Positions 1 to 64,000 of a DNA stretch of 64,000 nucleotides are shown in pieces. The notes beneath the pieces are model-generated. The model saw only the letters and a list, made by a program, of their open reading frames with translations, searched no databases and was not told the DNA's origin. The DNA is taken from the NCBI RefSeq assembly GCF_000830885.1, contig NZ_CP006951.1, positions 496,001-560,000 of the forward strand, written 5' to 3'. Source of the DNA: Dehalococcoides mccartyi CG5. GTDB taxonomy: Bacteria > Chloroflexota > Dehalococcoidia > Dehalococcoidales > Dehalococcoidaceae. The stretch's first letter is position 1; each line of letters starts with the position of its first letter. The position numbers were made by a program, and so were the translations under genes.

Positions 1-952
1 AGTAGTCCAGCTTGGACAACCAAACCTGCTGGGCTGTTTTGCCCTTGCCCAGTGCTTCGCGGAACTCTGTTAGAGCCTCAACTGGTATTACAAACGGTTC
101 ATAGTCCCACCCCAGAGATTTACGGCTCTTGGATACCTCATCTGTTCCCAGCGGCTCGCCATGGGCAGAGGCCTTGCCGGCCTTATTCGGGCTGCCAAAG
201 CCGATGATTGTTTTGCAGATAATCAGGCTGGGGCGGGTGGTATCTGACTGGGCTTGTTTAATAGCCTGAGATACCGCCTCCGGGTCAAGCCCGTCTACAT
301 GGTCTATAACCTGCCAGCCGTAACTTTCAAAGCGCAGAGCTGCGTTTTCGGTAAAAGCCAGCTCAGTTGAACCTTCAATAGATATATCATTGTCATCATA
401 CAGATAAATCAGCTTGCCAAGGGCTAAATGCCCGGCCAGAGAGGCCGCTTCTGAAGCTACGCCTTCCATCAGGTCTCCGTCAGAGACTATGCCGTAGGTA
501 TAATGGTCTATAATTTTGCAATCCGGCTGGTTAAAAACCGCTGCCAAATGAGCTTCGGCCATAGCCATACCCACACCGCTTGCAAAACCCTGCCCAAGCG
601 GGCCGGTAGTCATTTCAACCCCGGGAGTCAGGCCGTATTCCGGATGTCCCGGTGTTTTACTGCCCCACTGGCGGAAATTTTTAAGTTCGTCCAGCGGCAG
701 GTCATAACCGGTCAGGTGGAGTAGTGAATAAAGCAGGGCAGAGGCATGGCCGGCTGAAAGTATAAAACGGTCACGGTTAGGCCAAGCGGGGTCCTGCGGG
801 TTATGCTTGAGAAAATTTTGCCACAGGGCATATGCCATAGCGGCCATACCCATAGGCGCTCCGGGATGCCCTGAATTTGCCTTCTGAACAGCGTCTACCG
901 AAAGAAAGCGAAGGGCGTTTATGCATAAACTATCTAATTTCGTATTTGACAT
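1..952 (-). CDS. tkt: Transketolase, N-terminal part (cut by window edge)
   Basis: The reading frame starts at ATG 952 and runs off the left edge, giving the first 317 residues of a roughly 650-residue enzyme. Transketolase moves two-carbon units between sugar phosphates in the pentose phosphate pathway, using thiamine diphosphate (TPP). The N-terminal TPP domain is clear: [12 protein letters not shown] near residue 27, GHAS about 40 residues later, and the TPP-binding segment VSDGDLMEG followed by YDDND near residue 180. The ribosome-binding site is weak. The C-terminal domains lie outside the window. Confidence 0.93.
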
Positions 953-1003
953 ATGTGCCTAATTTTAACGTTTAACAGGTTCTTTTTCAAATCTGGTCTG
1001 AAG

Positions 1004-1513
1004 CTACCAGCCATTTTTATGGATATGGCTTTCCAAATAACGCTTTGCAGGCGGTTTGGTCTCCCCTTTTTTGCCGATGGCGATAAGGCTAAGCGGGCTG
1101 ATACTAACAGGTAGATTTAGTAAACGGGAAATGGCTTCTTTGCGTTCTTCGCGGGGGTGCAGTCCCAGCCAGCAAGCACCCAGTCCCAGTGCCTCTGCTG
1201 CCAGAAGGATATTTTGGGTAGCGGCCGCACAGTCCTGTATCCAGTAACCTGTTTTAGTTTCGGCACTTTGGTCTGCACAGACCATGATGGCCATCGGGGC
1301 TTCCTTCAGCATTTTGGAGTAAGGGTGAATATCCGGTATTTTATCCAGTATCCGGCGGTCATCTATAACTACAAAATGCCAGACCTGCTGGTTGCCGGCG
1401 GAAGGGGCAGCCATGCCTGCCCTTAAAAGGGTATCCAGTTCGGAGGCGCTTATATCTCCGTGTTGGTAATGGCGTATGCTTCGCCGGCTGAAAATGGCTT
1501 CAAGTGCATCCAT
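1004..1513 (-). CDS. Nitroreductase family protein
   Basis: A 169-residue FMN-dependent nitroreductase-like protein. The family reduces nitro compounds, quinones or flavins with NAD(P)H; the substrate here cannot be told. Visible signatures are SRRSIRHYQ near the N terminus (phosphate contact of FMN), AAPSAGNQQVWHF around residue 36 and GLGACWLGLHP near residue 120. I chose ATG 1513 over the longer frame from 1537 because AAGGAG lies about 8 bases upstream of it. It is a single gene, divergent from the methyltransferase at 1639. Confidence 0.85.
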   Translation of the reverse strand: MDALEAIFSRRSIRHYQHGDISASELDTLLRAGMAAPSAGNQQVWHFVVIDDRRILDKIPDIHPYSKMLKEAPMAIMVCADQSAETKTGYWIQDCAAATQNILLAAEALGLGACWLGLHPREERKEAISRLLNLPVSISPLSLIAIGKKGETKPPAKRYLESHIHKNGW

Positions 1514-1638
1514 TTTAAACTCCTTGACTAATGCCAATATCTCTTTATATCATATTATATTATGATCTGCTAAAGATTTCCCGAATGGCAAGGGCTTAAG
1601 TGCCCGATTTTTCCATTTAATAAATAAAGGGGAAGCTT

Positions 1639-2481
1639 GTGTTTAAAAAACTGGCAGATATAAATACTAAACCTGAGTTATATCAGCAGTACAGTGCACC
1701 TGTACTTTGGAATGACCCTCATATTTCCTCCCGAATGCTGGAGTTCCATCTCAATCCGGATATTGAGCCCGCTTCACGCAAGGCAGTATTCATTGAAAAA
1801 TCTGCAGGCTGGATAAAAGACTATTTTGGTTTGGGTGACGGCAAGCAGGTTTGTGATTTTGGCTGCGGGCCGGGGCTTTATACCAGCCGTTTGGCTGCCA
1901 CCGGTGCAGATGTGACCGGTATAGATTTCTCAAGCCGTTCTATCAGTTATGCCCGTGATTTTGCAGCCAGCCACTATCTGGATATTCATTATATAGAACA
2001 AAATTACCTTGAGTTTGCCACCCCGAAGCAGTTTGACCTGATAACCCTTATTTATTGTGATTACTGTGCCCTGAGCCCTTCCCAGCGCTGCCAGCTTCTT
2101 TCAGTCTGGAACAAATGCCTGAAGGATGACGGGAATATACTACTGGATGTGTTTTCTCTCTCAGCTTATGAAGGGCGGGCTGAAACAGCTGGTTATGAAT
2201 ACCGCCTGATGGATGGTTTTTGGTCAGGCAATGATTATTTCGGCTTCATAAATACCTTTAAATATCCGCTTGAAAAGGTGGTGCTGGATAAATACACCCT
2301 TATAGAGACGGATAGGGAATGGCAGGTTTTTAACTGGCTGAAGTATTTCTGTGTGGCAGAGCTTAAACATGAGTTGGCCGAAAAAGGGTTTGAGGTGGCA
2401 GACATATTTTCTGATGTTGCCGGGGCGGTTTATTGGGCAGGTTCACCTGAGATTGCCGTCGTAGCCCGCAAGATAAAATAA
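1639..2481 (+). CDS. Class I SAM-dependent methyltransferase
   Basis: A 280-residue protein starting at GTG 1639 behind an AAAGGGGAA ribosome-binding site. The S-adenosylmethionine-binding motif I, VCDFGCGPGLYT, sits near residue 72, followed by the acidic motif II segment VTGIDFSS about 20 residues later, as in the methyltransferase_11/25 folds. A long C-terminal half suggests a small-molecule acceptor, but I cannot name the substrate. It is monocistronic, with a strong terminator hairpin after the stop. Confidence 0.8.
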   Translation: MFKKLADINTKPELYQQYSAPVLWNDPHISSRMLEFHLNPDIEPASRKAVFIEKSAGWIKDYFGLGDGKQVCDFGCGPGLYTSRLAATGADVTGIDFSSRSISYARDFAASHYLDIHYIEQNYLEFATPKQFDLITLIYCDYCALSPSQRCQLLSVWNKCLKDDGNILLDVFSLSAYEGRAETAGYEYRLMDGFWSGNDYFGFINTFKYPLEKVVLDKYTLIETDREWQVFNWLKYFCVAELKHELAEKGFEVADIFSDVAGAVYWAGSPEIAVVARKIK

Positions 2482-2507
2482 TCCGGTAATTCTAAAACAA
2501 GTTTCAA

Positions 2508-2545
2508 CAGCCGCAGACTTACAAACTGCGGCTGGTTTATTGATT
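2508..2545 (+). terminator. Intrinsic terminator after the methyltransferase gene
   Basis: Perfect 9-bp inverted repeat CAGCCGCAG (2508-2516) / CTGCGGCTG (2526-2534) with a 9-base loop, followed by a T-rich stretch. Confidence 0.75.
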
Positions 2546-2622
2546 GAGATGAGCCTGTTTATTAGGGTCGAATGGTTTGCTATTATATATATTGTTAAAC
2601 CTTAGAGAGAGAAGCAAGAGTA

Positions 2623-3252
2623 ATGACGAAATCAACCAGGGTAATTCCGCCTTTCCCCCAGATGACAATAGGGGTTATGGGTTCAGCCGGTGGGACTATG
2701 ACTGACGAAACCAAAAAAAGTTTACGGTGTTTGGGTGCCTGCATAGCCAAGCGCAAACATGTGCTTATTACCGGTGCCTGCCCCGGAATGCCCCATGAAA
2801 CCGTTCTGGGGTCTAAAGAAGAAGGCGGGGTAGTAGTAGGTATTTCCCCCGCCCTGAACTTGGAAGAACATGTAGAAAAATACCACTCTCCCACTCGTGG
2901 TTACGATGCTATTATCTATACCGGGTCAGGTCTGATGGGACGGGAGATTGAAAATATCCGCAGTTGTGACGTGGTGATATTTGCCGGAGGGCGGTCCGGT
3001 ACGTTGGGTGAGTTTGCTATAGCTTACGACGAAGGCAAAGTTATAGGGGTACTGCGGGGAAGCGGCGGCATTGCTGACCATCTGGACAAGATTATTGCCA
3101 TGGTGGACAAGGAAACCGGTGCCCGCGTTTACTATGAATCAGACCCGTACAAATTGCTGGACATGCTGGAAGCAGTTTATCGGGAGCGTATTCTCCCCAA
3201 GCATAAACGCCTGCTGGAGAACAATGACCCCGATGGCGTATCCGACGGCTAG
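2623..3252 (+). CDS. LOG/TIGR00725-like Rossmann protein
   Basis: A 209-residue protein of the lysine-decarboxylase-like (LOG) superfamily, closest in layout to the TIGR00725 group. Glycine-rich signatures are visible: GVMGSAGG near the N terminus, ITGACPGMPHE near residue 48 where LOG proteins have PGxMEA, and FAGGRSGTLGEF near residue 125 matching the GGxGTxxE nucleotide-binding motif. LOG enzymes hydrolyse nucleoside monophosphates (cytokinin activation in plants), but the changed PGMPHE motif makes the same activity uncertain. Monocistronic, ending in a terminator. Confidence 0.7.
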   Translation: MTKSTRVIPPFPQMTIGVMGSAGGTMTDETKKSLRCLGACIAKRKHVLITGACPGMPHETVLGSKEEGGVVVGISPALNLEEHVEKYHSPTRGYDAIIYTGSGLMGREIENIRSCDVVIFAGGRSGTLGEFAIAYDEGKVIGVLRGSGGIADHLDKIIAMVDKETGARVYYESDPYKLLDMLEAVYRERILPKHKRLLENNDPDGVSDG

Positions 3253-3285
3253 TTGACCCCCGACCCGAAATGAATTTAGTTACCC

Positions 3286-3321
3286 CCCCCGTTTTCTTTT
3301 GTAAGATACGGGGGTTTCTTT
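3286..3321 (+). terminator. Terminator after the LOG-like gene
   Basis: CCCCCGT (3286-3292) pairs with ACGGGGG (3308-3314) and is followed by TTTCTTTT. Confidence 0.65.
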
Positions 3322-3386
3322 TGGTCTGCAAAAGTGATTTTCCTGATATAACTGCCAAAAAAATCTTACAATTTATGGCTGATGTA

Positions 3387-3415
3387 TTGACTAATCAAAA
3401 ATACTGGAGTAAACT
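3387..3415 (+). promoter_or_regulatory. Promoter of the btuFCD-cbiZ-cbiB-cobD operon
   Basis: TTGACT (3387-3392), a 17-base spacer and TAAACT (3410-3415) match a sigma-70-type promoter. Transcription would start near 3422, just before the first riboswitch. Confidence 0.6.
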
Positions 3416-3424
3416 AAATTTTAG

Positions 3425-3570
3425 TTGAATATGTAACGGGGTAGCTATGAGTGCAAGACCGGTGTGAAGCCGGCGCAGTACCGCCTGCTGTAACCGGAGG
3501 GAATACTTCCGGGAGCCAGAACCTCAGAACCCCGTTTACCAGGCACTCCGCGGAATAGGGAGGGGAGTCA
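3425..3570 (+). promoter_or_regulatory. Cobalamin riboswitch 1 (first of a tandem pair)
   Basis: The B12-box-like core CGGCGCAGTACCGCCTGCTG (3471-3490) is followed by GAGCCAGAACCTC, as in adenosylcobalamin riboswitches. The outer stem forms from GTAACGGGGT (3433-3442) and ACCCCGTTTAC (3529-3539). A hairpin with GCGG in its loop (CTCC 3546-3549 / GGAG 3559-3562) could make the usual kissing contact with CCGC of the core. A terminator follows at 3586, so this copy probably stops transcription when corrinoid is plentiful. Confidence 0.85.
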
Positions 3571-3577
3571 TTTTAAA

Positions 3578-3667
3578 ATGGCTGAAATACCTTTGTCCGA
3601 TGAGGCAGAGGTATTTTTTTGCACCTGGCAAAATGTAAATACAACTAAAAGGGCCTTAGAACTTTGA
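3578..3667 (+). CDS. Possible 29-residue ORF between the riboswitches
   Basis: ATG 3578 to TGA 3665-3667 encodes 29 residues (starting MAEIPLSDEAE). GGGAGGGGAG lies about 10 bases upstream, and its first half pairs inside the last riboswitch hairpin, so translation could be ligand-controlled. The frame runs through the terminator hairpin and into the second riboswitch. A related stretch exists after riboswitch 2. This may be a leader peptide or a remnant of a duplicated gene start; no family is recognised. Confidence 0.35.
   Translation: MAEIPLSDEAEVFFCTWQNVNTTKRALEL
3586..3620 (+). terminator. Attenuator terminator of riboswitch 1
   Basis: AATACCTTTG (3586-3595) pairs with CAGAGGTATT (3606-3615), with one G-T wobble, and runs into a stretch of seven T. 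Confidence 0.75.
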
Positions 3668-3776
3668 GTGCAAGCCCGGTGAAATTCCGGCGCAGTACCG
3701 CCTGCTGTAAGGGGCAAATGCTCCAAGTCAGAACCTCAAGGTTCGTTCTAAAAGGCTCTCCGCGGTAAGAGGAGGT
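3648..3776 (+). promoter_or_regulatory. Cobalamin riboswitch 2 (second of the tandem pair)
   Basis: It repeats the core CGGCGCAGTACCGCCTGCTG about 217 bases after copy 1, followed by AAGTCAGAACCTC. The outer stem is GCCTTAGAAC (3653-3662) with GTTCTAAAAGGC (3745-3756). The final hairpin has GCGG in its loop, and its GGAG arm (3771-3774) is part of the Shine-Dalgarno GAGGAGG. No terminator follows, so this copy probably acts on translation. Confidence 0.85.
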
Positions 3777-3800
3777 ATGGCCATGCAGAAGAATTTGTAA
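3777..3800 (+). CDS. Possible 7-codon leader ORF after riboswitch 2
   Basis: ATG 3777 sits one base after the strong Shine-Dalgarno GAGGAGG held in the riboswitch hairpin, too close for ideal initiation; the in-frame ATG 3783 is better spaced. The ORF ends at TAA 3798-3800. Past the stop the same frame stays open to about 3867 and contains LPD, matching LSD of the 29-residue ORF after riboswitch 1. Confidence 0.25.
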   Translation: MAMQKNL

Positions 3801-3858
3801 GAGGAAAACGCTTTGCCCGATGCCCCTGTTTTCAATATTAAAAATGAATGGAGCAGTT

Positions 3859-4872
3859 ATGCTGGATGATATAAATATGAAACTTAACAGTAAGAGTGCC
3901 CGGCTGGGTACTACTGTTGCCGGTGTCTTCTTAAGCTTGGTTTTGTTGTTAGGTCTGGTGGGTGGCTGTAAAACTGCAGACGATACCAATCCTGATGACG
4001 AAAACCCGGTTGTAACTGAAGTGACTTATCCGCTGACGGTGACAGATCAACTTGGCAGAATCGTAACTATCCTGTCTGAACCTCAGACCATAGTTTCTCT
4101 TTCTCCCAGCAATACCGAAACTATTTATGCTATGGGTCTTGAAGATAAACTGGTGGGTGTGACTACCTATTGCAATTACCCCGAAGCCGCCAAAGATAAA
4201 CCCAAAGTGGGCGGTTTTTCAAATGTGGATGCCGAAGCAGTGACTGCCATTGGACCTGATATTATTCTGGCCTCCAATATTCATGCATCAACAGTTATTC
4301 CTCAGCTTGAACAGCTGGGTCTCACCGTAATAGCTATCAGCCCGGATAATCTGGAAGATGTGTTGGCATCTATTGAGCTTATCGGAAAGTGTCTGAATCA
4401 GGTTAAAAAAGCCAATTCACTGGTGGACAGTATGCAGACCCGTATAGATGCAGTAACATCCAAGGTTAAAAATCTGTCTGAAAGTCAGAAACCGCGTGTT
4501 TTATACATTGTTTGGCATGAACCTCTTATGAGCGTTGGTTCTACTGCCTTCATAACAGGCTTGATTACTGCTGTCGGAGGCGTTAGTATTACTGCTGATT
4601 CAGCCGAAGCCTATCCGACTATTGGTTTGGAAACAGTGCTGGGGGCTAACCCCCAAGTGGTAGTGGTTGGTACTGGAATGGGTTCCGGGGCTGATGCGCC
4701 GCTGCTGTTTATACAGGATGAACCCCGCCTGGCTAATATTGATGCCAGAATCAATGGCAATATATATAGTATAAACACAGACCTTATCGGCCGTACCGGG
4801 CCCCGAATTGTAGAGGCTCTCGAACAACTGGCCAAGATGCTTCACCCTGAAATATTTGGAGCTATCAGCTGA
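3859..4872 (+). CDS. btuF: Cobalamin ABC transporter, substrate-binding lipoprotein
   Basis: A 337-residue periplasmic-binding protein of the BtuF/FhuD (PF01497) family that captures corrinoids outside the cell membrane. ATG 3859 is preferred to the longer frame from 3820 because ATGGAG precedes it. The N terminus is a lipoprotein signal: basic residues, about 20 hydrophobic residues, then the lipobox LVGGC with Cys37. The family signature TIVSLSPSNTETIYAMG follows soon after. Context (riboswitches, btuC, btuD, cbiZ) makes corrinoid rather than siderophore the likely ligand. Confidence 0.9.
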   Translation: MLDDINMKLNSKSARLGTTVAGVFLSLVLLLGLVGGCKTADDTNPDDENPVVTEVTYPLTVTDQLGRIVTILSEPQTIVSLSPSNTETIYAMGLEDKLVGVTTYCNYPEAAKDKPKVGGFSNVDAEAVTAIGPDIILASNIHASTVIPQLEQLGLTVIAISPDNLEDVLASIELIGKCLNQVKKANSLVDSMQTRIDAVTSKVKNLSESQKPRVLYIVWHEPLMSVGSTAFITGLITAVGGVSITADSAEAYPTIGLETVLGANPQVVVVGTGMGSGADAPLLFIQDEPRLANIDARINGNIYSINTDLIGRTGPRIVEALEQLAKMLHPEIFGAIS

Positions 4873-4884
4873 TATAGAATTCAG

Positions 4885-4917
4885 GTGGGGCAGGTAATAT
4901 ACCTGCCCCACAGTTTT
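4885..4917 (+). terminator. Strong intercistronic hairpin between btuF and btuC
   Basis: Perfect 11-bp inverted repeat GTGGGGCAGGT (4885-4895) / ACCTGCCCCAC (4901-4911) with a 5-base loop, followed by AGTTTT. It could be a partial terminator or an mRNA 3'-end stabiliser that keeps the binding protein in excess over the permease. Confidence 0.6.
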
Positions 4918-4927
4918 GCAGGTAAGA

Positions 4928-6019
4928 ATGGGTGTAAATACAAATCTGAATAAGGAAAACTGTCCGGCAGTTCCCGGCGGTTTGCACCCCCATTGGAGGG
5001 GGCGGATTTTTGCTATGGCCGGGTTGTTTGGTTTGCTGCTTGTGGCGGCTGTTTTTGCTATTTCCTTCGGCTCAGTTGAAGTGCCATTTTTTACCACTAT
5101 AGCTATCTTGATTTCAAAAATTCCTTTCGTACATATTAGCCCTGACTGGACCGTAAATACCCAGGCTATTATTTGGGATATCCGTTTGCCCAGAGTGCTG
5201 CTGGCTGGAGTAGTGGGTATGGCCTTGGCGGTGGCCGGGGCTACTTATCAGGGGCTCTTCCGAAACCCTCTGGCAGACCCGTATCTTATCGGCGTGGCTC
5301 AAGGCGCAGCCGTAGGCGCAGTGCTGGGGCTGATACTGGGTATCGGGTTTGATGTGCTGGGTATTTTTACTACCCCGCTATTTGCTTTTGCAGGGGCTTT
5401 TGGGGCGGTGGGGGTAGTGTATATGCTGGCCAGAGTGGGAAACCGCCTTACGGTGACTACTCTGATACTGGCTGGTGTGGCACTGGGTTCATTTCTTACG
5501 GCTATTGTGTCGTACCTCATTACGGTTAGCGGTGACAAGATTCACTCTGTCATGTTCTGGCTGATGGGCAGTTTTTCCATGGCCGGTTGGGAGAGTGTAA
5601 AAATTGTTATACCTATAGTGATTATAGGCACGCTGGTTATACTCCTGTTTGCCCGTTCCCTGAACCTTATCCAGCTGGGTGAGGAGCAAGCTCAGGAACT
5701 GGGGGTGGATGTGGAGCGGATGAAGATTATCCTTCTTACAGCGGCTACCCTGATAACAGCCGCGGCGGTATCTTTTGTGGGTATTATCGGTTTTGTGGGT
5801 ATCATTGTTCCGCATGCCATCAGGTTGATATGGGGGGCAGATTATCGTTTCTTGCTGCCTCTTTCGGCTCTGGTAGGGGCGGTTTTCATGATACTGGCAG
5901 ATATTGCTTCCCGCACTCTGGTTGCTCCCTCTGAAATACCGGTAGGGGCTATTACGGCCTTGGTGGGTGCTCCTTTCTTTCTGTATCTGCTTAGAAAACG
6001 CACCAGAATGCTCTTTTAG
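4928..6019 (+). CDS. btuC: Cobalamin ABC transporter permease
   Basis: A 363-residue integral membrane protein of the FecCD/BtuC family, with about ten hydrophobic segments. It forms the corrinoid channel with BtuD. The family signature RLPRVLLAGVVGMALAVAG is present near residue 85, with FRNPLADPYLIG after it and GFVGIIVPH before the last segments. ATG 4928 is a guess between it and TTG 4916, which falls in the preceding hairpin; neither has a good ribosome-binding site. The gene lies 11 bases before btuD. Confidence 0.92.
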   Translation: MGVNTNLNKENCPAVPGGLHPHWRGRIFAMAGLFGLLLVAAVFAISFGSVEVPFFTTIAILISKIPFVHISPDWTVNTQAIIWDIRLPRVLLAGVVGMALAVAGATYQGLFRNPLADPYLIGVAQGAAVGAVLGLILGIGFDVLGIFTTPLFAFAGAFGAVGVVYMLARVGNRLTVTTLILAGVALGSFLTAIVSYLITVSGDKIHSVMFWLMGSFSMAGWESVKIVIPIVIIGTLVILLFARSLNLIQLGEEQAQELGVDVERMKIILLTAATLITAAAVSFVGIIGFVGIIVPHAIRLIWGADYRFLLPLSALVGAVFMILADIASRTLVAPSEIPVGAITALVGAPFFLYLLRKRTRMLF

Positions 6020-6030
6020 GTATATGAAAA

Positions 6031-6858
6031 ATGTTTGAGCTTGAAGTACGAGACGTAACCCTGGCCTATGGTCCGGTTGATGTTCTGAAAAATGTCAGCT
6101 TTAAAACCATGCCCGGTGAGATGATTGGGTTGGTAGGACCGAATGGTTCAGGTAAATCTACCCTGATAAAGTCTTTGGCCAGAGTAATAGACCCGCGTTT
6201 GGGCAGTATTTATATCAATGGGCGTAATTCACGCTCTATACCCCGTTTGGAACTGGCAAAAATGGTAGGGGTTGTGCCCCAGATACCGGTACTCCCCAGT
6301 GCTTTTACCGCTTTTGAGATTGTTCTGATGGGGCGAAACCCCCATATGGGTACTTTCCAGTATGAAAGCCACAAGGATATCGCTATAGCATGGGAGGCTC
6401 TGGCAAGGGCAGGGGTACTGCATCTGGCTGACCGCCAAATCGGCGAACTTTCCGGCGGGGAGATACAAAGTGTGGTTATTGCCCGCTCTCTGTGCCAGAA
6501 AACTGAAGCAATTTTGCTGGATGAGCCTACTTCCAATCTGGATATAGGCCGCCAGATAGAGATACTGGACCTTATCAAATCTGAGTGCCGCGAACGGAAT
6601 ATTACCGTTATTGCCGCTTTGCATGACCTGAATCTGGCTGCCCATTATTGCGAAAGGCTTATACTCATTGACAACAATGGCATTCATGCAGATGGCAGTC
6701 CGGTTGAGGTAATAACTACCGATAATATAAGCCGTGTTTACGGCCCCGGCAGTTATGTCCATACCCACCCACTCAGCGGGCTTCCGGCAGTACTGCCGCG
6801 TCTGGGTAATATCCGGTGCAATGCAAACGGTGAAAAGGGAGGCACGGATGCTCACTGA
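6031..6858 (+). CDS. btuD: Cobalamin ABC transporter ATPase
   Basis: A 275-residue ABC ATPase that drives corrinoid import through BtuC on the cytoplasmic face. Walker A is GPNGSGKST (near residue 36), the Q-loop follows at VVPQIPVLP, the signature is LSGGE, Walker B is AILLDEPTSNLD and the switch histidine is in ALHDLNLA. The C-terminal part of about 30 residues after the NBD is typical of the FepC/BtuD group. Its last 11 bases overlap the start of cbiZ. Confidence 0.93.
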   Translation: MFELEVRDVTLAYGPVDVLKNVSFKTMPGEMIGLVGPNGSGKSTLIKSLARVIDPRLGSIYINGRNSRSIPRLELAKMVGVVPQIPVLPSAFTAFEIVLMGRNPHMGTFQYESHKDIAIAWEALARAGVLHLADRQIGELSGGEIQSVVIARSLCQKTEAILLDEPTSNLDIGRQIEILDLIKSECRERNITVIAALHDLNLAAHYCERLILIDNNGIHADGSPVEVITTDNISRVYGPGSYVHTHPLSGLPAVLPRLGNIRCNANGEKGGTDAH

Positions 6859-7618
6859 GAAAGTAAATATACGAACAGTTGCCGAATTTCACGGCATAAA
6901 AGCCGAGGTTATAGAGCATGAGGTTTGGGGTGTTCCTGCCAATGCTTTGGTTGTTACTTTTCCTGAAGAACGGCGGGCACTTTCCGGCAGGCAGGGTTAC
7001 CGCAAGATAAAGGCAGTGTGCAATATTTATCTGCCGGATGCTATCTGGCCGCGCCTGCATGATGATAAATTAAGCTGGAACGGGTATTACCGGCAGGTTT
7101 TTTCAAAGGCACTGAGTGCTATCGGCATCCCCCTTTCCAAAGTATTGGTTTTATCCACCGGGGTTACTATGGACCACCTAGCTATCAATGAGGAAAAACG
7201 GGGTGATTTGTGGGTGGTGGCTCTGGCTACCGCCGGAGTGGAGTCCAATGCTTTGCGGATTGGACAGGATAAATCTTCAGGCATTGACCGCAACGGCAGA
7301 TTTAAACCCTTTGGTACCATAAATACCATTATCCTCACCAGTGAAAATCTTTCACAGGCAACATTGGCTTCCTGTTTCATAACAGCTACCGAGGCTAAGA
7401 CTATTGCTCTGGATGAACTGGGTATTATGAGTGCTTATACCCCGTCTCTCAAAGCCAGCGGTACCGGTACCGACCAGATAGTGGCAGTTTCCGGTATGGG
7501 TGACAAGGCAACCTACGTGGGCGGGCATACTCTGCTGGGTGAACTGATGGGGCGGAGTGTTACTTTAGCTATTAAAGAAGCCTTGACCAAGCGTATTGCC
7601 AGCAGAAAAGGACACTAG
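6848..7618 (+). CDS. cbiZ: Adenosylcobinamide amidohydrolase
   Basis: A 256-residue CbiZ (PF01955) protein. CbiZ cuts the aminopropanol arm from adenosylcobinamide or from cobamides with an unwanted lower ligand, giving adenosylcobyric acid for rebuilding. Family segments visible include LSTGVTMDHLA near residue 100, ATAGVESNALRIG about 25 residues later, and TEAKTIAL near residue 180. I take ATG 6848, preceded by GGGAGGC, rather than the upstream in-frame start at 6734 that lies deep inside btuD. Translation is probably coupled to btuD. Confidence 0.9.
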   Translation: MLTEKVNIRTVAEFHGIKAEVIEHEVWGVPANALVVTFPEERRALSGRQGYRKIKAVCNIYLPDAIWPRLHDDKLSWNGYYRQVFSKALSAIGIPLSKVLVLSTGVTMDHLAINEEKRGDLWVVALATAGVESNALRIGQDKSSGIDRNGRFKPFGTINTIILTSENLSQATLASCFITATEAKTIALDELGIMSAYTPSLKASGTGTDQIVAVSGMGDKATYVGGHTLLGELMGRSVTLAIKEALTKRIASRKGH

Positions 7619-7620
7619 AT

Positions 7621-8547
7621 ATGGAAATCCTGCTGATATTCCTGCTGGCGCTTGTTATTGATATGGTCTTTGGTGACCCTCCAAATGCCTTTCACCCGGT
7701 AGCTTATATGGGCAAGGTAATTTCCCTGTTTGAACGGGCAGGCTTTAAAGGCGGCAAGGGATACCAGTTTGTTTATGGGATAGTCATGGTTATTTTCACC
7801 ATGGCACTATTTTTCGTACCGGTATATTTCCTGCTGGACTGGTTGCAGGGGATAAATAGTATAGTTTACATAATAGTTTCAGCTATACTCTTTAAGATGT
7901 GTTTTACGGTTACCGGGCTGCGGAAAGCAGCTTTGCTTATTAAGCGATTGTTAGAAAAAGATGACATTGCCCAAGCTCGTTTTGAACTTCGGTCTCTGGT
8001 TTCACGGGATACGTCCAAACTGCCCCAGCCTAAACTGGTAGCGGCGGCAGTGGAATCTGTGGCGGAGAGTATCGGAGACGGGTTTGTGGCTCCGCTCTTT
8101 TTCTTTCTCATATTCGGTGTCCCCGGCGTTATGGCATACCGGGTAGTGAGTACTTTTGACAGCATGGTGGGCTACCGCGGAAAATACGAATATCTGGGCA
8201 AATTTGCTGCCAGATTTGATGATGTGCTTAATTTTATACCGGCCCGACTGTCTGCCTTGTGTATACTGGTTGCCAGCTTCTTTGGGCGTTACAGCCCCGC
8301 AGGGGCATGGCGGATAATGTGGCGTGACCATGGGAAGACCCAAAGCCCCAATGCGGGCTGGCCTATGGCTACTGCGGCAGGTGCCCTTGAAGTTTGCTTG
8401 GAAAAAGTGGGACACTACTCTCTGGGGGATGATATAAGACCGTTGCTTCCCCAAACTATCAGCTGTTCGCTTGTGCTTATAAACAATGCGGGCTGTATCT
8501 GGGTTTTAATAAGCGTGGGAGTGATTTATTTTGCCCGTATTGCCTAA
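7621..8547 (+). CDS. cbiB: Adenosylcobinamide-phosphate synthase
   Basis: A 308-residue membrane protein that condenses adenosylcobyric acid with aminopropanol phosphate. The CbiB N terminus is recognisable: ALVIDMVFGDPPNAFHPVAY, matching the family pattern D-xx-FGDPP-xxxHPV. Four or more hydrophobic stretches follow. Later segments include SRDTSKL (SRDT) near residue 122, VAESIGDGFVAPLFF, and PNAGWPMATAAGAL, all typical of the family. It begins 2 bases after cbiZ and overlaps cobD by 17 bases. Confidence 0.93.
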   Translation: MEILLIFLLALVIDMVFGDPPNAFHPVAYMGKVISLFERAGFKGGKGYQFVYGIVMVIFTMALFFVPVYFLLDWLQGINSIVYIIVSAILFKMCFTVTGLRKAALLIKRLLEKDDIAQARFELRSLVSRDTSKLPQPKLVAAAVESVAESIGDGFVAPLFFFLIFGVPGVMAYRVVSTFDSMVGYRGKYEYLGKFAARFDDVLNFIPARLSALCILVASFFGRYSPAGAWRIMWRDHGKTQSPNAGWPMATAAGALEVCLEKVGHYSLGDDIRPLLPQTISCSLVLINNAGCIWVLISVGVIYFARIA

Positions 8548-9637
8548 ACCGCAGCTGGAAAAACTAAAGCCATGTTACCATGGAGGCCCTAACTATGCCG
8601 AGCTTAAAAAACTGGGTATAAGCCCTGATGCGGTTATGGATTTTTCGGTTAGCTCAAACCCGTATCCGGCACCGGTGGAACTTAAAGAAGCTTTGTCTTC
8701 TCTGGTTATTGACCGCTACCCGGACTCTGAGTCTGCTGAACTCAAAGAATATCTGGCGGGGAGGCTTTCGCTGAAACCCGAAAACCTGATTATAGGCAGC
8801 GGCTCTATGGAGGTTATCCGTCTGGTGGCTGGGGCATATTTCGGGGTGGGGGATACAGTGCTGATACTTAAACCCACTTTTGGCGAGTATGAACTGGCGG
8901 TGGAAGTAGCCGGTGCCGACATAATTGAACAGTGGGCAGATGAAGAGAGCGGCTTTAAGTTTGATTTGGATTTAACCTGCCGCATTATTAAAAAACATCA
9001 ACCCAAAGCGGTATTTATTTGTAATCCCAACAATCCTACCGGGGTTTATCTTTCCAAAGCAGATATTGAAAAAGTGCTGAATGTCTGCACTGATACACTG
9101 CTGGTGCTGGATGAGGCCTATATAGCTTTTGCTGAAGATTGCTGGAAATCAGCAGATTTGCTTGATTCGGACAATCTAATAGTTATTCGCTCTATGACCA
9201 AAGATTGTGCTCTGGCCGGGCTAAGGTTGGGTTACGGCATGGCCTCGGCAGAGATAATAGCCAACCTGAAAAAGATTTGCCCCCCATGGAACGTGAATGC
9301 CGCTGCCCAAAAAGCAGGGCTGGTTTGCCTGCGTCATCCCAGCTATCTGGCGGAATCTGAAAAGAAGATAAAGGCCTCTAAAGAGTATTTGATGCAGGGT
9401 TTTATAAGGCTGGGTTTCAGTGTGTTTCCGTCTGAGACCAATTTTTTCCTGCTGAAGGTAAGGAGTGCTGCAGATTTTCGTTCAGCATTCCTTAAATATG
9501 GGTTGATGGTGCGGGACTGCACTTCATTTGGTCTGCCCCAATACGTGCGTATAGCTCCCCGTACCCAAAGTGAGTGTGAACACCTGCTTGAGGTTAGTGT
9601 TGAATTAAAAAGTAAGTCTGAGATTTATCCAGCCTGA
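8531..9637 (+). CDS. cobD: L-threonine-O-3-phosphate decarboxylase (aminotransferase fold)
   Basis: A 368-residue fold-type I PLP enzyme. By context it is CobD, making (R)-1-aminopropan-2-ol phosphate for CbiB; by sequence alone it could also be histidinol-phosphate aminotransferase. The N terminus has YHGGPNYAELKKLG and DFSVSSNPYPAP as in CobD. The PLP site shows FICNPNNPTGVY, LVLDEAYIAF and the Schiff-base lysine in SMTKDCALAGLRLGY. The TTG start at 8531 lies inside the end of cbiB, with GGGAG about 10 bases upstream; TTG 8540 is also possible. Confidence 0.85.
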   Translation: MPVLPKPQLEKLKPCYHGGPNYAELKKLGISPDAVMDFSVSSNPYPAPVELKEALSSLVIDRYPDSESAELKEYLAGRLSLKPENLIIGSGSMEVIRLVAGAYFGVGDTVLILKPTFGEYELAVEVAGADIIEQWADEESGFKFDLDLTCRIIKKHQPKAVFICNPNNPTGVYLSKADIEKVLNVCTDTLLVLDEAYIAFAEDCWKSADLLDSDNLIVIRSMTKDCALAGLRLGYGMASAEIIANLKKICPPWNVNAAAQKAGLVCLRHPSYLAESEKKIKASKEYLMQGFIRLGFSVFPSETNFFLLKVRSAADFRSAFLKYGLMVRDCTSFGLPQYVRIAPRTQSECEHLLEVSVELKSKSEIYPA

Positions 9638-9666
9638 TTGACTGGCAGGGTTTTGTCTGATATAGT
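9638..9666 (+). promoter_or_regulatory. Promoter of the cobTSCU operon
   Basis: TTGACT (9638-9643), 17 bases, TATAGT (9661-9666). A start near 9673 fits the beginning of the riboswitch. Confidence 0.7.
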
Positions 9667-9672
9667 TTTTAA

Positions 9673-9858
9673 TGGTGATTAACAAACGGAACACGGTTTG
9701 AATCCGTGGCGGTCCCGCCGCTGTGACTGGGGACTTCGGTTTCTTTAAAGCACTTTTTGTGCAACCACTGTTGGAGTAGTACTCTGATGGGAAGGGTGAA
9801 ACCGGGGGATAATCCGGAAGCCAGAAGACGTGTTACCACCAAACCGGATACCTGATGG
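9673..9858 (+). promoter_or_regulatory. Cobalamin riboswitch 3 (cobT leader)
   Basis: The core GGCGGTCCCGCCGCTGTGAC (9708-9727) is close to the classic B12 box, and GGAAGCCAGAAGACGTG follows about 90 bases later. Between them is a longer variable arm than in the two btuF riboswitches. The following hairpin at 9860 indicates transcriptional control. The core differs from the tandem pair, so this one was not produced by the same duplication. Confidence 0.9.
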
Positions 9859-9859
9859 T

Positions 9860-9913
9860 AAAGGGGCCGGCTCATCTTGAAGATATTTTGAGATGTGCCA
9901 GCCCCTTTTTTAT
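9860..9913 (+). terminator. Attenuator terminator of riboswitch 3
   Basis: GGGGCCGGCTCATCTT pairs imperfectly with GAGATGTGCCAGCCCC across a short loop, followed by a run of seven T. About 95 bases without a convincing gene separate it from cobT; they hold GAGGAGG near 9930 but no ATG/GTG/TTG start at the right distance. Confidence 0.75.
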
Positions 9914-10009
9914 TTGGGCAGGCGCCAGAGGAGGACAAACTGAGCATAGCCTGAAGTGCAAAACCGGATATATATTAACCCAATTTATTTATAAAGGAGT
10001 TTTAAAAAT

Positions 10010-11068
10010 ATGGAACTATTAAACGCAACACTTGCAAAGATATACGGGCTGGATAAAGAAGCCATGGTCAAGGCTCAGGCACATCAGGATATCCTGATCA
10101 AACCACAGGGTTCTCTGGGCAAACTGGAAGCTATTGTGGTGCAACTGGCAGGTATTCAGGGTGATGCCAAACCAAAAACCGCCAAAAAAGCCATTATAAC
10201 CATGGCTGGTGACCACGGCATTATTGACGAAAAGTTTCACAACTGGCCGAAAGAAGTAACTGTCCAGATGCTGCAAAATTTTGCTCATGGCGGTGCAGCC
10301 ATAAATGTCCTTTCCCGGCAGGTAGGGGCGCGTAACGTGGTAGTTGCGTTAGGTGTGGCTACTCCCATGGCTGCAGACCCGAATATAATTAACCGGAATA
10401 TTGCACCCGGTACCAACAATATGGTTCATGGCCCGGCTATGACCCGTGAACAGGCTGTAAAGGCTATTGAGGTGGGCATAGAGATTGTAAACGCCGAGGT
10501 CAAGAAGGGGCTGGATCTGGTAGGTACCGGTGATATGGGTATTGGCAATACTTCTCCGTCTGCTGCTATCTGCTCTGTTATTACCGGGCGGTCACTTGAA
10601 GATGTAACCGGGCGCGGCACAGGTGCTTCTGATGAGCAGATGAAGCTGAAACGCAACGCTATTGCCAAAGCTATTTCCCTGAATAACCCTGATGCTAAAG
10701 ATGCGATTGATGTATTATCTAAAGTGGGCGGCTATGAAATTGGCGGTCTGGCAGGAGTAATACTGGGTGCGGCGGCTAATAGAGTGGCGGTGGTTGTAGA
10801 CGGCTTTATCTCCGGTGCGGCGGCTCTTATTGCTTATACCATCTGCCCGCAGGTAAAAGACTTCATGTTTGCCGCTCACCAGTCAGTAGAGCCCGGACAC
10901 CGTATCCTGCTTGAGCATATGGGGCTGGATGCTATTTTGAAAATGGATATGCGTCTGGGTGAAGGAACGGGTGCGGCTCTTGCCATGAATATTATAGAAG
11001 CAGCTAACCGTATCCAGCACGAGATGGCCTCCTTTGCAGATGCAGGGGTTTCCGAAAAGCAAAGTTAG
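10010..11068 (+). CDS. cobT: Nicotinate-nucleotide-dimethylbenzimidazole phosphoribosyltransferase
   Basis: A 352-residue CobT that makes alpha-ribazole phosphate from nicotinate mononucleotide and a lower-ligand base, normally 5,6-dimethylbenzimidazole. Visible family segments are KPQGSLGKLE (near residue 31), TMAGDHGIIDE, GTGDMGIGNTSPS and the C-terminal MRLGEGTGAALAM holding the catalytic glutamate. The start has a good AAAGGAG site. No base-synthesis gene (bluB or bza) is in this window, so the lower ligand is probably salvaged. Confidence 0.95.
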   Translation: MELLNATLAKIYGLDKEAMVKAQAHQDILIKPQGSLGKLEAIVVQLAGIQGDAKPKTAKKAIITMAGDHGIIDEKFHNWPKEVTVQMLQNFAHGGAAINVLSRQVGARNVVVALGVATPMAADPNIINRNIAPGTNNMVHGPAMTREQAVKAIEVGIEIVNAEVKKGLDLVGTGDMGIGNTSPSAAICSVITGRSLEDVTGRGTGASDEQMKLKRNAIAKAISLNNPDAKDAIDVLSKVGGYEIGGLAGVILGAAANRVAVVVDGFISGAAALIAYTICPQVKDFMFAAHQSVEPGHRILLEHMGLDAILKMDMRLGEGTGAALAMNIIEAANRIQHEMASFADAGVSEKQS

Positions 11069-11076
11069 GTGTATTC

Positions 11077-11085
11077 TGGTATAAT
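11077..11085 (+). promoter_or_regulatory. Possible internal promoter before cobS
   Basis: An extended -10 TGGTATAAT lies 22 bases before the cobS start codon; no clear -35. It would allow cobSCU expression apart from the riboswitch. Confidence 0.4.
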
Positions 11086-11107
11086 CCCGGGTTAAGGAAA
11101 TGTATAT

Positions 11108-11872
11108 ATGGGTTCATTTTTAGCGGCTTTCCGCTTTCTTACCAACATACCTGTACCCTGGCTGAAAGAAGACTGGCAGGGGGAGAAGTCACGGCTGGAT
11201 TTTGCCCGCTCACTCGGCTTCTACCCCCTGGTGGGTTTGATTATCGGGCTGATACTGGTCGGTTTGGGCTGGGTTTTCAGCCTTTTTTTACCTGATGTAT
11301 TGACCGCCGCTTTGCTGACAATAAGCTTGGTGATAATTACAGGCGGTTTACATCTGGATGGTTTGACAGATACCTTTGACGGAATAGCCGCCGGTCATAA
11401 GTCATTTGAACGCGCCCAGGAGGTAATGCACCTGCCGGGAGTGGGGGCTATAGGTGTGCTGGCGGCAATATGCCTTTTGCTTTTAAAATTTTCTGCTGTC
11501 CTAAGCCTGCCTTCGGAAAGTTTTATCACAGGTCTTATTTTGTTCCCGTTAATCAGCCGCTGGGCTATGGTCTATGCGGTGGTTAAGTATCCCTATGTCA
11601 GGTCACAGGGTTTGGGCAAAGAGCTTAAAGGCGAAACTGCCAAAGCCAGTTTGTGGTGTGCTACTATTTTCTGCCTGACAGTTTGCGTAGTTTTAGGCGG
11701 CTGGGCAGGGTTTCTGGCTATGTTTGGGAGCTGGTTGCTGGTTATGTATCTGGCATCTTTCTTCAAACGCAGACTGGGTGGTCTGAACGGGGATACTTAC
11801 GGTTCAATTAACGAATTTACCGAGGTAGCAGCACTGGTGTTTATAGTGGCCTTATCCGGGTATTTCAGCTAG
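11108..11872 (+). CDS. cobS: Adenosylcobinamide-GDP ribazoletransferase (cobalamin synthase)
   Basis: A 254-residue polytopic membrane protein that joins adenosylcobinamide-GDP to alpha-ribazole, the last assembly step. The acidic metal-binding motif GGLHLDGLTDTFDG is near residue 79. FLTNIPVPW at residues 11-19 and RLGGLNGDTYGSINEFTE near the C terminus are also typical of CobS. The start has AAGGAA upstream, and the gene lies 39 bases after cobT. Confidence 0.94.
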   Translation: MGSFLAAFRFLTNIPVPWLKEDWQGEKSRLDFARSLGFYPLVGLIIGLILVGLGWVFSLFLPDVLTAALLTISLVIITGGLHLDGLTDTFDGIAAGHKSFERAQEVMHLPGVGAIGVLAAICLLLLKFSAVLSLPSESFITGLILFPLISRWAMVYAVVKYPYVRSQGLGKELKGETAKASLWCATIFCLTVCVVLGGWAGFLAMFGSWLLVMYLASFFKRRLGGLNGDTYGSINEFTEVAALVFIVALSGYFS

Positions 11873-11890
11873 GTCAGAGGAGCGTTTGAT

Positions 11891-12493
11891 ATGAAGCTGA
11901 TAATGGTACGTCACGGTGAGACAGAAACAGATAATTGCCGCCGTTACTGGGGGCACAGTGATATCGGGCTCTCAGACTGCGGGCATGCTCAGGCAAACTC
12001 CCTTCGCGAATATCTGGCTTCGGTAAAGATAGATGCCATTTATTCCAGCCCACTTAAACGCTGTATGGAAACTGCCGAAACCATCGCCTACGGACGGCCT
12101 CTTTTGGTCAATAAAAATAATGATCTGAAAGAGATAGATTTTGGACGGGTGGAAGGCCTTACCTACGATGATGTAGTGGAACGCTACCCTGATATAGCCC
12201 AAAAATGGGCTGAAGGCAGCTTTGACGTGCACTTTCCTGACGGGGAAAGTATGGCACATTTTGCCCAGAGAGTAATCAAATTTGTAAAAATGCTTTCCAA
12301 GCACAAAAGTGACGATACTCTACTGGTAGTGGGGCATGGGGGTGTTTTCCGTATCCTGATATGCCATTTTCTGGGTATTGAGTATAAACACTGGTGGCAG
12401 TTTATACTGGGGGTGGGTTCGGTAACTGTTTTGGATATTTACCCGGAGGGGTCTATACTGGAAAAACTGAACGATAACTCCCATCTGGACTGA
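11891..12493 (+). CDS. cobC: Alpha-ribazole phosphatase (histidine phosphatase family)
   Basis: A 200-residue histidine-phosphatase superfamily protein. The catalytic motif MVRHGETET is at residues 5-13, the acidic segment LKEIDFGRVEG near residue 77 and the second catalytic histidine in VVGHGGVF near residue 149. Between cobS and cobU the likely job is removing phosphate from alpha-ribazole phosphate (or from adenosylcobalamin phosphate). Sequence alone does not exclude a phosphoglycerate mutase-like activity. GAGGAG precedes the ATG. Confidence 0.85.
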   Translation: MKLIMVRHGETETDNCRRYWGHSDIGLSDCGHAQANSLREYLASVKIDAIYSSPLKRCMETAETIAYGRPLLVNKNNDLKEIDFGRVEGLTYDDVVERYPDIAQKWAEGSFDVHFPDGESMAHFAQRVIKFVKMLSKHKSDDTLLVVGHGGVFRILICHFLGIEYKHWWQFILGVGSVTVLDIYPEGSILEKLNDNSHLD

Positions 12494-12546
12494 TTTCAGG
12501 TATATGCTCAGGCAGGGCGTTTTTATAATACCGGAGGGGTAGCAAA

Positions 12547-13113
12547 ATGAATTATTTACTTATTGGCGGTGCCCGAAGCGGCAAGAGCAGTTATGCTGAA
12601 GAATTGGCCAAGTCCATAGGCGGCAAGGTCGTATTTGTAGCTACCGCCGAAGCCGGTGATGAAGAAATGAAAACCCGTATCCTGCGGCATCAGCAGGCCC
12701 GTCCGGCCGAATGGGGTCTTATAGAGGCCAGTTTGCAGGTGGGTGAAAAAATAAGCGCCCATGGAGGTAGTGCCGGCGTGGTCATACTGGATTGCATTAC
12801 CCTGCTGGTAAATAACATAATGTGCAAGTATATGCTTGAACACGGTGATGAACTTACGGGTGAGGCGGCAGATTATCTGGATGCCGAGGTTAAAAAAGAA
12901 ATAAATGGCATAATAAATGCTATGAAAAAAACGGGTGCATCATTTATTGTAGTAACCAATGATGTAGGTGCTGGTCTTATTCCGCCCAATGCCATGGCCA
13001 GAATTTACCGTGATTTACTAGGCAGGGCAAACCAAATGCTGGGTGCATATGTGGAATACGTTTATCTGATGGTAGCCGGACTGCCCATGCAGGTGAAACC
13101 CTTGTTGCGTTAG
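12547..13113 (+). CDS. cobU: Adenosylcobinamide kinase / adenosylcobinamide-phosphate guanylyltransferase
   Basis: A 188-residue bifunctional enzyme that phosphorylates adenosylcobinamide and adds GMP. The P-loop is GGARSGKSSYAEEL at residues 6-19, followed by FVATAEAGDEEM and RHQQARP, where the guanylylated histidine of the family sits. LDCITLLVNN and VTNDVGAGLIPPN are further conserved blocks. A strong GGAGGGG site precedes the start, and TATAAT (12524-12529) before it may be a weak internal promoter. It closes the operon. Confidence 0.94.
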   Translation: MNYLLIGGARSGKSSYAEELAKSIGGKVVFVATAEAGDEEMKTRILRHQQARPAEWGLIEASLQVGEKISAHGGSAGVVILDCITLLVNNIMCKYMLEHGDELTGEAADYLDAEVKKEINGIINAMKKTGASFIVVTNDVGAGLIPPNAMARIYRDLLGRANQMLGAYVEYVYLMVAGLPMQVKPLLR

Positions 13114-13140
13114 TGGCAGTTTTGTGGCCAGCAGAGTATT

Positions 13141-13168
13141 AAAAAACCCCCGGGTAACGGGGGTTTTT
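13141..13168. terminator. Bidirectional terminator between cobU and trxA
   Basis: AAAAAACCCCCG, loop GGTAA, CGGGGGTTTTT: a 6-bp GC stem flanked by A and T runs, so it can stop transcripts of both converging genes. Confidence 0.85.
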
Positions 13169-13188
13169 GATTTTTGGTATTAGGAGAG

Positions 13189-13512
13189 CTACTTCTGGAT
13201 TAGCTGGTCAATCTTCTGGCTCAGGGCAGATTCAGGTACCGCACCCACCACCATATCAGCTACCTGACCGCCTTTGAAAAACAGCAGGGTGGGTATGGAC
13301 ATGACCCGGTATTGGGTAGCGGTGGTTTTATTTTCATCTACATTCAGTTTGCAGAACTTAAATTTACCCGCGTATTTAGTAGATAGTTTGTCAATTATGG
13401 GGGCTACCATACGGCAGGGACCGCACCACGGAGCCCAAAAATCTACCAGTACGGGTTTATCTGATTTCAATACCTCAGCAGCAAAGCTCTGGTCGGTTAT
13501 TTCCATTACCAT
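13189..13512 (-). CDS. trxA: Thioredoxin
   Basis: A 107-residue thioredoxin that reduces protein disulfides in the cytoplasm. The active site is [14 protein letters not shown] near residue 26, and the cis-proline segment MSIPTLLFF is near residue 74. ATG 13512 is chosen over 13575 because TAAGGAG lies 7-8 bases upstream and the length then fits the family. It converges on cobU and has its own promoter. Confidence 0.96.
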
Positions 13513-13546
13513 ATCGTTTCTCCTTAGTGTATTAGTGTCTCTTATA

Positions 13547-13575
13547 ATACTACTTTGGCGTTCATTTGCTGTCAA
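13547..13575 (-). promoter_or_regulatory. Promoter of trxA
   Basis: On the minus strand TTGACA (13575-13570), a 17-base spacer and TAGTAT (13552-13547), about 35 bases before the start codon. TATTAT overlaps downstream and is an alternative -10. Confidence 0.6.
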
Positions 13576-13681
13576 GGCGGTTTAACGCCGGTGGCAGGGG
13601 TTTGCCCATTGTTTGGCTTCTTTCACTCGTGTATGGGGCAAAGATTTTTATAGGGAAGGATTTGCGATATAGACACAAGGT

Positions 13682-14827
13682 TTAGACATCGTCATCCTCA
13701 AGGTTGCCGGAATTTGGTACGGCCACTGTTACCATTGTGCCTACGTCCGGTTTTGACTGAATGGAGAGGCGTCCGCCAATAAGTTGAGCCCGTTCCTGCA
13801 TACCGGTCAGTCCCAGTTTGCCCAGAGCGGCCAAATCTCCCACCCGTTCCGGCAGTAAAAACCCTTTGCCGTTGTCCTTCACAGTCAGGGTTGCTTTGTA
13901 TTTGCCGAAGTCTATATAGACCCAAGCCTTAGTTGCCTGGGCGTGCTTGCCTACATTGCGCAGAGACTCCTGAACAATCCGGAATAATACCAGTTCGGTT
14001 TCAGGGGCAAAGCGGCGGATTTCTCCGTTTACATCTATATCAATATTTATGCCGAAGTGTTTTGAAAGGTCAGGTATCAGCCATTCCAGCGCAGGTATCA
14101 ATCCCAGGTCGTCAAGTACCGAAGGCCGCAAATCCTGGGCAAAGCGACGGACTTCACTTAAAGTGCGGTTTATATGGTTCTGCATCTCTTCCAGTTCAGC
14201 CAGATTGTCTTCGCCAAGGTTGGGGTTTTTGGTTACAAAACGGTCTATGGCGCGTGATATTACAATCAGGTCTTGAGCTGTATCATCGTGCAGTTCCTGA
14301 GCAATACGGCGGCGTTCATCTTCCTGGGCTATAGTAATTTGCTTAAGGTAAAAACGCAGGTTTTGCTGCATACGTTGTAGCTCGCGCTGGGCAGTTTCCA
14401 TCTTCAGGTAAGCTTGTTGACGGTGTTTTTTATCAGTTTCATAGCTTTCCAGCCAGAGATTAACTACCAGCCCGATGATAATAATGCCAATAATTTCAAT
14501 AATATCATCAGCTGTAACAGTATCTGTGACGAAAATATTGGGAATAATAATGGCTATAGCCAACAGAAGGGATACAAGACCCGGTCTCAGACCGAATACC
14601 AGAGCTGTATAGGTAACCGGGAGCAACATTATCAGCCGTCCCACCGAATGGCGGGTCAGGTATAGAAAAGAATCAGGGTCAATTTGGCCGATGAATGGCA
14701 ACAACTGAGGGTAATGAAGGAAAAATCCCCCGGTAAACAGAAGCACCAGTATCCAGATATGCACATTGGCAAGTAATCTGGGCAGGCGGCGGATTTGACT
14801 ATAGAGGAAACTAAATACTTTTTTCAT
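13682..14827 (-). CDS. Membrane sensor histidine kinase, NarL/DegS type
   Basis: A 381-residue kinase. Residues 20-125 form several membrane segments with almost no loops, so there is no large external sensor domain. A coiled-coil linker leads to the HisKA_3 box with RIAQELHDDTAQDLI (phosphorylated His near residue 180), and a HATPase domain with DNGKGFLLPERV and LGLTGMQERAQLIGG. It lies 16 bases after the response regulator gene at 14844, so the two are one operon. The signal is unknown. Confidence 0.88.
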   Translation of the reverse strand: MKKVFSFLYSQIRRLPRLLANVHIWILVLLFTGGFFLHYPQLLPFIGQIDPDSFLYLTRHSVGRLIMLLPVTYTALVFGLRPGLVSLLLAIAIIIPNIFVTDTVTADDIIEIIGIIIIGLVVNLWLESYETDKKHRQQAYLKMETAQRELQRMQQNLRFYLKQITIAQEDERRRIAQELHDDTAQDLIVISRAIDRFVTKNPNLGEDNLAELEEMQNHINRTLSEVRRFAQDLRPSVLDDLGLIPALEWLIPDLSKHFGINIDIDVNGEIRRFAPETELVLFRIVQESLRNVGKHAQATKAWVYIDFGKYKATLTVKDNGKGFLLPERVGDLAALGKLGLTGMQERAQLIGGRLSIQSKPDVGTMVTVAVPNSGNLEDDDV

Positions 14828-14843
14828 AAGGTTATATCGGATT

Positions 14844-15518
14844 TCAGGGCAAATCTTCCATGATAAACCAGCCGCGTTTCAGCCCGTAGAGAATAGCTTC
14901 AGTCCGCGAACCTACCGATAACTTTTTGAAAATATTTGAAAGATGGGTCTGGATAGTACGGTTGGATAAATACAGCTGGTCGGCAATATCTTTATTGCTG
15001 ACGCCCCGTGCCGCCATTTTCAATACTTCTATTTCACGTTCGGTAAGCGGGTTTACAGCAGATAGTTCCTCTGTTTTAGCGGCTTTGTTAATCAGCTGGT
15101 CAATAACCCGGCGGGTAGTAGAGGGCTGGAGTACCGATTCGCCGGCATATACAGAGCGGATAGCTTCAAGCAACTGGGTGCCCTTCACGTTTTTCAGCAG
15201 AAAACCGGCGGCACCTGCTTCCAGTATGGCCAGAATATACTGCTCAGATTCGTAAGCTGTAAGTATAAGTATGGCAGTGGTAGGCAGGAGCTGTTTTATC
15301 TGTTTGGTGGCCTCAATTCCATTTAGGCGGGGCATGGCAATATCCATAACTACCACATCAGGGTGAACCTTCATGGACATTTCTACGGCTTCAACTCCGT
15401 CTGAGGCTTCGCCCACCACCATCATGCCGGATTCGCGCTGTATAAGCTCCCGCGTGCCTTCCCGTACGATTACGTGGTCATCTGCCAAAAGCACTTTTAT
15501 CATCTGGGTAGTTTGCAT
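14844..15518 (-). CDS. Response regulator, NarL/LuxR family
   Basis: A 224-residue regulator with a receiver domain (residues 8-125: LLADDHVIVRE, phospho-acceptor Asp in VVVMDIAMPRLNG, Lys in FLLKNVKGTQ) and a LuxR-type HTH (LTEREIEVLKMAARGVSNKD). It is first in the pair with the kinase, with a good GAGGGA site. Target genes cannot be named; the adjacent acs and cob operons are only candidates by position. Confidence 0.92.
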   Translation of the reverse strand: MQTTQMIKVLLADDHVIVREGTRELIQRESGMMVVGEASDGVEAVEMSMKVHPDVVVMDIAMPRLNGIEATKQIKQLLPTTAILILTAYESEQYILAILEAGAAGFLLKNVKGTQLLEAIRSVYAGESVLQPSTTRRVIDQLINKAAKTEELSAVNPLTEREIEVLKMAARGVSNKDIADQLYLSNRTIQTHLSNIFKKLSVGSRTEAILYGLKRGWFIMEDLP

Positions 15519-15536
15519 AATATTTCCCTCGTTCTA

Positions 15537-15565
15537 ATTATATACTCAGGGCAGGTATGGTACAA
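15537..15565 (-). promoter_or_regulatory. Promoter of the two-component operon
   Basis: On the minus strand TTGTAC (15565-15560), 17 bases, perfect TATAAT (15542-15537), some 20 bases before the response regulator start. Confidence 0.65.
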
Positions 15566-15587
15566 CGCATTTATCAGACGGTCTACT

Positions 15588-16232
15588 TTAAAAGGTTTTT
15601 TCAGTAAGCCTGCGGTTAAGGTTTTGGCAGATTTCAGTAATTGCTTCGGTATCCAGATAGCGGGATATGGAGCGGTCAAAGATAATGTTGCCCTCTGGGG
15701 GAAATTCATCATCTCCCTGCCAGAATACCAGCCACAGGGGCAGACGGGGCAGAGCCTGAAAGAGGAAGCTCACATCAGCCTGTTCTGCTTTTTTACCGCC
15801 TAATGAAATAGCAGACAAATTAAGCTTTGCCGGATTTGCGATATAAAGTGCTATAAGGCTTTTTAATACCCGGTTATAGAAAACAGGCTGGTAGTTGGCT
15901 CCTTCAGGCAGTTCTTTAAAACTTATCTGCTCGCGGGAAACCGGTGTGCCGTCTGCCTTTAGCAGGTAATGCAGGATAAGGGCTTCTTCCCGGGGGGACA
16001 GGCTGGTATCCGGGCTGGTGACCGCCGCATTACGGGTGTCTATCTCTACCCTGAACCTGAAATATTTAAGATGAATAAAGGGCGGTTGGAGTACAGCACC
16101 TGCCTGTCGGCTTATTTTATCAAAATCCTGCACGGCCAAAAAATGGCTGCGGTTAAGTTCAAGAGTGCGTTTGGTGGCCAGTTCAAAATTGCGCTGAGCA
16201 GGCAGGTTGAAAACTTCTTTGGGGTTTGTCAT
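15588..16232 (-). CDS. DUF3786-family protein, last gene of the acs operon
   Basis: A 214-residue protein that looks like DUF3786, a family of unknown function from anaerobes. Visible are LSPREEALILHYLLKADG near residue 88 and LPLWLVFWQGDDEFPP near residue 165, followed by FDRSISRYLDTEAI. No Cys cluster or membrane segment is seen. It begins 31 bases after acsC with a strong GGAGGG site, so it probably belongs to the acetyl-CoA synthase operon. Confidence 0.65.
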   Translation of the reverse strand: MTNPKEVFNLPAQRNFELATKRTLELNRSHFLAVQDFDKISRQAGAVLQPPFIHLKYFRFRVEIDTRNAAVTSPDTSLSPREEALILHYLLKADGTPVSREQISFKELPEGANYQPVFYNRVLKSLIALYIANPAKLNLSAISLGGKKAEQADVSFLFQALPRLPLWLVFWQGDDEFPPEGNIIFDRSISRYLDTEAITEICQNLNRRLTEKTF

Positions 16233-16263
16233 CTAACCCTCCAGCTATAAATTAATAAATCAC

Positions 16264-17610
16264 TCAGGGTTTAAACTGCTTTAAATAAGCCGGTATATGG
16301 GCGGCTTCACGCGGACCAACCATTATCTCCCAGCCGGATAGTTCTTCTTCCAGACCGCCGCTTTCCATAGAGGCATACCCGGGGATAATCAGTTTGCGGT
16401 GATTGACCTTCCCGGCAATGCCGCTGTTTTTTACAAATTTGCCTATGGTATCTGCCCCGAATTTGCCGGCTGCCCAGGCAGTCATAACCGAAAGCCCTTC
16501 GGTATCTTTTATCAGCAGGTAACACGGCACGCGGCTGGTTTCCATTTCACCGGCAACGATAAAATATGTCAGCGAGAAGTTGCAGGTGAGCATGACCGGC
16601 GAATTGGCATCAGGATTATTTATTTCATAGATACCCTCGGTGGTAGCTAAGGGACGCTGAGGGTCGGTATAAAGGTTCATACGTGCTACCAGCAAAGGGA
16701 ACAGGGTTTCACCCCTGAAGTCAGACAGCACCAGTATACCCGCATATTTGGCGGTCAGTATGCTGGCAAACAGAGACTCCTTCATGTGGTCTGAAGTTAT
16801 CAGGCAGGGGAAATTAATAACCGGAAAGCCCAAAGGACGGAATTTCTTCAAAATGGCTGCCCGCCGAATGGCGATATTGTCGGCTAAGGTTTGTTTAAAG
16901 CTGGCGGGAGAGCTGTCAAGCACAATATCTTTAATACCCAGTGATTGGAGTTTGATGGTAAGTTCAGCCAGGTCTGTCAGGTTTTTCGCTTTGGCTACTA
17001 GCGGGCAGTTGTATTTTTTAGCCAGCTCTGCCATTTCGTTGCTGTTTTCCGCAGTAGCGGCATAAAGAAGGGGTTTGCGTTCAGCGCAAATCTTTAAGGA
17101 TTCATCAAGCACAGTGGTATTCGCACATATCAGCATTAGGCTGGCTTGGCATTTTTCGGCGGCAAGTTTGACCAGTTTTAGGTATTTTTCACTTGAACCG
17201 CTGTCTGCCCTGAGTGCCAGCATATCCGGCTTCAAAATAGCACCTACCCGTTTGTACTGAAAGCTGTTGAAAGCGGTCAGTTTGGTGTTCTGCTCGGTTT
17301 CGGTCAGATTGTCTGAGAGTAGCAGGGCAATGCCGGATTGGTGCTCAAACCGCTTCTCATGGCGGTGCATGACAGTTTCGCCACCTATCTTAAAGGAGTA
17401 TATACCTGTACCTATGCTTACGGTTCTGACCGGGGGTGCAGAAGCTTCTTCCAGTTTCAGTTTGGTTTCTTCTGAAACGTAAGGGCAGGAAGAAAGTTCA
17501 GCTCTGCCGCCTGCCAGACTCATGGCAAATGCCAGACAGGTGGGCACGCCGCATTCACCGCAGTTGGTTCGGGGTAAAAACTTATAAATTTCTATACCGG
17601 TAGGTGACAT
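16264..17610 (-). CDS. acsC: Corrinoid iron-sulfur protein, large subunit
   Basis: A 448-residue large (gamma) subunit of the corrinoid/iron-sulfur protein, which carries the methyl group between methyltetrahydrofolate and acetyl-CoA synthase. The N-terminal [4Fe-4S] module has Cys in TNCGECGVPTC and again in LSSCPYV, the usual C-x2-C-x4-C-x16-C spacing. The following TIM barrel and C-terminal corrinoid-binding part match the family length. The start ATG 17610 lies about 15 bases after AAAGGAG, which sits in a near-palindrome AAAGGAGTCCTTT that might mask it. Confidence 0.93.
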   Translation of the reverse strand: MSPTGIEIYKFLPRTNCGECGVPTCLAFAMSLAGGRAELSSCPYVSEETKLKLEEASAPPVRTVSIGTGIYSFKIGGETVMHRHEKRFEHQSGIALLLSDNLTETEQNTKLTAFNSFQYKRVGAILKPDMLALRADSGSSEKYLKLVKLAAEKCQASLMLICANTTVLDESLKICAERKPLLYAATAENSNEMAELAKKYNCPLVAKAKNLTDLAELTIKLQSLGIKDIVLDSSPASFKQTLADNIAIRRAAILKKFRPLGFPVINFPCLITSDHMKESLFASILTAKYAGILVLSDFRGETLFPLLVARMNLYTDPQRPLATTEGIYEINNPDANSPVMLTCNFSLTYFIVAGEMETSRVPCYLLIKDTEGLSVMTAWAAGKFGADTIGKFVKNSGIAGKVNHRKLIIPGYASMESGGLEEELSGWEIMVGPREAAHIPAYLKQFKP

Positions 17611-17630
17611 AATATTAAAAGGACTCCTTT

Positions 17631-19832
17631 CTAGATAAGTGGCTCAAGGGTCAGCGCCGGGTGCTGTTTTTCTTCAAGGAAGGGGAGTATTTCTTCCTCG
17701 GTAGTCCCCACGCTTTCATCTGCAATCCGCTCCAGCAGATCAGGCACACCCAGTTCGGCAGCTCTGGCATTGAAGCGTTCCCGTATTTCTTCCTTGAGTG
17801 ATTTGGGCATCCATACTAGTCGCAGCAGACTGTCTTCGGCGGAGATAAATTTGCGCTGGGTAATATTGTATTTGCTGTGACCCAGAAAACCGGGAGTGGT
17901 AATACCGCCCCCGATAGTCCCGGCCAGAGTAGTAAATTTCATACCGCAGGGAGTCATGCCGGTGTGTTCGCGGTTTACGGTCATAACCCCGTTGCACAGG
18001 GGGAGTATGGCTGAAATACATTCGCAGCAGCCACAGGTGGTCATGGGGTCATAGATTATGCTGTATAGGTTGTAATGGCTGACTACCCCGCCGGAGGTTT
18101 TTTCTACAAACTGGTTTATGCCTGACCATTGCCCAAGCTTGGCGTCAATGACCGCCCCTTTGTTTACCGGCTGGTTAGGACCGATATTGTTAATCTCATT
18201 GGAAGCACGGCAGTCCATCCAGTTGTAAGCTCCGCACAGGCCGGTTCTTTCCGGGCTGACTATGCATACGTGGCTGGGGGCAAATGACTGGCAGAGGGTG
18301 CATGAGTAAAAAGTCTCGGTATTTTCATCTGTCATGCCTTCAATACGTTCATCACGTTTGGTATATATCTTTTTGGATTGCCTGCTTATCTCGGCCACTT
18401 TCTCAGGGGTGGTATAGAGTTTTATCTGTATTTTATCTACGATACCGCCAAAATCCTGATGAAGCTTGGCATGAAGTATAGAGCCTATATGTTTAAGAGA
18501 AAAACCCTTGGCAGCCGCACTCTTGCCTATGCGTAACCATGCGATATCTCTTTGTCCGATATGCATAACCCCCTGGGCATAGTTTAAAAGGTGGTGTATT
18601 TGGCGTTCCAGTATAGGTTCGTAATCTTCATTCATTTTGTGACCGGCTGCTTCTACCACAATGGCCAGCGGCAGACGTGAACCTTCAGGCATATCAGACA
18701 CATCCTGCCCGAATAGCTCTATTTTACCGTCGGTAACATCGTCCATTTTGGCGGTTGTCACCAGCTCTACCATCTGGGTGCGGCCGCCGCCGCATTCTAG
18801 ATATATCTGTTCACCCCGTACCCTTTCGCCTTCGTAGGCAGGTCCGTAAGCTACCGGTACAGGTACTTTGGTTACGTTTACTTTTATTCCCCGCGCATCC
18901 ATTGCCTTGGAGACTATGCGGCTATAAGGTATGCCTGCCAGCACTGAATCAACTGACTCTACCCCCGGCAAAATGGGCAATACGGATTTGTCCGCAATGA
19001 TCGGGAAGCCGAAATTAAGTGCCCCGGCGGCATTGGCATACCATTCATCACTTATATCTCCCAGTGGCATAATAAAGGCCTTTATGCGCTCCTGGCTGTA
19101 TTCAAAAAGTTTAGCTCGGTTGCCCGGTTCTATATTTCCGAAGGACAGGGCTACCCTGACTGCAAAACCGAAGGCAAAGATAGCGGCAGTGGCTTCGTCA
19201 CCGAATGAAACCAGACGGGGTGTCCAGCCCAGCTCAACATCCGCATCAGCCAGCTGTTTGGCAAAACGCTTGCCCTGAGATTCGCCGCACATAAATGTGT
19301 ACAGATTTTTTTGCTGAAGTTCAGCGGCTATGCTTTCGGCAGCGGCATTGTCAGGTGCCGCACCTATTATGGCGGCAAAACCGGGGGCGGTGCCGTCTAC
19401 GAACTCTACCCCGCGTTTACGCAGGATAATATCATCGGCCGCACCCAGCCAAATATTATCAGGGGTGGGGTCTTCGGTATTGGTGTAATATTCCGGCTGG
19501 CTAAGGTAACGCAGGGCTTCCAGCATTTCCTCTGCAAACAGAGTGGACAGGCCGGCTTCCAGTACTGCACCCAGCTCGGTTACGTCCTCGGCATTTACCT
19601 CTGGCGGGGGCAGCATCTTGAAGCATTTATCAAAGACCATTCCCATATCAGACAGTTTTTCAACCTGAATACCCAGTATGCCGTAAATAACCGGCAGAAA
19701 ATAGGCAGTATTCGGGAAACCCACGGCCGTATCTGGACAGTTAGTAACCAGCGTTTGTTTATACACTTCGTAACTGGCATTTACTATATTCCGTGCACCT
19801 TTTATAGCGGCTTCGGCTACTGTTTTACTCAT
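17631..19832 (-). CDS. acsB: Acetyl-CoA synthase (CO dehydrogenase/ACS beta subunit)
   Basis: A 733-residue full-length bacterial ACS, which makes or cleaves acetyl-CoA using CO, CoA and the methyl-corrinoid protein. The A-cluster ligands are all present: YSCTLCQSFAPSHVC then GLC gives C-x2-C-x8-C-x9-C for the [4Fe-4S] cluster, and TTCGCCEC gives the Cys-Gly-Cys for nickel. Length agrees with the Moorella enzyme, including the N-terminal domain that docks CO dehydrogenase there. No CO dehydrogenase gene adjoins it. Confidence 0.95.
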   Translation of the reverse strand: MSKTVAEAAIKGARNIVNASYEVYKQTLVTNCPDTAVGFPNTAYFLPVIYGILGIQVEKLSDMGMVFDKCFKMLPPPEVNAEDVTELGAVLEAGLSTLFAEEMLEALRYLSQPEYYTNTEDPTPDNIWLGAADDIILRKRGVEFVDGTAPGFAAIIGAAPDNAAAESIAAELQQKNLYTFMCGESQGKRFAKQLADADVELGWTPRLVSFGDEATAAIFAFGFAVRVALSFGNIEPGNRAKLFEYSQERIKAFIMPLGDISDEWYANAAGALNFGFPIIADKSVLPILPGVESVDSVLAGIPYSRIVSKAMDARGIKVNVTKVPVPVAYGPAYEGERVRGEQIYLECGGGRTQMVELVTTAKMDDVTDGKIELFGQDVSDMPEGSRLPLAIVVEAAGHKMNEDYEPILERQIHHLLNYAQGVMHIGQRDIAWLRIGKSAAAKGFSLKHIGSILHAKLHQDFGGIVDKIQIKLYTTPEKVAEISRQSKKIYTKRDERIEGMTDENTETFYSCTLCQSFAPSHVCIVSPERTGLCGAYNWMDCRASNEINNIGPNQPVNKGAVIDAKLGQWSGINQFVEKTSGGVVSHYNLYSIIYDPMTTCGCCECISAILPLCNGVMTVNREHTGMTPCGMKFTTLAGTIGGGITTPGFLGHSKYNITQRKFISAEDSLLRLVWMPKSLKEEIRERFNARAAELGVPDLLERIADESVGTTEEEILPFLEEKQHPALTLEPLI

Positions 19833-19891
19833 CTTTCATGTCCCCCTTTGATAATCAGGGCATTATCCCTAAGTGTATTAAGGTGGCAGGT

Positions 19892-20833
19892 TCAGCCAAG
19901 TTCGGCCATCAGCTCACCCACCAGACGCATAGATTCCGGGTGACGCATTACCAGTATGTCTGCCCCGGCAATAAGTAAAATGGCGGCAGACATGGCCTCT
20001 ATCATAATAGCCCTTTTTTCAGTATTGCCCAGTTCAGGGCTTTCCGTTTCGGGTATTTTGGCTTCTTTAGTTTTCCATGCCTCCCGTCCTATATTACAGA
20101 TAATGGGGTACTGGAGGCGTTCATCCTGTTGGGTCAGCGCCGCCAGACGGATACGTTCGATAACCGAATAGGCATATTCAATACCGTAGCCTATGCTGCT
20201 TACGGTGGGATCCATAATTATTTCATTTGCCGGTACACCCAGATTGCCCAGCAGGATATTAAGCTGTTTAGCCAGATTTATGTCTATGGGGGAGGAGGCG
20301 ATAATGGTATGTTTATAGGCCATGGCTTGGGCGGCTATCTTCTTGTAGTCACCCTCTTCTACCGGCCCAAGTATAAGTTTTTTATCCGGACAGATTTCAC
20401 TTATCTTGCGGAGTACCTCTGTATCCTTCTCATGGTTGGCTGTTCCCCAGACTATCAGGGGCACGTCTACGGCGTTTGCCACTTCACGGACTATCTTTGC
20501 GGCCTCTTCGGCAGAGCGGTCAAGCCCGTTCGGGTCAGTACTTTCCAGTTGGAGGCAGATAATTTTTGCCTCGTAGGTGTCAACGCACTTTTTAGCCCAG
20601 CTGACCGGGTTGTTTACCGCATCTCCAAAGGGTTTTAAGGCGTCTGCCGGCCAATCTAAGGGCGGAGTATCCTGTATCTCCATGGCAATCTTAGGTTTAC
20701 GGGGCATATCCCCCTCAAACAGGTAGAAGGGCAGGGCAGTTTCACCGCCTACGGTTACGGATTTTGGGCCGTCACCCAGAGTTATTTCCCTGATACTGCC
20801 GCTATAGTTGATTTTAGGTGTTTCAAATGCCAT
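19892..20833 (-). CDS. acsD: Corrinoid iron-sulfur protein, small subunit
   Basis: A 313-residue TIM-barrel small (delta) subunit that pairs with AcsC to hold the cobamide. Family segments include PLIVWGTANHEKDTEVL near residue 135, VEEGDYKKIAAQAMAYKH, and DPTVSSIGYGIEYAYSV near residue 215. GGAGG lies 8 bases before ATG 20833. It is followed by acsB after 59 bases. Confidence 0.93.
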   Translation of the reverse strand: MAFETPKINYSGSIREITLGDGPKSVTVGGETALPFYLFEGDMPRKPKIAMEIQDTPPLDWPADALKPFGDAVNNPVSWAKKCVDTYEAKIICLQLESTDPNGLDRSAEEAAKIVREVANAVDVPLIVWGTANHEKDTEVLRKISEICPDKKLILGPVEEGDYKKIAAQAMAYKHTIIASSPIDINLAKQLNILLGNLGVPANEIIMDPTVSSIGYGIEYAYSVIERIRLAALTQQDERLQYPIICNIGREAWKTKEAKIPETESPELGNTEKRAIMIEAMSAAILLIAGADILVMRHPESMRLVGELMAELG

Positions 20834-20868
20834 AGATTTTCCTCCATACGGGGGTTAAAAATATTTTG

Positions 20869-21759
20869 CTATTTTATCAGGCCGACCGCCCGTTTGGCGG
20901 CGGTCAGGGTATTCAGCATAAGCATGATGATAGTCATGGGGCCCACGCCTTTAGGCACAGGGGTGATGGCAAAGGCCTTTTCTTTTACCTCTTCAAAATC
21001 CACATCACCGGAAAGTATCCGCTTGCCTTCGGGGGTGTAGCCTATGCAGGTTGTGCCCACATCTATTACCACCGCACCTTCTCTGACCATATCTGCGGTA
21101 ATAAACTTGGGCTTGCCCATGGCGGCTACCAGTATATCTGCCTGTCGGGTTATTTCAGGCAGATTTTTAGTGCCGCTATGGCAAATAGTGACGGTGGCGT
21201 TTGCCCCCGGTGCTTTCTGAAGAAGTATATTAGCCAGCGGCTTGCCGACCAGATTGCTCCTGCCCACAATAACCACATGAGTGCCCTCTATTTTTATGCC
21301 CGAACGGATAAGCAGTTCCTGAACGCCATGCGGGGTGCAGGGCAGGAAACAGGGTTCACCAAGGCACATTCTGCCTACGTTTACCGGGTGAAAGCCGTCT
21401 ACATCTTTATCCGGGTTTATGGCGTTTAGAACCAGACTTTCTGAAATTTGCGCAGGCAGGGGTACCTGTACCAGAATACCGCTTATCTTTGGATCTGCAT
21501 TCAGCTTGGCAATCAGGGTCAGCAAATCCTCATTGGTGGCGTTCTGGGGCAGAGGGTGATGTTCTGAATATATGCCCAGATTCTGGCACATTTTTATTTT
21601 TGAATCTACATATGAGTGTGAGGCAGGGTCATCTCCTACCAGTACTGTGGCTAAACCGGGTACTATGCCGGCTTTAGTCTTCAGGGCAGTTACTTCACTG
21701 CGTATTTCTTCGCGGATGGCGGCGGCTATTTCAGTGCCGTTTATAATATGTGCGCTCAT
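20869..21759 (-). CDS. folD: Methylene-tetrahydrofolate dehydrogenase / methenyl-THF cyclohydrolase
   Basis: A 296-residue FolD, interconverting 10-formyl-, methenyl- and methylene-tetrahydrofolate with NADP(H). SYVDSKIKMCQNLGI carries the catalytic Lys near residue 55; GRSNLVGKPLANIL binds the cofactor near residue 165. The C-terminal block reads TPVPKGVGPMT where most relatives have PGGVGPMT, a Gly-to-Lys change. It starts on the stop of cooC (TAATG overlap), so translation is coupled. Confidence 0.95.
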   Translation of the reverse strand: MSAHIINGTEIAAAIREEIRSEVTALKTKAGIVPGLATVLVGDDPASHSYVDSKIKMCQNLGIYSEHHPLPQNATNEDLLTLIAKLNADPKISGILVQVPLPAQISESLVLNAINPDKDVDGFHPVNVGRMCLGEPCFLPCTPHGVQELLIRSGIKIEGTHVVIVGRSNLVGKPLANILLQKAPGANATVTICHSGTKNLPEITRQADILVAAMGKPKFITADMVREGAVVIDVGTTCIGYTPEGKRILSGDVDFEEVKEKAFAITPVPKGVGPMTIIMLMLNTLTAAKRAVGLIK

Positions 21760-22541
21760 TATTCTGATACCTCTGTAAGGTTTTTAATACCAAGGCGGCT
21801 TGATAGTATTTTGGCTACTGCCTGTACTGCCGGGGAATTGTCAGGCAATTTAAGCAGGGGAGTCTGTTTCAAGTCAAATTCCCGTATCATTTCATCTGCC
21901 GGCACTGTATCTGTATAGGCTATGCCCAGCTTGTCAATTTCCTGTCCAAGGCGAGGGTCAAGTGTGCCGGAGACCATGTTTATAATAACCGATATCCGGT
22001 TGACGTTAAGTTTCATTTCATCTATCAGCTGGCGGATACGTCCCAGTGTACGCACCCCTTTGACCGAGTGGTCGGATATTATAAAGAGGTGGTCTACATT
22101 TTGGGTGGTGCGGCGTGACAGGTGCTCCATACCGGCCTCGTTATCCATAACCACGTAGCGGTAGTTTCGGCTGAGCTTGTCTATATAACTGCGGAGGATA
22201 GTATTAGGGTAGCAGTAACAGCCGTCACCTTCGCCTCGTCCCATGCTTATCATATCCAGCCCATGGCTCTCTGCCAGAGTGGTGTTAAGCTGGTATTCCA
22301 GATAGGCTTCCTTGGTTATGCCTGAGGGCAAGTTCAGCTTGGCTTTGTTAAAGCTGGCTATCAGCCCGCCCACAGTTTGGGGCACGCATAAACCCAGACT
22401 TTCACCCAGATTGGCGTTGGCATCAGCATCTACCGCCAGTATGGGGGTGAGAGAGTTTTTTAAAAGCTGGCGGATGATAAGGCTGGAAACGGATGTTTTG
22501 CCTACCCCGCCTTTACCTGCCAGTGCAATAGTATAGGTCAA
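21759..22541 (-). CDS. cooC: CooC/AcsF-type nickel-insertion ATPase
   Basis: A 260-residue MinD-like P-loop ATPase. The deviant Walker A is AGKGGVGKTSV at residues 8-18, and GCYCYPN near residue 107 supplies the CxC pair that binds metal in CooC proteins. VVMDNEAGMEH follows as the Walker B region. In this operon it most likely matures the nickel A-cluster of AcsB, since no CO dehydrogenase gene is near. It overlaps the upstream gene by ATGA. Confidence 0.9.
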   Translation of the reverse strand: MTYTIALAGKGGVGKTSVSSLIIRQLLKNSLTPILAVDADANANLGESLGLCVPQTVGGLIASFNKAKLNLPSGITKEAYLEYQLNTTLAESHGLDMISMGRGEGDGCYCYPNTILRSYIDKLSRNYRYVVMDNEAGMEHLSRRTTQNVDHLFIISDHSVKGVRTLGRIRQLIDEMKLNVNRISVIINMVSGTLDPRLGQEIDKLGIAYTDTVPADEMIREFDLKQTPLLKLPDNSPAVQAVAKILSSRLGIKNLTEVSE

Positions 22542-24460
22542 ATACGTCCTCCGTTAAATTTGCCCAGAGCGGCATATACCTCAGGGAAATCCGTAGATTT
22601 GGTATGAGGCAGGAACATAGCCGCCATATAGTTGTCCATAAAACTTACGCTTTCAGATAGCTCTACATTGGTCATCATTTTGGCGGCGGCAGAAGCTTCT
22701 GTCTGGGCATTTTTATCAAAGGCACACAAACGGGCACCCGCCAGTGAGCCATTACCCACAAATATAAAATGTTCTTCCGGAAGTTCGGGAAGCAAACCTA
22801 TATTGATAGCTTTTTTAATATTCAGTTTGGCACCGAAAGTTCCGGCAATAATCACTTTTTCAAGGTTTTTAAAATTTGCCTCGGCATTTTCCAGCAGAGT
22901 TTGGTAACCGGCGTACATAGCCGCCTTGGCACGGATAAGGTTGTCTATATCTACCTCTGACAGGGTTATATCCTGTCCCTGCCCGAATTCACGGCCAAAA
23001 GCCAGTACATATTCGTAGCCGTCAGCACCTTTGCGCAGGCGGCCAGTTTTAATATGGGTATTATATTTGCCGTTTTGCCCCAGCAAACCGCAGTTTAGCA
23101 GGGCGGAAACTGTATTTATGAGCCCAGCACCGCAAATGCCCTTGGGATTGCCACTGCCCATCACGCTCAGTTTTGGCTCAAAACTTTGGGGTTCAAGTTC
23201 AATATCTTCTATAGCGCCAGGTTTTGCCAGCATACCGTTCTTTATGCCGCCGCCCTCAAAAGCCGGGCCGGCCGAACATGAGGCAGTTAACATAAAGTCT
23301 TTGTTGCCGACAACTATTTCGCCGTTGGTACCAATATCTATATAAAGTACCAGCCCTTCCCTATGGGGGATATTGGTGCTGATTACCCCAGCCACAATAT
23401 CTCCGCCCACGTAGCTGGCCACACAAGGCAGGGTGTATATATATGCCTGCGGGCAGATGCTTAGGTTTATATGCCGGGCAGGTATAAGCGGCAGTTCGCT
23501 TGCCAAAGGGACATAAGGTGCAAGCCGCAGGTGTTTGGGGTCAAGCCCGTAAAGAAGCTGGGTAATGGTAGTATTGGCGGCTATGGTTGCAAAGGCAATG
23601 TCACTTGCTTCAAGACCGCACTCGGAAAGCATGGCCTGTCCCAGATTGTTAAGGGTATTTACCACGGCTTGCTGAAGCTGGTTAAGCCCGCCTTCTCTGG
23701 CGGCATAATTTATCCGGCTGATAACGTCTTCGCCGAAGGGTATCTGACCGTTATACTCGGTGGCTTGAGCCAGCACCTGAGATTTGGTAACCTCCAGCAG
23801 TTGCCCGCGAACACCGGTAGTGCCGATATCAAATGCAAAAGCATATGTTGTGAGTGTTTGGTCTCCCGGCTGGATATTTATTATTTTTACCCCATTCGGG
23901 GTTTCCAGCAGGCTTACTGTTATTTTCCAGTTCTTTTCCCGCAGGGTTTCAGAAAGGCTTGAAAGCAAATGATAATCTATATCAGGCTCGGTTGGGCAGA
24001 AAGGTTTAAGAAAACGTTTTAACCTGCCAAGGTCACTTGAGTTGTCTGCTCCGGATGGGGGAACAAGCTTCAGAAAGACCTTTCTCAAAGGCAGAACGGG
24101 TTTGTTTTTGACAGACTCAGGCCGGCTTTGCAGGGTGCAGCTTATGGCATCACCGCTTATGGCGGTATCAAAGCGTGATTCTGCCAGTATCTCTACCGTT
24201 ACGTTTGAAACCAGACGGCTCTGGCAGGCCAGCCTTATTCCCTGGGCAAATTCTTCAGCGCTTATCTGGAGGTGGTCTTCGCACTCCAGTTCGCCTTCTA
24301 TCAGTTTTATACGGCAGCGTCCGCACACGCCTTCGCCCCCGCAGGAGGCACACAGCCCTGTTCCGGCGATAATAGCCAGATCCAGCAGGCTATCCCCCTT
24401 CTGGCCATTTATAACTCTATGGCCGGGCTCAAAGCAGACGCTAAATTTTTTCTCGGTCAT
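22538..24460 (-). CDS. acsV: Reductive activator of the corrinoid protein (ferredoxin plus ASKHA ATPase)
   Basis: A 640-residue protein with an N-terminal [2Fe-2S] ferredoxin domain (CASCGGEGVCGRC near residue 37, last ligand in LACQS) and a long DUF4445/ASKHA ATPase half. The latter shows FDIGTTGVRGQL near residue 230, IDIGTNGEIVVG near residue 380, and a C-terminal IAGTFGAKLN. Such proteins use ATP to drive reduction of inactive Co(II) corrinoid back to Co(I). Beside acsC and acsD its partner is almost certainly that pair. Confidence 0.88.
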   Translation of the reverse strand: MTEKKFSVCFEPGHRVINGQKGDSLLDLAIIAGTGLCASCGGEGVCGRCRIKLIEGELECEDHLQISAEEFAQGIRLACQSRLVSNVTVEILAESRFDTAISGDAISCTLQSRPESVKNKPVLPLRKVFLKLVPPSGADNSSDLGRLKRFLKPFCPTEPDIDYHLLSSLSETLREKNWKITVSLLETPNGVKIINIQPGDQTLTTYAFAFDIGTTGVRGQLLEVTKSQVLAQATEYNGQIPFGEDVISRINYAAREGGLNQLQQAVVNTLNNLGQAMLSECGLEASDIAFATIAANTTITQLLYGLDPKHLRLAPYVPLASELPLIPARHINLSICPQAYIYTLPCVASYVGGDIVAGVISTNIPHREGLVLYIDIGTNGEIVVGNKDFMLTASCSAGPAFEGGGIKNGMLAKPGAIEDIELEPQSFEPKLSVMGSGNPKGICGAGLINTVSALLNCGLLGQNGKYNTHIKTGRLRKGADGYEYVLAFGREFGQGQDITLSEVDIDNLIRAKAAMYAGYQTLLENAEANFKNLEKVIIAGTFGAKLNIKKAINIGLLPELPEEHFIFVGNGSLAGARLCAFDKNAQTEASAAAKMMTNVELSESVSFMDNYMAAMFLPHTKSTDFPEVYAALGKFNGGRI

Positions 24461-24497
24461 CTTACTATTTTATCAATTTTAAGCGGATAAGACTAAT

Positions 24498-26288
24498 TTA
24501 GAATAATCCTTTCACCTTGCCGGTTTGGGTGTCTACATCTATCCGCTTGAAATTCGGATCAGACGAAGTGCCGGGCATAAGTTTGATATCTCCTGCCACC
24601 GGCACTACCAATCCTGCCCCCATGTAGGTGAGTATATCCCGTATCGGCAGGGTAAAGCCGCTGGGGCGTCCTTTAAGTGCAGGGTCATGTGAGAGGCTCA
24701 AGTGGGTTTTGACCATACAGGTTGGCATAAACTGGGTATCACCCATACTTTCTATGCGGGCCAGTTTTTCCATGGCAATTGGGGTATATGAAACGCCGTT
24801 TGCCCCGTAAACCTTTCGGGCAATGGTTTCAATCCGCTTCTTCAGGGGCATATTTTCGGGGTAGAGAAAATGAAAATTATTTGGTTCGTTACAGGCATCT
24901 GTTACCGCTTCGGCCAGTTCGGTTGCCCCGTCTCCGCCTTTTGCCCAGTGATGGGAAACGGCTACTCTGGCTTCTGCCTGTTCAGCCGTACGGCGGATAA
25001 TATCTATTTCCTCATGGGTGTCTGCGGCAAAGTGGTTTATGCAGACCACCGGGTTTATGCCTGCGGTTTTTACTGTTTGGATATGGGCAAGCATATTTTG
25101 GCAGCCTTTTTCCACCAGTTTCGTATTTGGGGTGGTGTAGGCGGGGTCAAGGGGTGCACCCGGTGTTACTTTAGGTCCGCCGCCATGCATTTTTAAAGCC
25201 CTTGCTGTCACCACAATTACTGCGCAGTCTGGTTTGAGACCGCTCAGACGGCATTTTATATTCCAGAATTTTTCAAAGCCGATATCTGCCCCGAATCCGC
25301 TTTCAGTTACGTGGTAATCAGCCAGTTTAAGTGCCAAACGGTCAGCTACAATGGATGACTGCCCGATTGCAATATTGGCAAAAGGCCCGGCATGTACAAA
25401 CACCGGCTGGCCTTCAATAGTCTGAAGGAGGTTCGGGTTTACCGCCCGAAGGAGAAGGGCAGTCATGGCACCATCTACTTCCAAGTCTGCGGTAGTAACT
25501 GGTTCATCATTTTTACGGTAAGCTACTATTATTTTGCCCATGCGTTCCCGCAGGTCAGAAAGGCTGGTAAAAACCGAAAGTATAGCCATTACTTCTGAGC
25601 TTACAGATATACCAAATCCGGAGGGCATCCGGTATCCGTCTGTTTTACCGCCTATCCCCATAATTATTTCCCTAAGGGACTGGGCGCAAAAGTCCATTGC
25701 CCATTTCATTTCCACTCTAGAGGGGTCTATATCCAGCCGGGTCAGGTGTCGGCTGGATAGAAATTCATCAGTATTGTTGGCTTCGTGCTGAAGCCGTGCC
25801 TGAAGGGCGACCATAGCCAGATTGTGGGAGTTGGTAACGGCGTCTATATCTCCGGTCAGTCCCAGCGAAAATGGTGAAAGCGGCAGACACTGGGAAAGCC
25901 CTCCCCCAGCCGCCGAACCCTTTATATTAAAGGTGGGGCCGCTGGAAGGCTGGCGGATAGCCCCGGTTACTTTCTTGCCCAGCTTGCCCAGTCCCTGCAC
26001 CAGCCCCATAGTGGTAGTGCTCTTGCCTTCACCCAGAGGGGTAGGGGTAATGGCGGTGACGTCTATATATTTGCCGTTCGGTCTATCTTTCAGGCGGGCA
26101 AGTACCCCTGCAAAATCCACTTTGGCAATGTATTTGCCGTGGGGAATTATTTCATCTTCAGTTAAACCCAATTCCATGGCCAACACTTTTACCGGCTTAA
26201 GAAAATCCTCAGCCTTTTCGGCTATTTCCCAGTCTTTCATCAGGACGGGGTCAAGCTCTTTTAAGTGGAATTCGCGGTCATTTACAGC
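24498..26288 (-). CDS. fhs: Formate-tetrahydrofolate ligase
   Basis: A 596-residue enzyme making 10-formyl-tetrahydrofolate from formate and ATP. The P-loop [16 protein letters not shown] lies near residue 80 and [14 protein letters not shown] follows. The start is uncertain: TTG 26288 has CGAGG 7 bases upstream and is used here; TTG 26315 has no ribosome-binding site and ATG 26240 is where strong homology begins. First gene of the acs operon; it feeds FolD. Confidence 0.93.
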
Positions 26289-26329
26289 CAAAATATTGCC
26301 TCGTAAAACCTTCAAAAGGTATTAAACCC

Positions 26330-26357
26330 AGTATATCAGACAGACCCTATTTTGCAA
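26330..26357 (-). promoter_or_regulatory. Promoter of the fhs-acs operon
   Basis: On the minus strand TTGCAA (26357-26352), 16 bases, TATACT (26335-26330). Transcription would start near 26323. Confidence 0.5.
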
Positions 26358-26406
26358 TGATTTAAACATAGAAAAAAGTATCGGTCAGAGTTTTTTCGGT
26401 TTCTTC

Positions 26407-26415
26407 TGGTATAAT
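26407..26415 (+). promoter_or_regulatory. Extended -10 directly before the Cys-rich gene
   Basis: TGGTATAAT, a perfect extended -10, ends 6 bases before ATG 26422. The predicted transcription start coincides with the start codon, suggesting a leaderless mRNA. Confidence 0.5.
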
Positions 26416-26421
26416 GAATAT

Positions 26422-27003
26422 ATGCACGAACTATTGCCCTTTTACGGCAAACGTCAGAAGTCATTTCTGAAGAACTATATGCGTCTAGCTTCCCTTGGCC
26501 GCTGGCCGCTTATCGGTGCGCTGGTAAAGAAATATGCCAACCATTATGCTCGAAAACAGCACGGCGGGTATTTACTTAATTTGGCTGAAGCTAAAGATAT
26601 ACTGGATATGTCTGAAAATATTTATCTCGGGCCTTGCAGCTGCCGGGAGGTTTTTAAAAACTGTGATGCCCCGATTATGGCGGAGATAATAATAGGGGCG
26701 GGGAGACACGTCTACCGTGACACACTTGAAAATTTCAAACCGGTCAGCCGTGTTGAGGCAATGGCGGTTATTACCACCTGCCAGCAGGCAGGGCTGATGA
26801 CTACCCTAGTACATTGCAAGGAGCATTTTTATTCCATATGCAATTGTTGCCGCTGTTGCTGTGTGCCTTACCGTTTGAAGCATCAGTACGGCATAGAGTT
26901 TGCTCTGGTACGGGATAAAAATATCGTTACCCGTTTTGCCGAGTTTTTAAAGGAGGAAGGGCTACATGGAGTACCGCAAGACATACAGCCGGATAAAACC
27001 TGA
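26422..27003 (+). CDS. Cys-rich putative iron-sulfur protein, divergent from the acs operon
   Basis: A 193-residue protein I cannot name. Three cysteine groups stand out: GPCSCREVFKNC near residue 72, VHCKEH near residue 132 and CNCCRCCC near residue 140. Some ferredoxin-fused proteins share the CxCR...CNCCxCCC arrangement, but here no ferredoxin domain follows. The N-terminal 50 residues are basic. ATG 26422 has no ribosome-binding site and directly follows a -10 element; ATG 26479 is an alternative. Metal or iron-sulfur binding is an inference. Confidence 0.6.
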   Translation: MHELLPFYGKRQKSFLKNYMRLASLGRWPLIGALVKKYANHYARKQHGGYLLNLAEAKDILDMSENIYLGPCSCREVFKNCDAPIMAEIIIGAGRHVYRDTLENFKPVSRVEAMAVITTCQQAGLMTTLVHCKEHFYSICNCCRCCCVPYRLKHQYGIEFALVRDKNIVTRFAEFLKEEGLHGVPQDIQPDKT

Positions 27004-27301
27004 GCTTCTTTTTGATACCTTGAAAGACCTGATAACCAAACAGGGCGGGCATTTGGTCAGTTCCAACAGTGACAATTACTCCGTAATGGATTCTTCGTCT
27101 GATTTTATTTTCAAAGGGACTATGGCTTTCAGCCAGTCAAAAAACGGTTCCCCCGCCTGTGCCAGTGTGTACGTGATGGGGTCTGAACGCAAGGATAGCC
27201 GGGTAATACTGGATATAGAGGCAGGTGCTTTCGGTGAATCGGCTATAAAGTGCCTGCTGGATGAGGTAAATTTTTTGCTGGGCGAATATGAAAAAATATA
27301 G
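26966..27301 (+). CDS. Small conserved-looking protein of unknown function
   Basis: A 111-residue acidic protein overlapping the end of the Cys-rich gene by 38 bases, with GGAGG 10 bases before ATG 26966, so the two are translated as a unit. It has no Cys cluster, signal peptide or membrane segment. The pattern of alternating polar and hydrophobic residues with a final amphipathic helix suggests a small alpha/beta domain. I do not recognise the family. Confidence 0.6.
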   Translation: MEYRKTYSRIKPELLFDTLKDLITKQGGHLVSSNSDNYSVMDSSSDFIFKGTMAFSQSKNGSPACASVYVMGSERKDSRVILDIEAGAFGESAIKCLLDEVNFLLGEYEKI

Positions 27302-27311
27302 CTTTCAGCGT

Positions 27312-27340
27312 TTGAACAAACACCATGTATAGGATATAAT
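27312..27340 (+). promoter_or_regulatory. Promoter of aspS-tig-clpP
   Basis: TTGAAC (27312-27317), 17 bases, perfect TATAAT (27335-27340), some 30 bases before the aspS start. Confidence 0.7.
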
Positions 27341-27377
27341 CTTCTCTAATTGTCTTGACTAAATTTAGAAGGTGCGC

Positions 27378-29174
27378 ATGCTTAAAACTCATAGCTGTGC
27401 CTTAACTCAGGAAAATGTTGGCACTGAAGTTACTCTGGCCGGTTGGGTACACCGCCGCCGTGACCATGGCGGGGTTATATTTATTGACCTGCGTGACAGG
27501 GAAGGCATTGTTCAGGTGGTATTTAACCCGGAACAGTCCGCCGCCTGTCTGGATATTGGCAAAGAGCTGCGGAGTGAATATGTTCTGCAGGTAAAAGGCG
27601 TTGTCAGTCACCGCCCGGCCGGTACAGAAAATAACCGCATGCCTTCCGGTATGGTGGAAGTGGTAGCCGTCAATGCCAAAATCTTAAATGCCGCCAAAAC
27701 TCCTCCTTTTTATATTAATGAAGAAGTAGAAGTGGATGAGAGCCTGAGGCTCAAATACCGCTATTTGGATATTCGCCGTCAGGGCATGAAAAATAATCTT
27801 ATTATCCGCCACAAAGCTGTCCGCTTCATGCGGGAGTTTTTAAACGATCAGGGTTTTATAGAAATTGAAACCCCCATCCTTATTAAAAGCACACCTGAGG
27901 GTGCGCGTGACTATCTGGTGCCCTCACGCCTGTTTCCCGGCAAGTTTTTTGCCCTGCCCCAGTCCCCCCAGCAGTTAAAGCAGCTGCTGATGGTGGCGGG
28001 TATGGAAAAATACTATCAAGTTGCCCGCTGTTTCCGTGACGAAGACCTGAGGGCTGACCGCCAGCCTGAGTTTACCCAGCTGGATATGGAGATGAGCTTC
28101 GTTGACGAAGAAGATATGATGAAGTTGATGGAAGACCTGTTTACCGGGTTGGTAGCCAGTGTCCGCCCTGATATGAAATACAATAAAAAGTTTCCCCGTA
28201 TCAGCTTTGCTGATGCTATGGAGAAATACGGCTGTGACAAGCCTGACCTTCGCTTTGGTATGGAACTGGCAGATATTACCGATATAGGTGCATCTTCGGC
28301 CTTTGGCGTCTTCAAAAATGTGGCTGCTCAGGGTGGGGCTATCAAAGCTATTTCCGCCCCCGGTTGTGGTGGTTATAACAAGAGCCAGCATGAAGAACTT
28401 ATAAATCTGGCCAAGAAATACGGTGCGGCCGGGCTGGTACCTATTTCACTGGGTGTGGAAAACGGAGAGCTTAAAGACTTGACCATGGAAATGGTTAAAT
28501 CCGTAGCCGCCAAGTATCTGGCGCTGGAAGAAATAAAGACCATCGCCGAACGTTCCGGTGCTAAGCCGGGTGACCTTATATTGATTGTGGCTGGTGCCCG
28601 CAAGATGGTGAACACCGTACTGGGTGAAATGCGAAACCAGCTGGCAGTAAAACTGAATTTATGTGATAAAAATGAACTCAGCTTTGCTTTTGTAGTAGAT
28701 TTCCCCCTCTTCCAGTGGGATGAGGAAGGCAAACGCTGGGATTCGGTTCATCATCCCTTTACTGCCCCACTTGAGTCTGACATGCCGCTTATGGATACAG
28801 ACCCCGGCAGGGTAGGCAGCCGGGCTTACGATGTAGTCTGCAATGGATATGAGATTGCTGGCGGCAGTATCAGAATCCATCAGGCAGACCTGCAGAGGAA
28901 AGTATTCCATCTGCTGGGGTATAATGATGAGCAGATAGATGAACGCTTTGGCCACCTGTTGGAGGCCTTTGAGTTTGGCGCACCCCCTCATGGCGGTGTT
29001 GCACCGGGTATAGACCGTTTTGTAATGCTGTTGGCAGGGGAAACTTCAATACGTGAGGTTATATCCTTCCCCAAAAATCAGGCCGCTCAGGACTTGCTTT
29101 TTGGAGCTCCGTCAGTAGTAGATGACAAGCAAATAAGGGATTTACATATCCGTATTCAAGCGGAAAAAGAATAG
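27378..29174 (+). CDS. aspS: Aspartyl-tRNA synthetase
   Basis: A 598-residue bacterial-type class II synthetase charging tRNA-Asp. The anticodon-binding OB fold fills residues 1-110 (LAGWVHRRRDHGGVIFIDLR), then motif 2 (YQVARCFRDEDLRADRQPEF), the bacterial GAD insertion (residues 290-420) and motif 3 (GVAPGIDRFVMLL). ATG 27378 is preferred to GTG 27372 because AGAAGG is 5 bases upstream of it. Whether it also charges tRNA-Asn cannot be read from the sequence. Confidence 0.95.
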   Translation: MLKTHSCALTQENVGTEVTLAGWVHRRRDHGGVIFIDLRDREGIVQVVFNPEQSAACLDIGKELRSEYVLQVKGVVSHRPAGTENNRMPSGMVEVVAVNAKILNAAKTPPFYINEEVEVDESLRLKYRYLDIRRQGMKNNLIIRHKAVRFMREFLNDQGFIEIETPILIKSTPEGARDYLVPSRLFPGKFFALPQSPQQLKQLLMVAGMEKYYQVARCFRDEDLRADRQPEFTQLDMEMSFVDEEDMMKLMEDLFTGLVASVRPDMKYNKKFPRISFADAMEKYGCDKPDLRFGMELADITDIGASSAFGVFKNVAAQGGAIKAISAPGCGGYNKSQHEELINLAKKYGAAGLVPISLGVENGELKDLTMEMVKSVAAKYLALEEIKTIAERSGAKPGDLILIVAGARKMVNTVLGEMRNQLAVKLNLCDKNELSFAFVVDFPLFQWDEEGKRWDSVHHPFTAPLESDMPLMDTDPGRVGSRAYDVVCNGYEIAGGSIRIHQADLQRKVFHLLGYNDEQIDERFGHLLEAFEFGAPPHGGVAPGIDRFVMLLAGETSIREVISFPKNQAAQDLLFGAPSVVDDKQIRDLHIRIQAEKE

Positions 29175-29193
29175 TTTTTTGGATTGAGGTGCC

Positions 29194-30537
29194 ATGAAAG
29201 TAACAGATAAAAAGATAGAGGGCTGTCAGGCCAGCATAACGGTAGAGATGGATTCAACCGAGGTTGAAGAAGGTCTTTCCAAAACATACCGCCGTCTGGT
29301 GAAAAAGGTGGAAATTCCGGGCTTTCGCAAAGGTAAAGCCCCCAGAGATGTGTTTGAAAAATATGTCAGCCGCGAAAAAATGCTGGACGAACTGGTAGAT
29401 GATATTGTGCCGGAAGCCTGCCAGAAGGCTATACAAGACGAGGAGATAAAACCCTTTGCCACTCCCAAGGTAGCTATGGTTACCACCGACCCCTTTGTTT
29501 TTTCTGCTCGCATACCACTGCCTCCGGTAGTGGAGCTGGGTGATTATAAAACCATAAGAGCTGCTAAAGAGACGGTAGAGATTGCCGAAGAAAATATTGA
29601 TACGGTAGTAGATCAGGTACTCCATCAGCGAGCTACTTGGGAAACAGCGGAACGTCCTGTCAAAATGGGTGACATGCTACTTATGCAGGTTGAAAGCACC
29701 CTTAATGGCGAACCCTATCTGAACCGTGAGGATATGCAGTATTCAGTTCGGGAAGAGGCCATTTATCCTGCTCCCGGTTTTGGCGACTGCCTGGTAGATA
29801 TGGTTGCGGGTGAACCCAAAGAATTTTCAATAGTTTTCCCCGAAGACCATGCACGGGCTGAACTGGCCGGTAAAACAGCCGCTTTTAAGGTAACTGTCCG
29901 TGAAATTAAAGAAGAAAAACTGCCTGAACTAAATGATGCATTTGCCCACGAATTAAACCCTGAGTTTAATACTCTGTCTGAGCTTCGCCAGCGTATTCGG
30001 GAAAATATGCAGGACAGACAGGATGACAAGGCTCAGGCCAAGTTTGAAGACCAGATTGTTGAAGCCCTGATAAAAATGAGTAAAATAGATTATCCGGAAG
30101 TTATGGTGGAAGCAGAGCTGGACCAGATAATTGAACAGCAGCTGCAACGTCTGCAGAGTAATGTAAAAAGCCCCGAAGAATTCCGGGCTATGCTTTCCCA
30201 AATGACACCGGAGGATATGCAGCAGCGGTATCGCCCTCTGGCGGAACAACGGGTAGCATCTTCGCTGGTGCTGGGTAAACTGGCCACCACCGAAAATCTG
30301 GTACCCAATGATGAAGAAGTAGATGCTGAAATTGAAAAACTGATTACAGATGCCGGTGATAAAAAAGAAGAAGAAAAAGCCCTTTACAATCAATCGGAAA
30401 CCAGAGACCGTCTTATTCAGCTTCTGACTGCCCGTAAAACTATGGCTTTTATAGATGAAATAGCCCTTCAGCCAGCTCTTGAGGCTGTCGAACCTAAAGC
30501 TGATGAAGATGAAAAAACAGAGGAGGCAGATAAATGA
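29194..30537 (+). CDS. tig: Trigger factor (ribosome-bound chaperone and prolyl isomerase)
   Basis: A 447-residue trigger factor. The ribosome-docking signature [16 protein letters not shown] is near residue 42; the middle part (about 150-235) is the FKBP-like isomerase domain, and the rest is the long helical chaperone arm, ending in an acidic tail. It overlaps clpP by four bases (ATGA), the common tig-clpP pairing, although clpX does not follow here. Confidence 0.94.
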
Positions 30538-31136
30538 TAAGCCCTGAAAACGTAGTACCTATGGTTATTGAGAGCAGTGCCAGAGGAGAACGTGCCTTTG
30601 ACATTTATTCTCTATTGCTGAAGGAAAGAATTATCTTTCTGGGTTCGCAAATAAACGATCAGGTAGCCAATCTGGTTATTGCCCAGTTACTGTTTCTTGA
30701 CAGGGAAGACCCGGACAAGGATATCAGTCTATATATACACAGCCCCGGCGGGGTAATATCTGCCGGTCTTGCCATGTACGATACCATGCAGCTTATTCGC
30801 CCCAAGGTATCCACCATTTGCGTAGGCGTAGCTGCTTCCATGGCAACAGTACTCCTGTGTGCCGGTGCTAAAGGCAAACGCTATGCTTTGCCTAATGCTA
30901 CCATTCATATGCATCAGGCTATGGGTGGCGCTCAGGGACAGGCTTCGGATATTGAAATTGCCGCCCGCGAGATTATGCGCCAGCAGGATATTTTGCGGAA
31001 TATTCTGGTAAAACATACCGGCCAGACCATGGAGAAAATAGTCCACGATAGTGACCGTGACTATTATCTGAGTGCCCAGCAGGCGGTGGAATACGGTTTA
31101 ATAGACGAAATTTTGCAGAAACCTGAAAACAAATAA
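30534..31136 (+). CDS. clpP: ATP-dependent Clp protease proteolytic subunit
   Basis: A 200-residue serine protease that forms the barrel of Clp. The catalytic triad is visible: Ser in [11 protein letters not shown] (near residue 98), His in [10 protein letters not shown] and Asp in [20 protein letters not shown]. No propeptide is obvious. Its Clp ATPase partner is outside the window. Confidence 0.96.
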
Positions 31137-31167
31137 TTTAACAGTTGGTGGTTTTACATCTAAAGAC

Positions 31168-31198
31168 AAAACGCCCTTCGCAAGAGGGGCGTTTTTAT
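31168..31198 (+). terminator. Terminator after clpP
   Basis: AAAACGCCCTT pairs with AGAGGGGCGTTTTT across a 4-base loop and ends in T residues; it may serve both strands. Confidence 0.8.
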
Positions 31199-31216
31199 TC
31201 TTCAAGCGGTAAGAAA

Positions 31217-32203
31217 TCAGTTAGTAAAATAGTGCATGCCGAAGCGTTCTTTTAGTCCTTCCAGATTGGGCAAACCTGAACGGGCACCCAGCTTGCTTAT
31301 GCAGAAACGGGCAGAAATATCCCCCAGCAAGCCGCACTCTTCAATGGGTTTATCCCCCATAAGCCCGAAAAGGAAACCGGTGGTAAAGGCATCTGCCGCA
31401 CCTATTGTATCCACTACGGTACGGATATCTTTCCTGAGGCTGACGGTTGACTCCATATGGCACTCGTGGTCTTTGTCCCGTATATAGGTCTGGAGGGTTA
31501 TTTTGCCTTTTCGTTGAAAACGGCGGCTCTCTCCCAGAGTAACTACCACATGTTCACATCCGCTGCGGATACACATATCCGTAGCCCGCTGATAATTCTT
31601 TTGGGTCATTTTCTCTATATCCAGTTGGTTGGTGAAAAGGGCATTTGTGCGTGAAAGAATGGGAGCAAGCCTTTTCAGCCCCTGGGCGGCAAAGAGGGCT
31701 CCGGGTGAAAAGCTGAAAAGTACATCCGGTGCCAGCCGTTCCGCTATTTCATGGCAAAGGGCAAATTCATTCTGGCTGAAGAAAGTTGACATATGAACCA
31801 GCTTGGCTTGGCTTAAGTACTCCAGATTGATATCAGAAAGGTTAAGGTAATTGTTGGCACCGGGATTTACATATGTTGAGCGGCGCCCGGAAGATTCACT
31901 TAGTGAAACCACTGAGCCCGTTTGGGCTTCGTCCGTTACCATCAGGTACTGGTTATCTATACCTGCGTTTTCAAAGTCTTTAATCAACAGGTTGCCGTCA
32001 GAGTCATTCCCCACTGCTCCTATGAAGCCGCATTTTAATCCCAGCCGGGATAACCCATGTATAGTATTTGCACCTGAACCGCCGGGGAATGAGGCAGATT
32101 CGGTGACTACACATTCGCCGTCATGGAGTATTTGCTCCACAGTATATATATGATCTACATGCACCGCCCCCAAGCCGATAGCCTCAAGACTACAAGTAGT
32201 CAT
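31217..32203 (-). CDS. PfkB/ribokinase-family carbohydrate kinase
   Basis: A 328-residue kinase of the ribokinase superfamily. PGGSGANTIHGLSRLG near residue 41 is the PfkB N-terminal signature and VVDTIGAADAFTTGF near residue 278 holds the catalytic Asp (GAAD instead of the usual GAGD). The substrate may be a sugar, nucleoside or other alcohol. It overlaps the formyltransferase-like gene by ATGA, so the two proteins are probably functionally linked. Confidence 0.82.
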   Translation of the reverse strand: MTTCSLEAIGLGAVHVDHIYTVEQILHDGECVVTESASFPGGSGANTIHGLSRLGLKCGFIGAVGNDSDGNLLIKDFENAGIDNQYLMVTDEAQTGSVVSLSESSGRRSTYVNPGANNYLNLSDINLEYLSQAKLVHMSTFFSQNEFALCHEIAERLAPDVLFSFSPGALFAAQGLKRLAPILSRTNALFTNQLDIEKMTQKNYQRATDMCIRSGCEHVVVTLGESRRFQRKGKITLQTYIRDKDHECHMESTVSLRKDIRTVVDTIGAADAFTTGFLFGLMGDKPIEECGLLGDISARFCISKLGARSGLPNLEGLKERFGMHYFTN

Positions 32204-33027
32204 GTCATTCTCTCCCTTGGATTTAGGTGGTCAATCTCGGCGCTCAGGTCATAACCCGGTATAGTTTGTCCGCAGTTATCAGTTACCTGACCCTTGCGGA
32301 TATTTACTCGCCCTTCGCTTATGGCCTTTATACTGCGGACTATAAGCGGCAGTTCGCGGATAGTTCCCTGGTGGCGGATAGCTTTGAAAAGGGAGTTGTC
32401 TTCACCCTCGGCGGTTTTAATATCATTTACCGTCCGCTTTGCAATACTATCCCAGAGAGGCTTGAAGGAATCTGTCTGGATTGGGAAACGGCAGTAACTT
32501 ACCACTGGTCCCCTGTCCAGTTCAGGTGTTACCAGATGTATCATAGCCCCGGTTTCGGCGGCTTTTTGCTGCATAAGCTCCCAGATAACCTCTTTCCAAG
32601 TGCCTTTGGGTCCCCATGGAGTGGCTGGGTGCAGATTTATAATGTTATAACGGCTACACATTTCCGGTCCCATTATCAGCATGTAGCCAGCCAGTACGCA
32701 TAACTGAGGGTTATATTCCTTGAGGCGGTTTATGACCTCGCGGTCATAGTCCAGTCTCCACTGCGGTAGGATGCTGCCGGGTATTTCATCATTACCGTTT
32801 ACCCGTGTTTTATATTTCTGGTAGGAAAAGGTAACCAGCGGTATCTTGTAGTTTTTTACCAGTTCAAAAAAAGCGTCTGTCTCGGCTGATTCACCGGGTT
32901 CGCGGCTGCAAAAGACAAAACTTATCCTTGCCTTAAGCTCTCCCTTTTGGATGCTGTCCAGCACTGCAGTCAAAAGGGAGCGGGATCCTTTGCCTCTGGC
33001 AGTTGAAAACCAGCCCAGTTCAAACAT
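32200..33027 (-). CDS. Formyltransferase-like protein (PurN/GART fold)
   Basis: A 275-residue protein of the glycinamide-ribonucleotide formyltransferase fold. The catalytic Asn-His pair is in NIINLHPATPWGPKGTW near residue 130 and the Asp in TPELDRGPVVSY near residue 166. The N-terminal glycine-rich loop is changed (RGKGSRSLL rather than GNGSNLQ) and the protein is about 70 residues longer than PurN, so the acceptor may not be GAR. It overlaps the kinase gene and starts 2 bases after the PHP gene. Confidence 0.65.
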   Translation of the reverse strand: MFELGWFSTARGKGSRSLLTAVLDSIQKGELKARISFVFCSREPGESAETDAFFELVKNYKIPLVTFSYQKYKTRVNGNDEIPGSILPQWRLDYDREVINRLKEYNPQLCVLAGYMLIMGPEMCSRYNIINLHPATPWGPKGTWKEVIWELMQQKAAETGAMIHLVTPELDRGPVVSYCRFPIQTDSFKPLWDSIAKRTVNDIKTAEGEDNSLFKAIRHQGTIRELPLIVRSIKAISEGRVNIRKGQVTDNCGQTIPGYDLSAEIDHLNPRERMT

Positions 33028-33029
33028 GC

Positions 33030-33689
33030 TTATTTCTCCGGTTTGATATATTTGGAAAGTTTGCGTATGAGTGCCCGTATCCGAACCATGCGGTTCTGGC
33101 GGCCGGTTATCCGTCCCTGCCGGAGGGCGGCTATGAATTCCTTGGGGGTATTGAAATCAGGCATGGTTATGTAGGTAGTGCCTATTTCAGGCAAAGTATG
33201 GGAATCCGTGCCGGCACTCATGGGCAGGTCATACTGTTTGGCCAGCTTGCGAGCTTTTTTAAGGCTTCCGTTAAGCAGGGTGCGGGAATTAAATACCTCC
33301 AGCACGTCTATTTTCCCCTCGGAAGCCAGTCTTTCCAGCTCCGTATCTATCAGCGCCGAACCCCTTAGCCCGTCATAAGGGTGGGGAATGCATACCAGAG
33401 CACCCTGTGCTTTTATGCGGGATACACATTCGTCTACTGATATGCCGCTGGGTATGCTTTCTTTAAGAAACATGCCCATAATCTCTCCGTGGGGGGTCAG
33501 CACTTCCTCTGAGATTATTATTTTTATGGGGCTTTCCTTGGCCAGCATCAAGGCCCCTTCGGCCGTGCCATGGTCACACAAAGAAATGCAGTTGATGCCT
33601 TTTTCAACGCATTTGCTTATCAGGTCTTTTGGTTGGGTATTTGAGTCCATAGAATAATTTGTATGGACGTGTAAATCAGCTTTTAACAT
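33030..33689 (-). CDS. PHP-domain phosphoesterase
   Basis: A 219-residue metal-dependent PHP protein. The metal ligands are visible in ADLHVHTNYSMDS at residues 4-16, SLCDHGTAEGA near residue 37, CIPHPYDGLRG near residue 97 and AGTDSHTLPEIG near residue 157. Such stand-alone PHP proteins hydrolyse phosphoesters such as 3',5'-bisphosphates or nucleotides; the substrate is unknown. It lies 2 bases from each neighbour, within the efp to kinase run. Confidence 0.8.
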   Translation of the reverse strand: MLKADLHVHTNYSMDSNTQPKDLISKCVEKGINCISLCDHGTAEGALMLAKESPIKIIISEEVLTPHGEIMGMFLKESIPSGISVDECVSRIKAQGALVCIPHPYDGLRGSALIDTELERLASEGKIDVLEVFNSRTLLNGSLKKARKLAKQYDLPMSAGTDSHTLPEIGTTYITMPDFNTPKEFIAALRQGRITGRQNRMVRIRALIRKLSKYIKPEK

Positions 33690-33691
33690 TG

Positions 33692-34252
33692 TTAAGTGGT
33701 TGCCTTTCCCAGATATTGGCCGCTACGGGTGTCTACCCTGATTAAGTCTTTGGTATTTATAAATAACGGCACCTGTACAACAAGCCCTGTTTCCAGAGTA
33801 GCCGGTTTGGTAGTGGTGGCGGCGGTATCGCCTTTAAAACCCGGTTCGGTATGGGCTATCCTCAGATTGACGGATGCCGGTAGTTCAACACCTATAGCAT
33901 CTTCCTGAAAGGTCATTACCCTGACACTGCCGTTTTCAAGCAGGTAGTTAACGGCATCACCCAGTACGGCTTTATTCAGAGCTATCTGCTCAAAGGTTTT
34001 TTCATCCATGAAGTGGTAGACGTTTTCATCATTATATAAAAATTGCATATGGCGGTATTCCAGATTTACCAGATTGAACTTTTCATCTGATTGAAAGGTT
34101 TGTTCCATAGTGTGCCCGTCCCGTATATCTTTCAGTTTCAGACGTAGCAAGGCGGTGTGCTTCATTTTTACATGTTGGATATCTATTACTTGGAATAGAC
34201 CGTTTTCCTGTTGGATGATACAACTCTTTTTTAATTCGTTTCCAGTGGCCAT
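33692..34252 (-). CDS. efp: Elongation factor P with an altered tip loop
   Basis: A 186-residue EF-P, which helps ribosomes through polyproline stretches. All three beta-barrel domains are there (FQVIDIQHVKMKHTALLR in domain I, VRVMTFQ in domain II, TGLVVQVPLFI and IRVDTRSGQYLG in domain III). The loop that normally reads PGKGxA, with the modified residue at its tip, is here MKHTA and one residue shorter. Either the factor works unmodified or by another chemistry. Confidence 0.9.
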   Translation of the reverse strand: MATGNELKKSCIIQQENGLFQVIDIQHVKMKHTALLRLKLKDIRDGHTMEQTFQSDEKFNLVNLEYRHMQFLYNDENVYHFMDEKTFEQIALNKAVLGDAVNYLLENGSVRVMTFQEDAIGVELPASVNLRIAHTEPGFKGDTAATTTKPATLETGLVVQVPLFINTKDLIRVDTRSGQYLGKATT

Positions 34253-34267
34253 ATAAACCTTTCTCTT

Positions 34268-35359
34268 CTAAATATACGGGTTTTGTTTATCTGATTTTGA
34301 AAGCAACTCTATTTTACCATTTTTAAGCATACAGGTATCTTCTATGCGGATACCGCCCCATCCCGGCAGATAAATGCCCGGCTCAATACTGAAAACCATA
34401 CCGTTTTCAAGTATATCTGTACTTCTGGGACTCAGGTGCGGTTCCTCGTGGACCTCCAGCCCCACTCCATGCCCAAGGCTGTGTCCGAAATTTGCCCCGT
34501 ACCCGGCTTTTTCGATAACCTCCCGGGCAATAGCATCAGCCTCTTGTCCGGTCATTCCGGAGTGGATTTGGTCTATGGCCTTTTGCTGGGCGGCCAGAAC
34601 TATATCATATATTTTCTTAAATTGGCTATTCGGTTTTCCCGGCAGGACAGTTCTGGTCATGTCACTGGCGTACCAGCTGACCTTTGCCCCATAATCCATC
34701 AGCAGGGGTTGTCCGTCAGCCACAGCTTCAGGGCGGGTTTGAGCGTGAGGCAGGGCAGAGTTTGCCCCGGTTGCGGCAATCACCTCAAACGGCATGGATT
34801 GGCTGCCGTGGCTTTTCATAAATTTCTCAAGTTCCCAAGCCAGTTCCCTTTCGGTCATCCCCGGTGTCAGCAGGGAGGGTAGTGCGGAGAAAGCGGCATC
34901 TCCAATAGCGGAGGCCTGTTTGATGCAGTCTATTTCATTTTCGGATTTTATCTTTCGCAGTTTTCCTGCTAAATCTGCGGTTTCCACAAGCAAGACATTT
35001 AAACCGCTTTCGCTGAGTGTGTTTTTTAGTTTGCTGTATTGTTCAAAAGTAATAAAGGAAGATTCAAAACCCAGACGGCGGATACTTTCGGAGCTTAACA
35101 GTTCGGGCAACCAGAGTGACCTTCCGTTTATAACTTTACATAAAGTATAATCAGGAGACTCATTTTCAGCCTGCTCATAATAGCGGAAATCTACCGCAAT
35201 AAAAGACTGGGTCGGGGTAATAAACAGGTGGCCTTCGCCGCCGGAAAAACCGGACAGGTAATACTGGTTTTCGGGTTTGGATACAAGCAATCCATCCAGT
35301 TCATTTTCGGCCATAAGTTTTCTTAGGAGTGCAAGTCTTTGTCCGTTTGACTGGCTCAT
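34268..35359 (-). CDS. M24-family metallopeptidase (Xaa-Pro peptidase-like)
   Basis: A 363-residue pita-bread peptidase. A creatinase N-terminal domain (residues 1-130) precedes the M24 domain with metal ligands in LLMDYGAKVSWYASDMTR (two Asp), GHSLGHGVGLEVHEEP (His), FSIEPGIYLPGWGGIRIED (two Glu). It probably removes N-terminal residues before proline from peptides in the cytoplasm. GGAAG precedes ATG 35359, which overlaps the recombinase stop as ATGA. Confidence 0.9.
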   Translation of the reverse strand: MSQSNGQRLALLRKLMAENELDGLLVSKPENQYYLSGFSGGEGHLFITPTQSFIAVDFRYYEQAENESPDYTLCKVINGRSLWLPELLSSESIRRLGFESSFITFEQYSKLKNTLSESGLNVLLVETADLAGKLRKIKSENEIDCIKQASAIGDAAFSALPSLLTPGMTERELAWELEKFMKSHGSQSMPFEVIAATGANSALPHAQTRPEAVADGQPLLMDYGAKVSWYASDMTRTVLPGKPNSQFKKIYDIVLAAQQKAIDQIHSGMTGQEADAIAREVIEKAGYGANFGHSLGHGVGLEVHEEPHLSPRSTDILENGMVFSIEPGIYLPGWGGIRIEDTCMLKNGKIELLSKSDKQNPYI

Positions 35360-36279
35360 TCGTCTTCCCTCCCGGCGATATTATTCTGTGGTCTGGCCAG
35401 CGGATGACTGGACATGTAGACTTTACGGGCTTGGCTTTTGGTAACATGGGTATATATCTGGGTAGTGGAAAGATTAGAGTGCCCCAGAAGTTCCTGTACC
35501 ACCCGAAGGTCTGCTCCTCCGTCCAGCAGGTGAGTAGCAAAAGTGTGGCGCAGCATATGCGGATGGACGTGTTTTTCAATGCCTGCCTGTTTGGCCAGTT
35601 TATCCAGCCTTTCCTGAAAACTGCGGGCGCTCAGTCTGCCGCCGGTTGGGTTCAGGAATAAGGCCGGGGTATTCCGCTTGCCTTTTAGCAAAGGTCTGCC
35701 TAGATTGAGATAGTTTTGAATGGACTGGATGGCAGGTAAGCCCGCTAGAACTACGCGTTCTTTAGACCCTTTACCCCAAACACGTATCTGGTGGCTGTGC
35801 AGATCCATATTTTCTATATCCAGTTTAACCAGCTCGCTGACACGCAGGCCGCTGGCGTAAAGGAGTTCCATAAAAGCTTTGTCACGTAGTCCTTGGGGGG
35901 TGGACGAATCTGGCACCCGCAGAAGTTTGTTAACCTCGGTTACGGTCAGAAACTCCGGCAGGCGTTTGTCCAGACGGGGGCTGGAGGCATTTAAGGTGGG
36001 GTTTTTTTGAATAAGGCCTTCCCGCATAAGATAACGGTAAAATGAACGTACTGCCGAAAGTTTACGGGCAATACTGCCCTTTACAATTCCTTTGGCTATC
36101 AGGCTGGACATGTAATCCCTCAGGATATAGCGGTCAACCCTGTCAAAAGAGCTTACTTTTTTTTCAATCAGGTAATTAACAAAACCAATTAAATCTGTGC
36201 GGTAGTTTCTAAGGGTATAAGGTGAAACGTTTTTTTCTACCGATAGATATTCAAGGTATTTGTTAAAATTCTCCTGCAT
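35356..36279 (-). CDS. Tyrosine recombinase XerC/XerD type
   Basis: A 307-residue integrase-family recombinase: a SAM-like N-terminal DNA-binding domain (residues 1-90, with YLEYLSVEKNVSPYTLRNYR) and the catalytic domain with Arg in YASGLRVSEL, His-x-x-Arg in HMLRHTFATHLL, and GHSNLSTTQIYTHV with the nucleophilic Tyr. Position in a topA-xer-peptidase run and the absence of att repeats suggest chromosome dimer resolution, not phage integration. XerC versus XerD cannot be decided. Confidence 0.88.
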   Translation of the reverse strand: MQENFNKYLEYLSVEKNVSPYTLRNYRTDLIGFVNYLIEKKVSSFDRVDRYILRDYMSSLIAKGIVKGSIARKLSAVRSFYRYLMREGLIQKNPTLNASSPRLDKRLPEFLTVTEVNKLLRVPDSSTPQGLRDKAFMELLYASGLRVSELVKLDIENMDLHSHQIRVWGKGSKERVVLAGLPAIQSIQNYLNLGRPLLKGKRNTPALFLNPTGGRLSARSFQERLDKLAKQAGIEKHVHPHMLRHTFATHLLDGGADLRVVQELLGHSNLSTTQIYTHVTKSQARKVYMSSHPLARPQNNIAGREDE

Positions 36280-38391
36280 TTAGCTTTCATCTTCAAGTTT
36301 TTTGCGTTTACCGCACTTGGTGCATTTTGCCCAGTTCTGGCCGCTCTTGGTCATAAGCGCGCCGCATTCCGGGCAAGGTTTGGTCAAGGGCTTGTAGAAA
36401 GATACAAATTTGCAGTTCGGGTAACCGGCACAGCCGTAAAATATCTTGCCCTTTTTGCTGTATTTCTCAACTATATCCGAATTGCAGTCGGGGCATTTGG
36501 CACCTGTTTTTATCTGGTATGAGCGGGTGTAACGGCAGCCGTCATCTTCCTTGGAATAACGTGAGCAGGCAATAAATTTGCCGAAGCGTCCCCGTTTGAT
36601 GACCAGTTTGGCATTACATTCAGGGCAAAGTTCGTCCAGTTCTTCTTCAGGTGGCTTAATTTTCTCAATTTTTTCACTGGCGGCTTCTATTTCTTTTATA
36701 AATGGTTCGTAGAAACGCCGTATAATGGGCACCCAATCCAGTTTTTCGGTAGCTATTTTATCCAGTTCGGCTTCCATGGCGGCGGTAAAATCTATGCCGA
36801 TAATATCAGGGAAATGCTCTACCAGCAGGTCATTTACCAGCATCCCCAGTTCACTGGGCTTCAGGCTGCCTTTAAGCTTGGTAATATATTCCCGTTCCTG
36901 TATGGTGGAGATAGTGGGAGCATAAGTGCTGGGGCGTCCGATGCCGTTCTGTTCCAGCGCCTTGATTAGTGTAGCTTCGGTATAACGGGGAGGCGGTTGG
37001 GTAAAGTGCTGGGTGGCATCCAGACTTTTCAGCTTCAGTTCTTCGCCTTCTTCCATGGGGGGCAGGCTGGATTGTTCTTTTTCCTCGTCCTCGTCCTTGC
37101 CCTCTATATACACAATAGTAAAACCCGGGAAAGTATTTACCGAGCTGGTAGTCCTAAGCAGATAGCGGGTTTTTGATGGCTGGTGCTTGGCCTCTATATC
37201 TATAGTTGTATTGTCAAAGACGGCAGGGCTCATCTGGCTGGCTATCATGCGTTGCCAGATAAGCTGGTAAAGCTTGAACTGGTCTGCCGACAAACTCTTC
37301 TTGATAAAATCAGGTGTGCGGTTTATGCGGGTAGGGCGGATAGCTTCATGAGCTTCCTGTGCTCCCTTAACTTTGCTTGAGAATACTCTGGCCTGTTTGG
37401 GCAGGTAGGCAGGGCCGTATTTTTCAGTTATATAATCACGGGTTTCGGCTACAGCAGTTCGGGCTACATTGGTAGAGTCAGTACGCATATAGGTGATAAG
37501 ACCCACTTCTCCTTCACCCTCTACGTTCAGGCCTTCATATAGTTGCTGGGCTATGACCATGGTTTGCTTGGCTGAAAAACGGAGTTTCCGCCAGGCTTCC
37601 TGCTGGAGAGTGCTGGTAATAAAGGGTGCAGGAGATTGTCTGAGGTTTGATTTTCTTTTTATTTTTAGTACCTGATAGTCAGATACCTCAAGCTCTTTTT
37701 TGATTTGGTCAGCTTCAGATTCGTTATGTATTTCCAGTTTGCCTTTGGTTACATAACCGGCCAGAGTGGCTTTGAAGGCGGCTGATTTTACTTTTTTACT
37801 CAGCAAGGCCTCTATGTTCCAGTATTCAGTAGATACAAACTTCTCTATTTCCCGTTCACGGTCAACTATTATTTTCAGGGAGACAGATTGTACCCGTCCG
37901 GCTGAAAGTCCCCTTTGAACCTTTCGCCAGAGCAGGGGGCTTAGTTTGTAACCCACCAGCCGGTCAAGCACCCGGCGGGCTTGCTGGGCATTTACCAGAT
38001 CCATATCCAGTTCACGGGTATTTTTGAAAGCCTTGTCTATGGCTTCTTTGGTAATTTCGTGAAACACCACCCGTTTAGGGTTGGATAGATTGGCTTTGGT
38101 GACTTCGGATATATGCCAGGCAATGGCCTCACCTTCGCGGTCAGGGTCGGTAGCCAGATATATTGCCTTGGAATTCTTGACTGCTTCCTTAAGTTCCTTT
38201 ATAACCTTGGCCTTAGCCTTCAGGGAAACATATTTGGGGGTAAAATTGTTTTCAACATCTACGCCCAGCGTACTTTTAGGCAAATCCCGTATATGCCCCA
38301 TGGTGGCCATAATATTAAAGTCCTTACCCAGCATTTTGCTGATAGTACGGGCTTTGGCAGGTGACTCAACTATAACAAGTTTTTCTTTCAT
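36280..38391 (-). CDS. topA: DNA topoisomerase I
   Basis: A 703-residue type IA topoisomerase that relaxes negative supercoils. TOPRIM domain at the N terminus (IVESPAKARTI; LATDPDREGEAIAWH), active-site Tyr in ITYMRTDSTNVA near residue 300, and three C-terminal four-Cys zinc modules (CPECNAKLV, CPDCNSDIV, CPECGALMT). It starts 6 bases after dprA and ends right at the start of the recombinase gene. Confidence 0.96.
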   Translation of the reverse strand: MKEKLVIVESPAKARTISKMLGKDFNIMATMGHIRDLPKSTLGVDVENNFTPKYVSLKAKAKVIKELKEAVKNSKAIYLATDPDREGEAIAWHISEVTKANLSNPKRVVFHEITKEAIDKAFKNTRELDMDLVNAQQARRVLDRLVGYKLSPLLWRKVQRGLSAGRVQSVSLKIIVDREREIEKFVSTEYWNIEALLSKKVKSAAFKATLAGYVTKGKLEIHNESEADQIKKELEVSDYQVLKIKRKSNLRQSPAPFITSTLQQEAWRKLRFSAKQTMVIAQQLYEGLNVEGEGEVGLITYMRTDSTNVARTAVAETRDYITEKYGPAYLPKQARVFSSKVKGAQEAHEAIRPTRINRTPDFIKKSLSADQFKLYQLIWQRMIASQMSPAVFDNTTIDIEAKHQPSKTRYLLRTTSSVNTFPGFTIVYIEGKDEDEEKEQSSLPPMEEGEELKLKSLDATQHFTQPPPRYTEATLIKALEQNGIGRPSTYAPTISTIQEREYITKLKGSLKPSELGMLVNDLLVEHFPDIIGIDFTAAMEAELDKIATEKLDWVPIIRRFYEPFIKEIEAASEKIEKIKPPEEELDELCPECNAKLVIKRGRFGKFIACSRYSKEDDGCRYTRSYQIKTGAKCPDCNSDIVEKYSKKGKIFYGCAGYPNCKFVSFYKPLTKPCPECGALMTKSGQNWAKCTKCGKRKKLEDES

Positions 38392-38397
38392 GACAGC

Positions 38398-39519
38398 TTA
38401 ATTCATCTCCAGCTGGTAGATTTCCTTCTTTTCCCGGGTTCGCACATAATTCATGCCTCCGGTAGAACGGACCTGACCTTTCAGTTCCATTATGGCCAGG
38501 GTGCCACTGACCAAGGCTACACCCAGAGCGCACTCACGGCAAATCTGGTCAATATGTACAGGCTCATAGCCAAGTTTACCCAATATCAAGCTTTCAGTCT
38601 GGTTTTCAGGTATAATTTCAACGGTAGTATTCTCCTCTGAAAACAGGCTGATATTCAGTTCTTCAAGTACGTCTTTGACAGAGCTAACCAGCTTTGCCCC
38701 TTCCTGAATAAGGCGGTTAGTCCCCAATGAAGACGGTGATAGTATACTCCCCGGAACGGCAAAAATCTCGCGGTTTTGTTCAAGTGCGTAATTTGCGGTT
38801 ATAACTGCCCCGCTGTTTTCTCCAGCCTCGGTTACCAGTATGCCGCGGCATAAACCCGAGAGTATACGGTTGCGGCGGGGGAAAAATTCGGGGCGGGGAC
38901 GGATTCCGGGCGGATGTTCGCTTATAAGCGCTCCGTTTTCAGCTATCTGGCGGGCAAGTGAATGGTTTTCTGAGGGGTAAATAATATCCAGCCCGCAACC
39001 AAAAACCGCAATGCTTCTGCCGCCGGCCTTTAGGGCTGCGGTATGGGCAACAGTATCTATGCCTCTAGCCAGACCTGAGACTATGGTCAGACCGGCCCGT
39101 GCCAGAGACTCCGCCAGTTCTTCGGTTACCAGTTTTCCGTATACCGTGGGCTGGCGGGTACCTACTATACCCAAACACAGTTCGTCTGCTGGTAAAAGCT
39201 GTCCTTTTACAAAAATAAGGGGCGGATAATCATGTATTTGCCTTAAGCTGGCAGGATAATCTTTATCCGTGTGGGCATATGTCTGTATATCATGCCGTTT
39301 CAGGGTTTCAAGGGTTTTAGAGAGGTCTATTTTAGGACGGTGAGCCACAATATTTTCGGCCAGAGTGTTATCAAGTCCGGCTGATATCAGAGCTTCTTTG
39401 CCGGCATGCCAGGCATTTTCCAGATTGCCGAAATAGTTATCCAGCAGGTTCAGGCGTACCCGGCCGACCCCGTTTATATAACTGAAACCTATGGCGTAGT
39501 TGTTATCTTGGTTTTGCAT
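38398..39519 (-). CDS. dprA: DNA processing protein DprA/Smf
   Basis: A 373-residue DprA, which loads RecA on incoming single-stranded DNA. The Rossmann-like core has GIVGTRQPTVYG near residue 118, IVSGLARGIDTVAH, and FFPRRNRILSGL. An N-terminal helix-hairpin-helix region (GFSYINGVGRVRLN) and a C-terminal winged-helix part are present. I use ATG 39519; GTG 39549 is possible but neither site is strong. Confidence 0.92.
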   Translation of the reverse strand: MQNQDNNYAIGFSYINGVGRVRLNLLDNYFGNLENAWHAGKEALISAGLDNTLAENIVAHRPKIDLSKTLETLKRHDIQTYAHTDKDYPASLRQIHDYPPLIFVKGQLLPADELCLGIVGTRQPTVYGKLVTEELAESLARAGLTIVSGLARGIDTVAHTAALKAGGRSIAVFGCGLDIIYPSENHSLARQIAENGALISEHPPGIRPRPEFFPRRNRILSGLCRGILVTEAGENSGAVITANYALEQNREIFAVPGSILSPSSLGTNRLIQEGAKLVSSVKDVLEELNISLFSEENTTVEIIPENQTESLILGKLGYEPVHIDQICRECALGVALVSGTLAIMELKGQVRSTGGMNYVRTREKKEIYQLEMN

Positions 39520-39601
39520 CTTGTTCTTTTGGAATTCTAGCACAGGCACAATATGCAGACAACCAAAACCTTATATGGAAGGGATATTCTGGCTGAATGG
39601 C

Positions 39602-39632
39602 AAAAAAATAGCCCTCATAATTTGAGGGCTTT
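39602..39632 (-). terminator. Terminator of the tRNA-Ser pair (minus strand)
   Basis: On the minus strand AGCCCTC, loop AAATTAT, GAGGGCT, then ATTTTTTT. It closes the two tRNA-Ser genes before dprA. Confidence 0.75.
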
Positions 39633-39647
39633 AGCGTTCAAATTTAA

Positions 39648-39737
39648 TGGCGGAGAAGGTGGGATTCGAACCCACGGTCACCTTGCGGCGACACACGCTT
39701 TCCAGGCGTGCCTGATAGACCACTCCAGCACCTCTCC
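39648..39737 (-). tRNA. tRNA-Ser (GGA)
   Basis: Read on the minus strand: acceptor GGAGAGG pairs with CTTCTCC, anticodon loop CTGGAAA gives anticodon GGA (codons UCC/UCU), a long variable arm as in class II tRNAs, and T loop GGTTCGAATCC. The 3' CCA is encoded. Confidence 0.93.
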
Positions 39738-39773
39738 GTATCTTATCTGTAAGTATTCTTTTATTAAGCCCTA

Positions 39774-39863
39774 TGGCGGAGAGGGTGGGATTCGAACCCA
39801 CGCTCCGCTTTCACGGAGACCGCTTTTCGAGAGCAGCACCATCAACCACTCGGACACCTCTCC
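39774..39863 (-). tRNA. tRNA-Ser (CGA)
   Basis: Minus strand, 36 bases upstream of the other tRNA-Ser and probably cotranscribed. The anticodon loop CTCGAAA gives CGA (codon UCG). Long variable arm, encoded CCA and a T loop identical to its neighbour. Confidence 0.93.
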
Positions 39864-40298
39864 AGAGGCTATATTTTACTTGAATACAAGCAAAATTAAA
39901 AGCCAATCAAGAGTGTATCCAAGCCTGCAGGAGTAATAATATAATGAAACCTGCCCTGAATTCAAATTTGTCTGGTAGTATCTTTGGAAGGTACGGCATA
40001 TTGTACAAATACCAATGGCTTTGCCCAGTCTAAAAAGGCAGTTTCATCTGGTAAATATCTGCATGTATGCGGAGGTTTATTCCTTAAAATTCAGATAGGT
40101 TTACATAACTATGCATATTTTCGGCAGGGGAAAGAATTTATCCCGGCAGGGCAGAATTAAAGTTTGTAGATGTATATACAGGATAATTTATTGTTTCAAA
40201 ATATATTTTCCCGCGGGTAGCTTGCCGTACCAATTAGCAAATTAGATTATCGGCAGTTTTTTTGCTAGAATAGGTCAAATTATTCTTAAGTGGCGGGT
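39864..40298. other. Gene-free stretch between tRNA-Ser and the antiporter gene
   Basis: No supported gene. It holds GGTACGGC (39990-39997) and its exact reverse complement GCCGTACC (40224-40231), which could close a long RNA fold on either strand, and an extended -10 TGCTAGAAT (40263-40271) about 28 bases before the antiporter start. Confidence 0.4.
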
Positions 40299-41573
40299 AT
40301 GGAAACAGAAATATATTTTAAATTCATACTTTCTTTCGGTCTTATTTTGCTTGTTGCCCGTTTGGGCGGAGCTATTGCCGAGCGTTTTCTTAAGCAACCG
40401 GCGGTTATTGGCGAACTCTTAGCCGGTATTATTATTTCGCCCTTTCTGCTGGGTCAATTCCTCTTTGCCAATGACCCGGTTATTATGAACTTTGCCCTTA
40501 TTGATGGTGTGTTTAGCCAGAATGGTGAACATCTGAGCGGATTTGCTCCCATGGAAATTATTTCGCAGATAGCGGTAGTAGTGCTGCTGTTTGTGGCAGG
40601 GTTAGAAACCAACGTTACTTCGTTTATAAAAAACAGCTTTACCGGTGCTATGGTGGCCATAGGCGGGGTGGTTGTTCCATTTGCTTTGGGTGTGTTTAGC
40701 GCCATGTACTTTTTCCCTGACTTGCATATGGCCGGCTGGCTCTTTATCGGTGCCATATTGACTGCTACCAGCATTGGCATTACGGTGCGTATCCTGATGG
40801 ATATGGGCAAACTCAGTTCCCGTGAAGGCACTATCATTCTGGTAGCTGCGGTGGTAGATGATATTATCGGTCTGGTTATCCTGTCTGTGGTTATTTCCAT
40901 GGCTCAAAGTGGCAGTGTAAATGCACTTAGTGCCGTAACCACCGGTGTTATTGGTTTTGCCGTCTGGCTGGGTATACTTTTGCTGGGCGTATATGGTCAC
41001 AAATATATATCCAAATATATACTTACCCCGTTCAAATCTTCCGGCACTATGCCGGTTATGGCTTTGATTGTGGGTTTGATAGTTTCCTATCTGGTCACTC
41101 TGGTAGATTTGCACCCGGTGGTTGGTGCCTATGTAGCCGGGCTTATGTTTGCTTCCACAATGGAAAAAGAGGAAATACTCCACCAGACCCGCCCTATAAT
41201 GCTTTTTATCGCCCCGTTCTTCTTCGCTTACCTTGGTATGCAGGTAGACTTGAGGGAAGTCTGGGCTGTTATTGTACCGGCACTGGTTATAGTGGTACTG
41301 GCCATTATCGGCAAGATTGTAGGCTGTTACTTCCCTGCCCGGTTCGTGGGCAAGACCAGCCATAACGGTGCCATGATAGTAGGCGTAGGTATGGTACCCA
41401 GAGGTGAGGTGGGACTTATCGTAGCCGGGGCGGGGCTTATTGCCGGGGCTATCACCCGTGACCTTTTCGGCATTGCGGTAGCTGTCAGTATTTTGACTAC
41501 TCTTGTTATGCCTGTCATGATAAAACCTTTCTTTAAACCAAAAGCTGAAGCTAACGCCAAACGGCTTCCTTGA
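40299..41573 (+). CDS. Cation:proton antiporter (CPA2/Kef type)
   Basis: A 424-residue membrane protein with about 12 hydrophobic segments. The CPA2 pattern is visible: EIISQIAVVVLLFVAGLETN near residue 88, GAILTATSIGITVRIL (transport core) near residue 150 and VAAVVDDIIGLVILS with the paired Asp near residue 185. No TrkA-N regulatory domain follows. It exchanges Na+ or K+ for H+ at the cytoplasmic membrane; which ion is not evident. ATG 40299 is preferred to GTG 40290 on weak grounds. Confidence 0.88.
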   Translation: METEIYFKFILSFGLILLVARLGGAIAERFLKQPAVIGELLAGIIISPFLLGQFLFANDPVIMNFALIDGVFSQNGEHLSGFAPMEIISQIAVVVLLFVAGLETNVTSFIKNSFTGAMVAIGGVVVPFALGVFSAMYFFPDLHMAGWLFIGAILTATSIGITVRILMDMGKLSSREGTIILVAAVVDDIIGLVILSVVISMAQSGSVNALSAVTTGVIGFAVWLGILLLGVYGHKYISKYILTPFKSSGTMPVMALIVGLIVSYLVTLVDLHPVVGAYVAGLMFASTMEKEEILHQTRPIMLFIAPFFFAYLGMQVDLREVWAVIVPALVIVVLAIIGKIVGCYFPARFVGKTSHNGAMIVGVGMVPRGEVGLIVAGAGLIAGAITRDLFGIAVAVSILTTLVMPVMIKPFFKPKAEANAKRLP

Positions 41574-41598
41574 GGAAAAACATAGCTTAAGGTAAAAT
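41570..41598 (+). promoter_or_regulatory. Possible promoter of tRNA-Arg (CCG)
   Basis: TTGAGG (41570-41575), 17 bases, TAAAAT (41593-41598), overlapping the antiporter stop codon. Confidence 0.4.
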
Positions 41599-41608
41599 TG
41601 GGTATTAT

Positions 41609-41680
41609 GCCTCTGTAGCTCAGTGGATAGAGCACCAGCCTCCGAAGCTGGTGGCGAGAGTTCGAGTCTCTCCAGGGGCA
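41609..41680 (+). tRNA. tRNA-Arg (CCG)
   Basis: Acceptor GCCTCTG pairs with CAGGGGC, anticodon loop CTCCGAA gives CCG (codon CGG), T arm GAGAGTTCGAGTCTCTC. The 3' CCA is not encoded, unlike the other six tRNAs in the window. Confidence 0.93.
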
Positions 41681-41714
41681 CTTTTATAAAGCGGGGAGGA
41701 CTACCACCATAGAC

Positions 41715-42287
41715 ATGAAACATTTTATTGAAATCAGATGGCATGGGCGTGGCGGTCAGGGTGCGGTAACCTCAGCTGAGCTTATCGCCCAGGCAGCAAT
41801 CGGTAAGGGAAAGTATGCTCAGGCATTCCCCAGTTTCGGGCCTGAACGCAGAGGTGCCCCGGTTCAATCTTTCAATCGTATCAGTGACAACAATCCCATC
41901 CGTGAACGTTCAGGTATCAACCAGCCGGATATTGTGGTGGTGCTTGACCCCAGTTTGGTTATCATCGGGAATGTAATCTCAGGTCTTAAAGATGGTGGCA
42001 CTCTTATTATCAACACCACAAAGCCTCTGGAACATTTTGCTTCTCAATACGGTGATCGCTGGAAAGTAGCCACAGTTGATGCAACTGCTATTGCCAAAGA
42101 AGTCTTAGGTGTCAATATTGTTAATACAACCATGCTTGGCGCCCTTATAAAGGCTACCGGTCTGGCGGATATGGAAGCCTTCGAAGAACCTTTAAAACAC
42201 CGCTTTGGAAAGCTGGCTGCCAAAAATATGGCTGCTATGAAAAAGGCCTTTGAAGAGACTGTTGTAAAGGAGCTTAAAGTTGGCTAA
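41715..42287 (+). CDS. porC: 2-oxoacid:ferredoxin oxidoreductase, gamma subunit
   Basis: A 190-residue gamma subunit of a four-subunit ketoacid oxidoreductase. EIRWHGRGGQGAVTSAELIA at residues 5-24 is the family signature, followed by AFPSFGPERRGAPVQSF. The complex oxidises a 2-oxoacid (probably pyruvate) to acyl-CoA and reduced ferredoxin; in a Dehalococcoides-like organism it may run backwards to fix CO2 onto acetyl-CoA. A GGGGAGG site lies rather far upstream. Confidence 0.92.
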   Translation: MKHFIEIRWHGRGGQGAVTSAELIAQAAIGKGKYAQAFPSFGPERRGAPVQSFNRISDNNPIRERSGINQPDIVVVLDPSLVIIGNVISGLKDGGTLIINTTKPLEHFASQYGDRWKVATVDATAIAKEVLGVNIVNTTMLGALIKATGLADMEAFEEPLKHRFGKLAAKNMAAMKKAFEETVVKELKVG

Positions 42288-42576
42288 ACAGGAAAACCAG
42301 ATTACCTGGCAGGAAGTGACACCCGGCTGTATAGTCAGTGAACCCGGCAATGCCAGCCAGTACAAGACCGGTGATTGGCGTTCCCAACTACCTATTCACA
42401 ATTTTAAAAAATGTATAAAATGCGGCGTATGCTATATATTTTGCCCCGAAGGTTGCATAAATGAGACCAAAGAGGGCTTTTTCGAAGCAGACCTTTTCTA
42501 TTGCAAGGGTTGCGGCATCTGCGCTCATGAATGTCCCACCGGAGCTATTGTTATGAAGGATGAGGAGGAGAAATAA
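42280..42576 (+). CDS. porD: 2-oxoacid:ferredoxin oxidoreductase, delta (ferredoxin) subunit
   Basis: A 98-residue subunit with two [4Fe-4S] motifs, CIKCGVCYIFCPEGC and CKGCGICAHECPTGA, which pass electrons from the TPP site to external ferredoxin. The start is TTG 42280, overlapping the gamma gene by 8 bases, with AAAGGAG upstream. Confidence 0.93.
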   Translation: MAKQENQITWQEVTPGCIVSEPGNASQYKTGDWRSQLPIHNFKKCIKCGVCYIFCPEGCINETKEGFFEADLFYCKGCGICAHECPTGAIVMKDEEEK

Positions 42577-43748
42577 TGCCCAGAGTAGGCTTAGAAGTTT
42601 CTATTGCCCTGAGTGAGGCAGTTGGGCTTTGCAATGCTGATGTTATTGCTGCTTATCCCATTACTCCTCAAACTCATATTGTTGAACATTTGGCCGAGAT
42701 GGTGGCTGAAGGCGAGCTGGATGCTGAATATATACCGGTGGAATCTGAACATTCAGCCCTGAGTGCCTGTTTGGGCTCGGCGGCAGCCGGTGCCCGCACT
42801 TTTACCGCAACTGCCGGGCAAGGGCTTGAGCTTATGCACGAGGTGCTTTATGTGGCTTCCTCTATGCGGCTGCCTATTATGATGGCAGTTGCCAATAGGG
42901 CTCTTTCCGGTCCGCTTTCAGTTTGGGGTGACCACTCTGACGTAATGTCCTGCCGTGATATCGGCTGGATACAAATATTTACTGAAAACGGGCAGGAAGT
43001 GGTTGATAACACTATCTGTTCATTTAAAATAGGCGAAGACAAACGGGTGCTCTTACCTGTTATGGTTCACTTGGACGGTTTTCATCTTTCTCATGTTATT
43101 GAGCCTATTGAGATGCCTGAGAGAAAGCAGGTAGATGCTTTCCTTAGTGTTAACGACTATCCGTATGCACTAAACCCTGATAATCCCCGTGCTATGGGTG
43201 ATTTTGCCCCCCCGGTGATTTTCACCGAAGCCAAGTGGGCACAGGAACAGGATTTTCAAAAATCCAAAGCTGTTATTTTGGAAGTCTGGAAGGACTTTGA
43301 GAAGCAGTTTGGCCGTTCTTACAAACCGGTGGAAACCTATCGCACCGAAGGTGCTGAAAACCTGCTGTTCACTATGGGCAGTTTTTCAGAGACTGCCATG
43401 TCCGCCATTGATAAAATGCGTGATGACGGCATGAGTGTGGGGCTGGTTCGGCTTCGGCTTTGGCGCCCCTTCCCCTTTGAGGAGTTGCGCACTGCTGTCA
43501 AAGATGCCAAAAACCTCATCGTGCTTGATCGTGCCTTGTCAATAGGTGGTCCGGGTGGTCCGGTCTGTTCCGAAATCAAGGCCGCTCTATATCCTCTGGA
43601 GAAAAAACCCAAGATTGTCAGCATTATCGGCGGTTTGGGTGGACGGGATATAACCGTTGCCAATTTTGAGGATATCATGAAGAAAGGTCTGGCGATTGCT
43701 GAAAAAGGCAGTCCTAACGAATACGAAATATATGGAGTGAGGGCATAA
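42576..43748 (+). CDS. porA: 2-oxoacid:ferredoxin oxidoreductase, alpha subunit
   Basis: A 390-residue alpha subunit. AAYPITPQTHIVEHLAEMV near residue 25 is the pyrimidine-binding TPP signature of PorA, followed by VESEHSALSACLGSAAAGA. The C-terminal part (LIVLDRALSIGGPGGPV) is typical of pyruvate rather than 2-oxoglutarate enzymes, but this is only a lean. It overlaps both neighbours by one base (TAATG). Confidence 0.93.
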   Translation: MPRVGLEVSIALSEAVGLCNADVIAAYPITPQTHIVEHLAEMVAEGELDAEYIPVESEHSALSACLGSAAAGARTFTATAGQGLELMHEVLYVASSMRLPIMMAVANRALSGPLSVWGDHSDVMSCRDIGWIQIFTENGQEVVDNTICSFKIGEDKRVLLPVMVHLDGFHLSHVIEPIEMPERKQVDAFLSVNDYPYALNPDNPRAMGDFAPPVIFTEAKWAQEQDFQKSKAVILEVWKDFEKQFGRSYKPVETYRTEGAENLLFTMGSFSETAMSAIDKMRDDGMSVGLVRLRLWRPFPFEELRTAVKDAKNLIVLDRALSIGGPGGPVCSEIKAALYPLEKKPKIVSIIGGLGGRDITVANFEDIMKKGLAIAEKGSPNEYEIYGVRA

Positions 43749-44689
43749 TGCAGAACTATTCAGTATTTGTTCCCAAGCTACTGCCCAAACGTGAGTTATT
43801 TGCCCCCGGACATCGCGGGTGCATAGGTTGCGGCGAGGCTCTGGCAGTCCGTCTGGCTACCAAGGCTATGGATGAAAATACCATAATAGTAAATGCCACC
43901 GGCTGTATGGAAATTATCGCCTCCCAGTACCCCTATACCTCATGGCGTTTACCCTGGATACATACGCTGTTTGAAAATACAGCAGCAGTTGCCTCCGGTG
44001 TGGAGTCGGCGCTCAAGGTGCTTAAACGTAAAAAACGGATAGAAGACAAGGATATAAAGATTGTAGCCATCGGGGGTGATGGAGCAACCGTAGATATCGG
44101 GCTTCAGGCACTTTCGGGTGCTATGGAGCGCGGCCATAATTTTACTTATATCTGTTTTGACAATGAAGCCTATATGAACACCGGTATCCAGCGTTCTTCA
44201 GCTACCCCCTTCGGGGCAGCCACCACAACCTCGCCGGCCGGCAAGGTAGGCAAAGGCCAGTTTTCATGGAAAAAGGATATGCCGGCTATTGCAGTTGCCC
44301 ATAATATCCCGTATGTGGCCACCTGTTGCCCCAGCTATCCCTTTGACATGATTGAAAAAGTCAGCAAAGCTTTGGCGGCTGACGGGCCGGCCTATATACA
44401 TTGTTTGTCTGTTTGTCCTACCGGCTGGCGCTGTGCAACCGAAGATACCATAAAGATTGGACGGTTGGCAGTTGAAACCGGTGTTTTCCCCCTGTACGAG
44501 GTTGTTAATGGTGAGTACAAGATGAGCATGGAAACTCCCGCACTTAAGCCATTAAAGGAATACACCAGTCTTCAGCGGCGGTTCCGCCACCTGACAGAAG
44601 AATCTCTGGACCTTATTCAGGAAAGAGTTCAGCTGGAATACAATAAGATTGCAGAGAGGGCGGCATGTGCACTGAAACTAGAGAAATAG
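43748..44689 (+). CDS. porB: 2-oxoacid:ferredoxin oxidoreductase, beta (TPP-binding) subunit
   Basis: A 313-residue beta subunit. Cys ligands for the proximal [4Fe-4S] cluster lie in RGCIGCGEAL and NATGCMEI, and the TPP motif GGDGATVDIGLQALSGAMER near residue 116 is followed by FDNEAYMNTGIQRS. Its end overlaps the start of the NuoE-like gene by 25 bases, tying the two blocks into one operon. Confidence 0.94.
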   Translation: MQNYSVFVPKLLPKRELFAPGHRGCIGCGEALAVRLATKAMDENTIIVNATGCMEIIASQYPYTSWRLPWIHTLFENTAAVASGVESALKVLKRKKRIEDKDIKIVAIGGDGATVDIGLQALSGAMERGHNFTYICFDNEAYMNTGIQRSSATPFGAATTTSPAGKVGKGQFSWKKDMPAIAVAHNIPYVATCCPSYPFDMIEKVSKALAADGPAYIHCLSVCPTGWRCATEDTIKIGRLAVETGVFPLYEVVNGEYKMSMETPALKPLKEYTSLQRRFRHLTEESLDLIQERVQLEYNKIAERAACALKLEK

Positions 44690-45138
44690 TAGCGCCAAAA
44701 GTTAAAGACATTCTGAATAAATATGCCAAAGACAAAGGTATGCTGGTAGCCATACTGCAGGATATCCAGACAGAGTTCAATTATCTGCCCCGTCCTGCTC
44801 TGGAAGCTGTAAGCCAGGGACTGGGTGTTCCTATGAGTCAGGTTTATAGTGTGGCCACTTTTTTCAAGGCCTTTAGCCTGAAACCCAAGGGCAAGCATTC
44901 CGTTCATGTGTGTATGGGGACTGCCTGCCACGTACGCGGTGCCAGCAAGATACTGGATAAACTGGTTGAAAAACTGGGTTGCTGTGCAGGTGAAAATACC
45001 GAAGACATGAAATTCAGCCTTGATGCTGTAAACTGTGTCGGTGCTTGTGCTTTGGGGCCTGTAGTTGTAGTAGATGGCCAGTACGTGGGCAATATGACTA
45101 CCGAAAAGGTAAAACCTTTGATTGAGGGATGCCAGTAA
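44665..45138 (+). CDS. NuoE/HymA-like [2Fe-2S] subunit
   Basis: A 157-residue thioredoxin-like ferredoxin of the 24-kDa complex I/hydrogenase family. The four ligands are CMGTAC and CVGAC, C-x4-C then C-x3-C, about 40 residues apart. A helical N-terminal part (AILQDIQTEFNYLPRPALEA) is typical. It starts inside porB, GAGAGGGC upstream, and probably forms an NAD(H)-reactive module with the next two proteins. Confidence 0.9.
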   Translation: MCTETREIVAPKVKDILNKYAKDKGMLVAILQDIQTEFNYLPRPALEAVSQGLGVPMSQVYSVATFFKAFSLKPKGKHSVHVCMGTACHVRGASKILDKLVEKLGCCAGENTEDMKFSLDAVNCVGACALGPVVVVDGQYVGNMTTEKVKPLIEGCQ

Positions 45139-47009
45139 TGAGTAATATAGCGATTAAAAAGTTTAGCAGTGCAACCGAACTTGAAGCCAAAAGGCAGGAA
45201 ATTCTTAAAAGCAGGAATTCGGGGCAGGCGGTTATTGCTATTTGTTGCGGTACCGGTTGTCAGGCTTACGGGGCTAAAAAAGTTGCAGATGCCTTTGAAG
45301 AAGAACTGGCTAAAGCCGGTTTGGGAGATAAGGTTGAGGTAAGGACTACCGGTTGTCATGGTTTTTGTGAACGCGGTCCACTGGTAGTTATCCGCCCCCA
45401 GAATATTTTCTACCAACGTCTAAAAATTTCAGATATACCTGAAATCATTGAAAAAACCATAAAGAATAACGAAGTAATAGAACGATTGTTGTATGTTGAT
45501 CCCATGACCAAAGAGAAAAAGGTGCATGAACATGATGTGCCTTTTTACAAAAAACAGATGCGTCTGGTTTTTGGCAACAACGGCAATATAGACCCTACCT
45601 CTATAGAGGACTATCTAGCGGTAGGCGGCTATAAATCTCTGGCCAAGGCTATATCCAGCCTGAAGCCTGATGAAATTGTGGAAGAAATTATTAAATCCGG
45701 TCTGCGCGGTCGGGGTGGCGGCGGTTTTCCCACCGGCTGGAAATGGAAGTCCTGCAGGGAAGCCCATGACCCGGTAAAGTATGTAATCTGTAACTGTGAC
45801 GAAGGTGATCCCGGTGCATTTATGGATCGTTCCCTTATGGAGGGCAATCCCCATAGTGTTATAGAAGGCATGATTATCGGTGCTTATGCTATTGGCTCGC
45901 ACGAGGCGTATATTTACATTCGTGATGAATATCCTATGGCGGTTAAGCACGCCCTTCTGGCCATAAAACAGGCCGAAGATTATGGTTTGCTGGGTGAAAA
46001 TATACTGGGCAGCGGGTTTAGCCTGAAAATCCATATAAACAGAGGCGGCGGAGCTTTTGTTTGCGGTGAATCTACCGCCCTTATGGCCTCCCTTGAGGGT
46101 AAGGTTGGCGAACCCCGTGCCAAGTATGTTCATACCTCTGAAAAGGGTCTATACGACAAGCCTACCACTCTTAATAACGTAGAGACTTGGGCGAATATAC
46201 CCCTGATTATAGAAAAAGGGGCAGACTGGTTTAACAAAATAGGCACTGCTGGCAGTAAGGGTACCAAGATATTCTCACTGGTAGGCAAGGTCAACAACAC
46301 TGGGCTTATTGAAGTTCCCATGGGGATTACCCTTAGGGAAATTGTGTATGATATTGGCGGTGGTATCCCCAAAGGCAAGAAATTCAAAGCTATTCAGACT
46401 GGCGGCCCTTCCGGCGGCTGTTTGCCCGAAAGTATGCTGGATCTGCCGGTGGACTTTGATGAGCTTACCAAGGCCGGCTCTATGATGGGTTCAGGTGCCA
46501 TGATTGTTATGGATGAAGATAACTGCATGGTGGAGATTGCCCGTTACTTCCTGAGCTTCCTTGAGGGTGAATCCTGCGGCAAATGTGTACCTTGCCGTGA
46601 GGGTGTCAAACGTATGCGCCAGATTCTAGAAAAGATAACTAAAGGTGAGGGCGAAGAGGGAGACATAGAGCATCTGGAACAGCTTTCACAGGCTATACAA
46701 GACGCTTCTTTGTGCGCTCTGGGCGGCAGTGCTCCCAATCCGGTTATGTCCACCATAAAATACTTCCGTGAGGAGTATGAAGCCCATATCCGGCAAAAGA
46801 CCTGCCCCGCCAAGGAATGCAAGGCTCTTATTACCTATAACATTATTGATGCCAACTGTCCCGGCTGCGGTTTGTGCTATAAAGCCTGTGCAACAGGGGC
46901 TATCATTTCGCAGGGCAAAAAGATGCCGGTCATACTTGACCAAAGCAAATGTACTAAATGCGGTGCGTGTTTTGACGCTTGTAAGCTACACGCCGTAGAA
47001 ATCAGATAA
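45138..47009 (+). CDS. NuoF/HymB-like NADH-binding flavoprotein subunit
   Basis: A 623-residue protein in three parts: an N-terminal [2Fe-2S] thioredoxin-like domain (CCGTGCQAYGAKK; TTGCHGFCERG), the FMN/NADH domain (SGLRGRGGGGFPTGWKW, CNCDEGDPGAFMDRS, GGGAFVCGESTALMASLEG) with its cluster motif ESCGKCVPCREG, and a C-terminal double [4Fe-4S] domain. This is the layout of HymB/HndC in NAD-linked hydrogenases. ATG 45138 (TAATG overlap) is spaced better from GAGGG than ATG 45129. Confidence 0.92.
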   Translation: MSNIAIKKFSSATELEAKRQEILKSRNSGQAVIAICCGTGCQAYGAKKVADAFEEELAKAGLGDKVEVRTTGCHGFCERGPLVVIRPQNIFYQRLKISDIPEIIEKTIKNNEVIERLLYVDPMTKEKKVHEHDVPFYKKQMRLVFGNNGNIDPTSIEDYLAVGGYKSLAKAISSLKPDEIVEEIIKSGLRGRGGGGFPTGWKWKSCREAHDPVKYVICNCDEGDPGAFMDRSLMEGNPHSVIEGMIIGAYAIGSHEAYIYIRDEYPMAVKHALLAIKQAEDYGLLGENILGSGFSLKIHINRGGGAFVCGESTALMASLEGKVGEPRAKYVHTSEKGLYDKPTTLNNVETWANIPLIIEKGADWFNKIGTAGSKGTKIFSLVGKVNNTGLIEVPMGITLREIVYDIGGGIPKGKKFKAIQTGGPSGGCLPESMLDLPVDFDELTKAGSMMGSGAMIVMDEDNCMVEIARYFLSFLEGESCGKCVPCREGVKRMRQILEKITKGEGEEGDIEHLEQLSQAIQDASLCALGGSAPNPVMSTIKYFREEYEAHIRQKTCPAKECKALITYNIIDANCPGCGLCYKACATGAIISQGKKMPVILDQSKCTKCGACFDACKLHAVEIR

Positions 47010-47021
47010 GGTAGGGTGGCT

Positions 47022-47744
47022 ATGATAAATTTAACCATAGACGGCAAGAAGTATCAGGCAGAAGAAGGTCAAACAGTACTGGAAGTAGCCCACCGGCATG
47101 GTATTTTTATTCCTACCTTATGTGTAGATGAAGCGGTTTCAGCCTATGGAGCTTGCCGCTTATGCATGGTGGAGATTGATAGAAAAGGGCGGAAAAAACT
47201 GGTTGCTTCCTGCCTGTATCAGGTTGAAGAGGGTTTGGTAGTTACCACCCAGAATGACCGGATTACAAATATCCGCAAAACGGTGATAGAACTCCTGCTG
47301 GCACGTTGCCCTCAGTCAGAGGGTGTTCAGACCATGGCAAAAAAACTGGGTGTAAATGGGACACGGTTTGAAAGCGAAAAACCTGAAAATTTATGTACCC
47401 TATGCGCCCTTTGTACCAGAGTTTGTTCCGAGGTAGTGGGCAAGAGTGCCATAAGTCTGGTAAGCAGGGGTACCGGCCGTGAAGTCGCCTTGCCGTATTA
47501 CGAGGATAAGACAGATTGCATAGCCTGCGGCTCTTGCGCTTATATATGTCCCACCGGGGCCATAAAAATGAAAGATGGGAATGGTGTGCGTACTATCACT
47601 TGGCCTAACTGCGAGGTCAGTTTCAAGCTTAGGCGTTGTGCCAAGTGTGGCGCTGAATGGATTCCTGAAAAACAGATAAAGCATATTCTAAATACCACCG
47701 AAGTTCCTGAAGATTTCTTTAATATCTGTCCTGATTGCCGTTAA
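47022..47744 (+). CDS. NuoG N-terminal-like iron-sulfur subunit with zinc-ribbon tail
   Basis: A 240-residue protein: [2Fe-2S] plant-type domain (CVDEAVSAYGACRLCMVE), a segment that in NuoG holds a His-Cys3 cluster but here lacks those ligands (LLLARCPQSEG), two [4Fe-4S] motifs (CTLCALCTRVC, CIACGSCAYICPTGA), and a final CAKCGAEW...CPDC pair like a zinc ribbon. It has no hydrogenase H-cluster domain. It looks like an electron-wiring subunit linking the NuoEF-like module to POR or to ferredoxin. Confidence 0.85.
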   Translation: MINLTIDGKKYQAEEGQTVLEVAHRHGIFIPTLCVDEAVSAYGACRLCMVEIDRKGRKKLVASCLYQVEEGLVVTTQNDRITNIRKTVIELLLARCPQSEGVQTMAKKLGVNGTRFESEKPENLCTLCALCTRVCSEVVGKSAISLVSRGTGREVALPYYEDKTDCIACGSCAYICPTGAIKMKDGNGVRTITWPNCEVSFKLRRCAKCGAEWIPEKQIKHILNTTEVPEDFFNICPDCR

Positions 47745-47762
47745 TTCGGGTATAAGGCTTCC

Positions 47763-47791
47763 TTGACCCTGTAACATAGCTTTGTTATACT
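47763..47791 (+). promoter_or_regulatory. Promoter of tRNA-Pro
   Basis: TTGACC (47763-47768), 17 bases, TATACT (47786-47791); transcription start expected 1-2 bases before the tRNA. Confidence 0.65.
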
Positions 47792-47799
47792 GGCGCCTG

Positions 47800-47877
<78 letters not shown>

Positions 47878-47967
47878 GGCCATTTCCAAAAGCCAGTCCG
47901 ATGCGTTTGTGTTATTATTAAGTGTGTAGTAATGCAAACGGTTTTCTGCCATGAAGGGGAGAAAACA

Positions 47968-48657
47968 ATGGATTTAAAACGCGGGTTTGGGGTCTTGGTA
48001 GTCCTGCTTCTTGCCGTCTCCATGTTTCTAAATTCCCAAAACATATCTTTTGGCGACATATTTTCTAATGATACCCCGGTTACCTTGGATGGGGTACAGA
48101 TACTGGAATATGAAGGCAAAGATCTTACCTCTATCCTAAACCTCAGAGATAATTCCATTTCCGGCCCACCCGAAATTGATACCGTGTCTTATACCTTGAA
48201 TATTAACGGGCTGGTCGGCCAGGAACTTTCGTTTACTTACGATGAACTAAGAACCCGTTTCAACCCTTATACAAAAGTAGTCACCCTGCATTGCGTAGAA
48301 GGCTGGGATGCTACTATGCTTTGGGAAGGTGTTCTTTTTAAAGACATTGCAGGTATGGCGGGTATTAAGGGTGAAGCTGATACGGTCATTTTTCACGCTC
48401 TGGATGGATATACCACCGCTCTCAGCCTTGATTACCTGATCTCAAATAATATCATGCTGGCCTATAAACTGAACGGTGTAACTCTGCCTGCCAAGTATGG
48501 TTTTCCTCTTCAACTGGTTGCTGAAAGCAAGTGGGGCTATAAATGGATAAAATGGGTTAGCCAGATTGAATTTTCTGATGATGAAAATTATCTGGGTACT
48601 TGGGAACGGCAGGGATATTCCAATGATGCAGACTTGAACAAAGGGTTCTTTGACTAA
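47968..48657 (+). CDS. Exported SUOX-fold molybdopterin-binding protein
   Basis: A 229-residue protein with an N-terminal hydrophobic segment (residues 7-22, signal anchor or signal peptide, no twin arginine) and an oxidoreductase molybdopterin-binding (PF00174) domain. Cys109 in VTLHCVEGWDATM is the expected molybdenum ligand; LPAKYGFPLQLVAESKWGYK and WIKWVSQIEF are also conserved. No heme or redox partner adjoins. ATG 47968 has AAGGGGAG upstream and is preferred to 47932. The substrate is unknown. Confidence 0.82.
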   Translation: MDLKRGFGVLVVLLLAVSMFLNSQNISFGDIFSNDTPVTLDGVQILEYEGKDLTSILNLRDNSISGPPEIDTVSYTLNINGLVGQELSFTYDELRTRFNPYTKVVTLHCVEGWDATMLWEGVLFKDIAGMAGIKGEADTVIFHALDGYTTALSLDYLISNNIMLAYKLNGVTLPAKYGFPLQLVAESKWGYKWIKWVSQIEFSDDENYLGTWERQGYSNDADLNKGFFD

Positions 48658-48662
48658 AACCA

Positions 48663-48690
48663 TTGACTTGCCGCAAACGCCTGATAGAAT
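48663..48690 (+). promoter_or_regulatory. Promoter of the flavin disulfide-reductase-like gene
   Basis: TTGACT (48663-48668), 16 bases, TAGAAT (48685-48690), giving a leader of about 120 bases in which I see no clear regulatory fold. Confidence 0.55.
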
Positions 48691-48818
48691 AAAACTAACT
48701 GCCTGCCTAAGTCTAAAATTACATAATATTATCAGGTGGGTTGCCGAATAGACGGGGTAGGGGAGAGGTTTAATCCCGCCGGGCTTCAGCAGGTTTGTCA
48801 GACGGAAAGAGAACAGGT

Positions 48819-50288
48819 ATGAAATTTCAATATGATCTGGTGGTTATTGGCAGCGGATTGGCCGGGTTTACTTCGACTGTTTTTGCTAACGGACTGGGTA
48901 AGAAAGTAGCTATGGTGGAAAAGGGCAAATTGGGTGGTGCCTGTACATGGAATGCGTGTGTGCCATCCAAGACTTTGCTTCAAATAGGACGCCGTGTCGG
49001 TCAAATAAAAAAATACAACCAGAATGGGTTGAAACTGGTCAGTGTAAACTTGCAAACGGAAAATATTATGCCATACCTGCATTCCGTTCTGGAAGATATT
49101 TCCGGGGTTGATGATTTTGATAATTTGGAAAAGACAGGCATAAATATACTAAAAGGTGAAGCCGTATTTACCGATAGGCATCATATCAGTTTGAACGGAC
49201 AGGTTGTTTCAGCAAAACATTTTATTATTGCCACTGGCTCAAGTCCGGCAATTCCTCCTGTAGAAGGATTGGCAGATATACCTTATTATACAAATGAAAC
49301 AGTATTTGACATAAAATCCATACCATCCTCGATGATTGTACTGGGAGGAGGGCCAGCCGGTATCGAACTGGGGCTGGCCTTTGCCTGGTTGGGATGCAAA
49401 GTGGATATTATTGAAATGGCAGAACGTATACTGCCGAAAGATGACACCGAACTAAGCGGGTTATTACTAGATTATCTGAATGCTGAAGAAAACCTGCAAA
49501 TTCATGTTTCTACCAAGGCAATTCGTTTTCAAAAACAGGATAATGGCCAGTTGAAGCTTGAAATGCAAACCCGTGAAGGAAAAATTAGTGAAATCACGGC
49601 CGAAACAGTGCTGGTTGCGGTGGGCAGGCGGGCAAATGTGGCGGGGCTTGCACTGGAAAAAGCCGGGGTGAAATATACAGCACGGGGCATCAGTGTTAAC
49701 AGCAAACTCCAAACCAGCTCTTTAAATATATTTGCAGCCGGTGATGTGGCAGGTCCTATCCAGTTGGGCATGATGGCCGAAAAACAGGCTATTTTGGCAG
49801 CAAGCAACGCCTGCTTGCCATTCAAACAGAGCATTAGGTATGACGATGTGGCTTGGGTAACATATTCCGAACCTCAAATGGCCCATATTGGTCTGACTGA
49901 AGATGAGGCCAGACGTAAGTACGGCAATAACATTCGGATTATCCGCTACCCGCTAACCAAAGTACGCAGGGCGGTTATGGATCATGATATTCGCGGTATG
50001 TGTAAATTTGTACTGGACAAACATGACAGGTTGATAGGGGCACACCTGCTGTGTTCACAGGCTGAAAACCTTATCCATGAACTGCAAATAGTAAAATGCC
50101 TGCATAAACCACTTTCAAGACTTCATACTATTCCCCATATTTATCCCACTTATGAAGAAGGGATAATAAAACGGGCAGCAGATATCAGCTATACAATGAA
50201 AATGCGTCGCAATCCGTTTGTCAGGCTGGTACTGCGCTACTGGCATGGTTACAAAGACAAGCTGGATACAGTGATAAACCGCCTCTGA
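48819..50288 (+). CDS. FAD-dependent pyridine nucleotide-disulfide oxidoreductase
   Basis: A 489-residue flavoprotein of the dihydrolipoamide dehydrogenase/mercuric reductase class. FAD-binding VVIGSGLAGFTSTVFA at the N terminus, redox pair in GGACTWNACVPSKTLL, NAD(P) site LGGGPAGIELGLAFAWLG and C-terminal His in HTIPHIYPTYEEG. There is no lipoyl complex or merA/merR context here, so the substrate is open. A C-terminal basic extension of about 30 residues is unusual. ATG 48819 is preferred to TTG 48795. Confidence 0.85.
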   Translation: MKFQYDLVVIGSGLAGFTSTVFANGLGKKVAMVEKGKLGGACTWNACVPSKTLLQIGRRVGQIKKYNQNGLKLVSVNLQTENIMPYLHSVLEDISGVDDFDNLEKTGINILKGEAVFTDRHHISLNGQVVSAKHFIIATGSSPAIPPVEGLADIPYYTNETVFDIKSIPSSMIVLGGGPAGIELGLAFAWLGCKVDIIEMAERILPKDDTELSGLLLDYLNAEENLQIHVSTKAIRFQKQDNGQLKLEMQTREGKISEITAETVLVAVGRRANVAGLALEKAGVKYTARGISVNSKLQTSSLNIFAAGDVAGPIQLGMMAEKQAILAASNACLPFKQSIRYDDVAWVTYSEPQMAHIGLTEDEARRKYGNNIRIIRYPLTKVRRAVMDHDIRGMCKFVLDKHDRLIGAHLLCSQAENLIHELQIVKCLHKPLSRLHTIPHIYPTYEEGIIKRAADISYTMKMRRNPFVRLVLRYWHGYKDKLDTVINRL

Positions 50289-50325
50289 CCTTGGTTTGGC
50301 GATTATATCTCAGGGGAAGAAAGAT

Positions 50326-50399
50326 GGAGCGGGAGACGGGGCTCGAACCCGCGACAGCCTGCTTGGAAGGCAGGAACTCTACCACTGAGTTACTCCCGC
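50326..50399 (-). tRNA. tRNA-Gly (TCC)
   Basis: Minus strand: acceptor GCGGGAG pairs with CTCCCGC, anticodon loop CTTCCAA gives TCC, T arm CGCGGGTTCGAGCCCCG, encoded CCA. Confidence 0.94.
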
Positions 50400-50413
50400 T
50401 AATTAGCAGGGTT

Positions 50414-50442
50414 ATTCTAACCTGAACAATCAAACATGTCAA
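50414..50442 (-). promoter_or_regulatory. Promoter of tRNA-Gly
   Basis: On the minus strand TTGACA (50442-50437), 17 bases, TAGAAT (50419-50414), 15 bases before the tRNA. Confidence 0.7.
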
Positions 50443-50547
50443 AGGTATTTTATGAGTAAAGGCCACTATCTTTTTGCTTGAACGAAGATATAAAACATGT
50501 TAGAATTCTCTGCAGATTAAAGATAACAAGTTCATCGGAGGTAACTC

Positions 50548-50934
50548 ATGCCAATCTACGAATATTCATGTTCAAAGTGTAATAAAGTCTTTGAAATTAT
50601 GAGACCCCGGAGTGAGTCCAGCTTGTCAGCCACTTGCCCTGTTTGCAGTGCCGAATCTACACGCATTATTTCGGATTTTACTCATGGCGTAGCTTTTTCA
50701 AAAGATGCACCTGAAATGCGCAAGGATTCTGCCAACGAAAAAATGTGGATTTCTGAACAAAAAGTTGCTGAAAACAAAATTAAAGATCCTGATCCGCTGA
50801 AGAAATGGCGTGAAGAACGCGAAAAATCCTGCGGCAAGGGGCCTGAGGCTTGGGTGGAATATGCCAAACAGGAAGAGGCCAAAGAACAAAAAGTTAAAGA
50901 TTACGGTACCGGATTTACCGGCCGCGAAGTATAA
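50548..50934 (+). CDS. FmdB-family zinc-ribbon protein
   Basis: A 128-residue protein whose first 45 residues form the FmdB/CxxC regulatory zinc ribbon: MPIYEYSCSKCNKVFE and SATCPVCSAEST. The rest is charged and probably helical or disordered, with Glu/Lys-rich repeats. The family is named after a putative regulator of formamidase genes, but its function is not established. GGAGG precedes the start. Confidence 0.8.
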   Translation: MPIYEYSCSKCNKVFEIMRPRSESSLSATCPVCSAESTRIISDFTHGVAFSKDAPEMRKDSANEKMWISEQKVAENKIKDPDPLKKWREEREKSCGKGPEAWVEYAKQEEAKEQKVKDYGTGFTGREV

Positions 50935-50950
50935 AGTAGTTTTATCCTGA

Positions 50951-51025
50951 GGGCTCGTAGCTCAGGGGCAGAGCGGGCGGCTCATAACCGCTTGGTCGTA
51001 GGTTCGAAACCTACCGAGCCCACCA
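50951..51025 (+). tRNA. tRNA-Met (CAT)
   Basis: Acceptor GGGCTCG pairs with CGAGCCC, anticodon loop CTCATAA gives CAT, T arm GTAGGTTCGAAACCTAC, encoded CCA. It lacks the C1-A72-type mismatch and GGG/CCC stem of initiators, so it is elongator Met, or possibly the lysidine-modified tRNA-Ile2. Confidence 0.9.
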
Positions 51026-51040
51026 TATATAGAAAGTAAA

Positions 51041-51071
51041 GGGGGGAGAGTTAAATACTCTCCCCCCTGTT
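51041..51071. terminator. Terminator between tRNA-Met and the SDR gene
   Basis: Perfect 11-bp inverted repeat GGGGGGAGAGT (51041-51051) / ACTCTCCCCCC (51057-51067), loop TAAAT. It can serve both converging genes. Confidence 0.7.
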
Positions 51072-51094
51072 TATTTGAGGATTTACCACTGGTG

Positions 51095-51892
51095 TTAAAC
51101 TAACAGAGCACCGCCGTCAGCCACAATCACACTTCCCACCATGTAATCTGCAGCTGCACTTGCCAGGAAGAGGACTACCTTGCCGATATCATCCGGTTCA
51201 CCCATCCTCTTGAGCGGCAATTTTGCCACAAAAGATTTAGATAACTCTATCAACTGTTCGGCTGACATACTGCCGCTTGGCATCAAGGCAGATGCACCGG
51301 GAGTATTTATCCCACCCGGGGCCACAGCATTTACCAGTATGCCATGGGGTGCCCATTCCTGAGCCATAGCTTTGGTAAGCATAATTACCCCGCCTTTGGA
51401 TGCGTCATAATGAGCCAGATTGCCGGTAGGGCGGAAGCCATCTATAGAAGCTATATTTATTATCTTTCCTCCATGTTTTGCCGCCATCATAGCTTTGGCG
51501 GCTGCCTGCGAGAAGAACATAAGCCCCTTAAGATTTATACCAAGAGTCTTATCCCACATGGCTTCGGTCATATCAATAGCAGGCATAAAACGGTAAATGC
51601 CGGCATTATTCACCATAATATCCAGATCTCCAAATGCCTTCAGGGTGGCATCTATAACTTTTTGAGCATCGTTTATATTGTTTACATCAGCCTGGATTGC
51701 AGTAGCTTTGCCTCCCAAAGCTTTAATCTCGGCTGATGTTTTTTGGGCAACCTCCAGATTCAAGTCAGGAATCATTATGCTGGCACCCGCTTCGGCTAAA
51801 CGCATGGAAATCCCTTTTCCAATACCCATTGCGCCGCCGGTCACGATAGCCACTTTGCCCCTCAGGTCAAACAACTCGGCTATGGTCATCAT
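51095..51892 (-). CDS. Short-chain dehydrogenase/reductase
   Basis: A 265-residue classical SDR. Cofactor motif VTGGAMGIGKGIS at residues 17-29, VNNAGIYRF near residue 94, catalytic Ser in NIASIDG, Tyr-x3-Lys in YDASKGG, and NAVAPGGINTPG after it. Layout resembles glucose 1-dehydrogenase/3-oxoacyl reductase-like enzymes; the substrate is not evident. AGGAGG lies 8 bases before ATG 51892. Monocistronic. Confidence 0.9.
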   Translation of the reverse strand: MMTIAELFDLRGKVAIVTGGAMGIGKGISMRLAEAGASIMIPDLNLEVAQKTSAEIKALGGKATAIQADVNNINDAQKVIDATLKAFGDLDIMVNNAGIYRFMPAIDMTEAMWDKTLGINLKGLMFFSQAAAKAMMAAKHGGKIINIASIDGFRPTGNLAHYDASKGGVIMLTKAMAQEWAPHGILVNAVAPGGINTPGASALMPSGSMSAEQLIELSKSFVAKLPLKRMGEPDDIGKVVLFLASAAADYMVGSVIVADGGALLV

Positions 51893-52036
51893 TATTGCTT
51901 CCTCCTATATAGTATTAGTCCATTGGTACTAGCTCTTATTTTGAATTATCAGGTGGAGGTGTGTCAATACGTGTTTTAACTTAATTATGGAGGCAATATG
52001 GTATATAATAGATGAATATGTATATACTTTACATAA

Positions 52037-53248
52037 ATGGAGGATACCATCAATAAAACAGTTGGAAATAATGTAGTAATACAGCCGGAAAGAGCTGTTT
52101 TGGCAGCGGTGGATACCAACCGTAATTCAAACTGGGCTATAGAAGACTCACTGGACGAATTATGCCAGCTGGTGGCTACCGCCGGTGCAACTGTAGTAGG
52201 GCGTATAATCCAGAAGCTTCATGCACCTGCCCGAAACTCATACTTGGGAAAAGGCAAGCTGGACGAACTGATAGAGATGAAAAAGGAACTTGACTACAAT
52301 CTGGTCATTTTTGATGATGAACTTTCGCCTATTCAACAAAGGTCACTTGAGGAAGCATTGGGTGTAAAGGTAATTGATCGGGTGGCCCTTATTTTGGATA
52401 TATTTGCCAAACATGCCAATACCCGTGAGGGCCAGCTTCAGGTAGAGCTTGCACAAATGCAGTATTTACTGCCAAGGTTGGCAGGCCAATGGAGTCATCT
52501 TGAAAGACTTGGCGGCGGTATAGGTACCAGAGGACCGGGTGAATCCCAGCTTGAAACTGATAAGCGTATTGTTCGTACCAAGATACGTAATCTGAAAGAA
52601 CACCTGGATGAAGTAACCATTCAACGGGAACTGTACCGTGAGAGAAGGCGCATGCGTGGCGTACCGGTGGTTTCATTGGTTGGCTATACCAATAGCGGTA
52701 AAAGTAGCCTGCTGAATGCCGTTGCCAGAACAGATGTACTGGCTGAAAACAAACTTTTTGCTACTCTTGATCCAACTACCAGAAGGTTGTATATAAACGG
52801 ATTGGGCAATGTATTGTTGACAGATACAGTGGGCTTCATTCGCAAGTTGCCTCCCGCCATTGTAAAGGCTTTTCGGGCTACGCTGGAAGAAATAAACCAA
52901 GCTGATTTGCTGGTACACGTAGTTGACATAACTGCTAAGAATGCTTTTGAACAGTGTCAAACAGTGGAAAAAATACTTACAGACATGGGTGTAGCTGATA
53001 AACCGCGCTTGACTGCTATGAATAAAATAGACCTGAAATTGGATACTAACCGCAACTGGACTGAAGAAGAGGCCTTAAATTTATTAAAAACAGAATGTCC
53101 GGTGGCGGAAAATACAGTGCTTATTTCTGCTGTGAAGCGTTGGGGGTTGATCGAATTGAACCTCATGCTCAAAGAAAAGTTGATTAGTATGGGTTTTAAC
53201 CCCGGGTATGCGGTTTATGATGAAATTGGGGAAAAGAAAGAGCAGTAA
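52037..53248 (+). CDS. hflX: Ribosome-associated GTPase HflX
   Basis: A 403-residue HflX, which splits stalled or heat-damaged ribosomes. N-terminal HflX domain (LGKGKLDELIEM; VIFDDELSPIQQRSLE), the glycine-rich linker LGGGIGTRGPGESQLETD, then the G domain: G1 GYTNSGKSSLLN, G3 DTVGFIRKLP, G4 NKID. ATG 52037 has no ribosome-binding site; two tiny ORFs (51998 and 52012) precede it, the first with a strong site, so translation may be coupled. Confidence 0.93.
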   Translation: MEDTINKTVGNNVVIQPERAVLAAVDTNRNSNWAIEDSLDELCQLVATAGATVVGRIIQKLHAPARNSYLGKGKLDELIEMKKELDYNLVIFDDELSPIQQRSLEEALGVKVIDRVALILDIFAKHANTREGQLQVELAQMQYLLPRLAGQWSHLERLGGGIGTRGPGESQLETDKRIVRTKIRNLKEHLDEVTIQRELYRERRRMRGVPVVSLVGYTNSGKSSLLNAVARTDVLAENKLFATLDPTTRRLYINGLGNVLLTDTVGFIRKLPPAIVKAFRATLEEINQADLLVHVVDITAKNAFEQCQTVEKILTDMGVADKPRLTAMNKIDLKLDTNRNWTEEEALNLLKTECPVAENTVLISAVKRWGLIELNLMLKEKLISMGFNPGYAVYDEIGEKKEQ

Positions 53249-53251
53249 CAA

Positions 53252-53464
53252 ATGGAAAATGAATTGGCCGGCAATATTATGTCCTGTTTTGATGAATTAG
53301 CCCTAGGGCTTAGCCGCCGGCGGGAATTATTAGCTAGAAAAGGTGCCTGTGAAAACTATTATTTTTATTATGATTTAGCGGCTATTGATGAAGAGGAAAG
53401 CAAGGCTTTAAACAGGCTGAATAACCTGGTCAAGCAGGATATAGAGAGAAATACCGCTATTTAA
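53252..53464 (+). CDS. Small unknown protein downstream of hflX
   Basis: A 70-residue protein starting 3 bases after the hflX stop, with AAAGAG upstream. It is mostly charged and probably helical (LGLSRRRELLARKG; DEEESKALNRLNNLVK), without Cys or membrane segments. The spacing suggests cotranslation with hflX. No family recognised. Confidence 0.5.
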   Translation: MENELAGNIMSCFDELALGLSRRRELLARKGACENYYFYYDLAAIDEEESKALNRLNNLVKQDIERNTAI

Positions 53465-54021
53465 ACGTAGAAAAAGACAGCCCGTAGAATCCAAATCTAG
53501 GGCCTTTTATGGGGCAAGCAATGCAATCCTTTAGTATATTGTACCCTTTGTTACCCCTTAATTAATTAAAATCATCAAACATGACTAGATTGTAGGTCAT
53601 GTTTGTTTAAGCGGGATTTAGGATAGGGGGCTAAGGGTTTTATCACAGCATATACATTTATCTAATTGGTCGCATATATTTTGTTGATAAAAGTCTAAAA
53701 TATATTACACTCTTATAAATCAAAATTACCCGTGATTGTAGTAGCCATAGTACCAGTCATTTATTAAGCTTTATAGTGGTTCGCACTATATATGTTATGT
53801 AATATGTACGAATAAAATATGGACTTAACATAATAATGGGGTAAAAAATATATTACAGATATTTAATAAATAGTTGGATTTGCCGCAGTTGCGGTTTGGG
53901 ATTTATGCATGCCCGAAAATGTTTTAATTTAAAATTTGGGGGCTTTGGGCTGGCTATTCCAACGAAGCTATTGAAATAACCCCCTACTGATATTGGCTGA
54001 TTGTCGAAACGATATATCAAA
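53465..54021. other. AT-rich gene-free stretch with several inverted repeats
   Basis: No supported gene in about 560 bases. Inverted repeats: CAAACATGAC (53576-53585) / GTCATGTTTG (53596-53605), probably the hflX-operon terminator; TTTTATCA (53638-53645) / TGATAAAA (53685-53692); TATAGTG (53772-53778) / CACTATA (53784-53790). Base composition is clearly richer in A and T than the flanking genes. Confidence 0.5.
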
Positions 54022-54068
54022 AGGGGGTTCACGCCGTGAAATCTTTGAACTCCTTACGTGAACCCCCT
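54022..54068 (-). terminator. Terminator of the pgk-dapL operon
   Basis: Perfect 12-bp repeat AGGGGGTTCACG (54022-54033) / CGTGAACCCCCT (54057-54068) with a 23-base loop; on the minus strand it is followed by TTTTGAT and lies 23 bases after the dapL stop. Confidence 0.7.
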
Positions 54069-54091
54069 AAAACTAGCTAAAGAAGACTTGT

Positions 54092-55258
54092 CTAAGACGA
54101 TTTTTTATAGCCAGCCAGTTTGGCAATACCCTTTTCAATCTGTTCATCAGGTACGGTCAGCGATAACCTTATATAGCCTTCGCCGGCAGTCCCATAGCCT
54201 GTACCGGGGGTGACGACTACGCCGGTTTTATCCAGCAGTTCTGTAGCAAAGCTGGCTGAGGTATAGCTTTCAGGTACAGGTGCCCAGATGTATAAACTGG
54301 CTTTGGGGGCTGTAACCTCCATACCTATATTGCGTAGTGATTCTACCAAGCGGTCACGACGGCGCTGATATATGGCACAATTCTGGTTTATAATTTCTTG
54401 TGAACCGTTCAAAGCCGCAATAGCCATCAGCTGGATAGCTTGAGGTATGCCTGAATCAAGGTTGGATTTGAAACGTCTCAAGGCATCTATCATTTTGGCA
54501 TTACCAACGGCCATGCCTATCCGCCAGCCAGTCATATTATAACTCTTGGAGAGGGAATGAAACTCAATCCCTACATCTTTGGCACCGTCAGCCTCAAGGA
54601 AACTGACAGGTTTGTAGCCGTCAAAAGCTATTTCAGAGTAAGGTCCGTCATGGCAAACTGCCAAGTTGTGTTTGGCGGCAAAATTAGCTACTTCTTGAAA
54701 AAAACTTAGGCCAGCTACGGCGCCGGTCGGATTGTTGGGATAGTTTATCCAGAGAACTTTGGCCTTTGAAAGGATATTTTGCGGTATGGCTTCCAGGTTA
54801 GGCAGGAAGTTATTCCCCTTGTTTAGCGGCAGGTTAAATACCTCTGCGCCTGCCAGTTGACTGCTGATGGCATAAACCGGATAGGCAGGGTTTGGCACCA
54901 GCGCAATATCCCCGGGGTCAAGGAAACACCAGGCGGCGTGCCCTATACCCTCTTTAGAACCTATCAAGGGTAAAACCTCGGTGTCCGGGTTTAGTTTTAC
55001 TCCGAAACGTTTTTGATACCATTCCGCCATAGCTTTACGTAGTACTGGCAGCCCCTCGGTTTCAGGGTAACGGTGGTTAGATGGATCTTCGGCCGCTTTG
55101 CAAAGTTCCGCCAAGATGTGTTTCGGGGTGGGTAAATCAGGATCGCCAATGGCAAAACTGATTACTTCCTCTCCTTTGGCGCGTTTTTCAGCTATCTTTT
55201 TGCTTATCTGGACAAAAAGATACGGCGGCAGATTCTCAATCCGTTTAGATAATTTCAT
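54092..55258 (-). CDS. dapL: LL-diaminopimelate aminotransferase-like PLP enzyme
   Basis: A 388-residue class I aminotransferase. FAIGDPDLPTPKHIL near residue 36, WINYPNNPTGAVA, and the PLP lysine in SLSKSYNMTGWRIG near residue 234 are clear. Overlapping dapF by 14 bases points to the one-step LL-DAP aminotransferase of the lysine pathway. By sequence alone an aspartate or alanine aminotransferase is possible. Lysine or meso-DAP supply fits, although this lineage lacks a normal peptidoglycan wall. Confidence 0.8.
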   Translation of the reverse strand: MKLSKRIENLPPYLFVQISKKIAEKRAKGEEVISFAIGDPDLPTPKHILAELCKAAEDPSNHRYPETEGLPVLRKAMAEWYQKRFGVKLNPDTEVLPLIGSKEGIGHAAWCFLDPGDIALVPNPAYPVYAISSQLAGAEVFNLPLNKGNNFLPNLEAIPQNILSKAKVLWINYPNNPTGAVAGLSFFQEVANFAAKHNLAVCHDGPYSEIAFDGYKPVSFLEADGAKDVGIEFHSLSKSYNMTGWRIGMAVGNAKMIDALRRFKSNLDSGIPQAIQLMAIAALNGSQEIINQNCAIYQRRRDRLVESLRNIGMEVTAPKASLYIWAPVPESYTSASFATELLDKTGVVVTPGTGYGTAGEGYIRLSLTVPDEQIEKGIAKLAGYKKSS

Positions 55259-56099
55259 CTTTCAACCATTCTCCCGTGTATATAATTTCAGCTTTTCCGG
55301 TCAGATAAACGTCATCATGACCGTCCCATTCAACTCCAAGTGTTCCGCCCGGTAACTTTATGTAAACGAATTTACCGACATATCCCAGTATCTGGGCGGC
55401 AACCGCCACTGCAGATGCACCGCTACCGCAACCCAGCGTCTCCCCTACCCCTCGTTCCCAAACCCGCACTTTTATATGCTCGGTATCAAGAATATTTGCA
55501 ACTTCAAAATTGGTACGTTTTGGGAAAGCTTTATGGATTTCCACCTGTGAGCCCACTTCACCCAGAGGGAATTCTTCAACCGGTTTGGTGCAAAAATGGA
55601 TAGCATGCGGATTACCCATAGATACCAGTGAAACAAGCACCCGTCGGTTATTTATATTTAAAGGAAAATCAGAAATAAGCTGTCCGTTATAGTGCTTTGG
55701 ATCTGGTTCGGCGGCAACAGGTATCTGGTGGGCTTCAAACATGGGTTTGCCCATGGTGGTGCGTATCCGTCCGTCTTTAAATATCTGGGCGTGCCGCATA
55801 CCCGCCAGAGTTTCAATACTCAGTTCGTCTAGGTTGCCAAGTAGTTTGTTTACAGCTATATAATGAATAAGGCAACGCAAGCCATTGCCGCAGATTTCGG
55901 CTTCAGAGCCGTCTGCGTTGAAAATGCGCATCCGGAAATCTGCTTTCTCGGAAGGCAAAATCAGCATCAGCCCGTCAGCACCGGCACCAAAGTGGCGGTG
56001 GCACATATGGAGTGCCAGTTTTGGCCAATCCTGCTCTTCACCTTGCGGGTCCAAGAGAACAAAGTCATTGCCTACGCTTTGCAATTTAGTGAATTTCAT
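55245..56099 (-). CDS. dapF: Diaminopimelate epimerase
   Basis: A 284-residue epimerase turning LL- into meso-diaminopimelate. The two catalytic cysteines are in [14 protein letters not shown] near residue 73 and [15 protein letters not shown] near residue 220, with [11 protein letters not shown] at the N terminus. ATG 56099 with GGAGAA upstream is chosen over 56126. It overlaps miaA by 14 bases. Confidence 0.95.
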
Positions 56100-57072
56100 T
56101 TTTATTCTCCGTAGCCAGGAAATCACAGACTAGTTGGATAATTCCGTTACTCCTGCTTTCTTCAAGTGTTATCCAGTGTATATTAGTATCCGTCAGACGG
56201 AAATAGGTATTTTGCTGGCGGATAAGGCGGTGGGTTTCAAATTTCATCTGTTCCACTGCCTCCGTCAGGCTGATACCGCCCTCAATGTATTTGGCTATCT
56301 GGCGGTAGCCTATGCCTGACATAGATGGCAAACTGGCTTTATAGCCTTTTTCCAGCAGAGAGCGAACTTCCGCCTCCAGACCTTGTTCTAACATTTTTTC
56401 TACCCGCAAGTCAACGGTGCGGTAAAGTTCTTCACGGGGTATATGTATACCTATCTTAAATACCCTGTACGGCGGTGGATTTTTGATAAGGAGTCCAGAA
56501 AATTTTCCTCCGGTTTTGTGGATAACCTCCAGTGCCCGTACAACCCGGCGGATATTGCGGGGGTCTATCTGGGTAGCAGCCTGCGGGTCCTTTTTTTCTA
56601 GTTCTGTAAAAATGACATCTCCCCCTTCTTTTTCCGCTTTTTCGAATAGAGCGGCACGAAAGGTTTCATCAGGGGCTACCGGGGGAATACTCCAACCCTC
56701 AAGCACGGCTTTCAGGTATTGCCCGCTCCCACCTACCAATACAGGTAAACGGTTTTGGGTATGGAGACTATCTATAGCCTGATAAGCAAGTGTCTGATAT
56801 TCTGCCAGACTGAAAGGCTGGTCAGGTTGAATAAAACTGTAAAGATAGTGAGGTATTTCTAACATTTCTGACAGGGTGGGTTTGGCGGTGGCAATATCCA
56901 TCCGGGAATATATCTGGCGGCTATCCGCATTTATTATGCCGGCAGGGATAACTTTTGCTAAATTTATAGCCAGAGCGCTTTTACCTGAGCCGGTGTTGCC
57001 CAGAATGACCAGTAAAGGCGACAGGGGCAAATTTGAGGCGTTTGCACCGGTGGTGCTATCAATTATACTCAT
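56086..57072 (-). CDS. miaA: tRNA dimethylallyltransferase
   Basis: A 328-residue enzyme that prenylates A37 of tRNAs reading UNN codons. The P-loop is [18 protein letters not shown] near residue 23, followed by [19 protein letters not shown] and [16 protein letters not shown]. The residues RQQNTYFR near the C terminus belong to the tRNA-binding part. AGGGAG precedes ATG 57072. Confidence 0.95.
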
Positions 57073-57133
57073 TGGTCTCCCTGTATGGCTTAAAAAGGGT
57101 TTAGGAACGCTGAAGAATTTGCTGAGTTTCTTT

Positions 57134-57895
57134 TTAGTGCTTATTTTGAATAACGGCGGCTTGGCGGCAAATGCTTACAAAAGATTCAGCCTTTAGGGAA
57201 GCGCCACCCACCAAAGCCCCGTCAATATTCGTCTGAGAAAGAATTTCGGTAATATTTTTTTCATTTACACTGCCGCCATATAGTATAGGAGAAGTTTGGG
57301 CTGCGGCATTACCAAGAGTATCACCAAGCACCCGGCGGATATAACCAATGGAAGAGTTGGCTTCTGAAGCGGTAGCGGCCTTGCCGGTGCCGATTGCCCA
57401 GATGGGTTCGTAGGCTATTATGATACAGCTGAGGTTAAGCCCTTCCAGAGCCTCTTTTAGCTGGGTTTCCAATACTTGGCGGGTTTGGCCGTTTTCATTC
57501 TCTTCAGGCTTTTCGCCCACGCATACTATCGGGAGTAGGCCAGCCTGAAGAGCGGCCTTTATCTTTTGGTTGACCACCTGTCCTGTTTCACCGAAATATG
57601 CCCGTCTTTCAGAGTGGCCTATAATAACGTATTGGCAGAGTTCTTCCAGCATCAGAGGGGATATCTCACCTGTATAAGCCCCTTTTTCCTGATAGAAAAG
57701 GTTTTGAGCACCTAGTTTGATGCTGCTATTTTCCAGCATGGTTTTTATGGGATACAGCGATATAAAGGGCGGGCAGATTATTTTCTCAATGCCTTCTATC
57801 CGCTCAAGTTCGCATTTCATGCTCTGAACAAGTGTACAAGCTTCGGAAAGAGTGGTATTCATTTTCCAGTTTCCAGCAATAATAATTTGCCTCAT
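57134..57895 (-). CDS. tpiA: Triosephosphate isomerase
   Basis: A 253-residue TIM-barrel enzyme. GNWKMN at residues 7-12 holds the catalytic Lys, [13 protein letters not shown] the His near residue 92, and [17 protein letters not shown] the Glu near residue 163. It lies between apgM and miaA in a sugar-phosphate block. Confidence 0.96.
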
Positions 57896-57906
57896 AAAGC
57901 TTGCTC

Positions 57907-59112
57907 CTAGGCTCCGAATTTGCCAAGTTTAAGGGCATTAGCCATGGCTAGCGGCATAATATCACTGGCTGGTATATGCCCTAGTCCGCCCTGCAGGCAG
58001 TCTGTTTCCGAAAACCGGCAGACCTTGTCCGGACGGCAATATTTCGAATAAATAAGCACCGGTACTTCATGCCAGCTGTGACCCTGAATAACAGCCGGGG
58101 TGGAATGGTCACCGCTTATGGCTACCACATCCGGTTTTAAACTCAATATTTCAGGTAGTATCTGGTCCAGTTCTTCCAGTGCCTTGACCTTGCGTTCAAA
58201 GTCACCGTCTTCACCGGCGGCATCTGTGGCTTTGACGTGAAGAAAGAAAAAGTCGTATTTTTCAAAGTTAGCCTTATAAGTGGCTATTTCATCACTTAGC
58301 ATTGAACCGGTAGGCAATACGTCCATGCCTACCACTTTTGAAAGTCCCCGGTACATGGGGTAACTGGCAATCGCGGCCGTCTTAAGTTTATAAATTTCGT
58401 TCATAGTGGCAAAGCAGGGTTTTTCTGAAAATCCCCGCAGCAGTATCATGTTGGCCGGGGCATGGTCTTTAAGGGTTTTAGCTGCAAATTGCAAAAACCG
58501 GTTTGCTACTTTTGCCATAAGCCGGGCATTTTCAGCTAAGGGTTTAACCTCTTCGGGAACAGCTCCAAGTTTTTGGGGGTCTGAATCAGTAACCTTTTCA
58601 GATAAACCGCTACCCCTGAATATAACTACCAGACGGTGGTCTTTTACCGGTTTTACAATTACCCTGATACCATCAAACTCCTGTCCGTCCAGAAGGGTAC
58701 AAAGTTTGGCACTGACTAAGCTTGAAACCCGGCCAGCTCGGCGGTCACAAATAAGCCCCTGCTTATCTACTGTACAGAAGTTGCCCCTAGTGGCCACATC
58801 TCCCGGTTTTAGGTCAAAATCTATTCCCAATGCTTCCAATACCCCACGCCCTATTAGGCAGTCAACCGGGTCATAACCGAACAGTCCCAGATGGCCGGGG
58901 GCACTACCGGGGGTTATACCGGCCGCAACCGGACTCGCCATACCGCAGATGCTTTTGCGGGCTAATTCATCCAGATTGGGGGTACGGGCGGTCTCAAGTT
59001 CGGTCTGCCCGCTTTCGGGGTGTGGCAAACCGCCCAATCCGTCTATTACTAGAAGTACAATCTTGCTGGGAGTAGTTTGTGAAAGCTGGCTGACAAGATT
59101 TAATTTATTCAT
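57907..59112 (-). CDS. apgM: 2,3-bisphosphoglycerate-independent phosphoglycerate mutase (archaeal ApgM type)
   Basis: A 401-residue alkaline-phosphatase-superfamily mutase interconverting 2- and 3-phosphoglycerate. IVLLVIDGLGGLPHP near residue 20 and ITPGSAPGHLGLFGYDP near residue 70 (nucleophilic Ser) identify the archaeal-type family, and FFLHVKATDAAGEDGD and AISGDHSTPAVIQGHSW give further metal ligands. ATG 59112 overlaps the pgk end by 8 bases; TTG 59124 is an alternative. Confidence 0.93.
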   Translation of the reverse strand: MNKLNLVSQLSQTTPSKIVLLVIDGLGGLPHPESGQTELETARTPNLDELARKSICGMASPVAAGITPGSAPGHLGLFGYDPVDCLIGRGVLEALGIDFDLKPGDVATRGNFCTVDKQGLICDRRAGRVSSLVSAKLCTLLDGQEFDGIRVIVKPVKDHRLVVIFRGSGLSEKVTDSDPQKLGAVPEEVKPLAENARLMAKVANRFLQFAAKTLKDHAPANMILLRGFSEKPCFATMNEIYKLKTAAIASYPMYRGLSKVVGMDVLPTGSMLSDEIATYKANFEKYDFFFLHVKATDAAGEDGDFERKVKALEELDQILPEILSLKPDVVAISGDHSTPAVIQGHSWHEVPVLIYSKYCRPDKVCRFSETDCLQGGLGHIPASDIMPLAMANALKLGKFGA

Positions 59113-60298
59113 TTTTCTTTGCAAGCACCTCTACGCCAGGTAATTTCTCACCGCTGAGAAACTTGAGTGAAGCTCCGCCACCGGTGGAGACGAAGCTCAT
59201 CTTGCTGGCAATATTCAGTTCAGTTACAATCTCGGCGGTAGAACCTCCGCCGATAATGGTAGTGGCATGAAGACGGGTCATAGTATTTACCATTGCCCGT
59301 GTACCCTCTGAAAATTGGGGTATTTCATAAATGCCCATAGGACCGTTCCAGAAGACTGTCTTGCATTTCTCAAGATGCTTGGTAAAATGGGTAATCGTAA
59401 GAAGACCAATATCTACAATCTTGGCTGTGTGAGGTATATTTTCAACACTCACATTTTCTGCTCTGGCCTCAGGGCCTATTTTATCAAATGTAACCAGCAC
59501 GTCATCCGGCAAAATAATTTTAACATTTTTTGACTTTGCTTTGTCCATAAGCATTTTGGCGGTATCCAGACTATCATCAATAAGCGAATCACCTATCTCA
59601 AGTCCCTGAGCCTTTAGGAAAGTGGCTGCCATGCCTCCGCCAATAAGAATGGTATCCACCTTATCCATTACGTTTTCCAGCATGCCTACCTTGTCACTTA
59701 CCTTGGCACCGCCCAGCAATATCATAAACGGTCTGGGAGGATGTTCAAGTACTTTCCCCAGAGCATTAAGTTCTTTTTCAAGGAGCAAGCCTGCCACAGC
59801 CGGCAGGTATTTGGCAACCCCTACAATAGATGCATGTTTGCGGTGGGCAGTACCAAAAGCATCATCTATATATATATCAGCCAGATCTGCCAGTTTTTTA
59901 GCAAATATAGGGTCATTGGCTTCTTCCTCAGGGTGGAAACGCAGATTTTCCAGCAATAGAACCTGGCTGTCTTCCAGCGCATCTACCTTGGCTGCTACCT
60001 CATCTCCGATGCAATCAGAGACTGTAAATACTTCCTGTCTGAGTATTTCAGATAGGCGTTTCGCCACCGGGGCAAGGCGCATGCTTTCAACTATCATACC
60101 ATCCGGCCTTCCCAAGTGGCTGCATAAAATAACTTTGGCCTGGTGGTCCAGCAGATAATCAATGGTAGGAATTGCCGCCCGTATGCGGCTATCATCATTG
60201 ATAGTACCGGTTTCTTCATTTATGGGGACGTTAAAGTCCACTCTCACCAGAGCTTTTTTACCAGAGAAATTTAAATCTCTGATTGTTAAGTTTTCCAT
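59105..60298 (-). CDS. pgk: Phosphoglycerate kinase
   Basis: A 397-residue kinase. KKALVRVDFNVPINEE near residue 13, LCSHLGRPDG near residue 57, GGAKVSDKVGMLEN and the nucleotide-binding TIIGGGSTAEIVTEL near the C terminus are all typical. ATG 60298 with AGGAGC upstream is chosen over the longer frame from 60340. First gene of the pgk-apgM-tpiA run, which in this organism probably works in the gluconeogenic direction. Confidence 0.96.
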   Translation of the reverse strand: MENLTIRDLNFSGKKALVRVDFNVPINEETGTINDDSRIRAAIPTIDYLLDHQAKVILCSHLGRPDGMIVESMRLAPVAKRLSEILRQEVFTVSDCIGDEVAAKVDALEDSQVLLLENLRFHPEEEANDPIFAKKLADLADIYIDDAFGTAHRKHASIVGVAKYLPAVAGLLLEKELNALGKVLEHPPRPFMILLGGAKVSDKVGMLENVMDKVDTILIGGGMAATFLKAQGLEIGDSLIDDSLDTAKMLMDKAKSKNVKIILPDDVLVTFDKIGPEARAENVSVENIPHTAKIVDIGLLTITHFTKHLEKCKTVFWNGPMGIYEIPQFSEGTRAMVNTMTRLHATTIIGGGSTAEIVTELNIASKMSFVSTGGGASLKFLSGEKLPGVEVLAKKNE

Positions 60299-60396
60299 GA
60301 ACGCTCCTGAAAAGGTCTTATTATTCATAACCGACACCAACCTTCCTAAGGTGGTTTCGGGTTATAGCGGTTAATAATTTTCAGTAGTTGGTTTCC

Positions 60397-62298
60397 CTAT
60401 GGGCAAATTATTTGAGGGTGTTTCATTTCATTGGGATTGCCTACCAGAGATAATACTCTTTGGGCTATACCTTTTCCGTCTAATCCGTATTTGGCACGAA
60501 GCAGGCTTTGGTTACCATGTTCAACAAATTTATCCGGTATGCCAATATTGGCAATCTTGATTTTATTCACCAATCCGGCTTCTGCAAGGAGAGTGTTTAT
60601 TCGGCTCCCCAAGCCTCCGGAGATTACGTTTTCCTCAACTGTAACGAGGTACTTATGGCTTTGGGCTATTTTTAAAACAAGTTCGCTGTCCAGTGGGCTG
60701 ATATAGCGGTTATTTACTAAAGTGGGTTTAATACCGCTTTCGGTCAGTATTTCCAGGGCGTCTTTGGCAAAAGCTACGCTTTTACCGGTGGCTAAAATAG
60801 CTACGTCACTGCCATTGACCAGGATTTCATTTTGACCTATTGGTATATTATGTAAACTACTTTCTATTTCAGCCCCTTCGCCAAATCCTCTGGGATAGCG
60901 AAGAGCAAAAGGTTTACCCGAATTGACAGCGGTATATATCAGATGTTGCAGGTCATTTTCATCAGATGGTGCGGATACAACCATATCAGGTATCAAAGAC
61001 ATGAAGGATAGGTCAAAAATACCCTGATGGGTTTTACCGTCATCTCCTACAATGCCGCCCCTATCAATCGCAAATACTACCGGCAGTTTTTGCAAACAGA
61101 CGTCATGGATTATCTGGTCAAAACCGCGCTGGAGGAAAGTAGAATAAATAACTACTACGGGTATATAACCCTGGGTAGCCATTCCGGCTGCAAAAGTGAC
61201 GGCATGCTGTTCGCAAATGCCCACATCAAATACCCTGTCAGGGAAAGCTGCGGCAATTTCACCCAGCCCGCAGCCATCTGTCATGGCGGCAGTTATGGCT
61301 ACTACCTGCGGGTTTTGGGACATAATTTTATGTAAAGTTTGACCGAATACCTGGCTATAGGAAAGCCCATGACTACTCTTCAACCCGCCGGATTTGGGCG
61401 AGATTCCGTGATATTTTACAGCGTCAGCTTCAGCATCATCATAGCCTTTGCCCTTTTTTGTAATCATATGGATAAGTACCGGCTTGGATTCAAAGTCTTT
61501 GGCGCGTTTAAGTGCCGCCTCAAGTTCGCGTATATTATGCCCATCCACCGGCCCCAGGTAAATAAAGCCCAATTCTTCCCAGAGACTGCCAGGTAGCATG
61601 GATTTTTCAAATTTGCGTTTAATGCTTTTAGTAAAAGCCCAAACAGCTTTGCCGAAAGGCATATTAGTTATGGTTTGCTTGGCATTCCGTTTGGCAAATT
61701 CAAAACGCGGATCAAAGCGGACATTATTTAAAAACTTGGATAAAGCCCCGGTAGAAGGAGATATGGCCATGCCGTTGTCATTAAGAATAACTATAAACTT
61801 GGTGTGTAAATGTCCGGCATTATTGATAGCCTCAAAAGACATGCCGCCGGAAATGGCTCCGTCTCCGATTACTGAAATAACGCTGTAATCTTCTTTGGCC
61901 AAATCACGGGCTACAGCCATGCCCAGTCCGGCTGAGATGGAGGTGCTGGCGTGGCCTGCCCCGAACGGGTCGTGCGGGCTTTCATCACGGCAGGTAAAAC
62001 CCGATAATCCGCCATGCTGGCGAAGCGTGGCAAATTGTTCGCGGCGGCCGGTTAAAAGCTTGTGGGCATAAGACTGATGGCCCACATCCCAGATTATTTT
62101 ATCTTTGGGGCTTTCAAAAACGCGATGCAACGCAATCGTAAGCTCAACGACGCCTAAGCTTGAGGCTAAATGTCCCCCGTTTAAAGTCACTCGGTTAACG
62201 AGCTCTTCGCGGATTTGGACAGCCAGCTCTCTTAGTTCGTCCAGAGAAAGCTTTTTCAGGTCTGAGGGACTATTTATTGTGTCTAGCAGTTTTGACAT
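60397..62298 (-). CDS. dxs: 1-deoxy-D-xylulose-5-phosphate synthase
   Basis: A 633-residue TPP enzyme for the first step of the MEP isoprenoid pathway. DVGHQSYAHKLLTGR near residue 68, VIGDGAISGGMSFEAINNAG near residue 145 (TPP site) and FDVGICEQHAVTFAAGMA near residue 355 are diagnostic. ATG 62298 matches the usual family N terminus MSKLLDTI; the frame is open to 62340. Confidence 0.95.
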   Translation of the reverse strand: MSKLLDTINSPSDLKKLSLDELRELAVQIREELVNRVTLNGGHLASSLGVVELTIALHRVFESPKDKIIWDVGHQSYAHKLLTGRREQFATLRQHGGLSGFTCRDESPHDPFGAGHASTSISAGLGMAVARDLAKEDYSVISVIGDGAISGGMSFEAINNAGHLHTKFIVILNDNGMAISPSTGALSKFLNNVRFDPRFEFAKRNAKQTITNMPFGKAVWAFTKSIKRKFEKSMLPGSLWEELGFIYLGPVDGHNIRELEAALKRAKDFESKPVLIHMITKKGKGYDDAEADAVKYHGISPKSGGLKSSHGLSYSQVFGQTLHKIMSQNPQVVAITAAMTDGCGLGEIAAAFPDRVFDVGICEQHAVTFAAGMATQGYIPVVVIYSTFLQRGFDQIIHDVCLQKLPVVFAIDRGGIVGDDGKTHQGIFDLSFMSLIPDMVVSAPSDENDLQHLIYTAVNSGKPFALRYPRGFGEGAEIESSLHNIPIGQNEILVNGSDVAILATGKSVAFAKDALEILTESGIKPTLVNNRYISPLDSELVLKIAQSHKYLVTVEENVISGGLGSRINTLLAEAGLVNKIKIANIGIPDKFVEHGNQSLLRAKYGLDGKGIAQRVLSLVGNPNEMKHPQIICP

Positions 62299-62343
62299 TT
62301 CCAAGTTGTGTAGAATAGAAATTTCCAATCCTGTATTCAAATT

Positions 62344-62372
62344 ATAGTAACAGTTGTGTTCATACTAGTCAA
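62344..62372 (-). promoter_or_regulatory. Promoter of dxs
   Basis: On the minus strand TTGACT (62372-62367), 17 bases, TACTAT (62349-62344); TATAAT at 62346-62341 overlaps with a 20-base spacing. Confidence 0.5.
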
Positions 62373-62383
62373 GCTAGAAAATG

Positions 62384-62412
62384 TTGACTATCCTAGCAGT
62401 ATTTGCTAGAGT
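62384..62412 (+). promoter_or_regulatory. Promoter of the small membrane protein gene
   Basis: TTGACT (62384-62389), 17 bases, TAGAGT (62407-62412). Confidence 0.5.
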
Positions 62413-62461
62413 TTTGGGGACAATAGGCATATAAAATGCCAAAAGAGGTTATAAAAAGGAC

Positions 62462-63013
62462 TTGTCATCAGAATTTTGGCTTGGCTTGGGGTTACCACCG
62501 GAGTTGCTGGTTTTCCTGGCAGCAGTTCTGCCTGTTTCTGAGTTACGCGGGGCTTTGCCGCTGGCTATAAATGTGCTTGGTATACCATGGTATTGGGCGT
62601 ACTTGATTGCACTGGCAGGTAATCTATTGCCAATACCAGTTATATTAGTTTTGCTGGAAAAAGTATTAAACCTGCTTGAGCGTTTCAGTTTTATGCGTGG
62701 TTTTACCCGGTGGATTTATGCTTTGGGTCAAAGAAGAAGCACTCCGGTTGAAAAGTATAAACGCATCGGGCTTATGATGTTGGTGGCTGTACCACTGCCC
62801 GTTACCGGTGCTTGGACAGGCTCATTGGTGGCAGTAGTACTGGGTCTTAACTACAAAGAGGCTTTGATTTATATCAGTCTGGGGGTGGCTATTGCAGGGG
62901 TAATAGTGACCTCTTTGTGTTTGCTGGGCTGGTTCGGAGCTATACTTGCGGGAGGAGTGCTGGGTGGTATCGGGGTTTACCGCATAATACACTCAAAAAA
63001 CCGACCTCTTTAA
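62462..63013 (+). CDS. Small multidrug export-like membrane protein
   Basis: A 183-residue membrane protein with four or five hydrophobic segments, resembling the Sm_multidrug_ex family (PF06695). SELRGALPLAINVLGIPW near residue 23 and PLPVTGAWTGSLVAVVLG near residue 115 are the family's conserved blocks. The family name does not imply proven export. The start TTG 62462 has AAAAGGA only one base upstream, so TTG 62486 may be the real start. Confidence 0.75.
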   Translation: MSSEFWLGLGLPPELLVFLAAVLPVSELRGALPLAINVLGIPWYWAYLIALAGNLLPIPVILVLLEKVLNLLERFSFMRGFTRWIYALGQRRSTPVEKYKRIGLMMLVAVPLPVTGAWTGSLVAVVLGLNYKEALIYISLGVAIAGVIVTSLCLLGWFGAILAGGVLGGIGVYRIIHSKNRPL

Positions 63014-63014
63014 C

Positions 63015-63044
63015 TTGACCTTAAAAGCTGTAAAATGGTAGCAT
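63015..63044 (+). promoter_or_regulatory. Possible promoter of tRNA-Arg (TCT)
   Basis: TTGACC (63015-63020), 18 bases, TAGCAT (63039-63044). Confidence 0.45.
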
Positions 63045-63052
63045 TTTGTCGT

Positions 63053-63129
<77 letters not shown>

Positions 63130-63236
63130 CTTGATTTTTCCTCCTGCTGCTATAAAAATATTTCCCCTGTTCCAAGCGTCATATATGTCAAATATTTAAT
63201 AGATTTGCGAATACTAAACTAATTAAGGGTGTATGA

Positions 63237-63513
63237 GAGCGCCCTTTTCATTTACACAGGTGTGGATAGTTTTAAATACGGTTGCTGGTGTATCAGCGGG
63301 TGTGGCATATTAAAACTGTCCCAAGTGACCGAAGCAATGGCGACGGAAACTGACCCAGATAACCTTAGTAAGTTCTACCAAAATACGGAGCTAGGTAATC
63401 TAAAGAGCCCTCTCTGAAGATTGTCCAGGAACTGGGTAGGTAGAAACCGAAAGGGAGCTCCAAGGTTAAAACGTCCCGAATGCATAGGCTACTTGGGGCA
63501 ACTATTTTATCAG
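63237..63513 (+). mobile_element. Probable truncated group II intron (5' domain I only)
   Basis: GAGCGCCC at 63237 resembles the GTGCGCCC 5' end of group II introns, and the next 250 bases look like a domain I: purine-rich internal loops, AAGTGACCGAAGCAATGGCG (63325-63344), ACGGAAACTGACC, ATAACC, TAGTAAGTT, and AACGTCCCGAATGCATAGG near 63470. No reverse transcriptase, no domain V and no 3' end follow before hpt, so it would be a dead fragment. It could instead be an unrelated structured RNA. The assignment rests on pattern memory only. Confidence 0.4.
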
Positions 63514-63522
63514 GGTTTAAAA

Positions 63523-64000
63523 TCAGGGGTTCTGTTTTATACCGGGTATGCCTATAAACGGAAGATTCCGGTATTCCTCATGGTAATCCAGCCCATACCC
63601 TACCACAAATTCATCCGGCAGTTCAAAACCTACATAGTCAATATTTATGTCAATAAGTCGTCTTACCTTGCGGTCAAGAAGGGTGCAAACCTTGAGGCTG
63701 GCAGGATTTTTAGACCTGAGATGGTTTAACAGATAGTTCAGGGTTATGCCTGTATCCACAATGTCTTCAACAAGCAGCACATCTCTGCCAGCTACCTCCA
63801 GATCCATGTCCTTGGTGATGCGTACCATAGATGCATTGCTGCCGCTGTAATAGGATATGGTCATAAAATCTATATCCAGCGGAATAGCTATCTGGCGTAT
63901 TAGGTCTGCCATAAAACAGATAAATCCCCTTTGCACCCCGATAAGTATGGGGCGGTTATCCGGGTAATCATCAGATATTTGGCGTGCCAAGCTGGCCACT
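63523..64000 (-). CDS. hpt: Hypoxanthine phosphoribosyltransferase (start beyond window)
   Basis: The frame is open to the right edge; 159 codons including the stop are in view, and about 20 N-terminal residues are probably outside. The enzyme salvages hypoxanthine and guanine with PRPP. The PRPP motif VLLVEDIVDTGITLNYLL is clear, ISYYSGSN precedes the flexible loop, and VGYGLDYHEEYRNLPFIGI near the C terminus is typical. Confidence 0.93.
   Translation of the reverse strand, partial: VASLARQISDDYPDNRPILIGVQRGFICFMADLIRQIAIPLDIDFMTISYYSGSNASMVRITKDMDLEVAGRDVLLVEDIVDTGITLNYLLNHLRSKNPASLKVCTLLDRKVRRLIDINIDYVGFELPDEFVVGYGLDYHEEYRNLPFIGIPGIKQNP

Follow-up and report, generated by a model that had tools for sequence, protein, structure and literature searches.

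Organization of the locus

The window (the whole stretch of DNA analysed, 64,000 nucleotides) belongs to a genome of 1.36 Mb in a single contig (G000). Near the end of the window, a segment flanked by a tRNA-Arg gene and by the end of a minus-strand gene contains a putative gene of a structured small RNA (Table 1). The product of the minus-strand gene joins a PD-(D/E)XK-like domain to HGPRT and is hereafter called the fusion protein. A cobalamin riboswitch was also found in the window at 9659-9851 on the plus strand (72.5 bits).

Table 1. Features at and around the RNA gene, in window positions.
Feature	Position	Strand	Basis or remark
tRNA-Arg	63053-63129	+
Terminator-like hairpin containing GAGCGCCC	63225-63246	+	Upstream of the RNA, outside it
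Promoter-like TTGCTG (63282-63287), 18 nt, CATATT (63306-63311)	63282-63311	+	Window counterpart of the TTGAC site seen in 57 of 62 homologues
Structured small RNA gene	63313-63509	+	Homologues by covariance model; aligned extent, predicted ends
Closing stem, 5' arm GTCCCAAGTGACC	63318-63330	+	Pairs with 63487-63499; covariation in 62 homologues
Loop-E/sarcin-ricin-like module GGGUA-GGU-AGAA-ACC-GAAAG	63434-63453	+	Pattern in 33 of 62 homologues
Closing stem, 3' arm GGCTACTTGGGGC	63487-63499	+	Pairs with 63318-63330; covariation in 62 homologues
T-run 3' of the closing stem, probable transcript end	63505-63508	+	3' TTTT in 54 of 62 homologues
HGPRT (C-terminal) part of the fusion gene	63523-64000	-	520-aa ORF extends past the window; complete in L015:1498-3060

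The original prediction set the element at 63237-63513 and read it as the remnant of a group II intron; its limits are now shifted to about 63313-63509, and the intron reading fails. The supposed group II-like 5' end, GAGCGCCC, is indeed present at 63237-63244 and differs by one base from GTGCGCCC. However, 25 sites in the window match GTGCGCCC with one mismatch where 48.4 are expected, a likeness below chance, and this copy lies inside the terminator-like hairpin, 5' of the conserved element. The proposed check with Infernal and Rfam was run on 63130-63600, both strands, and returned zero families at E<=5; the group II intron covariance model, which represents the catalytic core (domain V), was likewise unmatched there at E<=5. 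The RNAs of nine homologue loci matched nothing in Rfam at E<=3. We found no intron-encoded reverse transcriptase or maturase among the ORFs of the segment, which reach at most 102 aa, the neighbouring gene aside. The predicted lack of domain V, maturase and intron 3' end agrees, indirectly, with these Rfam and ORF results, and many real introns have no reverse transcriptase/maturase ORF. The intron reading was rejected on the Rfam results for the window and the nine homologue loci, on the below-chance likeness to GTGCGCCC and on the position of the hairpin upstream of an element that many genera have in intact, covarying form. A mobile element was rejected as well: blastn of the RNA against plasmid and phage collections gave zero matches, and phage matches to the protein, in the 8 rows listed out of 19, concern its HGPRT part only.

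Conservation and covariation of the RNA

A DNA search of 61 genomes found the segment in three: its own genome and, at 90% identity, two others from this genus. In the alignment of these three same-genus species, 185 of 197 positions are identical in the RNA stretch, compared with 78 of 98 in the coding sequence next to it and 36 of 71 immediately 3' of the tRNA; the RNA is the best-kept portion of the alignment, second to the tRNA. In loci gathered by a search with the neighbouring protein, whose named relatives are mostly from Dehalococcoidia, nhmmer extended the RNA to other genera, again downstream of the gene, and further homologues were added by pattern search and by eye. The shortest member has 101 nt.

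The main set (A7) consists of 62 hand-chosen RNAs in a structure-blind MAFFT alignment, leaving out near-identical copies (such as L017, L021, L024, L107 and L181), the 242-nt L183, L116 and L192. Opposite-strand rows and the 37-nt L098 row were excluded from the RNA sets A5 and A7. In these 62 RNAs, 10 of the 13 pairs of the closing stem have changed on both sides. The alignment contains 89 cells with both-side changes in the stem, whereas shuffles gave 25.7 and none of 500 reached 89, a test in which relatedness of the sequences remains. Cells of the stem were paired in 96.8% of cases, versus 29.7-54.2% when slid. Smaller alignments gave both-side changes in 7 (19 RNAs) and 9 (27 RNAs) of 14 predicted pairs.

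The original prediction noted GNRA-like and purine-rich loops, a fair description. The stretch 63225-63525 folds better than its shuffles (z -2.56; 2 of 100 shuffles as good), and 63434-63453 has the module listed in Table 1, which we take to resemble the loop-E/sarcin-ricin motif. The pattern [GA][AG]GUA, hairpin, GAAA occurs in 33 of the 62 RNAs, twice in some of them, as compared with a mean of 5.4 and a maximum of 13 in 200 rounds of shuffling. Covariation within the module hairpin is modest: both-side cells number 11 versus 5.1 in shuffles (2 of 500 as high), the number of changed pairs is reached in 126 of 500 shuffles, and pairing is 81.4% versus 72.0%. This test kept all 37 aligned pattern matches, at least five of which are visibly not the module (L026, the second in L097, L134:7037 and two of L136).

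Sequence signals occur at both ends of the RNA. TTGAC is found in 59 of the 62 RNAs within the 60 nt upstream and the first 5 nt; in 57 of these it precedes the aligned start by 30-33 nt. As a control, 20 draws of random stretches from these loci had TTGAC in 3.45 of 62 on average and in 7 at most. The window copy, like two others, lacks TTGAC and carries the TTGCTG and CATATT hexamers instead, and a consensus promoter scan of this stretch of the window called no promoter. At the 3' end, TTTT is found in 54 of the 62.

Comparison of the homologues shows 63313-63509 on the plus strand to be a putative gene of a conserved, covarying, stand-alone structured RNA that has promoter signals and is tied to a single protein family. 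The comparison also shows its layout: the ends of the RNA form a closing stem of some 13 bp, after which come small loops rich in purines and a variable arm, on which many members bear the loop-E-like module. Individual minimum-energy folds are mostly rods, with exceptions. The second possibility named in the original prediction, a stable non-coding RNA of unknown type, receives support from compensatory changes, from promoter-like sequence at a fixed distance and from conservation at the same locus.

Two loci have tandem copies of the RNA by the gene (L020, 2089-2275 and 2579-2766; L021, 2095-2280 and 2557-2743). L021 also contains, at 431-473, a long, perfect-looking GC-rich hairpin with a sub-threshold match to a microRNA family (E 0.14).

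Distribution of the RNA and its linkage to the fusion gene

Among 151 genomes of the order, covariance model R1 matched 35 at E<=0.1 and 26 at E<1e-10, the nine matches with E from 1e-10 to 0.1 being excluded from the RNA count. Among 393 genomes of the class, the RNA was found in 76 at E<=0.01. Since both samples were scanned with strict filters, absence is uncertain in either. The RNA stem is nearly palindromic, so the models also match the opposite strand, and two such duplicates were removed before 93 class-level hits were counted. With filters off, R1 produced 106 rows on eight loci, nearly all at chance level. As a negative control, model R2 gave one match (E 0.014) on 28 loci without the fusion gene.

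The link of the RNA to the neighbouring gene, which the original prediction overlooked, is evident in both samples. In the order sample, the GAF and nuclease-like part of the protein was found in 26 genomes at E<1e-50 and, with weaker matches included, in 37 at E<=1e-10. Taking the 26, the RNA is present in all of these gene-bearing genomes, 25 of them by R1 and G103 by R2 only upon inspection beside the gene, versus 1 of the 125 genomes without the gene (Fisher p 2e-28); G137 has a strong RNA match and no gene. In the class sample, the protein was found in 150 genomes at E<=1e-25 and both partners in 72 (p 4e-31), so that 72 of the 76 RNA genomes have the protein. Both p-values overstate the linkage because the genomes are related. 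The RNA genomes of the class without a listed protein are G190, where the gene is truncated at a contig end with the RNA beside it, and G297, G309 and G481, where the RNA match is weak.

At strict filters, the RNA was unmatched in 78 of the 150 protein genomes. When five such loci were rescanned with filters off, the RNA appeared by the gene in three (L192, E 0.0014; L194, 1.9e-6; L195, 5.6e-5) and was still unmatched in L193, where the contig ends 87 nt past the gene, and in L196, where a convergent ORF overlaps the gene.

The placement of the 93 hits was determined relative to 129 protein places. Sixty-one hits lie 514-1130 nt beyond the end of the match to the 290-aa query, i.e. just past the HGPRT part. 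Of these adjacent pairs, 58 are convergent with the gene at short distance and three have the RNA on the gene's strand, an arrangement seen in L177, L178 and L179. The other 32 hits are away from the gene, 28 of them in protein-bearing genomes. RNA copies distant from the gene occur in L094, L095, L097, L130, L132, L134, L136 and L140; in L078 and L079, the gene has no adjacent RNA, and the RNA is located elsewhere in the genome (best E 5.9e-11 and 3.7e-11, respectively).

The surroundings of the pair vary. The gene follows that of ribosomal protein L20 in the window genome (L015) and ribonucleotide reductase in L133, L181 and L186. The proteins of L177 (310 aa) and L182 (312 aa) have no GAF match, and the RNA and gene of L182 are convergent. 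Since the pair persists despite differences in neighbourhood, orientation and presence of GAF, the linkage requires none of these three. The tRNA, previously regarded as a common landing region, seems incidental, because the RNA-gene pair is also found beside other genes. The tendency of these bacteria to keep the RNA beside this one protein suggests that the RNA and the fusion protein work together.

Domains of the fusion protein

In the fusion protein, the PD-(D/E)XK-like domain and HGPRT are often preceded by an N-terminal GAF domain, and Pfam recognizes the GAF and phosphoribosyltransferase (Pribosyltran) domains. The HGPRT model TIGR01203 of NCBIfam scores 188.9, 179.1 and 178 bits in three proteins, above its cut-off of 150. 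The middle domain matches profiles of a phage endonuclease (E 5.4e-7) and a Holliday-junction resolvase (E 4.4e-6). The full-length model of the protein was unused (mean pLDDT 51), and the nuclease-like domain was modelled alone (pLDDT 83). This predicted structure aligns with Bax1 (Z 8.0), I-Bth0305I (7.3), VRR_NUC (7.1), TnsA (6.7) and Vsr (6.3); the top row is a mitoribosomal chain at Z 8.2, and Z values of 6 to 8 can mean a shared arrangement only. Foldseek found nothing at E<=0.001 for the domain model (best E 0.003).

In 68 of 68 distinct domain sequences, E-x-T replaces E-x-K, in a search pattern that also permitted K. The replacement of the E-x-K lysine in all 68 leans towards a role in binding over one in cutting, although nucleases of the PD-(D/E)XK fold that are active without that lysine exist.

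Related domains also occur in other settings. Five Firmicutes loci (L081, L082, L084, L085 and L087) have ORFs of 308-376 aa in which a related nuclease-like domain lies behind a different N-terminal part, followed directly in L081 and L087 by a separate hpt ORF. In Thermomicrobium roseum (L197, NC_011961.1), the hpt gene at 2944-3945 includes the nuclease-like domain, at 65% identity, and overlaps mutM; the annotation of this fusion is simply hypoxanthine phosphoribosyltransferase. The RNA was unmatched below E 0.05 in the genomes of the five Firmicutes loci and unmatched near the T. roseum hpt. Since these relatives have no nearby RNA match, the protein is not dependent on the RNA everywhere.

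Possible roles of the RNA

We consider, with about even confidence, that the stand-alone structured small RNA is a trans-acting partner of the PD-(D/E)XK-like-HGPRT fusion protein; both the binding and the expression of the RNA are inferred. The fusion protein would bind the RNA, and the PD-(D/E)XK-like domain, with its usual catalytic lysine replaced, is perhaps the part that does so; the RNA may in turn regulate or scaffold this enzyme of purine salvage in trans. Such a mode of action would account for the RNA copies far from the gene.

The convergent arrangement of 58 of the 61 adjacent pairs, with 13 bases from the end of the RNA to the end of the gene in the window, would also be expected if the RNA controlled expression of the fusion gene, whether by overlap of convergent transcripts, by pairing with the 3' end of the mRNA or by a shared two-way terminator. 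However, the RNA lies on the gene's strand in three genomes and 32 of the 93 hits are elsewhere, and antisense pairing needs neither conserved internal loops nor a closing stem; we regard such control as rather unlikely. A general regulator acting in trans, either 6S-like on RNA polymerase or as a base-pairing small RNA, is unlikely as well. It would make the place by the fusion gene a matter of inherited history and would be in keeping with the mostly rod-like folds, the promoter signals, the multiple copies in some genomes and the fact that RF00013 finds no 6S RNA in the window genome. An occurrence in 76 of 393 class genomes, 72 of them with the protein, would nevertheless be odd for an RNA with a housekeeping function. 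In addition, RNA and gene stay paired across different neighbourhoods, the shortest member is 101 nt long, and no conserved central bubble was observed.

The nuclease-like domain, the patchy distribution and the joint retention of RNA and gene in different places could be explained by a toxin-antitoxin-like, defence-like or selfish two-gene unit, in which the RNA would be the antitoxin or guide of the nuclease-like protein. PADLOC matches are weak though (best E 0.0045), blastn of the RNA found nothing in the phage and plasmid collections, the E-x-K lysine is replaced in every distinct domain sequence, and the HGPRT part resembles a normal enzyme, and we hold such a unit to be quite improbable. 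The degraded group II intron, with the one-base likeness of GAGCGCCC to GTGCGCCC in its favour, can practically be dismissed, given the Rfam results, the below-chance likeness outside the element and the intact, structurally constrained state of the element itself.

A bolder reading may be put forward tentatively, namely an undescribed RNA-protein system in which a nuclease fold devoid of its usual catalytic lysine would be the RNA-binding arm of a (GAF-sensing) HGPRT and the RNA its working part or trans-regulator, bringing RNA and nucleotide metabolism together in one particle. The RNA family is unmatched in Rfam 15, comes from Dehalococcoides-like bacteria and their relatives, and is tied to one protein that can be tested biochemically. 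If the RNA binds and controls HGPRT, it would establish a direct link between a small RNA and purine salvage and give a reason for the puzzling fusion of a nuclease fold with a salvage enzyme. Searches confined to open PMC text, with passages of PMC11109978 and PMC1586193 among it, found no description of the RNA. The Dehalococcoides motif in the passages of PMC11109978 precedes reductive dehalogenase genes, and its site is thus not that of the RNA.

Comparison with known systems

6S RNA (RF00013) is similar to the present RNA, with its mostly rod-like folds and predicted promoter of its own, in fold, in separate promoter and in its presence in more than one copy in some genomes, whereas the RNA described here matches neither RF00013 nor any other Rfam family, is patchy in distribution and is linked to one gene. 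RF00013 was unmatched in G000 at E<=0.001, in a search that gave a signal in only 5 of 14 control genomes. The SRP RNA models RF00169 and RF01854 were also unmatched in G000, possibly a limit of the search, since B. subtilis was missing from the controls that gave a signal; RNase P RNA and tmRNA were both matched. Inspection by eye revealed no SRP S-domain hairpin in the RNA.

The small RNAs CsrB/CsrC and RsmX/Y/Z bind a single protein, which they control, and are often present in several copies. The present RNA resembles them in its stand-alone gene and repeated sequence module, and joint action of its additional copies on a single protein would be in keeping with this. It is distinct in being a rod with a closing stem, of another sequence and fold, in having a linked partner gene unlike that of CsrA and in matching nothing in Rfam.

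On the protein side, PyrR binds RNA in the form of mRNA leaders and thus sets a precedent for RNA binding by a phosphoribosyltransferase fold, with a weak sequence relation to the fusion protein (NCBIfam E 9e-8; PDB chains E about 1e-8). Unlike PyrR, the enzyme here is of the HGPRT type, with TIGR01203 above its cut-off, and the RNA comes from a separate gene. The predicted structure of the middle domain aligns with the PD-(D/E)XK proteins Bax1, I-Bth0305I, VRR_NUC, TnsA and Vsr at Z 8.0-6.3, and nuclease and resolvase profiles match its sequence. In contrast to these proteins, the domain is fused to HGPRT and has E-x-T instead of E-x-K.
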